Of a DNA stretch of 40,430 bases, positions 1 to 40,430 are shown one piece after another. The translations under genes and the position numbers were made by a program. Under the pieces are notes generated by a model. That model did not search any database. It had not been told where the DNA came from and was given only the letters and a program-made list of their open reading frames with translations. This DNA comes from Mogibacterium sp. (GTDB lineage Bacteria > Bacillota > Clostridia > Peptostreptococcales > Anaerovoracaceae): contig JAFVPI010000090.1 of NCBI GenBank assembly GCA_017505405.1, forward strand, positions 1-40,430. Reading direction: 5' to 3'. How positions within the stretch are numbered: the stretch's first letter is position 1; each line of letters opens with the position of its first letter.

Positions 1-819
1 AAAGAAGAACACCATCTTAGGCTTCTCCGGATCTCCCACTTCAGGAAGCACCTCGAACAGCTCCGACAGCAGATACAGCATGAATGCCGAATAAAGGCGT
101 GGCTTGTTTATCAGCGTCTCTGCGTCAAGTATATTGATGATCCCCCTTCCGTCAGGAGCCGTCAGGAAGAGGTCCCTTATATCTATAGCCGGTTCGCCGA
201 AGAAAGTGTCTGCTCCCTCGGATTCAAGCGCGACTATCGCCCTTATTATCGCTGAAGCCGACTGCTGAGGGATCAGGCCGTAGTCCATCTTGAACTCACT
301 GGAATGATCGGCGCAGTACTGTAGCGTAGCCTTCATGTCTTTTGTATCCGTGAGTATGAGTCCGAGATCGTCTGCGATCTTGAAAATGACCTGCATCAGC
401 TCAGTCTGAGTATCGTTGAGATCGAGCACCTGGCTGAAGAGCAGAGGCCCCATCTCCGATACTGTTGTGCGCAGCGGTGTTCCTTTCTGTGCATAAATAT
501 CAAAGATCGAGACCGGGAATCCGCGATAGCTGAATCCGTCTCTTATTTCAAAGCGGTCCAGTCTTTTCTGCATACCCTCACTATCGGTGCCGGGTACAGC
601 TATGCCGGCCATATCCCCTTTTACATCGGACATGAACACCGGTACTCCTATCTGCGAAAAGCTCTCAGCAAGGACCTTGAGAGTGACCGATTTTCCGGTA
701 CCTGTCGCGCCGCAGATGAAGCCATGCCTGTTGGCCTTATCCGGTCTCATGCATATCTTATCGCTAAGTGTTTCGCCGTCGCCCTTTCTGGCGAAATAAA
801 TCAATCCGTTGTCTACCAT
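1..819 (-). CDS. HerA-like (YjgR/DUF853 family) ATPase, 3' end cut by window edge
   Basis: The minus-strand frame opens at an ATG at 819, behind AAAAGGAGG, and stays open to base 1, so only the first 273 codons are present. Residues 37-44 (GATGTGKS) form a Walker A loop in the HerA/FtsK style, followed by the family-typical KVLAESF. The visible part ends in PKMVFFF, which is where the Walker B strand of this family begins; its acidic residues and the C-terminal half lie outside the window. Family knowledge: DUF853/YjgR proteins are hexameric HerA-type ATPases thought to act on DNA, but their cellular role is poorly defined. It diverges from the M16 peptidase, and the 75-bp repeats lie directly upstream, so they could be in its 5' leader. 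The family call is firm; the function is open. Confidence 0.82.
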   Translation of the reverse strand, partial: MVDNGLIYFARKGDGETLSDKICMRPDKANRHGFICGATGTGKSVTLKVLAESFSQIGVPVFMSDVKGDMAGIAVPGTDSEGMQKRLDRFEIRDGFSYRGFPVSIFDIYAQKGTPLRTTVSEMGPLLFSQVLDLNDTQTELMQVIFKIADDLGLILTDTKDMKATLQYCADHSSEFKMDYGLIPQQSASAIIRAIVALESEGADTFFGEPAIDIRDLFLTAPDGRGIINILDAETLINKPRLYSAFMLYLLSELFEVLPEVGDPEKPKMVFFF

Positions 820-864
820 TTCTGCCTCCTTTTAATGAGGTTCTTTTCTCCAGCCACTTCAATT

Positions 865-1101
865 GATGAACCATTCTATCGGAGGAGCCCAGCCTCCGGA
901 GATCAATGGTTTCATCCTTACGGCAACGCCGTTAATATCGATGAACCATTCTATCGGAGGAGCTCAGCCTCCGGAGATCAATGGTTTCATCCTTACGGCA
1001 ACGCCGTTAATATCGATGAACCATTCTATCGGAGGAGCCCAGCCTCCGTAGATCAATGGTTTCATCCTTGCGGCAACGCCGTTACTATCAATGAAACCAT
1101 T
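865..1101. repeat. Three 75-bp tandem repeats with internal hairpins
   Basis: Three head-to-tail copies begin at 865, 940 and 1015 (period exactly 75 bp), followed by a 12-bp degenerate start of a fourth copy. Copies differ at only a few bases. Each copy contains an imperfect inverted repeat (GATGAACCATT paired with AATGGTTTCATC, with an inner CGGAGG/CCTCCG helix) and a small hairpin ACGGC-AAC-GCCGT. The array fills the divergent gap between the HerA-like gene and the M16 peptidase gene. Because 75 is a multiple of three, spurious open frames run through it on both strands; I regard it as non-coding. Its role is unknown. Confidence 0.9.
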
Positions 1102-1122
1102 ATAGCATGGCATGCACTTTAA

Positions 1123-1152
1123 TTGCTCCTGATATTGGTATATCATTATAGA
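1123..1152 (+). promoter_or_regulatory. Predicted sigma-A promoter for the M16 peptidase gene
   Basis: TTGCTC at 1123-1128, an 18-bp spacer and TATAGA at 1147-1152 resemble a housekeeping promoter. It lies between the repeat array and the chosen start codon at 1216, giving a leader of about 57 nt. Confidence 0.45.
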
Positions 1153-1215
1153 GTATTTTCAGTACTGACGATGGCTTTACAGCCGTCAGAACAAATAAGC
1201 ATCGGAGAATTACAA

Positions 1216-4116
1216 ATGACAGTAAATGACAGCCTCCACGGCTTTACCGTGACCAACATCAGAGAAATAAAAGAGATCGGCGGAAGACTTGTTGAGATGA
1301 AGCACGACGCCACGGGAGCCCGTCTCGTCTGGGCGGACAACGGCGATGAGAACAAGCTCTTCTCTGTAGGATTCAGGACCCTCCCGTCAGACAGCACCGG
1401 CGTGTTCCATATCCTCGAGCACTCTGTACTCTGCGGTTCGGATAAATACCCTGTCAAGGAGCCTTTCGTGGAGCTTCTGAAGACTTCCATGAATACCTTC
1501 CTGAACGCGATGACTTTCCCGGACAAAACAGTTTACCCGGTCTCGAGCCGCATAGAGCAGGATTATCTCAATCTGATGGATGTTTATCTGGACTGTGTCT
1601 TCAGGCCTAACGTTCTGAAAGATCCGAACATCTTCTATCAGGAAGGATGGCATATTGATACTGCAGGCGATGAACCTGCTTACAAAGGTGTTGTGTTCAA
1701 CGAGATGAAAGGCGCAATGTCTGAAGTCGATTCTGTCGCGGATGAGGCCATGACGGCTCTGCTCTTCCCTGACAGCTGCTACGGCTTCATATCGGGCGGT
1801 GATCCGAAATGCATACCGGATCTTACCTATGAGTCCTTTGTTGAGCAGTATAAGAAGTATTATCATCCATCAAACGCATATTTCTATCTTGACGGCGACG
1901 TTCCTCTTGATGCAACTCTCGCAAAGATCGAGGAGTACCTTGCCTCGTATGACAGGCTAGATGACATTCCTCAGCTTGCTGTGCAGGAGCCGGTAAAGGC
2001 GGATAAAACCATCTGTTTTGCCGCGAGCAGTGAAGATGACAAGCCTCTTATCTGCTTCGGAAAGGTCATCAGCAGCTGGGAAGACAGAGATAAGATGCTT
2101 GCGCTCAGTATTATTCTGGAACAGATAGCGGACTCCAACGAGTCTCCTCTGAAGCGTGCCGTGCTTTCCTCAGGACTCGCCGAAGACATGGAAATATATG
2201 TTTCAGACGGAATAGCTCAGCCATACCTCATGATGCTGTTCCGCGGAGTAAGTGACGGAGAGAGCGCAAAGCCTGACGCTGCTTCACTCGAAAGAGTTGC
2301 CGGCCGTCTCAGATCCATAATAGAAGAAACGGTAAACAGGCTGACAGATGATGGATTCTCCAAGAGAGACCTCGAAGCTTCCGTGAATCAGACAGATTTC
2401 AGGTTCAGGCAGTATCCTGAGCCTCAGGCACTTTACAGAATGATCTCAGCATACTCCTCATGGCTCTACGGCGGAGACCCTGCCCTCTATCTCACCACGG
2501 ATTCATCGATCGCCAGGATGCGTTCCATGATCGGCAACGGAGAAATGGAAGATATCGCAAGAGAAATATTGGCAGATACATCCATGCTTTCGACCATCAT
2601 ACTCATGCCTGACAGCGGTTATGCAGAAAAGGAAGCCGCTGAGGAAGCTGAGCGTGTAAAAGCTGCTGTAGAAGCGCTGGACGGACCGGGCAGGGAAAAG
2701 CTCGAAGAGCTCAACAGAAAACTGCTCGAGTGGCAGCAGACCGATGACAGCGAGGAGGATCTTGCGACCATACCTCAGCTCGACCTTGCGGATATCGATG
2801 CGATGCCTCAGCTGATACCGACCGAAGAAAAAGACGTGTGCGGAGCAAAGGTGCTGTTCCATCAGCTGCCGGCGAACGGGATCGTGCATATCAATGCATA
2901 CTTCCCTGTCACTCAGCTGTCATTGCCGGAGCTGCCTGCAGCTGCGCTCATCACGGAATTCTTCAAGGATCTTCCGACTGAAAAATATGATGTTCTTTCG
3001 CTGCAGAACGAGATCCGTATGTATATCGGCGGTATCTCATTCGGACTCGATATCCTTGCGAAGGACAGCGACAGCAGCGAATGCACGCCATGCATCAGAG
3101 TCAGGGCTTCAGTACTCGCAGATAAGCTTCCTGAAGCTGAGAAGCTCATAGCCGGGATCCTGACAGAAACAAAGTTCGGCGACAAAGCCATGATGCGCGA
3201 GCTTGTAACTCAGATCGATGAGGATTCCAAGCGGACAGCAATGGCTAACGGGCACCGTCTTGGTCTCTCTGAAGCAAGATCGCACTGGTCGGCAAGAGAT
3301 GCCGCAGCGGAAGCTGTAAACGGCTACAGCTTTCTGCAATACATGCATGGCATGAGCAATGCTTCAGATGAAGAGCTCGATTCATTCACATCCTTTGCAG
3401 AGGAAGTGATCAGAAAGAGCATATGCAGGCAGAACGCCATCATTGGCGTGACAGCAGACAGCTGTCCTGATCTTTCAGGCTTCATGGAAATGCTCCCTGA
3501 AGGAGAAGCGATGCCTGAGAAAGTCCATTATGAGTCTGCGCTGCCGCGGCGCATGGGCATAGAAATACCTGCTGCCGTCTCGTTCGCCGTCACATCATAC
3601 GATCTGAAGTACGATGGCCACAAAATGAACGGAAACTATCAGGTGGCAGCCAACATCATCTCACTCTCCCACCTCTGGAACAGCATCAGAGTACAGGGCG
3701 GAGCATATGGAGCTTCAATGGCCGCAGGCAGAACAGGCAGTCTCTTCTGCCACACGTACAGGGATCCGAGTCCGGGCCGCTCACTGGGAGTTTTCAAAAC
3801 AACATCTGACTTCCTGACTGCTTTCGCAGCTGATGAAAACCTGGATATAGACGGTTTCATTATTTCGACCATTGCTTCTACGGAGCCGCTGCTCTCTCCT
3901 GCTGCGAAAGGCAGAGCGGCAGACGATTTCTATCTCTCGGGCTTTACAGATGAGGACAGAATCAGGATCCGCCGGGAGATCCTCAATACAAAAGCCGGCG
4001 ATCTTGCCGGCCTGAGCAACGCGCTGAAGGATATGGCAGACAAAGGCACCGTCTGCGTGGTCGGTCCTAAGTCAGCTCTTGAAGCATGTGAGGATCTGGA
4101 GATATTTGCTCTATAA
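1216..4116 (+). CDS. M16C-family zinc metallopeptidase (presequence protease / insulinase type)
   Basis: This 966-residue protein has the inverted zinc site HILEH at residues 65-69 and a downstream FNEMKG whose Glu (about residue 163) is the expected third zinc ligand. The later RVQGGAYG segment matches the substrate-binding Arg/Tyr region of the C-terminal M16 half. Length matches single-chain M16C proteases related to PreP and clostridial insulinase-family proteins, which degrade peptides inside a closed chamber. No signal peptide is seen, so it is probably cytosolic. I chose the ATG at 1216 because GGAGA precedes it by 7 nt; an in-frame ATG at 1123 would add 31 residues that look unlike the family and overlap the promoter. 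It is monocistronic, with a terminator at 4156-4190. The substrate is unknown. Confidence 0.9.
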   Translation: MTVNDSLHGFTVTNIREIKEIGGRLVEMKHDATGARLVWADNGDENKLFSVGFRTLPSDSTGVFHILEHSVLCGSDKYPVKEPFVELLKTSMNTFLNAMTFPDKTVYPVSSRIEQDYLNLMDVYLDCVFRPNVLKDPNIFYQEGWHIDTAGDEPAYKGVVFNEMKGAMSEVDSVADEAMTALLFPDSCYGFISGGDPKCIPDLTYESFVEQYKKYYHPSNAYFYLDGDVPLDATLAKIEEYLASYDRLDDIPQLAVQEPVKADKTICFAASSEDDKPLICFGKVISSWEDRDKMLALSIILEQIADSNESPLKRAVLSSGLAEDMEIYVSDGIAQPYLMMLFRGVSDGESAKPDAASLERVAGRLRSIIEETVNRLTDDGFSKRDLEASVNQTDFRFRQYPEPQALYRMISAYSSWLYGGDPALYLTTDSSIARMRSMIGNGEMEDIAREILADTSMLSTIILMPDSGYAEKEAAEEAERVKAAVEALDGPGREKLEELNRKLLEWQQTDDSEEDLATIPQLDLADIDAMPQLIPTEEKDVCGAKVLFHQLPANGIVHINAYFPVTQLSLPELPAAALITEFFKDLPTEKYDVLSLQNEIRMYIGGISFGLDILAKDSDSSECTPCIRVRASVLADKLPEAEKLIAGILTETKFGDKAMMRELVTQIDEDSKRTAMANGHRLGLSEARSHWSARDAAAEAVNGYSFLQYMHGMSNASDEELDSFTSFAEEVIRKSICRQNAIIGVTADSCPDLSGFMEMLPEGEAMPEKVHYESALPRRMGIEIPAAVSFAVTSYDLKYDGHKMNGNYQVAANIISLSHLWNSIRVQGGAYGASMAAGRTGSLFCHTYRDPSPGRSLGVFKTTSDFLTAFAADENLDIDGFIISTIASTEPLLSPAAKGRAADDFYLSGFTDEDRIRIRREILNTKAGDLAGLSNALKDMADKGTVCVVGPKSALEACEDLEIFAL

Positions 4117-4155
4117 TTAATCAAAACACATCCCCTTATTGAGGTGTTCTGATAA

Positions 4156-4190
4156 AACAGGGGTCTGCCGGCAGCAGGCCCCTGTTTTTT
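4156..4190 (+). terminator. Rho-independent terminator after the M16 peptidase gene
   Basis: AACAGGGG (4156-4163) pairs with CCCCTGTT (4179-4186) and is followed by a run of Ts to 4190. It lies between convergent genes; four As on the other side make it at best a weak terminator for the minus strand. Confidence 0.85.
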
Positions 4191-4221
4191 GCATGTCAGT
4201 TTTCTTTTTTCTGAAGTATCT

Positions 4222-5847
4222 TTAGCAACCACAGTCGAATGGACTTTCTTCTACGAATTTATATTTATACTTGAACTCCGATGCATAGTTGCCATACCCC
4301 GGAATATATTTCCCGTCATATTCGCCATGCGGGAACATGAAGTGATTCAGAGTACCGTCAGCATTTACCATATAGCCCGGAGCAGCATTCATTTCTCCCG
4401 GAGAATCAAAAGTCAGGTCTCTGCCGTGATTCTGGCAGATCCAGTCAGGACTGCCGGTAGTCCAGTATGTTTCCTTGATGCTCTCCCAGGTATCGCTTCC
4501 CTTTTTTGCAGTGCCATTCATGGCCATTGCAAGAGGCATGGCAGGATCGACTTCGACCCAGCCGTAACCAGGAAGGAAGAACTCAGCTCTGCAATTCTGT
4601 CCGAGTTTTGACGGATCCTCAAATATCTTGTATCCGAACGATTCCCTTGCAGGGATGCCTTCTGCATTGCACATTGCTACGAAAATGGAATTGATATCGA
4701 TGCACGATCCGGCTACCTTATCTTTTGAAGACAGTATGGCTACAACATCCCCAAGCTCTCTGTTTGGCATGGTCTTGTCACGGGTGATATTATCACATAT
4801 CCATAAGTAGATCGCATGAGCCTTGTCATATACAGTCTCAGCATTTGCTGTTACTTCGTCTGCTTTCTTCTTGACCACTCCGCTCGTCAAGGATCCGCTG
4901 TACTCAGTCCTCTGCAGCCATACCGCTATTTCTTTATTTCCTGTATCGACATTACCTCTTTCCATGGATCTGAGATCTTTTCCGTGAGTAACAGCCCTTC
5001 TGTAAATGTGGAATGACAGTGTCGCTACGCGGTCTTCAGGTGCGACATCCGGTCCCCATTCTATGTAATAAGCCTGGGCTCCTGAAGAATCTTTAATGAT
5101 TTTTTCACGGGCCGCGCTTTTTGCTTCATACTTAACGTCCGTTATCGTCTGATTATCATCCGAGACAGGCACCTGGAACCATGCTTTCAGCGGCTTCCCG
5201 GCAGGATACCTTTCTCCGTCTGTCATATCTATCGATACTGTTAAAACACCGGCTTTAGCAGCAACTACAGTTATGTCTACGGAAGCTTTTATACCTGAAT
5301 CCTTGTTATATGTCGCTGTTATGGTTGCCGTTCCGGGACTGTTACCCATCACGGCGCCTGTGCTGTATACATCAGCAACAGCAGAGTCACTGGATGAAAA
5401 TGTCACATCATCACTTGAAATATCCCCTGTGACCGTAACTGTGCAGGCTTCACCAATACCAATAACACCTTTGCTGCTGGTGAGGTTTATAGTTTTCTTC
5501 GCCTCTTCCTTTGGCTTTTTTGCTACAGTTATTTTAATTTTTTTGGTGCTTTTGCCTTTTTTTGCCTTTACATAAACAGTCCCCGGTTTAAGCCCTTTGA
5601 CAACGACAGTCTTTTTCTTGACCTTAGTCAGCTTTGCTATTTTTTTCTTTGATACTGACCATTTCACGTTCTTGTTGGCTGTAAGCTTTACTGTCTGACC
5701 AACATATATCTTGTTTTTCTCCGCAGTGACTTTCAGCTTAGTGGCTGCATTGACGCTCTCAGTACTTGCCAGCATCGATACGATCAAAAAAACTACAGTT
5801 ACTGCAATGGATATAAAGCGTTTGGATTTCGGCTTACTATACAGCAT
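4222..5847 (-). CDS. Secreted protein: signal peptide, two Ig-like (Big_2-type) domains, transglutaminase-like domain with His to Asn
   Basis: A 541-residue exported protein. Residues 1-34 form a signal peptide (likely cleaved after VNA). Residues about 36-110 are a very lysine-rich Big_2-like domain, about 118-197 a second Ig-like domain. Residues about 335-440 carry a transglutaminase-like fold: GSCIDINSIF (Cys382), GIPAR, then NCRAEFFLPGYGWVEVDPA. In most relatives I know the second motif reads HCRAE; here residue 418 is Asn, encoded AAT, while Cys382 and Asp434 are kept. The chain ends in CGC. No LPXTG anchor is visible, so it is probably secreted or held through the basic domain. The start at 5847 has AAGGAG upstream. 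Family members include proteases and cross-linkers; with the His missing, this may bind rather than catalyse. Confidence 0.8.
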   Translation of the reverse strand: MLYSKPKSKRFISIAVTVVFLIVSMLASTESVNAATKLKVTAEKNKIYVGQTVKLTANKNVKWSVSKKKIAKLTKVKKKTVVVKGLKPGTVYVKAKKGKSTKKIKITVAKKPKEEAKKTINLTSSKGVIGIGEACTVTVTGDISSDDVTFSSSDSAVADVYSTGAVMGNSPGTATITATYNKDSGIKASVDITVVAAKAGVLTVSIDMTDGERYPAGKPLKAWFQVPVSDDNQTITDVKYEAKSAAREKIIKDSSGAQAYYIEWGPDVAPEDRVATLSFHIYRRAVTHGKDLRSMERGNVDTGNKEIAVWLQRTEYSGSLTSGVVKKKADEVTANAETVYDKAHAIYLWICDNITRDKTMPNRELGDVVAILSSKDKVAGSCIDINSIFVAMCNAEGIPARESFGYKIFEDPSKLGQNCRAEFFLPGYGWVEVDPAMPLAMAMNGTAKKGSDTWESIKETYWTTGSPDWICQNHGRDLTFDSPGEMNAAPGYMVNADGTLNHFMFPHGEYDGKYIPGYGNYASEFKYKYKFVEESPFDCGC

Positions 5848-5883
5848 ACTTTACTCCTTAACTATCCCGGTTTTGCATTTCTG

Positions 5884-5925
5884 GAATAAAAGCGATGATC
5901 ACAAAATCATGTCTGCGATCATCGC
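5884..5925 (-). terminator. Terminator between the rhodanese and Big_2/transglutaminase genes
   Basis: On the minus strand a 12-bp stem (plus-strand arms 5892-5903 and 5914-5925, one G-U) is followed by TTTTATT. It follows the rhodanese stop at 5975 and ends under 40 bp before the next start codon at 5847, leaving little room for a separate promoter. Confidence 0.7.
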
Positions 5926-5974
5926 CTTAAATCGTCCTGTATAAATACTGTTCCCCTAAAAGAACTGTACTTAC

Positions 5975-6577
5975 TTATTCAACACCTGTTCCCTCGATAG
6001 GGTAATTTGCATCTACCCATGCGGAGATGCCGCCGGCATAACGATATACGTTCTTATAACCTTTCTTCTTGAGGTACATAGCTGCCTGATGTGAACGCTG
6101 GCACTTTGTGAATCCGCAGTAAACTACGACTTTCTTTTTCTTGTTTCCCTTGGTTGCCTTCTTAACTACCTTGAGGAGGTTCTTCTTTTCGGCTGCTGTC
6201 ATCAGGAAAGCCGGGCCCTTTGAACCGTCTTCGCCGCCTGCAGTTGCCTGTACAGCACCAAGAATATGACGCTGATTATACCAGCCTACCGGCATTGTAT
6301 CGACAACAACTGCCGATTTTTTATTAACCCAGCCCATAAGAGTCTTTGTATCAACCAGTTTGTATTTACCCTTCGTTGTCTGCTCATAGAGGTCCATTGC
6401 AAATCTCTCTGCATCAACTTCGTTCTTAAGGGTTGGTACGCTCTGTACTTTAGCACTATTTGCGATCGCATCTCTGGTCTTATCTGTAGGCAGACCAGAA
6501 GCAGCAAATACAGAGAATGCTCCGAAAATCATTGCAAATGCAAGTAAAAGAGCTATTATTGTACTTTTTCTCTTCAT
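5975..6577 (-). CDS. Exported single-domain rhodanese-like protein
   Basis: A 200-residue protein with a signal peptide (residues 1-25, cleavage after VFA). The rhodanese fold is shown by VVVDTMP (residues 90-96), the RHILGAV element (103-109), and the active-site loop YCGFTKCQRS with the expected catalytic Cys154 and a second cysteine at 159. GGISAW (182-187) is the typical C-terminal element. Family role: sulfur transfer, redox or oxyanion handling through a cysteine persulfide; here it would act outside the membrane. The loop has the usual length for sulfurtransferases. AAAGGATGA precedes the ATG at 6577. It is followed by the Big_2/transglutaminase gene on the same strand, and both have a terminator-like hairpin directly upstream. 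The natural substrate is unknown. Confidence 0.87.
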   Translation of the reverse strand: MKRKSTIIALLLAFAMIFGAFSVFAASGLPTDKTRDAIANSAKVQSVPTLKNEVDAERFAMDLYEQTTKGKYKLVDTKTLMGWVNKKSAVVVDTMPVGWYNQRHILGAVQATAGGEDGSKGPAFLMTAAEKKNLLKVVKKATKGNKKKKVVVYCGFTKCQRSHQAAMYLKKKGYKNVYRYAGGISAWVDANYPIEGTGVE

Positions 6578-6595
6578 AGCAACTCATCCTTTCTT

Positions 6596-6633
6596 AAAAA
6601 AAAACCGAATCAACGTTAATTACCGTTAATCCG
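6596..6633 (-). terminator. Terminator-like hairpin directly upstream of the rhodanese gene
   Basis: On the minus strand CGGATTAACG (plus 6624-6633) pairs over 10 bp with CGTTGATTCG (plus 6606-6615; two G-U pairs) and is followed by GG and nine Ts. It may end the PAP2 transcript. However, it lies between a candidate promoter at 6663-6671 and the rhodanese start at 6577, so it could also be an attenuator. Confidence 0.75.
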
Positions 6634-6662
6634 ATTTTAGCAATTATGAAAGGCTGCTTCAA

Positions 6663-6671
6663 TTATATCAG
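6663..6671 (-). promoter_or_regulatory. Extended -10 promoter candidate for the rhodanese gene
   Basis: The minus strand reads TGATATAAT, a perfect extended -10 element, about 85 bp before the rhodanese start. No good -35 box is seen at the usual distance. If used, the transcript would begin just before the terminator-like hairpin. Confidence 0.4.
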
Positions 6672-6771
6672 GGCAACCGTGTTATCGTTACTTTCAATAA
6701 AGGTAGTTTGTTGTATCAAATTTAACTATTGATCGTTTGAAAGGTCTTAAACCATGCTTTATTCAGTTATT

Positions 6772-7515
6772 TCAGTGCTTAGGCTTGTAGCCTCTCGTTG
6801 ATTCCGGAGCAGCAGTTTTGCGCCTGCCGGCCTGCCTGTTATCATAGGCAAACTCGAGGTCAGGATCTGTCTTCTTTCTTCCCCCGCCCGAAACAACAGC
6901 TGCAAAGAGGAACAGCAGTGTAGCGCTGAGCAGGATGCCTCCGATGATATCGGTGAACCAGTGGACTCCGCAATACAGTCTGCCTCCTATCGTTACCAGC
7001 GTGATCACGAAGCAGAGCACCCTTACGAGCACACCGAGCCCCTTGCTGAAATACTTATCGGAGACTATCATCACGGCGATCATTACTGTCATGATAAGCA
7101 TCGTATGCGATGACGGGAATGACGCCTCAGGCGCTGTCTCGCCGGGCATTACAATAGGTCTGTAATTGATTATGTATTTCTCAAAGAATACGTAGCATCC
7201 TATTACGGCTATGAACAGCCCTCCGAGCGCCCATATCTCCCTGTCGACTTTCAGCAGGCTCCTGCGCTTTATCATCTGTACGAAACCGGCAACAGCAAAC
7301 ATCCCGCATACCGCTATGGCTCCATAACCGATGTAATCCGTTATGTCATACCAGATCATATTGACACCGGTAAACTCGTGAACAAACTGATTGATATGCG
7401 AAAAGCCTACTTCAGTCCCGGCAGGCCCTATCGCCGCTACATCATAAATCCCGAGGAGCATAATGAGCCCCGCAAACAGGGCACCCGTAATGACAGCACC
7501 TATGACTCTTTTCAT
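6772..7515 (-). CDS. PAP2-superfamily membrane phosphatase
   Basis: A 247-residue integral membrane protein with the three PAP2 motifs in order: KYIINYRP (residues 113-120), PSSHT (134-138, His137) and GRLYCGVHWFTD (178-189, His185 nucleophile and Asp189). About five to six hydrophobic helices surround them. Members dephosphorylate lipid phosphates such as phosphatidylglycerol phosphate, phosphatidic acid or undecaprenyl diphosphate at the outer face of the membrane; the exact substrate cannot be told here. The C-terminal 40 residues are polar, basic and probably cytosolic. It lies 27 bp downstream of the MscS gene, so the two are probably co-transcribed. The Shine-Dalgarno (AAAAGG) is weak, in keeping with expression as a second gene. 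Confidence 0.9.
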   Translation of the reverse strand: MKRVIGAVITGALFAGLIMLLGIYDVAAIGPAGTEVGFSHINQFVHEFTGVNMIWYDITDYIGYGAIAVCGMFAVAGFVQMIKRRSLLKVDREIWALGGLFIAVIGCYVFFEKYIINYRPIVMPGETAPEASFPSSHTMLIMTVMIAVMIVSDKYFSKGLGVLVRVLCFVITLVTIGGRLYCGVHWFTDIIGGILLSATLLFLFAAVVSGGGRKKTDPDLEFAYDNRQAGRRKTAAPESTRGYKPKH

Positions 7516-7542
7516 CTGAATGCCTTTTACCTTTCTCTGAAA

Positions 7543-8361
7543 TTATTTGCTTACGCTTATAGGTGTTGAAGGTCTTGCGATACCATTTTCGTTGAGCGCT
7601 GCAGGTATCTCCTTCATCAGCACCGTGAACTCATCCCAGTAATTCGAAGTCTTCACCCAGACTCTGACGGTATATGTAAGTCCTCCCGGAACTCCTGCGG
7701 TTATCAGCACCTGAGGAGCCGGATTGTCGAGGACCCACTCAGTTTTATCGATAACATCAGCAAGGATCTTCTCTACCTTATCTGCATCTTCCGAGCCGGC
7801 AACATCAAAGTTGAGGTCTACTCTTCTCAGTTCCTCTGCCGTTGCGTTGCAGATGGTCGAGTTCATCAGATTGCCGTTCGGTACGGATATCCTACGGTTA
7901 TCCAGGGTTGTCAGAACGGTGTAAACGAGCGATATGTTTCTGACTGTTCCCTCTTCTCCGCCGGCAACAATGTAATCACCTACATTGAACGGACGGAATA
8001 TAAGGAGCATAATGCCTCCCGCGATGTTTGCGAGAGCTCCCTGCAAAGCCATGCCGATCGCTACTCCCACAGAAGCGATCGCTGCGATCACAGATGACAT
8101 CGGAACGCCCAGAAGAGCGATTATCGATACCACGAGTATTACATAAAGGGCTGCTTTTACAAAAGTCCTGATATAACCTGCGGCTGTCGGATCTATGGAC
8201 TTCAGGGCTTTCATTCTTTCCATGCCCTTTATGATCCTTTTGATGATAAAGCTGCCGATCAAATAAACAATGACAGCCAGAACCAGTTTCAAACCGATAT
8301 CAATGGCTCCGTCTGTCACCTTATCAAGAAGTTTTCCAACATTGTAAATACTTGCTTCCAT
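7543..8361 (-). CDS. Small-conductance mechanosensitive channel (MscS family)
   Basis: A 272-residue protein with the minimal MscS layout: helices at about 20-42, 68-88 and 93-125, the last being the Gly/Ala-rich pore helix (VGVAIGMALQGALANIAGG), then the beta domain entry RPFNVGDYI and a cytosolic vestibule domain. Its role is to release solutes on hypo-osmotic shock. I place the start at the ATG at 8361, 8 nt after GAAGGG; an in-frame TTG two codons upstream would sit too close to that site. It is followed after 27 bp by the PAP2 gene. A candidate promoter lies at 8405-8434. Nothing unusual in length or motif. Confidence 0.92.
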   Translation of the reverse strand: MEASIYNVGKLLDKVTDGAIDIGLKLVLAVIVYLIGSFIIKRIIKGMERMKALKSIDPTAAGYIRTFVKAALYVILVVSIIALLGVPMSSVIAAIASVGVAIGMALQGALANIAGGIMLLIFRPFNVGDYIVAGGEEGTVRNISLVYTVLTTLDNRRISVPNGNLMNSTICNATAEELRRVDLNFDVAGSEDADKVEKILADVIDKTEWVLDNPAPQVLITAGVPGGLTYTVRVWVKTSNYWDEFTVLMKEIPAALNENGIARPSTPISVSK

Positions 8362-8404
8362 TTTCAAATCCCTTCTTTAATTTATGTTTTTCATTAACTC
8401 TTAA

Positions 8405-8434
8405 ATAATAACACTCTGAGCATGATGTGTCCAA
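8405..8434 (-). promoter_or_regulatory. Predicted promoter for the mscS-PAP2 operon
   Basis: On the minus strand TTGGAC, an 18-bp spacer and TATTAT. It diverges from the tagD promoter in the same 190-bp gap. Confidence 0.45.
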
Positions 8435-8482
8435 TGAGGCAGCCGCCTTCTTTCTTCCTTTTTCCTTCCGTATGTGTGTGAA

Positions 8483-8512
8483 TTGCCATGTACCTGCCTG
8501 CAATGATACAAT
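8483..8512 (+). promoter_or_regulatory. Predicted promoter for tagD
   Basis: TTGCCA (8483-8488), an 18-bp spacer and TACAAT (8507-8512) preceded by TG, an extended -10. The transcript would have a leader of about 35 nt. Confidence 0.6.
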
Positions 8513-8554
8513 ACATTCACAGAACATAAACAACTCAGGTGAACGGAGTATAGA

Positions 8555-9007
8555 ATGAAAAGAGTAATCACATACGGCACATATGACCTTCTGCACTATG
8601 GTCACATCAATCTGCTCAAAAGAGCCAAGGCTCTCGGCGATTATCTTATCGTTGCGATCTCAACCGATGAATTCAACTGGAATTCCAAGCGTAAAAAATG
8701 CTATTTCACTTATGAGCAGCGCAAGGCCCTCGTTGAAGCTGTCAGGTATGTCGATCTGGTGATCCCTGAAGAGAGCTGGGAACAGAAGAAGAGTGACATG
8801 CATGAGTATCACATAGATACATTCGTGATAGGCGACGACTGGAAGGGTAAATTCGATTTTCTCAGGGATGAAGGTGTTGAAGTTGTATATCTGCCTCGCA
8901 CGCCTGAGATCAGCAGCAGCCAGATAAAGAAGGATCTCTACGATGCAAATGCAGTCGACGGCGAATCCAAGACATCACACGATGAGATAAATACGAATCC
9001 AAAATAA
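8555..9007 (+). CDS. tagD: Glycerol-3-phosphate cytidylyltransferase
   Basis: A 150-residue nucleotidyltransferase of the TagD type. It makes CDP-glycerol from CTP and sn-glycerol 3-phosphate for glycerol-phosphate polymers such as teichoic acids or for capsule decoration. The signature HYGH (HxGH, residues 14-17) binds CTP and RTPEISSSQIK (115-125) corresponds to the RTEGISTT motif. The C-terminal 20 residues are polar and beyond the conserved core (usual length is about 130). GGAG lies 7 nt before the ATG. No other teichoic acid genes lie next to it, so it stands alone between its own promoter and a strong terminator. A related cytidylyltransferase specificity cannot be fully excluded. Confidence 0.92.
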   Translation: MKRVITYGTYDLLHYGHINLLKRAKALGDYLIVAISTDEFNWNSKRKKCYFTYEQRKALVEAVRYVDLVIPEESWEQKKSDMHEYHIDTFVIGDDWKGKFDFLRDEGVEVVYLPRTPEISSSQIKKDLYDANAVDGESKTSHDEINTNPK

Positions 9008-9034
9008 TCAGAGCCCGCTTTCGTTATAAAAGAA

Positions 9035-9078
9035 AAAAGGTACATATATGAGTTTAGTTGCTCATATATGTACCTTTT
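9035..9078. terminator. Bidirectional terminator between tagD and the EFR1 gene
   Basis: A perfect 18-bp inverted repeat (AAAAGGTACATATATGAG at 9035-9052, complement at 9061-9078) with an 8-nt loop sits between convergent genes. On the minus strand it runs into a long T-rich tract; on the plus strand into TTTTGATTT. Confidence 0.85.
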
Positions 9079-9128
9079 GATTTAAAAAGTCCTCTGAAGT
9101 GCGCATGCACGGTGCCCCGGAATGCTTC

Positions 9129-9908
9129 CTAGAATGAAATGATCTCCTCGTTCAGGTCATCTACTGTGATATTTACATTATGATAACGCTCTCTCTTCTC
9201 CGTGATCTTGCCGAAGTTGATCGCCTCCTGCGGGCAGTACTGTACACATGCGCAGCATGAGATGCACTTGTCACCGAATACTACTGCCTTTCCGGCGTAC
9301 CTGATATTGCCCGTCGGGCAGACCTTCGCACATGTTCCGCACATTATGCAATTATCATTGGCCCTGAGTGTCTGACCCTGCTTACGTGCGATTTCCGGCC
9401 ACTTGGCATGCTCGACTTTGTTGGCAATAGCCTTGCCGAGTTTTCTTTTAGTTTTGATGCCGGCCTTGATATCGTTCGCAAATCTCTCAGCAAAGTGCTC
9501 CGATCTTGCCTGTGATTCAACAGCGCCCATTTTCGGAAGCGTGAGGTCATGCGGGAAAAGCCAGATGCATGTGCACTGATGTGACACTGCTGCCCAGTAG
9601 TCGAGCGGAATAAGTGCGTTGAGCTTACTGAGACCTTCTCCTTTGTATGCTGCGCACTGAGCGATCCCGAAGGTGTATGCGTCAGGGCTGACCTTGATGT
9701 CATGAAGATATCTCTCAACATGACCAGGGAGTCCGCCGCCGTAGCATGGGAATATGAATCCTACCCTCTTTGCCTCTCTTACATCTGTAACCGCCGGATA
9801 CTTACGCATCATGATGATGTCAGTATCACCCAGGCTCTTTGCGATATTCTTTGCCATGTCGAGGCAGTTGCCTGTGCCCGAATAGCAGAAAATGACGTTC
9901 TCTTTCAT
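9129..9908 (-). CDS. EFR1-family protein: flavodoxin domain fused to two [4Fe-4S] clusters
   Basis: A 259-residue cytosolic electron carrier. The N-terminus has a flavodoxin-type FMN loop (SGTGNC, residues 10-15) and the matching IFPCYGGGLP segment (52-61). The C-terminus has two bacterial ferredoxin motifs, CIMCGTCAKVCP (Cys187/190/193, 197) and CISCCACVQYCP (Cys215/218/221, 225). This is the layout of EFR1 proteins, which are common in Clostridia; partners are usually unknown. It could feed electrons to radical-SAM or other reductive enzymes, but nothing beside it names a partner. The start follows AAGGAGA. Its own promoter lies at 9971-10000 and the shared terminator at 9035-9078, so it is monocistronic. 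Confidence 0.88.
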   Translation of the reverse strand: MKENVIFCYSGTGNCLDMAKNIAKSLGDTDIIMMRKYPAVTDVREAKRVGFIFPCYGGGLPGHVERYLHDIKVSPDAYTFGIAQCAAYKGEGLSKLNALIPLDYWAAVSHQCTCIWLFPHDLTLPKMGAVESQARSEHFAERFANDIKAGIKTKRKLGKAIANKVEHAKWPEIARKQGQTLRANDNCIMCGTCAKVCPTGNIRYAGKAVVFGDKCISCCACVQYCPQEAINFGKITEKRERYHNVNITVDDLNEEIISF

Positions 9909-9970
9909 CTTTTTTCTCCTTATTGCAGCGGCTCACGGCCGGCATTTCAATAACTATGATCTACAAAATG

Positions 9971-10000
9971 ATTATACAACATATCTCTTTGGGAAACCAA
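9971..10000 (-). promoter_or_regulatory. Predicted promoter for the EFR1 gene
   Basis: On the minus strand TTGGTT, an 18-bp spacer and a perfect TATAAT; the leader is about 55 nt. Confidence 0.6.
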
Positions 10001-10029
10001 ATATATATTTCCGGTTTTCGTAAGTATGT

Positions 10030-10100
10030 AAATCCGGCAGCAAATATTCCTTTCGCTCGTGCCTCGTTGTCTCGAAGCAGGACTATTTGCTGCCGGGTTT
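10030..10100. repeat. Large intergenic stem-loop (16-bp arms, 39-nt loop)
   Basis: AAATCCGGCAGCAAAT (10030-10045) pairs over 16 bp, with one G-U, with the segment at 10085-10100. It lies between the divergent promoters of the EFR1 and two-helix membrane protein genes, outside both predicted transcripts. It could be a small RNA, a mobile repeat or a structural element. Confidence 0.7.
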
Positions 10101-10128
10101 AAAGCTTATTAAAGACATTAGCGCAGAG

Positions 10129-10157
10129 TTTACAAAATGCGGCTGTCAGATTATACT
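10129..10157 (+). promoter_or_regulatory. Predicted promoter for the two-helix membrane protein gene
   Basis: TTTACA (10129-10134), a 17-bp spacer and TATACT (10152-10157), about 45 bp before the start codon. Confidence 0.6.
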
Positions 10158-10202
10158 TTCACTGTAATCAGACTTAAGTAATGTTCATCGGAGACCTTAT
10201 AA

Positions 10203-10922
10203 ATGGCAAAAAACAAATCAAGAAGCAATAAAACCAATACAGCCCAGTCAAAGCCTAAAAAAGAGACACCAAACAGTGAAGCGTCAAAACAGGCAGCATC
10301 CGGCGGTTCAGACAAGCCTCAGGCAAAACAGAAAGAGGTCCTCTATCAGGTAAAGACTAAAAGAGACAGCGGTGTTCTTAAGGCGTATATCACCTTTACT
10401 TACAGGATGCTCCACCCCGGCGTGTCCGCAAGGCTCATGCTCTACGGGCTGGTCATTGCTCTTCCGGGCATATTCTTTTTCAAGGATCTGTACTGGAGGA
10501 TCTTCTTTACGGGCATCGGTGTTCTGATGATACTTCTTGGTCTTTTCCGTCAGTACATCTCTCTCTGGATGACCAAAAGGAATGACCCTGATTATAAGAG
10601 CGGCGCGGAGTTCACCTATAACTTCACCGTCAATGATGCTGACTTCCTTAAAGACGGAGTGCGTTTCTCCGGACTCGGCAAGTATAAGGACATCACTGGT
10701 TTTTATCACGATGACTCTTACCTGTACATGGGAATGAAGAACAAGGAGATCATAGTCATCCCAAAGAGTGCATTTACAATTGGAGATTCCGATTCCTTCG
10801 AGGAGTTCATTTATAAGAAAAGCAAAAAGACCTGCCACTGGCTGCCGAATAACTACCGCGATGCTATGAAGCAAAGGCGGGCTCAGCGTGCAGTATCGTC
10901 AGGCAACATGATCAAAAAATAA
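10203..10922 (+). CDS. Two-helix membrane protein, YcxB-like
   Basis: A 239-residue protein of unknown function. Residues 1-45 are a polar Lys/Gln/Ser-rich tail, probably disordered. Two adjacent hydrophobic helices follow at about 78-93 and 98-115. The C-terminal half is a beta-rich soluble domain, and its ending (YKDITGFYHDDSYLYM then IIVIPKSAF) resembles the YcxB-like fold, where a short LYM-type strand precedes IPK. The chain ends strongly basic. The ATG at 10203 has GGAGA 9 nt upstream. It has its own promoter and a GC-rich terminator after it, so it is monocistronic. A second, unrelated two-helix protein of similar plan lies at 31634-32239. Confidence 0.7.
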   Translation: MAKNKSRSNKTNTAQSKPKKETPNSEASKQAASGGSDKPQAKQKEVLYQVKTKRDSGVLKAYITFTYRMLHPGVSARLMLYGLVIALPGIFFFKDLYWRIFFTGIGVLMILLGLFRQYISLWMTKRNDPDYKSGAEFTYNFTVNDADFLKDGVRFSGLGKYKDITGFYHDDSYLYMGMKNKEIIVIPKSAFTIGDSDSFEEFIYKKSKKTCHWLPNNYRDAMKQRRAQRAVSSGNMIKK

Positions 10923-10928
10923 TAATTG

Positions 10929-10956
10929 CGCCGGCTGCGTTGCGAACGCGCCGGCG
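10929..10956. terminator. Terminator hairpin between the two-helix membrane protein gene and the activase
   Basis: CGCCGGC (10929-10935) pairs with GCCGGCG (10950-10956), extended by GCGTT/AACGC with one bulged T and a GCG loop. On the minus strand it is followed by AATTATTATTTTTT, so it would end the BCAA superoperon; on the plus strand the T-tract is poor. Confidence 0.7.
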
Positions 10957-10960
10957 TATT

Positions 10961-11911
10961 CTATCTGTAATCAACGATCTCCGGTCCCTGAGCTGCTGCG
11001 ATATCGCGCAGCTTTTTCATTTCTTCCTTACCCGGAGTATAGAATCCGTCCTGACCGAACGGCATCCCTATCGCCTCATATTTGATCTTCCCGAATGTGT
11101 GATACGGAAGCAGCTCCATCTTCGCATCCGGCAGCGCGTCATGCACAAAGGCCGCCGATGCCGCAATGTTTTCTTCTGTATCATTCACGCCGCCTATGAC
11201 AGGTATCCTTATGACCAGTTCGGGAGACCCGTTCCCGTCAGGATGTCTGAGAGATCCCAGGAGAGCTATGTTTTCAAGTATGCGTTCATTGCTCACTCCG
11301 GTATATTTCCTGTGTACTTCAGGGTCCATGTGCTTAAGGTCCATGAAAATAAGATCCATGCGTTCAAGAGCAGGTCTGACAATGCTGAAGTCAAAGTATC
11401 CGCAGCTCTCGAGGTCAATGCTTATCCCCGAGTCATACAGCTCGCGCGACACATAGTCCAGAAACTCCGGCTGTGATGTCGCTTCACCTCCCGAGAAAGT
11501 GACTCCGCCTCCGCTGTAGGAGTAGAACAGACGATGCTTCATGACCTCTCTGATCACTGCATCAGCGTCCATCAGACTGACCATGTGTGTTCTGGCCTCC
11601 TCCGGGCATGCATGGACGCACGCTCCGCAGGCGATGCACGCATCATGCCCCGTAACTATCCCCGGTTTTCCATCGCTTACCGCAGCATCCATGTCGATCC
11701 CGATCCCCTGCGGGCACACCGCAGCACAGGCACCGCAGCCGATACATTTCCTTTTGTACCATCCTACGAGCTCCTTCTGCCTGAATCCCTCGGGATTTGA
11801 GCACCATCTGCAGCGGAGAGGACATCCCGCCATGAATATATCAGTCCGTATCCCCTCGCCGTCATTGACCGAGAAGGGCTGGATCTGCATTATATAGCCC
11901 TTAATACTCAT
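10961..11911 (-). CDS. Glycyl radical enzyme activating protein (radical SAM)
   Basis: A 316-residue radical-SAM activase. CPLRCRWC (Cys30, 34, 37) is the CxxxCxxC cluster that cleaves S-adenosylmethionine. An inserted ferredoxin-like domain carries CIGCGACAAVCP (Cys56-66) and CIACGACVHACP (Cys92-102), and SGGEAT at 140-145 is the SAM-binding GGE motif. Its job is to abstract hydrogen from the partner's glycine. The two extra clusters mark the activases of the dehydratase, decarboxylase and related glycyl radical enzymes, not the short PflA type. The start at 11911 matches the family N-terminus; an ATG at 11890 has the better ribosome site (AAGGG, 7 nt). It is the last gene of the BCAA superoperon, 45 bp behind its presumed substrate. 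Confidence 0.92.
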   Translation of the reverse strand: MSIKGYIMQIQPFSVNDGEGIRTDIFMAGCPLRCRWCSNPEGFRQKELVGWYKRKCIGCGACAAVCPQGIGIDMDAAVSDGKPGIVTGHDACIACGACVHACPEEARTHMVSLMDADAVIREVMKHRLFYSYSGGGVTFSGGEATSQPEFLDYVSRELYDSGISIDLESCGYFDFSIVRPALERMDLIFMDLKHMDPEVHRKYTGVSNERILENIALLGSLRHPDGNGSPELVIRIPVIGGVNDTEENIAASAAFVHDALPDAKMELLPYHTFGKIKYEAIGMPFGQDGFYTPGKEEMKKLRDIAAAQGPEIVDYR

Positions 11912-11923
11912 ACCTATAATTTT

Positions 11924-11944
11924 GCCCGGCCTCCGGGGCCGGGC
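11924..11944 (-). other. Intercistronic stem-loop between the glycyl radical enzyme and its activase
   Basis: A perfect 8-bp GC stem (GCCCGGCC and GGCCGGGC, 5-nt loop) lies in the 45-bp gap. On the minus strand it is followed by AAAATTATAGG, not a T-tract, so it is unlikely to be a full terminator. It could stabilise the upstream mRNA or lower activase expression. Confidence 0.6.
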
Positions 11945-11956
11945 TTGTGTCTGTTA

Positions 11957-14329
11957 TCAGAATGCTTCGTGGGCATTCCTCGCCATTATCGAATCCTGCA
12001 TCTCCTTTGACAGATTTGTGAACTGGGCGCTGTATCCGGCGACCCTCACAAGAAGGCTGCGGTATTTGTCAGGATTTGCCTGAGCATCAGCAAGCACTTC
12101 ATTGGAGATAGTATTGAACTGCACGTGGAAGCCGCCCAGAGCAAAATAGCTTTGCAGCATGGCTCCGAGGTTTGCCCTGCCGCGCTTTGTCGCAACAAGG
12201 TCGTGATTCAGCCGCAGGTTCAGCAAAGTGCCTCCGCTGTGGATATCGTGCTTCACTTTGGCGGCGCTCCTCAGAGCTGCGAGACAGGTCGATTTATCGC
12301 TGCCTGTATACGGTGAAACGCCCTCATTTATCGGATCCTTCGCATGCCTTCCCTCCGGAGTGGCTCCGAGCACCTTGCCGGTAGGCAGATAATTGGAGAT
12401 CCCCATGAATGCTGTAACGAAGTGGTTTCCGTAAAGGTCATTGTATTTCGTGACCTCATCATAGAAGAAATCCGCGAGATCACGTGCGATCGAGTCTACG
12501 TAATCATCGTCATTGCCGTATTTAGGGCAGGCCAGCGCGAGCTCCCTGAGCTGCTCATAGCCTTCCCAGTTGCTGTCGAGTGCGTCGATGATCTCAGCCA
12601 TCGTTGTCACGCCTTCCTCGAATACGAGTTTTCTGATAACCGCAAGAGAATTCGCTGTTACGGAAAGGCCTACGCCCGTGAATACAGGTCCTATATTGTA
12701 TTTTGCACCGCCGTCAACGAGGTCGCGGCCGTTCTTCATGCAGTACTCATTGCAGGCCGACATGAATGGCCTGTGCCCTATTTCTTTGTGGATCTCCTGC
12801 GCAGTCACAAGGCTTATCACTCCATGGCGCACAAGATATCTGAACTGCTTTTTCCATGCCTCCAGTATCTCATCCATCGAAGCAAAGGTTTTAGGATCCT
12901 TCTCCTCGAGCGATACCTGCTCTCCCGACAGGCGGCTCCTGCCCTGATTAAGAGCAAACTCGAGAGCTGCCGCAAAGCTGATGCTTGCAGCAGACGTCCA
13001 CTCGAATGTCTTGCGTGAGTGAGGCACTACGCAGCCGCAGTTGTTCCAGTCTCTTGCATCCTCCGGTCTGTACCCGAGGTTCGAGAGCATCTGGTAGCCC
13101 GTCCTGTCTCCGTGGATAGCCGGGAACCCGCATCCTGTTGATACAAGTTCAGTGACTGCCTCCATGAATTCAGGCGGACAGTCTGGGTGGATCCTGCAGC
13201 TCAGCGTAGGCTGATGGGTCATGCATTCTCTTGTGGCCTGTATCGCCATGTATGAAATCGTATTGGTGGCATCGGTCCCGTCGACCTTTGTGCCGCCTAT
13301 GGTGAGGTTCTCAAAGTTTGTGTATCCGGCAAAGAAGCTGGCAGTGTTCTTGGATATCGTCCATGCCCATTCGCTGTACTTCAGCCACAGACACTCAACA
13401 AGCTCGAGCGCCGTGTCATAGTCAATGATCCCGGCCTCTTCGTCAGCCTTGTAATACGGATACATGTACTGGTCGAATCTGCCCGGATTCCATGCGAGAG
13501 GGTTCTCTGCTATGATGCCTCCAAGCTGCACGAACCATACGAACTGTACCGCCTCCCTGAATGTCTTCGGCGGCTGCTCAGGTATGCGGGAGCAGACATC
13601 TGCGATCTCTTCAAGCTCCTTCTTTCTGACCGGATCCGTCTCTGCAGCAGCCATCTCTGCGGCCTTTTCGCTGTAGCGTCTGCCGAGAGTGATCATGCCG
13701 TCGGCAATAAGGACCATGGATTTATAGAAATCGATCTTCGCTTTCTGATCAGGGATCGCTTCATCAAGCTCAGCCATGTAGGCTTCCGCCTCAGCGCGTA
13801 TGCCGCCGTAGCCCTTCGGAAGCAGCACATCGACGTAATCAGCAGAGATCTCACCTATTCCGTTACGCCATTTGGAGTCGGTATCGAGAAAACCCGTATC
13901 AACGCCTATCTTTTTAGTTGCTTCGGATGTTCTTGCCAGAAATGCCTCTTCAACAGACTTGCCTTCCCAGTAAGGAAAGATATTCTTTCTTATAAATTCA
14001 GTCTGCTCAGGCGTTACATCGTAAGGATCCTGTCCCCTCTCAGGGAAAGTGTCTATCTCATCATTGATCCACAACCAGCCGAACTCAGGCGTAAGTATCG
14101 CGCATTTTCTGAATTCGCCGCTGGTGCCAACAATGAGCTCGCCCTCCCAGATGTTCACGGAAAGCTCGCAGCATGTATCGTAAAATGCCTGTGCTGTGCG
14201 CACCAGATGCGGCTGCCCCTCAGTGCGCTGAAAAGATTTGGTCCAGCTCCACGCGCGCTCATATGAGATATGCGGCTTCGTGTTTACGTAGTTATCTTTT
14301 ATCTTTTCAATTCTTTTTGTTATTGCCAT
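11957..14329 (-). CDS. Glycyl radical enzyme of unknown substrate, atypical active-site loop
   Basis: A 790-residue glycyl radical enzyme. The C-terminal radical loop is RVAGYSA (Gly765). The cysteine loop is NNCGCVVPH: aligned by its ARDW context to other family members, Cys433 is the thiyl-radical residue. Most dehydratases, C-N and C-S lyases and arylacetate decarboxylases of the family have Glu two residues later (CxE); here it is Val435. The pair of adjacent cysteines of pyruvate formate-lyase is also absent, although Cys431 lies two residues before. Length and N-terminal layout fit the PFL2/dehydratase-like branch. It lies 30 bp behind ilvE and ahead of its activase, inside the BCAA superoperon, suggesting a substrate from branched-chain or 2-oxo acid metabolism; this is inference. 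It would be oxygen sensitive. AGGGA precedes the ATG. Confidence 0.93.
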   Translation of the reverse strand: MAITKRIEKIKDNYVNTKPHISYERAWSWTKSFQRTEGQPHLVRTAQAFYDTCCELSVNIWEGELIVGTSGEFRKCAILTPEFGWLWINDEIDTFPERGQDPYDVTPEQTEFIRKNIFPYWEGKSVEEAFLARTSEATKKIGVDTGFLDTDSKWRNGIGEISADYVDVLLPKGYGGIRAEAEAYMAELDEAIPDQKAKIDFYKSMVLIADGMITLGRRYSEKAAEMAAAETDPVRKKELEEIADVCSRIPEQPPKTFREAVQFVWFVQLGGIIAENPLAWNPGRFDQYMYPYYKADEEAGIIDYDTALELVECLWLKYSEWAWTISKNTASFFAGYTNFENLTIGGTKVDGTDATNTISYMAIQATRECMTHQPTLSCRIHPDCPPEFMEAVTELVSTGCGFPAIHGDRTGYQMLSNLGYRPEDARDWNNCGCVVPHSRKTFEWTSAASISFAAALEFALNQGRSRLSGEQVSLEEKDPKTFASMDEILEAWKKQFRYLVRHGVISLVTAQEIHKEIGHRPFMSACNEYCMKNGRDLVDGGAKYNIGPVFTGVGLSVTANSLAVIRKLVFEEGVTTMAEIIDALDSNWEGYEQLRELALACPKYGNDDDYVDSIARDLADFFYDEVTKYNDLYGNHFVTAFMGISNYLPTGKVLGATPEGRHAKDPINEGVSPYTGSDKSTCLAALRSAAKVKHDIHSGGTLLNLRLNHDLVATKRGRANLGAMLQSYFALGGFHVQFNTISNEVLADAQANPDKYRSLLVRVAGYSAQFTNLSKEMQDSIMARNAHEAF

Positions 14330-14359
14330 ATTCCAAGTCCCTGTCAGTTAAGACAATGC

Positions 14360-15439
14360 TTACAGAGTAACTACCCAGTCTCCCATTACATCAGGTGCAG
14401 TGCCTGTCTGCATTCCATAAAGCGTATCGTAAAGCTTCTGGCTGAGTTCGCCAACTTTTTCACCATTGATCGGGAAGTTCTCTCCTCTGTATCTCAGAAG
14501 ACCGATAGGCGAAACGACGCATGCCGTTCCTGTAGCCCACGCTTCTGTCAGTGATCCGTCTGCAGCTGCTGCAAGCAGATCATCGATCTCAAGGCGCTTC
14601 TCTTCTACCTCAACACCCCATTTTCTCATCAGTCTTATTGCACTGTCACGTGTGACGCCCGGAAGGATCGAGCCTGTAAGCGATGATGTGTAAACTTTGC
14701 CGTTGATCTTGAAGAAAGCATTGGATGTGCCGACCTCTTCAACATACTTGTGCTCTTTGGCATCGAGCCACAGCACTTCTTCGCAGCCCTGCTTTTTAGC
14801 TTCGGTGGCAGCGATCATTCCGCACGAGTAGTTGCCTCCGCACTTAGCGAAGCCTGTTCCTCCTACTGCTGCACGGATGTACTCTTCCTCTACCCATATG
14901 CGGCTTCCGTGGAGTTCCTTGTCGTTACCTTCATAGTAAGCTGCCACAGGGCTCAGGATGATTATGAACCAATACTTTGAAGCAGGATGCACAGCCATCG
15001 AAGGCTCCGGAGAAATAATGAACGGTCTGATGTAGAGCGATGTGCCCTGTGCTTCCGGTACCCAGTCCCTGTCAACATCAACGAGAGCCTTTACAGCCTC
15101 GATGAAGAGATCTACATCGATCCTTGGGATGCAAAGACGGTCGTTGCTGTTCTGCAGACGTTTTGCGTTCATATCAGGGCGGAACAGGTTGATACCTCCT
15201 TCAGGATTCCTGTACGCTTTCATGCCTTCAAATGTCATCTGCGCATAGTGAAGTGTGCATGCTGCAGGATCGATCGACAGCGGTCCGTATGGAACGATGC
15301 GTCCGTCATGCCAGCCCTGACCCTCATCGTAGTCCATAAGAAACATATGGTCAGTGTAGTATTTGCCGAATCCCAGAGCTGTCTGGTCCGGTTTTGCCTT
15401 TGGTGACGCAGTTCTTGTTATCTTGAAATCATATCCCAT
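14360..15439 (-). CDS. ilvE: Branched-chain amino acid aminotransferase
   Basis: A 359-residue fold-type IV PLP aminotransferase. The PLP lysine is Lys199 in GGTGFAKCGGNYSCG; TFEGMKAYR (69-77) and VEEVGTSNAFF are further signatures of the longer (class II, about 360-residue) BCAT branch. It interconverts Val, Leu and Ile with their 2-oxo acids using glutamate. The start has a strong AAAGGAGG. It follows ilvA by 31 bp and precedes the glycyl radical enzyme by 30 bp, inside the superoperon. Normal in length and motifs. A leucine-dehydrogenase-type gene at 29920 offers a second route for the same amination. Confidence 0.95.
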   Translation of the reverse strand: MGYDFKITRTASPKAKPDQTALGFGKYYTDHMFLMDYDEGQGWHDGRIVPYGPLSIDPAACTLHYAQMTFEGMKAYRNPEGGINLFRPDMNAKRLQNSNDRLCIPRIDVDLFIEAVKALVDVDRDWVPEAQGTSLYIRPFIISPEPSMAVHPASKYWFIIILSPVAAYYEGNDKELHGSRIWVEEEYIRAAVGGTGFAKCGGNYSCGMIAATEAKKQGCEEVLWLDAKEHKYVEEVGTSNAFFKINGKVYTSSLTGSILPGVTRDSAIRLMRKWGVEVEEKRLEIDDLLAAAADGSLTEAWATGTACVVSPIGLLRYRGENFPINGEKVGELSQKLYDTLYGMQTGTAPDVMGDWVVTL

Positions 15440-15470
15440 CTCTATGGCCTCCTTTATATTGAACCTTTTT

Positions 15471-16679
15471 TTATATCAGATTGAATCCTTTGTCTTTGAG
15501 CGTCTGGCGGACCTCCTCAAGCTGAGCAAAGTCCCTGGTCTCGATCTCGAGTGTAAGGACGCAGCTCGTGACTGCCGTGTCCGGATCGGAATGTCCGTAG
15601 TGGACTCCAGTGACGTTGGCTCCGCAGCCTGCTATGATAGTCGCGACATCAACAAGCTGTCCCGGCTTGTCCTCAAGCGCGATCTGCAGGGTTGCATTGC
15701 GTCCGCTCGTTACCAGTCCTCTGGTTATGACTCTCGAAAGGATATTTACATCTATGTTTCCTCCCGACACAAGGCAAACCACCTTTTTGCCTTCTACCGG
15801 GATCTTTCCGAACATCATCGCTGCAACGGATACAGCTCCTGCGCCTTCAGCGATAAGCTTCTGCTTTTCGATCAGTGACAGAATGGCTGCAGCTATCTCA
15901 TCCTCTGTAACGGTTACCACATCATCGACATATTTCTTTATAAGTGAGAATGTCAGATCGCCCGGATGCTTTACTGCGATACCATCTGCAAAAGTGCTTA
16001 CAGTGCTGAGTGTTACCTGTTCGTCATATTTAAGGCTGTCCGCCATGCTTGCTGCTTCTTTTGCCTGGACACCGTATATTTTCACATTCGGTTTCAGCTT
16101 TTTCACAGCATATGCGACGCCTGAGATCAGTCCGCCGCCGCCGACAGGTACTACGATCGCATCCACGTCAGGCAGCTGGTCGAGTATCTCAAGTCCGATG
16201 GTCCCCTGCCCTGCGATGACATCAGGGTCATCGAAAGGATGGATGAATGTTGCTCCCGTCTCATCGCGAAGCTTGCATGCATAGGTATAGGCGTCATCAT
16301 AGGTGCCCTTCACCAGGCGCACTTCAGCGCCGAGAGCCTTTGTAGCCTCCACCTTGCTTATAGGAGCTCCGTCAGGCATGCAGATGATGCTCTTAGCGCC
16401 CCTGTGTGTGGATGCCAGAGCTACGCCCTGAGCGTGGTTGCCGGCACTGCAGGCGACAATGCCCGCTGCCTTCTCTTCTTCATTGAGTCTGCTGATCTTG
16501 AAATACGCGCCTCTCAGCTTGAAACTTCCGGTCACCTGAAGATTCTCGGTCTTCAGATAAACCTCATTTCCGTTGCTGAAATGAGGTGAATATATAAGGT
16601 CTGTCTTTCTGGCCACATCCTTGAGTGCGAATGAAGCCTGATATACTCTGTCAAGTGATAATCCGTTTTTTGATCCCAT
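15471..16679 (-). CDS. ilvA: Threonine ammonia-lyase (threonine dehydratase), single ACT domain
   Basis: A 402-residue PLP enzyme. GSFKLRGA (Lys54) binds the cofactor, CSAGNHAQG is the substrate loop and PVGGGGL holds the PLP phosphate. Residues about 325-402 form one ACT domain. It deaminates threonine to 2-oxobutyrate, the committed step to isoleucine. It is shorter than the 514-residue enterobacterial IlvA with two ACT-like domains and resembles the TdcB-plus-ACT form common in Gram-positive bacteria. Place in the operon argues for a biosynthetic role. The reaction releases reactive enamine, which RidA (encoded at 38004-38372) clears. It lies 24 bp behind the DUF815 ATPase and 31 bp before ilvE. 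Confidence 0.94.
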   Translation of the reverse strand: MGSKNGLSLDRVYQASFALKDVARKTDLIYSPHFSNGNEVYLKTENLQVTGSFKLRGAYFKISRLNEEEKAAGIVACSAGNHAQGVALASTHRGAKSIICMPDGAPISKVEATKALGAEVRLVKGTYDDAYTYACKLRDETGATFIHPFDDPDVIAGQGTIGLEILDQLPDVDAIVVPVGGGGLISGVAYAVKKLKPNVKIYGVQAKEAASMADSLKYDEQVTLSTVSTFADGIAVKHPGDLTFSLIKKYVDDVVTVTEDEIAAAILSLIEKQKLIAEGAGAVSVAAMMFGKIPVEGKKVVCLVSGGNIDVNILSRVITRGLVTSGRNATLQIALEDKPGQLVDVATIIAGCGANVTGVHYGHSDPDTAVTSCVLTLEIETRDFAQLEEVRQTLKDKGFNLI

Positions 16680-16703
16680 CTTTTGTTCGTCCTTTTTCTT
16701 TTT

Positions 16704-17939
16704 TTATTTATCTGTACCGTCAAGCCATGTGATAAGCTGGCTCGCGGCCCTTCCCGACATTCCTCCGTGGCGGAGTTCCCATTTGCGGGCAGCATCCTCA
16801 AGCTCACTGCCGCTGAATTCAATTCCTTTCCTGGCCGCGAGCCCCCTGACTATTTCAAGATAGTCTTTTGGGCCAGGCTTCGGATAGTAGATCGTTACAC
16901 CGAACCTGCCTGCAAGCGACAGCTTCTCCTCCATTGTGTCCGATCTGTGCACGTCCTCGTTATATTCCATGTCGCTGCGGTCGCCCCAGGTCTCACGTAT
17001 GAGGTGCCGGCGGTTCGATGTGGCATATATCAGGACCTTATCTGACCGCGTTTCAAGGGCTCCCTCGAGCATGGCCTTCAGCTCCTTGTAATCGCTTTCG
17101 TTTTCTTCGAATGAAAGATCATCGAGGAACAGGATGAACCTGTAATTGCGTTTTTTGATTGCCGAAAGGATCTGAGGCAGCCTGCTTCTGTCCGGCTTTG
17201 ATACCTCTATAAGCCTTAAGCCGCGGTCAGCGTAATCATGCATGAGCGCATGGACGCTCGTCGATTTGCCCGTACCGCTGTCTCCATACAGAAGAACATT
17301 ATTGGCAAAGTGGCCGCTCACAAACGCTTCCGTGTTGTCTCTGAGCGTCTTCTTCTGTGATTCATAACCGATCAGGTCATCAAAACACACATCCGCGCTG
17401 TCAGTAACGGGGATCAGCTTCAGCTCTGCGCCGTCCGCCGCAGGATCGACCCTGAAAGCCTTATAGAGTCCGTACATTCCGGCTCCGTACTTTTCATAGT
17501 GGTCAGTAAGCGTGCGGGCAAACTCCTTTACATCCTCTGCACCGGCCAGCCTGCAGCTCAGTTCCTTTATGCGGCGCCCCGCATCAGTTGTGCAGTCCTC
17601 TTCATACGGTGCTTTGTAATCAAGTATCAAAGGGAGCAGGCCTTCATCTTCATCAAAGTCGGTTTCCTTTGTTCTGAACAGTTCCATGAAAATGGCCAGA
17701 TCGCGCTCCGCAAGCTGCATAAGCGTCGAATCCGGCAATATTTCACGGCGCTCACAAGCCAGTGTGAACGCGTTGTCATGCATCATGAGTATGTATGTGA
17801 GCCACTGCTGCCATACATTTCCGGAAAGCCCGAATTCCGTTGCGAAGGCAGCAAGAGTGCCTGCAAGCGCGGATGCGGATCCGGTCACGCTGTGGTCCCA
17901 GTCAGTATAAAATAAAAAGTTGTTTTTCTTATTGTTCAT
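16704..17939 (-). CDS. DUF815-family AAA+ ATPase
   Basis: A 411-residue ATPase. The N-terminal 180 residues are helical and not assignable. The AAA+ core has Walker A GDSGTGKST (residues 219-227), Walker B FILFLDDLSF (268-277), sensor-1 IYATSNRRHL (304-313) and RFGVTIYYP (345-353), all typical of DUF815. The function of DUF815 is unknown; the fold suggests remodelling or moving of a protein or nucleic acid. Its ATG overlaps the leuB stop (TGATG), so it is translationally coupled to leuB, and ilvA starts 24 bp downstream. No membrane segment is visible. Why it sits inside a BCAA operon is unclear; it might assist an operon enzyme, or simply be a passenger. Confidence 0.88.
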   Translation of the reverse strand: MNNKKNNFLFYTDWDHSVTGSASALAGTLAAFATEFGLSGNVWQQWLTYILMMHDNAFTLACERREILPDSTLMQLAERDLAIFMELFRTKETDFDEDEGLLPLILDYKAPYEEDCTTDAGRRIKELSCRLAGAEDVKEFARTLTDHYEKYGAGMYGLYKAFRVDPAADGAELKLIPVTDSADVCFDDLIGYESQKKTLRDNTEAFVSGHFANNVLLYGDSGTGKSTSVHALMHDYADRGLRLIEVSKPDRSRLPQILSAIKKRNYRFILFLDDLSFEENESDYKELKAMLEGALETRSDKVLIYATSNRRHLIRETWGDRSDMEYNEDVHRSDTMEEKLSLAGRFGVTIYYPKPGPKDYLEIVRGLAARKGIEFSGSELEDAARKWELRHGGMSGRAASQLITWLDGTDK

Positions 17940-19018
17940 CAGTTCTTTCTGAGTTTATCGAGAATGGCTGCTTTCATTTCGCTGCCTTTGATCCAGTCTT
18001 GTTGCCCCGGAGCTTTTATGTCTGCAGTTCTGAGTCCGTCGGAGAGCACGTCAGCGACAGCCTTTTCGATCGCGTCGGCCTCATCTGCAAGATCGAAGGA
18101 ATATCTGAGCATCATTGCAGCGGACAATATTGCAGCGATCGGATTCGCTAAGTCTTTACCTGCAATATCCGGAGCCGAGCCATGGATAGGCTCGTACATT
18201 CCTCGCGATGTTTCTCCGAGAGATGCGGAAGCAAGCAGGCCGATGGAGCCGGTCACCTGTGAGGCCTCATCGGATAGAATGTCACCGAACATGTTGGAAG
18301 TGACGATGACATCGAAGAATGACGGATCGCGGATGATCTGCATTGCAGCGTTGTCTACGTACATATCATCAAGCCTCACATCCGGATATTCCGTTTCTCC
18401 GAGCCGTTGGACCGTCTCGCGCCAGAGCCTTGATGATTCGAGCACGTTAGCCTTGTCAACGCTCGTCACATGTCCTCTGCGCTTTCTTGCAGTCTCAAAG
18501 GCTCTCCTTGCGACTCTTTCTATCTCCATGACACTGTATGATTCAGTATCATAAGCCACGTCACCGGCCTCATTTCTGCCGCGTTCGCCGAAATAAATGC
18601 CGCCCGTAAGCTCGCGCACTATCATGAGGTCAAAGCCTCTTGCCGCTATATCAGGTCTCAGTACGCAGGCCTCTGCAAGAGCAGGCTGTATGGAAGCCGG
18701 CCTGAGGTTCGTATACAGGCCAAGCACCTTTCTGAGTCCCAGAAGGGCTTTCTCAGGACGCATGTTATTAGGAACACTGTCCCATTTTGGTCCGCCTACA
18801 GCTCCGAGCATTACGCTGTCAGAAGCAAGGCAGCCGTCTATCGTCTCCTGCGGAAGCGGTACTCCGTATTCATCCAGAGCGCATCCGCCTGCAAGATATG
18901 TGTTGAATTCAAATTCGCATCCATTTTTTTCAGAGACAGCTTTCAGTACGTCAGCCGCTGCGCCGCAAACCTCCGGGCCAATACCGTCTCCCGGTACCAG
19001 TGCAATTTTATATTTCAT
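17939..19018 (-). CDS. leuB: 3-isopropylmalate dehydrogenase
   Basis: A 359-residue NAD-dependent dehydrogenase that oxidises and decarboxylates 3-isopropylmalate in leucine synthesis. PGDGIGPEV at the N-terminus, RELTGGIYFGER (substrate arginines and loop), DNAAMQI, TSNMFGDILSDEAS (metal-binding aspartates) and EPIHGSAPDIAGK (NAD loop) are all intact. I chose the ATG at 19018, 4 nt after GGTGGG; a GTG at 19027 is possible but overlaps that site. It follows leuD by 30 bp and its stop codon shares one base with the start of the DUF815 ATPase. Confidence 0.96.
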   Translation of the reverse strand: MKYKIALVPGDGIGPEVCGAAADVLKAVSEKNGCEFEFNTYLAGGCALDEYGVPLPQETIDGCLASDSVMLGAVGGPKWDSVPNNMRPEKALLGLRKVLGLYTNLRPASIQPALAEACVLRPDIAARGFDLMIVRELTGGIYFGERGRNEAGDVAYDTESYSVMEIERVARRAFETARKRRGHVTSVDKANVLESSRLWRETVQRLGETEYPDVRLDDMYVDNAAMQIIRDPSFFDVIVTSNMFGDILSDEASQVTGSIGLLASASLGETSRGMYEPIHGSAPDIAGKDLANPIAAILSAAMMLRYSFDLADEADAIEKAVADVLSDGLRTADIKAPGQQDWIKGSEMKAAILDKLRKN

Positions 19019-19048
19019 TTTTCCCACCGTTTTGAAGTTCTGATTGCC

Positions 19049-19528
19049 TTATTTGTCTTTTAAGTATGACAGCAATCCGCCTTTTTCGATTATGTTCTCG
19101 ATGAATTCCGGGAACGGCTTTGCCTGGAAGGTCTCGCCTGTAGTCTCATCAGTGATGAGCCCGGTCTTCGTATCTACATTTACGATATCGCCTGCATTGA
19201 TCGCTGCGCTTGCTTCAGGGCATTCCAGTATAGGGAATCCTATGTTGATCGAATTGCGGTAGAAGATCCTCGCAAAGCTCGCAGCAATGACGCATAAAAC
19301 GCCGCTCGCCTGTATGGCGATAGGAGCATGCTCTCTTGACGATCCGCAGCCGAAATTCCAGCCGCCTACCATGATGTCTCCTGCCTGTACGTTTCCTGCA
19401 AAGCCTTCGTCTATATCGACCATGCAGTGGCTCGCCAGTGCAGCAGGATCAGGATCATTAAGATATCTTGCAGGGATGATGACATCAGTATCGATGTGAT
19501 CTCCGTATTTCCATACTTTTCCTCTCAT
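19049..19528 (-). CDS. leuD: 3-isopropylmalate dehydratase small subunit
   Basis: A 159-residue swivel domain subunit that pairs with LeuC to isomerise 2- to 3-isopropylmalate. [16 protein letters not shown] at the N-terminus and [14 protein letters not shown] (substrate-binding loop) are diagnostic; a later [11 protein letters not shown] matches the family. Length is that of the short, archaeal/clostridial LeuD form (about 160 residues) rather than the 200-residue enterobacterial form. AAGGAGG lies 8 nt before the ATG. It follows leuC by only 12 bp, consistent with 1:1 expression. Confidence 0.95.
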
Positions 19529-19540
19529 GATGTCCCCTCC

Positions 19541-20800
19541 TTATAACTCACGCGGATCCGCAATGCATCCGGCGATCGCCGACGCTGCTGCAACCGCAGG
19601 GCTGGCAAGAATAACTTCACTTTGGGTATGACCCATGCGGCCTACAAAGTTGCGGTTCGTTGTTGCTACCGCCCTTTCGCCTGCGGCCATGACGCCCATG
19701 TGTCCGCCAAGGCAAGGCCCGCACGTCGGAGCCGAAACGGCGCAGCCTGCTTCAACGAATGTCTTCAGGAGGCCTTCCTCCATGCAGGTCAGATAGATCT
19801 GCTGTGTTGCCGGTATGACTATGCAGCGTACTCCGTCAGCGACCTTTTTACCTTTGAGGATCGATGCCGCAACGCGCATATCCGACATGCGGCCGTTCGT
19901 GCATGAGCCTATTACGACCTGGTCAATGTGAAGGCCGGCTGCTTCTCCTACTGTCTTTGTATTTGAAGGCAGATGAGGCATCGATACCGTCGGTTCGAGC
20001 TCAGAAAGATCGATCTTTACGATTCTTTCATATTCTGCGTCAGGATCGGCTTCATAGACCGCCGGCTCTCTTTTGAATCTTCCTTTGATATATTCGAGAG
20101 TCTTGTCATCTACAGGGAAAATGCCGTTTTTGCCGCCGGCTTCGATCGCCATATTGGAGATGGTGAATCTGTCATCCATCGACAGCTCTGCCACTCCTTC
20201 ACCTGTGAATTCGAGCGATCTGTAAAGCGCTCCGTCAACGCCGATCTCACCTATCAGGTGAAGGATCACATCCTTTCCGGATACGCATGGACCCGGCTTT
20301 CCGCTGAGTTCCACCTTTATTGCGGCAGGCACTTTGAACCAGTTGAGTCCCGATGCCATTCCCGCAGCCATATCAGTTGAACCGACGCCTGTCGAGAAAG
20401 CTCCGAGAGCTCCGTAAGTGCATGTATGGGAATCCGCGCCTATAATGCAGTCTCCCGGGCCGGCAAGGCCCTGCTCAGGAAGCAGAGCATGCTCTATTCC
20501 CACAGTGCCGACATCATATAAATGCGTTATATTGTGTTTTTTTGCAAAGCCGCGGGCTGTCATGCAAAGTTCCGCCGACTTTATGTCTTTGCACGGTGTG
20601 TAGTGATCGAGCGCGATAACTATCTTTTCGTTATCGAAGACTTCTGTGAATCCGGCCTTTTCGAACACGCCTATGGCAACAGGCGTTGTAACGTCATTGC
20701 CGAGTACTACGTCAAGTTTTGCCTCTATCAGATCACCTGCGTGGACTTCGGGAAGTCCTGCGTGAGCCGCAAGTATCTTCTGTGTCATTGTCATGCCCAT
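19541..20800 (-). CDS. leuC: 3-isopropylmalate dehydratase large subunit
   Basis: A 419-residue aconitase-type catalytic subunit. The [4Fe-4S] cysteines lie in VIGSCTNGR and [26 protein letters not shown] and [10 protein letters not shown] are substrate and cofactor motifs. It is the short, LeuC/HacA-like form that goes with the 160-residue LeuD. It works with LeuD in the second leucine-specific step and is oxygen sensitive, suiting an anaerobe. I give the ATG at 20800; an ATG two codons on (20794) is about equally well placed behind GGAGA. It starts 18 bp after leuA. Homoaconitase or citramalate-pathway specificity is possible in principle but the neighbours favour leucine. Confidence 0.95.
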
Positions 20801-20818
20801 GATCTCCGGTCTCCCTTC

Positions 20819-22384
20819 TTATGCTTCCGTTGCTTTTATCGGCGCTGCTTCGTTGCTGTGTTTGCGTTCATAAGCAGCCATGCGGTTAAGAGCTTTCAGG
20901 TAAGCGTTTATGCTCGCTTCCATGATGTCCGTTGACAGGCCTCTGCCCGTGAATGTTCTGTCGTATGCATTCACCTTGACCGTTACGTCTCCCAGGGTAT
21001 CCTTGCCCTCGGATATCGAGTGGATATTGAAAATGTCGAAGCTGTGTGCCGACGGCTGTATTATCGCATCGATCGCATTGTATGCAGCATCGATTGGTCC
21101 GTCTCCGAGAGCTACATCCTGCTTCTTTTCGCCATCCTTTTCAAGACTGACAGTGCATGTGGCAGTGGTGAAATTGCTTGTGGACATCTGGAACCAGTCG
21201 AGTTTGTAACCTTCAGCCTCGTCCTCATAGACAATGTTTGTGTTGTGAGTCACAATGGCCTCAAGATCGGCATCTGTGATGTTCTTTTTCTTGTCACATA
21301 CGATCTTGAACTCGTCAAAGCATCTGTCGAGCTCCTCCTTGCTGAGCTTGAATCCGAGTTCCTCAAGCCTCTGGCCTACAGCGTGGCGTCCGGAATGCTT
21401 TCCGAGCACCAGGTTGTTTACATGGATACCGACCGACTCAGGAGTCATTATCTCGTAAGTCTTCTTGTTGGCAAGCACGCCGTGCTGGTGGATGCCCGAC
21501 TCATGCGCGAATGCGTTTTTACCGACGATAGGCTTGTTGAGCGGAGCAGTCTGTCCGATTATGTTGTATACCGTCTGGCTCGCGCGGTGGATCTGAGTGG
21601 TATCTATGCCGGTAGTGAGTCCTGTCACATCCTGTCTGGTACGGATCGCCATTACTATCTCTTCGAGAGATGTGTTGCCGGCCCTCTCGCCCAGACCGTT
21701 GACTGTGCATTCCACCTGCCTTGCGCCTCCGAGCACGCCGGCCAGAGCGTTTGCAGTGGCCATGCCCAGATCGTTATGACAATGGACTGAGAATATAACA
21801 TTCTCTGCTCCCTTAACGTTGTTTTTGATGTCCTCTATCAGCTCGCGCATCTCTCCCGGCGTAGTGTAGCCTACAGTGTCAGGAAGGTTGATGGTGGTAG
21901 CGCCACTCGCTATCGCCCTCTCGACTACTCTTCTGAGGAATTCAGGTTCACTTCTTGTGGCATCCTCAGCCGAGAATTCTATGTTGGAGCAGTATTTCTT
22001 TGCGTATGCGACCATTTCGCCTGCGCGCTCCAGCACCTTCTCAGGACTCATTTTCAGTTTGTACTCCATGTGGAGCGGAGATGTTGCTATGAAGACGTGG
22101 ATGCGCGGATCCGCAGCGCCCTTTACAGCTTCCCATGCCGTGTCGATATCCTTCGGAGTCGAACGCGCCAGCGAAGCGATAGTGCATCCCCTGATGGTTT
22201 CAGAAATGGTCTTTACCGACTCGAAGTCTCCCGGCGAAGCGATCGCAAAGCCTGCTTCGATAATGTCAACATGCATCTTCTCGAGGCATCTGGCGACTTC
22301 TATCTTTTCTCTGAGGTTCATGCTGCAGCCCGGCGACTGCTCGCCGTCACGCAGAGTAGTATCAAATATTTTTACCTGTTCCAT
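20819..22384 (-). CDS. leuA: 2-isopropylmalate synthase
   Basis: A 521-residue enzyme that condenses acetyl-CoA with 2-oxoisovalerate, the committed step to leucine. DTTLRDGEQSPG (residues 9-20) is the DRE-TIM metallolyase signature, HCHNDLGMATAN holds the metal-binding His pair, and GLGERAGNTSLEE is the family GxGERxGN motif. Residues about 390-510 form the LeuA dimer/allosteric domain, so leucine feedback inhibition is likely. FAHESGIHQHG supplies the catalytic flexible region. Length is that of the standard bacterial LeuA1 type. A citramalate synthase is a related alternative, but length and the leuCDB context favour LeuA. The gap to leuC is 18 bp. Confidence 0.95.
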   Translation of the reverse strand: MEQVKIFDTTLRDGEQSPGCSMNLREKIEVARCLEKMHVDIIEAGFAIASPGDFESVKTISETIRGCTIASLARSTPKDIDTAWEAVKGAADPRIHVFIATSPLHMEYKLKMSPEKVLERAGEMVAYAKKYCSNIEFSAEDATRSEPEFLRRVVERAIASGATTINLPDTVGYTTPGEMRELIEDIKNNVKGAENVIFSVHCHNDLGMATANALAGVLGGARQVECTVNGLGERAGNTSLEEIVMAIRTRQDVTGLTTGIDTTQIHRASQTVYNIIGQTAPLNKPIVGKNAFAHESGIHQHGVLANKKTYEIMTPESVGIHVNNLVLGKHSGRHAVGQRLEELGFKLSKEELDRCFDEFKIVCDKKKNITDADLEAIVTHNTNIVYEDEAEGYKLDWFQMSTSNFTTATCTVSLEKDGEKKQDVALGDGPIDAAYNAIDAIIQPSAHSFDIFNIHSISEGKDTLGDVTVKVNAYDRTFTGRGLSTDIMEASINAYLKALNRMAAYERKHSNEAAPIKATEA

Positions 22385-22411
22385 TATTACTCCAGTCTCT
22401 TCTATAACTTT

Positions 22412-24073
22412 CTATTCCAGGATAGCTCCCTTGTCCGCAGAGCTCACGAGCTTCGCGTAGCGCGCAAGATATCCCGTCTTTACCTTAGGCTCAGGGCATA
22501 CCCATGCCTTGCGGCGCTCCTCGAGCTCCTCGTCTGAGACCTTAAGCTCTATCGTCTTGTTCGTGATATCTATGGAGATGAGGTCTCCCTCATGTACCAG
22601 GCCGATGTTGCCTCCCGATGCTGCCTCAGGACTGACGTGACCTATCGAAGCTCCGCGGGTCGCGCCGGAGAACCTTCCGTCCGTTATCAGTGCAACAGAT
22701 GCGTCCAGTCCCATGCCGGCTATTGCCGATGTAGGATTGAGCATCTCTCTCATTCCCGGGCCACCCTTAGGACCTTCGTAGCGGATAACGACTACATCGC
22801 CCGGCCTGATACCGCCGTCATAGATGACGCGTATCGCATCTTCTTCGGAATCGAAGACTCTTGCAGGGCCTTCGTGCTGCATCATCTCAGGCAGAACAGC
22901 CGACTGTTTCACTACGCAGCCGTCAGGCGCTATGTTGCCCTTGAGGACCGCTATGCCACCGGTCTTCATGAACGGATCGTCAAACGGTCTTATGATCTCC
23001 GTGTTCAGATTATCCGCGCAGGCTATGTTCTCGCCCATGGTCTTTCCGCTGACTGTCATGACCGATGTATCCAGCAGGTCTCCCTTTGTGAGCTCTTTCA
23101 TTACCGCGTATACTCCGCCGGCTGCCTCGAGATCTTCCATGAAAGTGTCGCCCGCAGGTGCCAGGTGGCAGAGGTTAGGCGTTTTGCTGCTGATCTCGTT
23201 AGCCATGTCGAAGCTGATATCGACTCCCGCCTCGTGTGCGATGGCAGGCAGGTGGAGCATCGTGTTTGTGGAGCAGCCAAGTGCCATGTCTACTGTCTCG
23301 GCGTTGTGGAAAGCTGCTTCAGTCATGATGTCGCGAGGTCTGATGTCTTTCTCGACCAGCTTCATGATCTGCATGCCGGTTTCCTTCGCCAGACGTATCC
23401 TTGCCGAATACGGTGCAGGAACAGTGCCGTTGCCGCGAAGAGCCATTCCGATCGCCTCTGTAAGGCAGTTCATGGAGTTCGCCGTGTACATTCCGGAGCA
23501 GGATCCGCATGAAGGACATGCGTGCTCTACATATGACTGCACTCCGTCTTCATCCAGCTTGCCCGCGTGATATGCGCCGACTGCCTCGAACATGTGTGAG
23601 AGGCAGGTGCGTCTGCCGTCAGGCAGACGGCCGGCCAGCATTGGCCCGCCGGCGCAGAATATGGTCGGTACATTGATGCGTGCCGCTGCCATGAGCAGTC
23701 CAGGTACATTCTTGTCGCAGTTAGGTACCATGACAAGACCGTCAAACTGATGAGCTATCGCCATTGCCTCAGTCGAGTCCGCTATGAGGTCTCTCGTCAC
23801 GAGAGAATACTTCATGCCTATGTGTCCCATGGCGATGCCGTCACATACTGCTATCGCAGGGAAAAGGACAGGTGTACCGCCTGCAGCGCGCACTCCCGCC
23901 TTGACCGCCTCGGCTATCTTGTCGAGGTGCATGTGACCCGGCACTATTTCATTATATGAGCTGACTACGCCTATCAGCGGACGGCTGATCTCTTCTTCCG
24001 TCAGACCAAGAGCATACATAAGGCTCTTGTTAGGCGCGCGGTCAACTCCAACTTTTACATTGTCAGATTTCAT
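22412..24073 (-). CDS. ilvD: Dihydroxy-acid dehydratase
   Basis: A 553-residue iron-sulfur dehydratase that forms 2-oxoisovalerate and 2-oxo-3-methylvalerate. The cluster cysteines are in [25 protein letters not shown] and [27 protein letters not shown] near the C-terminus contains the conserved catalytic region. Length matches the family. AAGGATG precedes the ATG by 6 nt. It is separated from ilvC by 210 bp, by far the largest gap in the superoperon, and from leuA by 27 bp. Edd (phosphogluconate dehydratase) is related but less likely in this context. Confidence 0.96.
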
Positions 24074-24091
24074 AATTCATCCTTGTCATTA

Positions 24092-24256
24092 CTATGGCCG
24101 CGCGCCGGAGAGTATCCCGAGCGGAATGAGCGATGGCGAACGCAGCCACTTATTTACGCATATTGTTGTCTTACGGCCCTTAAGCTCAAATAACCGTATC
24201 GCATGCTTATGAGCGATAAACTCCGGGAGGGATATCTCCGGTACAGCTGCGGCCAT
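24092..24256 (-). CDS. Possible 54-residue small protein in the ilvC-ilvD gap
   Basis: An uninterrupted ATG-to-TAG frame fills most of the 210-bp gap between ilvC and ilvD. The product would be basic, begin MAAAVPEISLPEF and end GILSGARP. No convincing Shine-Dalgarno precedes it and I recognise no family. The same DNA can fold into hairpins (for example TATCGC/GCGATA), so it may equally be a structured RNA spacer or a degenerate repeat. Low confidence as a gene. Confidence 0.2.
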   Translation of the reverse strand: MAAAVPEISLPEFIAHKHAIRLFELKGRKTTICVNKWLRSPSLIPLGILSGARP

Positions 24257-24283
24257 TTGTGCTTATGCTACCAATGGGTGCCG

Positions 24284-25844
<1,561 letters not shown>

Positions 25845-25857
25845 GCTCTGCACCTCC

Positions 25858-27564
25858 CTATAGTTTCATGAAGTCTGTTATGTGGCTTCCGCCGCCCACC
25901 ATCGGCCTTACCATCTCGTCAATGTCAAGCATGCAGTCAATGATGTACCCTTCTCCGCATGCCATGGCTTCCTCTATCGCCTCAGCGAGGTCTTTCTGGT
26001 TGTTGACCCTGCGCCCGCGGAGACCGTAGGCTTCAGCCAGCTTAACGAAATCCGGGCCTCTGTCCATGTCGGTCTCAGAGAAATTCTTCTTATATATAAG
26101 GTTCTGCCACTGTCTCACCATGCCCAGTGTCTGATTGTCGAACACGAACGTGATCACCGGAAGTCCGTAATGCTGTACTGTAGTGAGCTCGTTGCAGTTC
26201 ATGCGGAAGCTTCCGTCGCCTGCAATGTGTATCACCATCTTGTCCGGGTTGCCCACCTTTGCACCTATGGCAGCTCCAAGCCCGAAGCCCATAGTTCCGA
26301 AACCGCCGGAAGTGATCAGCTGGCCCGGATAATCAAAGTGGAAATGCTGGATCGCCCACATCTGATGCTGGCCTACATCTGTGGCGACAATGGTATCCAT
26401 AGGCATCATCCTTGCAATGGTATCGCATACCTGTTTAGGATTCAGGGTATCGCCGCCTTCGTCGTATAAGGTCTCTGTAGGGAATGAAAAAACATATTTC
26501 TTCCATTCAGAGTGATCCTGCTGGGTAAGCCTCTCGTTGAGCATCCTGAGCACTTCTTTTGCATCACCGACTATGTGGTGGTCGGTCTGGACGTTCTTGT
26601 TGATCTCGGATCTGTCTATATCTATATGGACTATCTTCGCCTGGCTTGCAAATGAATCCGGGTCGAGAGCCACTCTGTCGGAGAACCTGCAGCCGACTGC
26701 TATAAGCAGATCACACTCGTTTACACCAATGTTGGATGCCTGCGAGCCATGCATTCCTATCATACCCGTCGCAAGAGGATTGCGGCCCTCCATGCCGCCG
26801 CCTCCCATGACTGTTATGGCAGTAGGAGCATCCATCAGATTCACGAACTCATTGAATTCCTTGTGAGCCCTTCCTCTGACTACGCCTCCGCCGCAGATAA
26901 GCATAGGCTTTTCAGATTCAGCGATCATACCGATGAGCTTGTCTATATCCTCCACATCAACGGACGGCTTGTGAAGATCTGCCATATTGCGATCATAAAG
27001 AGCATCGAGCATTCCCGATTTCTTGTGCTCTTTTCTCGGAACGAATTCATACTCGGCTGTCTCAGCCGTTACATTCTTGAGTATATCGATGAATACCGGT
27101 CCCGGTCTTCCGCTTCTGGCGATCGCAAAAGCTCTTCTCACCGTGTCAGCCAGCTTATTTACATCACTGATCTGGAAAGTGCACTTGGTTATAGGAAGCA
27201 TGACGCCCGTGCTGTCAACTTCCTGGAATGAATCCTTTCCTATAAGGCTTTCAGCCACATTGCACGAAATAAATACTACCGGGGATGAATCCATGTACGC
27301 GGTAGCGACTCCGGTAGTAAGGTTGGTTGCACCCGGCCCCGAAGTAGAGAACGCCACCCCAACTTTTCCCGTGCTGCGTGCATAGCCGTCAGCCGCGTGC
27401 GAAGCTCCCTGCTCGTGTGCCGTCAGATAATGGTTTATTCTGCCGCGGTACTTGACCAGAGCATCGTATACATAGAGTATGGTTCCTCCCGGGTAGCCGA
27501 ATACAGTATCGACTTCCTGCTCAAGCAGGCATTCCATTAGTATTTCTGCGCCAGTAAGTTTCAA
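25858..27564 (-). CDS. ilvB: Acetolactate synthase large subunit (second set), TTG start
   Basis: A 568-residue thiamine diphosphate enzyme making acetolactate or 2-aceto-2-hydroxybutyrate. Glu51 in TAHEQGASHAADGYAR activates the cofactor; GCRFSDR is the FAD-contact RFxDR-type motif, and GDGSFRMNCNELTT with the following Asn is the ThDP/Mg motif. It is the copy closest to textbook biosynthetic AHAS. The conserved N-terminus KLTGAEILMECL requires a TTG start at 27564; the next ATG (codon 10) would cut into the fold. TTG is unusual here and may lower translation. It lies 49 bp behind the first ilvN and 13 bp before its own small subunit. Confidence 0.94.
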   Translation of the reverse strand: MKLTGAEILMECLLEQEVDTVFGYPGGTILYVYDALVKYRGRINHYLTAHEQGASHAADGYARSTGKVGVAFSTSGPGATNLTTGVATAYMDSSPVVFISCNVAESLIGKDSFQEVDSTGVMLPITKCTFQISDVNKLADTVRRAFAIARSGRPGPVFIDILKNVTAETAEYEFVPRKEHKKSGMLDALYDRNMADLHKPSVDVEDIDKLIGMIAESEKPMLICGGGVVRGRAHKEFNEFVNLMDAPTAITVMGGGGMEGRNPLATGMIGMHGSQASNIGVNECDLLIAVGCRFSDRVALDPDSFASQAKIVHIDIDRSEINKNVQTDHHIVGDAKEVLRMLNERLTQQDHSEWKKYVFSFPTETLYDEGGDTLNPKQVCDTIARMMPMDTIVATDVGQHQMWAIQHFHFDYPGQLITSGGFGTMGFGLGAAIGAKVGNPDKMVIHIAGDGSFRMNCNELTTVQHYGLPVITFVFDNQTLGMVRQWQNLIYKKNFSETDMDRGPDFVKLAEAYGLRGRRVNNQKDLAEAIEEAMACGEGYIIDCMLDIDEMVRPMVGGGSHITDFMKL

Positions 27565-27613
27565 TTTCCTGATATATCCTTTCTATTTATATATTAGGGC
27601 TCAGCCCCGTTCT

Positions 27614-28084
27614 TTACTTCTCCATTGCTATGGTGCCGGTCCTCTGGATCTCGATGATACCATAGCCTTTCATCGCCTTGATGAAGTCCTCCACGTTCTC
27701 CGGCTCGGCATGATACTCGAGCAGAAGATATTTCGGAGCGATTTTCATTACCTTGGCTCCCATCAGCTGACAGAACTCTATGAGCGGTGTGCGGTTCGAC
27801 AGGTTGTACGCAACTTTGATGAGCATCATCTCGAGACATATGCTCTTTGCATCGCTCAGCCTTCTCACCTTGATGACATCGACATTCTTATTGAGCTGCT
27901 TCTCGATCTGGTCGATGGTCCTCTGATCACCCGTAGATGTTATTGTCATGCTCGAGATCTCATGGTTTTCGGTTTCACCTACAGCCAGAGTATCTATGTT
28001 GAAGCCGCGTCGTGCGAAAAGGCCCGATACGGCAGACAGGACTCCGTCCCTGTTTTCTACAAGTACTGAAAAGATCCCTTTCAT
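27614..28084 (-). CDS. ilvN: Acetolactate synthase regulatory small subunit (first set)
   Basis: A 156-residue small subunit of the IlvH/IlvN type. FSVLVENRDGVLSAVSGLFARRGFNIDTL is the ACT domain, followed by an ALS_ss_C-like half ending in IEIQRTGTIAMEK. The length is the standard for the family (about 160). It should pair with the large subunit 15 bp upstream and confer feedback control by a branched-chain amino acid. AGGAGG lies 8 nt before the ATG. It differs clearly from the second small subunit in the operon, so the two pairs are not a recent duplication. Confidence 0.94.
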   Translation of the reverse strand: MKGIFSVLVENRDGVLSAVSGLFARRGFNIDTLAVGETENHEISSMTITSTGDQRTIDQIEKQLNKNVDVIKVRRLSDAKSICLEMMLIKVAYNLSNRTPLIEFCQLMGAKVMKIAPKYLLLEYHAEPENVEDFIKAMKGYGIIEIQRTGTIAMEK

Positions 28085-28099
28085 TGAATCTGCCTCCTG

Positions 28100-29722
28100 T
28101 CACTTAACATTGTTTTCACTGTCAACATCGCACACCAGGATGCGCGCCCCTGCTCCCTCAAGGAACCAGTCGAGCTTATCATCGAGTTCGTCATTCGATG
28201 CGCACTCACAGTACTGCAGCCCGTAGGCTTCGGCGATCTTTCCGTAATCAGGCCAGTCGCTGAGCCTGACACCCTCATAATGCGAATCGTAGTTGCGGTA
28301 CTGGTATTCCCTTACCAGTCCGAGGAATCTGTTCCTTACCAGAAGTATCCTCAGGTCTACATTATTGTTTCGCATGGTGGCGAGCTCGTTCATCGCCATC
28401 TGGAAGGCTCCGTCACCTATGACTGCAACAGTCTGCCTCTCAGGACACACAAGTTTGGCTCCGATCGCTGCAGGTATCGAATACCCCATGGTGCCCATTC
28501 CGCCGGTCGTCATGAAACGGCCTTCCTTCATTATATAGTTATCAGCGCTCCAGAGCTGGTTCTGTCCGACATCAGCCACATACACTGCATCATCATCCAT
28601 TTTTTCCGACAGCTTCTGCACCAGCAGATTCGGATCGACCAGCCTGTCGCTGAAGACTCGGGTATCGACAGTGTTTCTTTTGATCTCTTCCAGCTCTTCT
28701 ATCCAGCTGCTGTCCTTACGGCTTATATCTCCGTCGAGCATCAATGCGAATATTTCGCTGAGATCTCCTACGAGCGGAATGGTTGGCCCTACGTTTTTAC
28801 CGATCTCCGCCGTATCTATATCAATATGTATGATTGCACGTCTTGTAAGCTTCTCAGGTTTCGGAATGGCCCTGTCAGCGATTCGCGCTCCTACGACTAC
28901 CAGCAGGTCTGCCCGGCCCACAGCTTTATTGGCGTATGGTTTTCCGTTATTGCCCAGCATCCCGAAATTGAGAGGATGTTTCTTAGGAAGCACTCCCATT
29001 CCCATCATCGTGTGTACAAGAGGGATGTTGAACTTTTCGCAGAATTCGCGTATTACCTGCTCGCCGTTTCCGAGTATGACACCTCCGCCCGCGCAGATAA
29101 GAGGTTTCTCCGCCTGGTCCAGCAGGCTGACTACTCTTTTCAGCTGTATAGGATTGATCTTTATCTCAGGCTTGTATCCGCGTATGATCACCCCGGAAGG
29201 ATATGAGAACTGCTTTTTCAGCTCAGCCTGCTGCACATCCATAGGTATGTCGATCAGCACCGGACCTTTGCGGCCTGTTGATGCGATATAGAATGCTTCC
29301 TTGAATACACGCGGAATATCGTCGGGATCCTTGACGAGGTAGCTGTGCTTTACGAATGATCTTGTGGCGCCGCGCATGTCGGCTTCCTGGAACACATCCC
29401 TTCCCAGCAGCTTGCTCGATACCTGGCCGGATATTGCAATAAGAGGAATGCTGTCAGCATAAGCTGTCGCAAGAGCGGTAATAAGGTTGGTAGCTCCCGG
29501 GCCGGATGTAACCACGCACACGGCAGGCTTACGCGACATTCTGGCATAACCGCTCGCGGCATGTCCGGCATTCTGCTCCTGACGCACCAGTACATGTTCG
29601 ATTCCCGAGTTATACAAGCCCTCATAGAATGGCGCTATTGCCACTCCCGGATAGCCGAACACCAGGCTTATACCCTCTGCCTCAAGGCATTTCACCATCG
29701 CTTCTGCACCTGTCACGGTCAT
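28100..29722 (-). CDS. ilvB: Acetolactate synthase large subunit (first set), first gene of the superoperon
   Basis: A 540-residue ThDP enzyme of the AHAS family, clearly diverged from the second copy. Glu49 in VRQEQNAGHAASGYAR is the cofactor-activating residue, GARIADR replaces the usual RFxDR motif, and GDGAFQMAMNELAT is the ThDP/Mg motif. Active-site motifs are intact, so it should be active; the changed FAD/substrate loop leaves room for a different acceptor preference. The ATG at 29722 lies directly after AAGGAGGAAA; an upstream frame of 23 residues overlaps the promoter. Other ThDP enzymes of this fold (glyoxylate carboligase, oxalyl-CoA decarboxylase) are possible but the paired small subunit argues for AHAS. 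Confidence 0.9.
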   Translation of the reverse strand: MTVTGAEAMVKCLEAEGISLVFGYPGVAIAPFYEGLYNSGIEHVLVRQEQNAGHAASGYARMSRKPAVCVVTSGPGATNLITALATAYADSIPLIAISGQVSSKLLGRDVFQEADMRGATRSFVKHSYLVKDPDDIPRVFKEAFYIASTGRKGPVLIDIPMDVQQAELKKQFSYPSGVIIRGYKPEIKINPIQLKRVVSLLDQAEKPLICAGGGVILGNGEQVIREFCEKFNIPLVHTMMGMGVLPKKHPLNFGMLGNNGKPYANKAVGRADLLVVVGARIADRAIPKPEKLTRRAIIHIDIDTAEIGKNVGPTIPLVGDLSEIFALMLDGDISRKDSSWIEELEEIKRNTVDTRVFSDRLVDPNLLVQKLSEKMDDDAVYVADVGQNQLWSADNYIMKEGRFMTTGGMGTMGYSIPAAIGAKLVCPERQTVAVIGDGAFQMAMNELATMRNNNVDLRILLVRNRFLGLVREYQYRNYDSHYEGVRLSDWPDYGKIAEAYGLQYCECASNDELDDKLDWFLEGAGARILVCDVDSENNVK

Positions 29723-29753
29723 TTTCCTCCTTGTATTGTTTCTTCTTGTATGC

Positions 29754-29793
29754 GTAACAATTACTTTATCACGATTAAGGAAATGTAACAATT
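29754..29793 (-). promoter_or_regulatory. Candidate operator: paired AATTGTTAC direct repeats
   Basis: The 9-mer AATTGTTAC occurs on the minus strand at 29785-29793 (over the -35 box) and 29754-29762 (at the transcription start), 31 bp or about three helical turns apart. The placement suits a repressor binding both sites. The regulator is unknown. Confidence 0.4.
29763..29791 (-). promoter_or_regulatory. Predicted promoter of the BCAA superoperon
   Basis: On the minus strand TTGTTA (plus 29786-29791), a 17-bp spacer and TAAAGT (plus 29763-29768) with an upstream TG (extended -10). The leader is only about 30 nt, so a T-box or peptide-leader attenuator does not fit in it. Confidence 0.6.
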
Positions 29794-29803
29794 CCTTTCT
29801 GTA

Positions 29804-29818
29804 TTTTTTGAGATAATT
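29804..29818. promoter_or_regulatory. Weak CodY-box-like sequence between the divergent promoters
   Basis: The minus strand matches the CodY consensus AATTTTCWGAAAATT at 11 of 15 positions. CodY senses BCAAs in many Firmicutes, so a site here would make sense, but such AT-rich matches also arise by chance. Confidence 0.25.
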
Positions 29819-29841
29819 TACAATTTACGAGTGGTTTTTTG

Positions 29842-29870
29842 TTGACACAAACAATAAAGTGGTTTACTTT
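29842..29870 (+). promoter_or_regulatory. Predicted promoter for the leucine-dehydrogenase-type gene
   Basis: A perfect TTGACA (29842-29847), a 17-bp spacer and TACTTT (29865-29870). It diverges from the superoperon promoter about 50 bp away. Confidence 0.7.
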
Positions 29871-29919
29871 TTAATATGTCAAATAAAAAACTTCTGAAAG
29901 AACAAGAAAGGAAATCCAT

Positions 29920-30963
29920 ATGACTAACATTGAGATGATACGTGCTTACGGGCATGAACAAGTTGCATATTTCAACAACGAAAAAGCGGGTCTTAAGGCT
30001 ATCATCGCTCTTCACAATACAAACCTCGGTCCGGCTGTAGGCGGATGCAGACTCTGGCCTTATGAGAGTGAAGAAGCTGCACTCTTCGATGTACTCAGAC
30101 TTTCACGCGGCATGAGCCACAAGAACGCTGCTGCAGGAATGCCTCTCGGAGGAGCCAAGGGAGTTATCCTTGCACATCCGTCCCAGAAGACGGAGGCCAT
30201 GTTCGAAGCATTCGGCGAAGCAGTAAACACCTTTATGGGCAAGTACTATACCGCTGAGGATGTAAACACCGATACAAAGGATGCTGACTACATGCTGCGT
30301 ACCACAGATTACGTAGTAGGCCGTGCAGATGTATCCGGTGACCCTTCTCCTTTCACATCCATCGGCGTATTTGACGGGATCCGCGCTGTAGCGCAGTTCA
30401 TGAACGGATCTGACAGCCTTGACGGAATGAAGATCGCAGTACAGGGACTCGGCAAGGTAGGTATGGGTCTGGCAGAGCTTCTGCACGAAGCAGGCGCAAA
30501 GCTGATCGTATGCAACAATTCTAACCGCGAAGCAATGAAGTATGCTGTTGAGCCGCTCGGAGCGACTGAGGTGCCGAAAGACGAGATCTACGGTGTTGAA
30601 TGCGACATCTTCGCACCTTGCGCACTCGGTGCTGTCGTAAACAGCAAGACCATCCCGCAGTTCAAGTGCAGAGCCATCGCCGGTGCTGCAAACAACGTCA
30701 TCTACGACGATGCTGCAGGCGAAGCCCTCAAGGCACGCGGCATACTGTACGCTCCTGACTTCATCATCAACGGAGGCGGAGTCATCAACGCAGGCCAGGA
30801 GGCATTCACAACTTATGACAAGGAAAACGTGCTCAAGCAGGTACACAACATCTACAACACAGTTTACAGAATGCTCGAAGAGTCCAAGGCGACAGGCAAG
30901 CCTGAAGGCGTGATCGCTACTGAATTTGCAGAGAACCGCATCAGGAACGGCCTCGACGCATAA
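29920..30963 (+). CDS. Leucine/valine-type amino acid dehydrogenase
   Basis: A 347-residue NAD-dependent Glu/Leu/Phe/Val dehydrogenase. MSHKNAAAGMPLGGAKGVI contains the substrate lysine (Lys68) and catalytic Lys80; TAEDVNT (Asp114) is the catalytic aspartate; VQGLGKVG starts the NAD fold. Length and motifs fit leucine dehydrogenase, a reversible enzyme joining ammonia to branched-chain 2-oxo acids. The N-terminal GPAVGGCRLWPY is typical of this subgroup. Valine or phenylalanine dehydrogenase cannot be excluded. It diverges from the BCAA superoperon and shares its control region, so it may either burn BCAAs or aminate their oxo acids directly. AAGGA precedes the ATG. Confidence 0.9.
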   Translation: MTNIEMIRAYGHEQVAYFNNEKAGLKAIIALHNTNLGPAVGGCRLWPYESEEAALFDVLRLSRGMSHKNAAAGMPLGGAKGVILAHPSQKTEAMFEAFGEAVNTFMGKYYTAEDVNTDTKDADYMLRTTDYVVGRADVSGDPSPFTSIGVFDGIRAVAQFMNGSDSLDGMKIAVQGLGKVGMGLAELLHEAGAKLIVCNNSNREAMKYAVEPLGATEVPKDEIYGVECDIFAPCALGAVVNSKTIPQFKCRAIAGAANNVIYDDAAGEALKARGILYAPDFIINGGGVINAGQEAFTTYDKENVLKQVHNIYNTVYRMLEESKATGKPEGVIATEFAENRIRNGLDA

Positions 30964-30975
30964 TCAAATTACATA

Positions 30976-31009
30976 AAAAAACATATCCGCTCCGGCGGAT
31001 ATGTTTTTT
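30976..31009. terminator. Bidirectional terminator after the leucine dehydrogenase gene
   Basis: AAAAAACATATCCGC (30976-30990) pairs perfectly with GCGGATATGTTTTTT (30995-31009) around a TCCG loop. It has a T-tract on both strands and lies between convergent genes. Confidence 0.93.
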
Positions 31010-31021
31010 ATTTTGCATATT

Positions 31022-31615
31022 TTACTGGCGTGTGGCGAGTATCTCGTCGATCACCGGCTGCAGAGCATTGTAGTCGACTCCGTTGTAGTCATTCTCCGCT
31101 CTCTCACGGATGAGCGCTCCCTGTTCCGGTCCGTAGATCCTTTCTGCATCCAGCAGGAATTTGTCAAACTGCGGTTTGTCGAGCCTCTTCAGGCTGTTCT
31201 TATCGATCCTTCCAGGGAGTATGTAGAATGAGCAGTGTTCAGGCAGACTGCTGCTCCTCTTCATGACCTTTTCGCGGTACTCTTCGTCTTCAGGATCTCC
31301 CAGGCCGACTCCGCAGACTATGATCTTGCGCCCCTCGAGGCCGAAGTTGCTGTAGTTCTGCCACATGATGTTCACGTTGGATATCTCGGCATCCCTGATG
31401 GCGCCCACATAGACGACATTCTTGTAAAGCGATACATAGCCCAGTGTCTGTCGGGAGTATTCTATGGCATCAGCTCCGGTCCCGGAAATAAGCCACTTGG
31501 CATACTGCACACAGCTTCCGTATTTGCCGCTTGCGACTACTATGGTGTCAGGCCTTACGACCTCACCTGCCTCTTCGCGGCGCTTCATAGCAGTTCTGTT
31601 TGTATTTCTTGCCAT
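31022..31615 (-). CDS. Flavodoxin-domain protein
   Basis: A 197-residue protein. Residues about 24-110 resemble a Flavodoxin_5-type fold: the strand TIVVASGKYGSCVQYAKWL looks like an FMN phosphate loop (ASGKYGSC), then VVYVGAIRDAEI and KIIVCGVGLGDPE follow as further core strands. The C-terminal 80 residues are charged and helical and not recognised. It could be a small FMN electron carrier or a HemG-like oxidoreductase; no partner is visible. Family members of similar length occur in Clostridia with unknown roles. It lies 18 bp behind the two-helix membrane protein gene and is probably co-transcribed with it. GAGAGG precedes the ATG. Confidence 0.65.
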   Translation of the reverse strand: MARNTNRTAMKRREEAGEVVRPDTIVVASGKYGSCVQYAKWLISGTGADAIEYSRQTLGYVSLYKNVVYVGAIRDAEISNVNIMWQNYSNFGLEGRKIIVCGVGLGDPEDEEYREKVMKRSSSLPEHCSFYILPGRIDKNSLKRLDKPQFDKFLLDAERIYGPEQGALIRERAENDYNGVDYNALQPVIDEILATRQ

Positions 31616-31633
31616 GATAAGTCCTCTCCATTA

Positions 31634-32239
31634 TTAGTGTTCATCTAAATACTTCTGGCGGAGTGTGCCGTTGGCCTTCTTTACCTTTTTGCCGTAAGGC
31701 TGAAGCAGGTCGTCAAGGTCATATTTATCAAAAGGTACAAGAGCGTAGAACTCATTCACCTTTTCTTCGGTCTCCCCTTTTCTTCTTTCAATGTTGATGA
31801 CAGCATCTCCTTCAATTAAGATAACGCCCCAGTCATCATCCCTGATGATCTTTTTTACATCCTTATCCTTGATGATATATGTCCTTAGAGTCATACCCAC
31901 CTGGAATCTGTAATAAAGCGTATCATCGTCCGTTTCGAATCTGGCATCATGGAAGCCGTAGAAAGGGGCCTGTGAGAGCTGCTTTCCCTTTCTTGCCGCA
32001 AGAAAAGCAAGCAGAGCCGTGGTCCAGATGGTGAGGTGCAGAGGAAGCTGGCTCTTCATAGTTGTGCCGCCGTATCTGCTGTTTACAAATATCATGGCGA
32101 TAAGTCCTGCGATAAGGATAACGAACGAAAGAACAGTATAAATCTTGCTGTGTTCTTCTCCTTTTGCCCAGTCCTGTTTTTTAATGTTCAGAATACTGAG
32201 ATCGCCCGGGTATACATCATTATTAGGATCCAGTTTCAT
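31634..32239 (-). CDS. Hypothetical two-helix membrane protein
   Basis: A 201-residue protein I do not recognise. It has hydrophobic helices at about 33-52 and 65-83, followed by a soluble beta-rich domain (FYGFHDARFETDDDTLYYRF, then RTYIIKDKDVKKIIRDDDWGVILI) that recalls PH-like/YcxB-like domains of small membrane proteins, and a basic C-terminus. AAAGGAG precedes the ATG. A promoter candidate lies at 32322-32350. It is the first gene of a pair with the flavodoxin-domain protein. It shares its general plan, not sequence, with the protein encoded at 10203-10922. Confidence 0.6.
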   Translation of the reverse strand: MKLDPNNDVYPGDLSILNIKKQDWAKGEEHSKIYTVLSFVILIAGLIAMIFVNSRYGGTTMKSQLPLHLTIWTTALLAFLAARKGKQLSQAPFYGFHDARFETDDDTLYYRFQVGMTLRTYIIKDKDVKKIIRDDDWGVILIEGDAVINIERRKGETEEKVNEFYALVPFDKYDLDDLLQPYGKKVKKANGTLRQKYLDEH

Positions 32240-32275
32240 GTATTAAGCTCCTTTTAGTTTTACTGTATCTACAGC

Positions 32276-32294
32276 CGGCCGCCGGGCCGTTTTT
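32276..32294 (+). other. GC hairpin with T-tract in the leader of the two-helix protein gene
   Basis: CGGCC/GGCCG with a GCCG loop and five Ts on the plus strand. There is no plus-strand gene before it, so it may be a leader structure on the minus strand or chance. Confidence 0.3.
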
Positions 32295-32321
32295 CTGCAT
32301 GGTTTTTTCAATTCGAGACAC

Positions 32322-32350
32322 AGTTTACTATATATAAAAACTATTTGCAA
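32322..32350 (-). promoter_or_regulatory. Predicted promoter for the two-helix protein / flavodoxin pair
   Basis: On the minus strand TTGCAA, a 17-bp spacer and TAAACT, about 85 bp before the start codon. Confidence 0.5.
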
Positions 32351-32410
32351 AACCGTTTTTACCATAGCTTACAATCTATACATTTTTCTTCATAATGTCT
32401 TCACATTTTA

Positions 32411-32438
32411 TTGACTTTGTTTTAATGATTGCTATAAT
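32411..32438 (+). promoter_or_regulatory. Predicted promoter for the TauE/SafE-type permease
   Basis: TTGACT (32411-32416), a 16-bp spacer and a perfect TATAAT (32433-32438). The leader is about 108 nt. Confidence 0.75.
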
Positions 32439-32451
32439 CTGAATTAAGAAG

Positions 32452-32499
32452 TTGTGTAATCATTCACAAAGTCATCACAGAAAGGCCTTGTGGATGATT
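32452..32499 (+). promoter_or_regulatory. Structured leader of the permease gene with alternative pairings
   Basis: AATCATTCACAA (32458-32469) can pair over 12 bp (one G-U) with TTGTGGATGATT (32488-32499). The CACAA in its left arm can instead pair with TTGTG at 32452-32456. The two helices exclude each other, as in a regulatory switch. There is no terminator before the start codon, so any effect would be on translation or stability. I match it to no known riboswitch. Confidence 0.4.
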
Positions 32500-32553
32500 T
32501 CGCAAGCACATATCTCAATTATTAATATCACTAGTTTTTATGGAGGTTTTTTT

Positions 32554-33480
32554 ATGATCGTATTAAAAGCTCTTTCGCTGCTCGGTTTCGTACTCTGCAT
32601 CGTACTCATGATCAGAAAGCAGAACATGCTCAAGGCAAGCGACGCTAAGGACCCTGATACAGGTCTGACATTCTCGGAAACATGGGCAAGAGGAATGGAG
32701 AAGAAGAACCTGATCGCCACAATGATCATCGGTCTCGTAGCTAACTTCTTCGACACACTGGGAATCGGATCCTACGCTCCGTCGACAACAGCATTCAAGC
32801 TGACAAAGTCTGTAGACGACGTACTGATCCCTGGTACACTGAACGTAGGAGACACAATGCCGGTATGTATCGAGGCATTCCTGTTCTTCGGATTCGTAGA
32901 CATGGACATCCTGACACTCGTCGGAATGATCGTCGCTTCCGTAGTTGGTGCTTACACAATGGCTGGTATCGTATCCAAGTTCAACCGTAAGAAAGTTAGA
33001 TACGCTATGTTCATCGGTATGTTCATCCTCGCTACAGTAATGCTCTGCAAGGTTCTCGGCGTTGGCCCGTTCGGCGAAGTCGGAACAGAAATGGGACTCC
33101 GTGGTGTTAAGCTGATCATCGCTATCGTAGCTAACTTCATCCTTGGAGCTCTCATGAGCATCGGCGTAGGTCTCTATGCACCTTGCATGGCTCTCTGCGT
33201 AATCCTCGGACTCGACACAGGCTGCGCATTCCCGGCTATGATGGGATCCTGCGCATTCCTGATGGCATTCGGCAATGGTCCTAAGTTCATCCAGGAAGGT
33301 CGTTATGACCCGGTTGCATGCTGGACACAGGGCATCTGCGGAACCATCGGCGTATTCCTTGCTTACTTCGTAGTAAAGAGCATGAGCCTGAGAACACTGA
33401 CGATCGTTGTTGTATGCGTCTGCTACATCACATCGTTCCTGTTCCTCCACGACGCTATCAAGAAGGGCGAGGCTGCTTAA
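32554..33480 (+). CDS. TauE/SafE-type membrane permease
   Basis: A 308-residue integral membrane protein with about eight hydrophobic segments. The ANFFDTLGIGSYAPSTTA segment followed by IPGTLNVGDTMP is typical of the clostridial TauE/SafE-type transporters, and GVGLYAPCMAL is the repeat of the first half, giving the usual two-fold layout. Family members export sulfite, sulfonates or other small anions; substrate unknown. The ATG at 32554 lies 7 nt after GGAGG; an upstream frame lies in the leader. Codon use is strongly biased to C-ending codons (ATC, TTC, GTA/GTC), which suggests high expression. It has a strong promoter, a structured leader and its own terminator; a LysR gene follows on the same strand. 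Confidence 0.8.
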   Translation: MIVLKALSLLGFVLCIVLMIRKQNMLKASDAKDPDTGLTFSETWARGMEKKNLIATMIIGLVANFFDTLGIGSYAPSTTAFKLTKSVDDVLIPGTLNVGDTMPVCIEAFLFFGFVDMDILTLVGMIVASVVGAYTMAGIVSKFNRKKVRYAMFIGMFILATVMLCKVLGVGPFGEVGTEMGLRGVKLIIAIVANFILGALMSIGVGLYAPCMALCVILGLDTGCAFPAMMGSCAFLMAFGNGPKFIQEGRYDPVACWTQGICGTIGVFLAYFVVKSMSLRTLTIVVVCVCYITSFLFLHDAIKKGEAA

Positions 33481-33526
33481 TCAGTTCACCTGGTGAAGCA
33501 AATGAAGGTTCAAGTCTGAACATCTT

Positions 33527-33560
33527 AATACCGGCGGGGACTTCCCCCGTCGGTATTTTT
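33527..33560 (+). terminator. Terminator after the permease gene
   Basis: AATACCGGCGGGG (33527-33539) pairs with CCCCGTCGGTATT (33545-33557; one G-U) and runs into Ts. Confidence 0.9.
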
Positions 33561-33591
33561 CTCAGAAGCTATGATTTGCTTTCTCTATGGA

Positions 33592-33621
33592 TTGAAAGTA
33601 TCACATTGAATCAGGTTATAG
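33592..33621 (+). promoter_or_regulatory. Possible promoter for the LysR gene
   Basis: TTGAAA (33592-33597), an 18-bp spacer and TTATAG (33616-33621), about 33 bp before the start codon. Confidence 0.4.
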
Positions 33622-33654
33622 AGAAGATAAATCTTTGATACAAAGGAATTGCAA

Positions 33655-34533
33655 ATGGATGTTTTAAAATGTAAAGCATTTGTAACAGCTGCTGATGAAG
33701 GCAGCTTCACTGCAGCCGGAAAGATAATGGGATACACTCCATCCGGGATCAGCCAGCTGGTGGCAGCGATGGAAAAGGAATTCGGCTTTTCGCTGCTGGT
33801 GCGTAAGAGCAACGGAGTCGTGCTCACGATACAGGGTGAATATATTTATCCGCTTGTCCGGGAATACATTGAGAAGGAATCCGCTATTTATGAGGCTGCT
33901 ACACAGCTTTCGGGCATGTACAAGGGCAATGTAATGATCGCCACATACGCGAGTGTAGCAGCTCATGCACTCCCGACTATAATAAAAGAGTTCACCGACC
34001 TGCACCCTTCCATCAACATACAGATAGAAGAGGCTACAAAGAACAGGATCGAAAAGATGGTCTCGACCGGAAAGGCAGATCTCTCGTTTTCCACGAGGCT
34101 GTCAAATCCTTCATTCGAGTGGATATCGTTCGCAACTGACCGCATGGTAGCCGTGCTTCCTAAGGATCACCCTGATGCAGGAGGTGATTCATACCCTATC
34201 GAAAAGTGCCGCAAGGAAGACATCATCATGCCAAGCGAGGGTGATGATGCCGATGTGAGGGAAGTATTAAAAAAGCATGGTATCGTTCCAAATATACGGC
34301 TTACCACGCTTGAAAACTTTACAGCTATCAACATGGTCAGCAAGGGGCTTGGCATAGGGATCATGAACGAAGGCATCACACGCTACTGGCAGACTGACAC
34401 AGCCATCCTGCCGCTCGATCCGCCTACTTCGATCGAGCTCGGCATATGCCTGCCATCACTCGAGACAGCAGCACCTGCCGTCAGAGAATTCGTTAACTTT
34501 GCCGCGGACAGGATCAAGGATATCTGCAACTAA
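33655..34533 (+). CDS. LysR-family transcriptional regulator
   Basis: A 292-residue regulator. The N-terminal winged HTH is clear: LKCKAFVTAADEGSFTAAGKIMGYTPSGISQLVAAMEKEFG, then the FSLLVRKSNGVVLT wing. Residues about 90-290 form a LysR substrate-binding domain with the typical GNVMIATYASVAAHALPTII opening. It should bind DNA as a tetramer and respond to a small ligand. The ATG at 33655 lies 7 nt after AAGGA; a TTG two codons earlier overlaps that site. It has its own transcription unit behind the permease gene; LysR proteins often act on neighbours, so the permease is the likely target, unproven. The ligand cannot be told. Confidence 0.9.
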   Translation: MDVLKCKAFVTAADEGSFTAAGKIMGYTPSGISQLVAAMEKEFGFSLLVRKSNGVVLTIQGEYIYPLVREYIEKESAIYEAATQLSGMYKGNVMIATYASVAAHALPTIIKEFTDLHPSINIQIEEATKNRIEKMVSTGKADLSFSTRLSNPSFEWISFATDRMVAVLPKDHPDAGGDSYPIEKCRKEDIIMPSEGDDADVREVLKKHGIVPNIRLTTLENFTAINMVSKGLGIGIMNEGITRYWQTDTAILPLDPPTSIELGICLPSLETAAPAVREFVNFAADRIKDICN

Positions 34534-34558
34534 TTGAAAATATTCAAAATAAAAACAT

Positions 34559-34592
34559 GGGCGGACCTGCATATCGCAGGCTCGCCCTTTTT
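34559..34592. terminator. Bidirectional terminator between the LysR gene and feoB
   Basis: GGGCG and CCTGC pair with GCAGG and CGCCC around ATATC, with a small internal loop. On the plus strand TTTTT follows; on the minus strand ATGTTTTTATTTT. Confidence 0.85.
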
Positions 34593-34618
34593 CATTTCGT
34601 TTTTTATATTCTCTTTTA

Positions 34619-36982
34619 TTACCCGAGTCCGATCGCAAGGCCTATGAGCCGCACTATCAGCGCAGCCACCCATGCGATGGCACACTGGCAAAGCACTACA
34701 TACAGAGCCCAGCCGCTTCCGAGCTCCCTTCTGATCGCTGCTACGGCAGCCACACACGGCGTGTACAGCAGACTGAATACCAGCATTGACGCTGCTGCAA
34801 GCGATGAAAGAGCAGCCGCTACCCCGCCGGCAAAGAGGACATTCATAGTTGCAACGACGCTCTCCTTGGCCATAAATCCGCTTATGAGAGCCGTAACTAT
34901 GCGCCAGTCTCCCAGGCCCACAGGCTTGAATACCGGCGCTAGAATGCCGGCTATGGCAGCCAGCATGGAATTCTGAGCGTCATCCACCATATTGAACCTG
35001 AAGTCGAAGCTCTGCAGGAACCAGACAACTATCGTAGCGATCAGTATCACAGAGAACGCCCTCTGCAGGAAGTCCTTGGATTTGTCCCAGATGAGATGCC
35101 CGACGTTTTTCGCAGACGGAAGTCTGTAATTAGGAAGTTCCATTACCAGAGGCACGGCTTCTCCCTTGAAGACCGTCTTCTTCATGACGATGGCCGATAA
35201 TATGCCGGTCACTACACCAAGCAGATAAAGCGCCGTTACGATCCACCATCCGCTGCCCGGGAAGAATGCCGCTACAAAGAATCCGTATATAGGCAGTTTG
35301 GCCGTACATGACATGAAAGGCGTGAGCAATATGGTCATTCGCCTGTCTCTTGAGCTCGGCAGAGTCCGCGTTGCCATTACGGCCGGCACCGTGCAGCCGA
35401 ATCCGATCAGCATAGGCACTATGCTTCGTCCGGACAAACCTATTTTGCGCAGTGGCTTGTCCATTACGAAAGCTACTCTCGCGATGTAGCCGCTGTCCTC
35501 CAGCAGTGACAGGAAGAAGAACATCGTCACTATTATAGGCAGAAAGCTCAGTACGCTTCCGACACCCTCAAATATGCCGTCCATGACCAGACTGCTTATG
35601 GCCTGATTCACATGACCTGCGGTCATGGCACTTTCGGCTGATGTTCCCAGCGCGTCAATGCCTGTTTCAAGCAGATCCTGCAGGAACGGCCCGATAACAG
35701 CAAATGTCAGGAAGAACACTGCCGCCATTACGGCTATGAATACCGGGATGGCTGTGTACTTGCCCGTAAGCACATTATCATACCTGCTGCTCCTTATATG
35801 CTCCTTGCTTTCTTTCGGCCTTTTGATGCAGCGGTCACAGACTTTGTATATGAAGGAGTAACGCATATCTGCCATGGCAGCGCTTCTGTCTATGCCCCTC
35901 TCTCTTTCCATCTGAAGGATCAGGTGTTCCAGAGTTTCTTTCTCATTCTTATCGAGTTTGAGACTGTCAAGTATGAGCTGGTCTCCTTCGACCAGTTTTG
36001 CGGCAGCGAAACGGAGCGGTATACCCTCCCTTTCTGCATGATCCTCTATAAGGTGACAAACTGCATGCAGACACCTGTGCACAGCTCCGCCGTTGTCTGA
36101 ACTGTCGCAGAAGTCCTGACGCATCGGACCTTCCTGGTATTTCGCCACGTGTATCGCATGACTGACAAGCTCGTCTACTCCCTGGTTCTGAGCGGCTGAT
36201 ATAGGTACCACCGGAACGCCCAGCATCTGCTCCATCCTGTTGATATCGACAGATCCGCCGTTTCCGGTCATCTCGTCCATCATGTTGAGGGCTACCACCA
36301 TAGGCAGTCCCATCTCGAGCAGCTGCTCCGTAAGGTACATGCTGCGGTCAATACTGGTTACATCTACTATGTTGATTATCGCTTTAGGCTTCTCCCTGAG
36401 CACAAAATCCCTCGACACGAGCTCTTCGCCCGAGTATGGCGACATGGAATAAATGCCCGGAAGATCCGTAATGAGGGTATCCGGATGCCCTTTGATAACG
36501 CCATCCTTGCGGTCTACAGTTACTCCCGGAAAATTGCCTACATGCTGATTCGAACCGGTGAGCTGATTGAAGAGCGTCGTCTTTCCGCTGTTCTGATTTC
36601 CGACCAGAGCAAAGGTCAGAGTGGTACCGTCAGGAAGCGGGTCTTCGCCTTCCTTTTCATGATATCTGCCCTCTTCTCCGAGTCCCGGATGCTCGGCCTC
36701 ATCATCCCCGTCATCGATCACATCTTTATAGATGCCGGCCTCATCATCCGTAATCAGTATCTCTATCTTCTCAGCATCGGATAAGCGCAGCGTAAGCTCG
36801 TAACCATGTATGCGCAGTTCCATGGGATCCCCCATAGGAGCGAACTTGATGAGCTTTACATGCGCTCCCGGAATGACTCCCATGTCAAGGAGGTGCTGAC
36901 GCAGAGCGCCCTCACCTCCTACCTTTTCAATGTATGCCGACTGTCCTTGTTTTATTTCACTTAATTTCTTGATTTCGATCAT
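34619..36982 (-). CDS. feoB: FeoA-FeoB fusion ferrous iron transporter
   Basis: A 787-residue protein. Residues 1-78 are a FeoA-type SH3-like domain (LLDMGVIPGAHVKLI...). After an acidic linker (80-118) comes the FeoB G domain: GNQNSGKT (G1, 128-135), the switch region VGNFPGVT, DLPG (G3, 173-176) and NMMDE (G4). The C-terminal half is the membrane part with the two Gate motifs, including MLIGFGCTVPAVMATR with its conserved cysteine. It imports Fe(II) under anaerobic conditions, powered or gated by GTP. The fusion of FeoA is found in some Clostridia. It lies 19 bp behind pfkA with a weak Shine-Dalgarno and is probably the last gene of the ridA-pfkA-feoB unit. No Fur box was clearly seen. Confidence 0.94.
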   Translation of the reverse strand: MIEIKKLSEIKQGQSAYIEKVGGEGALRQHLLDMGVIPGAHVKLIKFAPMGDPMELRIHGYELTLRLSDAEKIEILITDDEAGIYKDVIDDGDDEAEHPGLGEEGRYHEKEGEDPLPDGTTLTFALVGNQNSGKTTLFNQLTGSNQHVGNFPGVTVDRKDGVIKGHPDTLITDLPGIYSMSPYSGEELVSRDFVLREKPKAIINIVDVTSIDRSMYLTEQLLEMGLPMVVALNMMDEMTGNGGSVDINRMEQMLGVPVVPISAAQNQGVDELVSHAIHVAKYQEGPMRQDFCDSSDNGGAVHRCLHAVCHLIEDHAEREGIPLRFAAAKLVEGDQLILDSLKLDKNEKETLEHLILQMERERGIDRSAAMADMRYSFIYKVCDRCIKRPKESKEHIRSSRYDNVLTGKYTAIPVFIAVMAAVFFLTFAVIGPFLQDLLETGIDALGTSAESAMTAGHVNQAISSLVMDGIFEGVGSVLSFLPIIVTMFFFLSLLEDSGYIARVAFVMDKPLRKIGLSGRSIVPMLIGFGCTVPAVMATRTLPSSRDRRMTILLTPFMSCTAKLPIYGFFVAAFFPGSGWWIVTALYLLGVVTGILSAIVMKKTVFKGEAVPLVMELPNYRLPSAKNVGHLIWDKSKDFLQRAFSVILIATIVVWFLQSFDFRFNMVDDAQNSMLAAIAGILAPVFKPVGLGDWRIVTALISGFMAKESVVATMNVLFAGGVAAALSSLAAASMLVFSLLYTPCVAAVAAIRRELGSGWALYVVLCQCAIAWVAALIVRLIGLAIGLG

Positions 36983-37001
36983 TACAGATCCGTCAGTACT
37001 G

Positions 37002-37967
37002 CTACATGCTCAGTACGTCTACTCCTTTGTACAGGTCATAGTCTATTCCCTTAGTCATCTCGAGCGCTTCCGTGAGGTCATAGTGCACTATGTGACCGTC
37101 CCTTTCTCCGATAGCCCTGTTTCTGATATCGTGTCTGATAAGATCAATTGCCGTCATTCCGCACTGGGTAGCAAGCATCCTGTCGCGGAATGTAGGCGAA
37201 CCTCCGCGCTGAAGATATGACAGCTTGATATAGTTTACATTTCTGCCTGTTCTTTCTTTCAGACTGCTGAACAGTTTTTCATTATCTATATTGTATCCCT
37301 CGGCCTTGATGATGATGTTATGAAGTTTGCCGGATTCTATGCCCGCTGTAACTTTCTTGTATACATCCTCAATGTCATCATCGATCTCAGGGAGCAGCAC
37401 GCACTCTGCACCGCCTGCTATGCCGGAGTACAGAGCTATATCTCCGCAATGACGTCCCATTACCTCTATGACACTCGTTCTCTGATGTGAAGAACTCGTA
37501 TCTCTTATGCGCGTGATCGCGTCAAGTACGATATTGATGGCGGTATCGAAGCCTATCGTATTGTCTGTATATGACAGGTCATTGTCAATAGTGCCCGGGA
37601 TGCCAATAACGTCAATGCCGAATCTGTCGGACAGCATTTTTGCTCCTGTAAGCGATCCATTACCGCCTATGACTATGAGGTCCTCGATCTTGAGATCGCG
37701 AAGAGTCTTAGCAGCTTTCTCCTGCCCTTCCTCAGTCATGAACTCTTTGCTCCTGGCTGTCTTGAGAATAGTGCCGCCGCGCTGCAGGATGTCTCCGACC
37801 GATCTTCTGTACAGTCTCTCAACATCGCCTTCGATCAGACCTTCATAGCCTCTCTTGATGCCGTAGACTTCCATGTTATAGTAGATACCATATCTCACGA
37901 CCGCTCTTATGGCGGCGTTCATTCCCGGCGCATCTCCGCCGCTTGTAAGTACACCTATCTTTTTCAT
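37002..37967 (-). CDS. pfkA: 6-phosphofructokinase
   Basis: A 321-residue PFK of the bacterial PfkA size. LTSGGDAPGMNAAIR opens the protein; PGTIDND holds the catalytic Asp; MGRHCGD and QRGGSPTFRDR are substrate and effector loops. The ATP loop reads GGNGS: Gly104 is kept, which marks an ATP rather than pyrophosphate enzyme, but residue 103, usually Asp and magnesium-linked, is Asn. It phosphorylates fructose 6-phosphate in glycolysis. GGGAGGG precedes the ATG. It lies between ridA (36 bp) and feoB (19 bp), an unusual set. Confidence 0.93.
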   Translation of the reverse strand: MKKIGVLTSGGDAPGMNAAIRAVVRYGIYYNMEVYGIKRGYEGLIEGDVERLYRRSVGDILQRGGTILKTARSKEFMTEEGQEKAAKTLRDLKIEDLIVIGGNGSLTGAKMLSDRFGIDVIGIPGTIDNDLSYTDNTIGFDTAINIVLDAITRIRDTSSSHQRTSVIEVMGRHCGDIALYSGIAGGAECVLLPEIDDDIEDVYKKVTAGIESGKLHNIIIKAEGYNIDNEKLFSSLKERTGRNVNYIKLSYLQRGGSPTFRDRMLATQCGMTAIDLIRHDIRNRAIGERDGHIVHYDLTEALEMTKGIDYDLYKGVDVLSM

Positions 37968-38003
37968 AATGACCCTCCCTGGTCATGTGTTTATCTGCGT
38001 TTT

Positions 38004-38372
38004 TTACGCTTCGGCGATGGCCTCTATCTCACAAAGAACGCCCTTCGGAAGATCTTTTGCGGCAACACAGCTTCTTGCCGGCTTTGATGTGAAGTACTCA
38101 GCATATACTGCATTGAATGCAGCGAAGTCTGCCATGTCAGCCAGGAAGCAAGTCGTCTTTACGACCTTGTCATAGCCCGAGCCGGCAGCTTCAAGGATCG
38201 CTCCGACGTTTTTGCAGCTCTGTGCAGCCTGTGCCTCAATACCTGCCGGGATCTCTCCTGTTTCAGGATTTACAGGGATCTGTCCGGAAGTAATAACGAA
38301 TCCGTTTGTAACGAATGCCTGTGAATATGGGCCAATGGCACCCGGTGCGTTTTTAGTTTCTACGACTTTCAT
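38004..38372 (-). CDS. ridA: RidA-family enamine/imine deaminase
   Basis: A 122-residue YjgF/YER057c/UK114 protein. GPYSQAFVTNGFVITSGQIP is the family opening, and ARSCVAAKDLPKGVLCEIEAIA contains the catalytic-site arginine (Arg100) and Glu115, both needed for 2-aminoacrylate deamination in RidA. It hydrolyses enamines made by PLP dehydratases such as IlvA and so protects IlvE and other PLP enzymes; both are encoded in the superoperon of this window. Length is normal. It is the first gene of a unit with pfkA and feoB. AAAGGAG precedes the ATG; a promoter candidate lies at 38415-38444. Confidence 0.93.
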   Translation of the reverse strand: MKVVETKNAPGAIGPYSQAFVTNGFVITSGQIPVNPETGEIPAGIEAQAAQSCKNVGAILEAAGSGYDKVVKTTCFLADMADFAAFNAVYAEYFTSKPARSCVAAKDLPKGVLCEIEAIAEA

Positions 38373-38414
38373 GTCAGTCTCCTTTCCTGTTACGCCACAA
38401 ATTTGTTCACAATA

Positions 38415-38444
38415 ATCTTACAATCAAAACCATTCGCCTTGCAA
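38415..38444 (-). promoter_or_regulatory. Predicted promoter for ridA-pfkA-feoB
   Basis: On the minus strand TTGCAA, an 18-bp spacer and TAAGAT, about 40 bp before the ridA start. Confidence 0.5.
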
Positions 38445-38465
38445 CACTACATTTCTGTCCTTATA

Positions 38466-38500
38466 TAAAAAAACAGACCTGCACATGACTGCAGGCCTGT
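38466..38500 (-). terminator. Terminator after the HTH membrane regulator gene
   Basis: On the minus strand ACAGGCCTGCA pairs with TGCAGGTCTGT (plus arms 38490-38500 and 38473-38483; one G-U) and runs into seven Ts. It separates the HTH gene from the ridA promoter. Confidence 0.92.
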
Positions 38501-38515
38501 CCGGATATTTATGAG

Positions 38516-39514
38516 TTATTTTTTATTGACAGCTCTTACAATGGCCTTTGCGATCTCGCGGTATACTACGAAAAGCACTCCTGCGATCGGCCACACGATC
38601 CATGTTGTTTCCCAGCGGTTTGTGACAAAGCTCCATCCTAGATATACAGCCAGAACGATTCCCCAATAGATTCCATCGAATCTGCCCGCTTTCTTATTGA
38701 GCCTTGTGTAATCGCCTTCCTCCAGAAGCTTATCATATCCGTCGTTTCTGATGCATGTGAGCACTATCATCTTTACTCCGACGGCTATGGTTACAAGCAT
38801 GGCGTCAACACCTATGATAGGAAGTACATCTGTGTTGTTGGAGTAACCGCTCATCGAAAGAATAAGCATAGGTATTGCAGCAACGATGCAGAGCATGATG
38901 CCTACGATCAGCAGGCGGCTGTGCTTTTCTGCATACTGCGCGCGGCGCTCCTTTGCCATTCCGCTGACTCCATAGGCAGTATCTATATCGATGTTTTCAA
39001 GGTAATCATACTGTTTTCCTCTCATGCCTGTCATAAGGAACATCGCTACCGCCGCTGCTATCATCACCAGAACTATCATGGTGCCTCCCATTTCGGCAAC
39101 AGTTTCATTCATTGAGATCTTTCCCGCTTCTGCAAGTCCTGCCAGCAATATAAGGATCACCGGCGACAGGATGCACATCATAACGCCCGTTGAGATCCGG
39201 CTTGCAGCCTTTTCATTGTGCTCGAGGAATGCGTTGGCCTCTTCCATTGAAACCTCTCTTACTGTCTCCTCAAGTCCGTTGTCGACCGGAGCTGTCTCAG
39301 GAAGCCTTGGCTCTTCTATGTCGTCTCTGAGAAGGTAGTCGGTGCTGACGCCGAACACTTCTGACATCTGTATTATCTTCTTCATATCAGGCACTGCCTG
39401 AGCGCCTTCCCATTTGGATACCGACTGCCTGGATACTCCGAGCTTATCAGCCAGCTCCTCCTGTGACCATCCGTTTTTCTTTCTGTTTTCAATAATCTTA
39501 TCTGCAAGAATCAT
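38516..39514 (-). CDS. Membrane-anchored XRE-family regulator
   Basis: A 332-residue protein. Residues 6-60 are a Cro/CI-type HTH (WSQEELADKLGVSRQSVSKWEG, then VPDMKKIIQMSEVFGVSTDYLL). After an acidic linker, the C-terminal two thirds contain about six hydrophobic segments (for example at roughly 108-127, 135-155, 200-220 and 230-250), so it is anchored in the membrane. Such HTH-membrane proteins are common in Firmicutes and may sense envelope or metabolic signals. I chose the ATG at 39514, 8 nt after AAGGAGG, over an upstream in-frame start at 39610 whose extra 32 residues cover the promoter region. A palindrome at 39616-39628 may be its operator. Targets are unknown. Confidence 0.83.
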   Translation of the reverse strand: MILADKIIENRKKNGWSQEELADKLGVSRQSVSKWEGAQAVPDMKKIIQMSEVFGVSTDYLLRDDIEEPRLPETAPVDNGLEETVREVSMEEANAFLEHNEKAASRISTGVMMCILSPVILILLAGLAEAGKISMNETVAEMGGTMIVLVMIAAAVAMFLMTGMRGKQYDYLENIDIDTAYGVSGMAKERRAQYAEKHSRLLIVGIMLCIVAAIPMLILSMSGYSNNTDVLPIIGVDAMLVTIAVGVKMIVLTCIRNDGYDKLLEEGDYTRLNKKAGRFDGIYWGIVLAVYLGWSFVTNRWETTWIVWPIAGVLFVVYREIAKAIVRAVNKK

Positions 39515-39615
39515 CTCTTTACCTCCTTGACCGGTAAGTGTGTCCGTAACTGTTTTGCACCTATAATCTACAGTTTCAGACGGTTGCACTCTACCAACCA
39601 GGCTTTTCAATCTGT

Positions 39616-39628
39616 CAACCGCCGGTTG
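39616..39628. promoter_or_regulatory. Palindrome upstream of the HTH gene
   Basis: CAACCGCCGGTTG is a 13-bp palindrome. On the minus strand it abuts TTGACA (a -35-like hexamer without a good -10), and a CGGTTGCA half-site recurs at 39581-39588. It could be an autoregulatory operator. Confidence 0.35.
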
Positions 39629-39648
39629 CAGATCAACTTTTTTAATAT

Positions 39649-40422
39649 CTATTCCATGCGGAACCTGCTCATATCGACATTTCCGTTTGCCCTGAACTCA
39701 ACACCCTCAGCTTCGAGAAGTTCACGCTGCTCAGTCCAGCCTGGCACCGTGCGTCCGGCGCTGTTGACCACCCTGTGGCACGGATGGTTTCCGAACCTGT
39801 CCTGCATGCTCATTATTTTGCCTACCAGACGGGCATTCTTAGGGCGCCCCATAAGAGCGGCGATCTGTCCGTAAGACATCACCTTTCCCGGCGGAATGCT
39901 GTCTGCGATCTGAAGCGCTTCCCTGATAAGCCTTTCATTGAGCACCCCGGCAGGACTGTCAGTCAGCCTGAAGCTCTCATCCACAAGATCCATTACATCC
40001 CTGTCATCAAGCGTATCGTCAAGCGTGACGGATATCCACTTCCTATGGTTCATGTGATATGCAGGATATATTCCTCTGATCTTATGCAGAAAAGCCGTCT
40101 TGTTCTCATCTGCCTTCAGATTGATCACATCGACTCTTTCATCACCTGCACTACTGTCCAGATGGCGCCTATCGATATTCATTATGAGTCCGAACCATTT
40201 GTTGTTGCTGCCGTGCCTGAACACTCCTGACGGCTCATGCTCTCCCTCGTCCCAAGGGAAGTCAGGCTCCACAGCATACTTATCCAGTATAAGAGCTGCG
40301 ACCCGGTTGCTCTGATCTGAAACAAACGCGACATCCGTACAGCATTTATCCGCTATGTCGGTCAGCAGCTCCTCGTAGGCCGCTCTTACGGAACCTACAA
40401 ACGCTCCCGAATAATTCGGCAT
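39649..40422 (-). CDS. YjbR (MmcQ-like) domain fused to an MGMT/ATL-type DNA repair domain, start uncertain
   Basis: At least 257 residues. Residues about 45-155 resemble the MmcQ/YjbR fold (VEPDFPWDEG, VFRHGSNNKWFGLIM, NHRKWISVTLDD). Residues about 165-257 are the methylguanine methyltransferase DNA-binding domain: IPPGKVMSYGQIAALMGRPKNARLVGK and HPCHRVVN, where Cys215 is the acceptor cysteine position. Since Cys is present, it may be an active alkyltransferase rather than an ATL protein (which has Trp). YjbR is often DNA-binding but its role is not settled. The ATG is 8 bp from the window edge with no Shine-Dalgarno visible, so the true start may lie outside. Confidence 0.82.
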   Translation of the reverse strand: MPNYSGAFVGSVRAAYEELLTDIADKCCTDVAFVSDQSNRVAALILDKYAVEPDFPWDEGEHEPSGVFRHGSNNKWFGLIMNIDRRHLDSSAGDERVDVINLKADENKTAFLHKIRGIYPAYHMNHRKWISVTLDDTLDDRDVMDLVDESFRLTDSPAGVLNERLIREALQIADSIPPGKVMSYGQIAALMGRPKNARLVGKIMSMQDRFGNHPCHRVVNSAGRTVPGWTEQRELLEAEGVEFRANGNVDMSRFRME

Positions 40423-40430
40423 GCGAAGCG

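Follow-up and report, generated by a model that had tools for sequence, protein, structure and literature searches.

A glycyl radical enzyme family lacking the CXE glutamate, with a member encoded behind ilvE in Mogibacterium sp.

Results

The locus

The window analyzed here is a 40,430-nucleotide stretch of DNA from Mogibacterium sp. (contig JAFVPI010000090.1), and its features are collected in Table 1. An intact minus-strand frame encodes a glycyl radical enzyme (GRE) with the marks of the superfamily: an RVxGY-type Gly loop, a catalytic Cys, and a radical SAM activase nearby. Translation confirmed the radical loop RVAGYSA of the original prediction. In the Cys loop, NNCGCVVPH, the alignment identifies Cys433 as the catalytic residue, Cys431 as a second Cys, and Val435 as the replacement of the Glu of the CXE motif. 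The prediction had also stated that adjacent cysteines are missing; there is indeed no Cys-Cys pair, but an invariant C431-G432-C433, with the second Cys two residues before the catalytic one, had been overlooked, as had Glu160 and the SKWR strand. The window protein scores below the cutoff of every NCBIfam GRE model.

The gene for the predicted activase follows, beginning 45 bp downstream, and its best NCBIfam model is the GRE-activating protein TIGR02494 (290.6 bits versus a cutoff of 174.35). The translation contains CPLRCRWC and two CxxCxxCxxxCP motifs. The spacer between the two genes holds a strong 9-bp G+C hairpin that has no run of T residues on the minus strand and may set the GRE:activase ratio.

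The GRE gene lies 30 bp behind ilvE and is co-directional with it, as had been noted. Upstream on the same strand are ilvD, leuA, leuC, leuD, leuB, a DUF815-type AAA ATPase gene, ilvA, and ilvE. Before ilvD, at the head of the operon, are ilvC and two tandem TPP-enzyme/small-subunit pairs, read as two acetolactate synthases. Of the 25 same-genus ilvA-ilvE loci, all but L210 have a homolog of the DUF815-type gene immediately ahead of ilvA. Elsewhere in the window, a FeoA domain is fused to FeoB, and one open reading frame carries a repeated unit (Table 1). No Rfam family was found in the window at gathering thresholds.

Table 1. Features of the window discussed in the text
Feature	Position	Strand	Basis or remark
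GRE, 790 aa, CXE-less family	11957..14329	-	Translation, NCBIfam scan, tree, alignment
Cys loop, N429-N-C431-G-C433-V-V435-P-H437	13019..13045	-	Translation, alignment
SKWR strand, S152-K-W-R155-N-G-I-G-E160	13850..13876	-	Alignment
Gly loop RVAGYSA with radical Gly765	12026..12046	-	Translation, alignment
GRE-activating radical SAM enzyme, 316 aa	10961..11911	-	TIGR02494, motifs
9-bp G+C hairpin in GRE-activase spacer	11924..11944	-	Possible mRNA element
ilvE, at the end of the ilv/leu operon	14360..15439	-	NCBIfam scan; neighbor, probably without a functional tie to the GRE
DUF815-type AAA ATPase gene between leuB and ilvA	16704-17939	-	298 bits
Two tandem TPP-enzyme genes, each with a small-subunit-like gene	25284-29791	-	Translations, TPP domains
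239-aa ORF with YcxB-like domain, beside the activase gene	10203-10922	+	Domain scan
Stretch lacking at the corresponding site in genome G033 (GRE, activase, plus-strand 239-aa ORF)	9966..14360		Genome comparison
FeoA domain fused to FeoB, one 787-aa protein	34619-36982	-	Domain scan
ORF with repeated NIDEPFYRRS..GDQWFHPYGNAV unit	724-1122	+	Translation

A family with valine in place of the CXE glutamate

Genome contigs were scanned with patterns of the window protein, a sampling in which remote members are underrepresented, and at least 79 loci matched. Among the loci listed, the GREs split into two groups, one with 52 to 97% identity to the window protein and the sequence W[NS]NCGCVVPH wherever that part is present, and one with at most 39% identity and a C-x-E loop. 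Over all family rows collected, identity to the window protein runs from 52 to 100%. We aligned 69 family rows with 27 other GREs, leaving rows shorter than 700 aa out of the tree and the residue counts; the 69 rows include near-copies (94 different sequences among all 96 tree rows), and none of the 27 comparison GREs was recognized as a pyruvate formate-lyase (PFL), X-succinate synthase (XSS), or arylacetate decarboxylase.

Val435 occupies the CXE position in all 69 family rows and Glu in all 27 others of the same alignment, so the valine that the original prediction pointed out is a family trait and not a chance substitution. Cys431 is likewise present in 69/69 family rows, versus Cys in 0/27 other GREs. 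Glu160 is found throughout the family (69/69); the other 27 have His (21), Asp (3), Glu, Asn, and Arg (1 each), and the one with Glu, L077, bears a CXE loop, so that Glu160 is not unique to the family. Catalytic Cys433, radical Gly765, S152, K153, W154, R155, H372, H437, and M642 are each present in 69 of 69 rows, and at 33 positions a residue that is constant to 97% or more within the family is rare (at most 8%) outside it. S152, K153, W154, R155, E160, L278, H372, C431, V435, and M642 would make up an invariant, family-specific pocket, and the window GRE is apparently an active member.

In a tree computed quickly under LG+G4, in which the outgroup branches are long (L018b, L077, L077b, and L104 are long) and most same-genus copies were left out, the family forms one clade (SH-aLRT, 100). 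It groups, with a support of 99, with the CutC-type rows L101, L118, and L120 plus L077; L101 alone scored as CutC. Judged by record title, the family members among the listed matches include sequences from Clostridia, Sporomusaceae, Synergistaceae, Treponema, and Cohaesibacter. The family is sparse: under a strict E-value limit, 5 of 398 genomes from the phylum of the window carry it. One member with an apparently broken frame (L066) lies on a 9.1-kb Enterobacter asburiae contig, perhaps by contamination or recent transfer, and no similar DNA was found in an E. coli genome collection. Titles and abstract openings of the literature searched yielded no GRE with a CVV loop, and the family may correspond to an unnamed cluster in earlier GRE surveys.

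Genomic contexts of the family

Among the loci listed, an activase homolog is encoded on the GRE strand at 69 of 72. The exceptions are two loci that end inside the GRE gene (L055 and L075) and L066, whose GRE frame appears broken near the contig end. Neighboring genes, called with a codon score, often include a regulator. An HTH-cupin cluster gene is present at 33/72 loci, next upstream at 27 (on the same strand at 25) and just after the activase at 6; an FCD-type GntR cluster gene is present at 10/72, next upstream at 6. These assignments were checked in Pfam for two HTH-cupin members and one GntR member. The order is GntR-GRE-activase on an annotated plasmid record of Peptoclostridium acidaminophilum, and sirtuin gene, HTH-cupin regulator, GRE, and activase in Acetoanaerobium noterae. 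No gene of either cluster lies beside the GRE at the loci closest to the window (L001 to L008, L010, and L054). The recurring unit is GRE-activase, moving between contexts, with a regulator gene at many loci outside the genus of the window.

Homologs of the M20 hydrolase encoded at L050 occur close to the GRE at 6 of 76 family loci (L047, L050, L051, L034, L025, and L046), representing four tree lineages, versus 0/60 control windows; none was found at the other 70 loci searched. At L046, the hydrolase accompanies two TIGR01928-type enolases (o-succinylbenzoate synthase model; 360 and 347 bits), of a fold family that also holds N-acylamino acid racemases, and a gene for a class III CoA-transferase that overlaps the beginning of the GRE gene. 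Downstream at L039 are methylaspartate mutase S and E, methylaspartate ammonia-lyase, and a fumarase-type subunit. Other loci have a LIV-type binding protein (L037), 3-hydroxyacyl-CoA dehydrogenase (3HCDH), SDR, and GlcD-like genes (L123), a TRAP transporter operon with a ribokinase-like gene (L043, Cohaesibacter), a Cys/Met-metabolism PLP enzyme (L031), or D-serine ammonia-lyase (L025). A LIV transporter reading of genes at L128 was dropped when the 375-aa gene there matched no NCBIfam model. The contexts favor amino acid catabolism in general; since they disagree on the compound, we name no substrate from them.

The ilvE locus and branched-chain amino acids

The original prediction had proposed a branched-chain amino acid (BCAA) or 2-oxo acid compound as the substrate and asked whether CVV homologs always lie beside ilvE or leu genes. 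They do not. With a threshold of 40% identity to the window proteins, BCAA genes lie in the available flanks of 10 of the 62 family loci covered over 12 kb or more and in 2 of 60 control windows, which were placed at even distances along five genomes, two of them carrying the family (Fisher P = 0.03 by locus); the other 52 loci have no BCAA gene and provide the contexts that the prediction had named as evidence against itself. Four of the 10 belong to the Mogibacterium-type clade of the window and four to a Sedimentibacter-type clade (ilvB and ilvC); the remaining two are L026 (leuC and leuD) and L029 (an IlvD homolog, 41%). Counted by lineage, the figures are 4 of an assumed 36 versus 2 of 60 controls (P = 0.19), where 36 is an estimate and clustering at 80% identity gives 29. 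Leu-like genes in an Anaerotignum group, at 37 to 40% identity, fall below the threshold. In the tree, the ilvE-linked rows make up one terminal clade, resting on five rows.

Within the genus, the GRE is found in 18 of 36 genomes, in two as partial genes. In a survey of 40 same-genus genomes (30 of 41 ilvE matches taken; flanks of up to 1.5 kb), 25 ilvA-ilvE loci comprised 12 with the GRE behind ilvE, 12 without it within the flank, and one at a contig edge. Three genomes (G014, G022, and G029) have the GRE elsewhere, away from ilvE. In the close relatives L004 and L005, the GRE follows an aspartokinase-like gene after 16 and 30 bp, L004 having the same GRE identity and 438-aa upstream gene as G022; in L008, it lies 24 bp behind whiA.

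Genome G033 has an ilvE 99% identical to that of the window and, directly behind it, the ferredoxin-type gene found at 9129-9908 in the window, leaving the site empty. Homology between the two breaks off at about 14360 and restarts at about 9965, and G003 has the same arrangement with an empty site. Neither G033 (77% complete) nor G003 (94% complete) yielded a family GRE at any other place. The intervening stretch is a cassette that was gained or lost. A gain followed by losses would be the simpler story because operons with a less similar ilvE also lack the cassette. The stretch includes the 239-aa YcxB-like open reading frame; the corresponding space measures just 400 bp in L001 and 235 bp in L002, both close relatives. 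The position of the GRE beside amino acid synthesis genes looks accidental.

Discussion

Proposed chemistry and alternatives

The reading that we favor, with a probability of roughly 40%, is that of a discrete non-CXE GRE family in which Glu160 would serve as the base and Cys431 as a thiol, with an amino acid-like substrate, and which in the window would be a dispensable insertion behind ilvE. The activase would generate the Gly765 radical, which would pass to Cys433. No Glu stands beside Cys433 to deprotonate a hydroxyl as one does in the ketyl route of CutC, IslA, and the diol dehydratases, and acid/base duty would fall to Glu160. Cys431 would line the pocket as a second active-site thiol, a donor of a hydrogen or a proton, the rest of the pocket being aliphatic or aromatic (L278, F333, F339, V435, M642, and I644) together with K153 and T445; any charged residue for carboxylate binding there would be a candidate at most. 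The likeliest substrate would be a small amino acid, free or N-acylated, consumed by anaerobes that ferment amino acids, as the family hosts would do. The place behind ilvE would reflect a recent insertion that relies on the ilv operon to be expressed.

The main rival is a CutC-like eliminase that would cleave a C-N, C-O, or C-S bond in a hydroxylated or amino substrate, and in which Glu160 would take over from the CXE Glu for the same kind of reaction. CutC chains (PDB 5fau and 9f3w) are the closest solved relatives (662 bits with the window protein, 907 with the family profile), and the grouping of the family with CutC-type rows and L077 in the tree points the same way. To map positions, CutC and HypD chains were aligned with the family, the pocket being placed by sequence alignment: Glu160 corresponds to CutC Asp216 and HypD His160, Cys431 to CutC Met487, and Val435 to CutC Glu491 and HypD Glu436. 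An acid is thus retained at the Asp216 position, but E491, Y208, Y506, and M487 are all replaced. Among the 13 CutC active-site residues named in PMC12451663, five have the same letter in the family (C433, T445, F333, F339, and I644) and eight are changed (E491, Y208, H209, D216, T334, M487, L698, and Y506). At the choline site (Y208, D216, E491, T502, and Y506), only T502 is kept, as T445, the others being replaced by S152, E160, V435, and N/S/T449. The CutC model TIGR04394 (cutoff, 1050 bits) gave 688.5 bits for the window protein, 754.9 for L042, and 775.1 for L047. With the CXE Glu absent and 8 of 13 CutC residues different, the known ketyl-radical route appears, by sequence, to be closed to the family, and we regard an eliminase of the CutC kind as possible but doubtful.

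A further step from our preferred reading would be that the two cysteines of C431-G-C433 and Glu160, arranged around an aliphatic amino acid, carry out a new radical reaction that is neither a known elimination nor a decarboxylation, for example, a two-thiol epimerization, the cleavage of a C-C bond, or a skeleton rearrangement without B12; this we hold to be rather unlikely as a specific assignment.

That the enzyme acts in BCAA or 2-oxo acid metabolism, and that this is why it shares expression with the ilv operon, is improbable. The 30-bp co-directional arrangement, the ilvB and ilvC homologs of the Sedimentibacter group, leuC and leuD at L026, the LIV-type binding protein at L037, and the enrichment by locus would all suit such a function. 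Against it, ilvE linkage is confined to one terminal clade, operons of the same genus exist without the GRE, close relatives sit behind an aspartokinase-like gene or whiA, and the enrichment by lineage is not significant. A BCAA function found no sufficient support in the neighborhoods, the tree, the control windows, and the same-genus ilvE survey.

Still more improbable is an XSS-like enzyme that makes or cleaves a C-C bond and uses an oxyanion hole in its Cys loop to hold a carboxylate. According to PMC12358834, XSS binds the fumarate carboxylate in such a hole; Val435 might allow the same, and the hydrophobic pocket residues would be compatible. The sequences are far apart, however, the family profile giving 414 bits with TutD and 393 with MasD versus 907 with CutC, which contradicts a closest relationship to the alpha subunits of benzylsuccinate (BSS) and methylalkylsuccinate (MASS) synthases. 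No extra-subunit gene recurs among neighboring open reading frames of at least 80 aa, a size that XSS small subunits can fall below. A decayed GRE is scarcely credible: the missing Glu is essential in IslA and HypD (PMC8473560 and PMC7077986), but the catalytic Cys, the radical Gly, and Val435 are each conserved in 69/69 rows and an activase accompanies 69 of 72 loci.

A GRE family in which the CXE Glu is replaced in every member examined and a second Cys is invariant offers a clean target for a new anaerobic radical reaction. The original prediction of a GRE of new function agrees with this picture, in that the protein falls outside the characterized families tested and lacks the usual active-site base, and its chemistry is probably one not yet described. 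We infer that it may supply a missing step of amino acid fermentation in guts and sediments. According to a 2024 review (PMC11574389), many abundant gut GREs have no known function.

Comparison with characterized GREs

The tree that the original prediction called for, built with other GREs, places the family as a single clade nearest to CutC-type enzymes. Besides the five active-site residues noted above, CutC shares with the family the Gly loop and the pair Cys433-Val434. The score below the TIGR04394 cutoff and the replacement of four of the five choline-site residues exclude membership in CutC, and the CutC equivalog L101 is 37.6% identical to the window protein. More generally, the family departs from CXE-type eliminases in having CVV in 69 of 69 rows versus C-x-E in the 27 other GREs.

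HypD is, like the window enzyme, a GRE with an activase, but it carries the CXE Glu that the family lacks, and its Ser334 corresponds to Phe333. Membership in HypD was rejected on the model NF043068 (543.9 bits versus a cutoff of 1100) and on the replacement of His160, Asp278, and Glu436 by E160, a gap, and V435. Identity to the window protein is 32% for L081 and 36% for L103, the two rows labeled HypD. L081 (G000:C146:74370-76712) is a second GRE of the same genome as the window and a HypD equivalog (1443.5 bits). IslA (PDB 7kq3) is also a GRE with an activase; it reaches only 442.5 bits with the window protein and has Cys468-Ile-Glu470 where the family has CVV, and its E470Q variant is inactive (PMC8473560 and PMC7077986).

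PFL resembles the family in having two cysteines in the Cys loop. In PFL they are adjacent, as C-C, whereas the family has C-G-C, and the similarity amounts to 106 to 132 bits; the PFL model TIGR01255 gave 131.7 bits versus a cutoff of 994, and PFL membership was rejected. For the broad PFL2-3 subfamily TIGR01774 (cutoff, 678.2 bits), the window protein falls below (631.7) and L042 (726.1) and L047 (759) above. Because these two members pass the cutoff, the family lies at the edge of this loose group. The benzylsuccinate and methylalkylsuccinate synthases are distant, and their oxyanion hole for a carboxylate, as described in PMC12358834, is a possible parallel only. The window GRE thus sits outside the characterized families tested, and its nearest relatives among them are the CutC-type eliminases.
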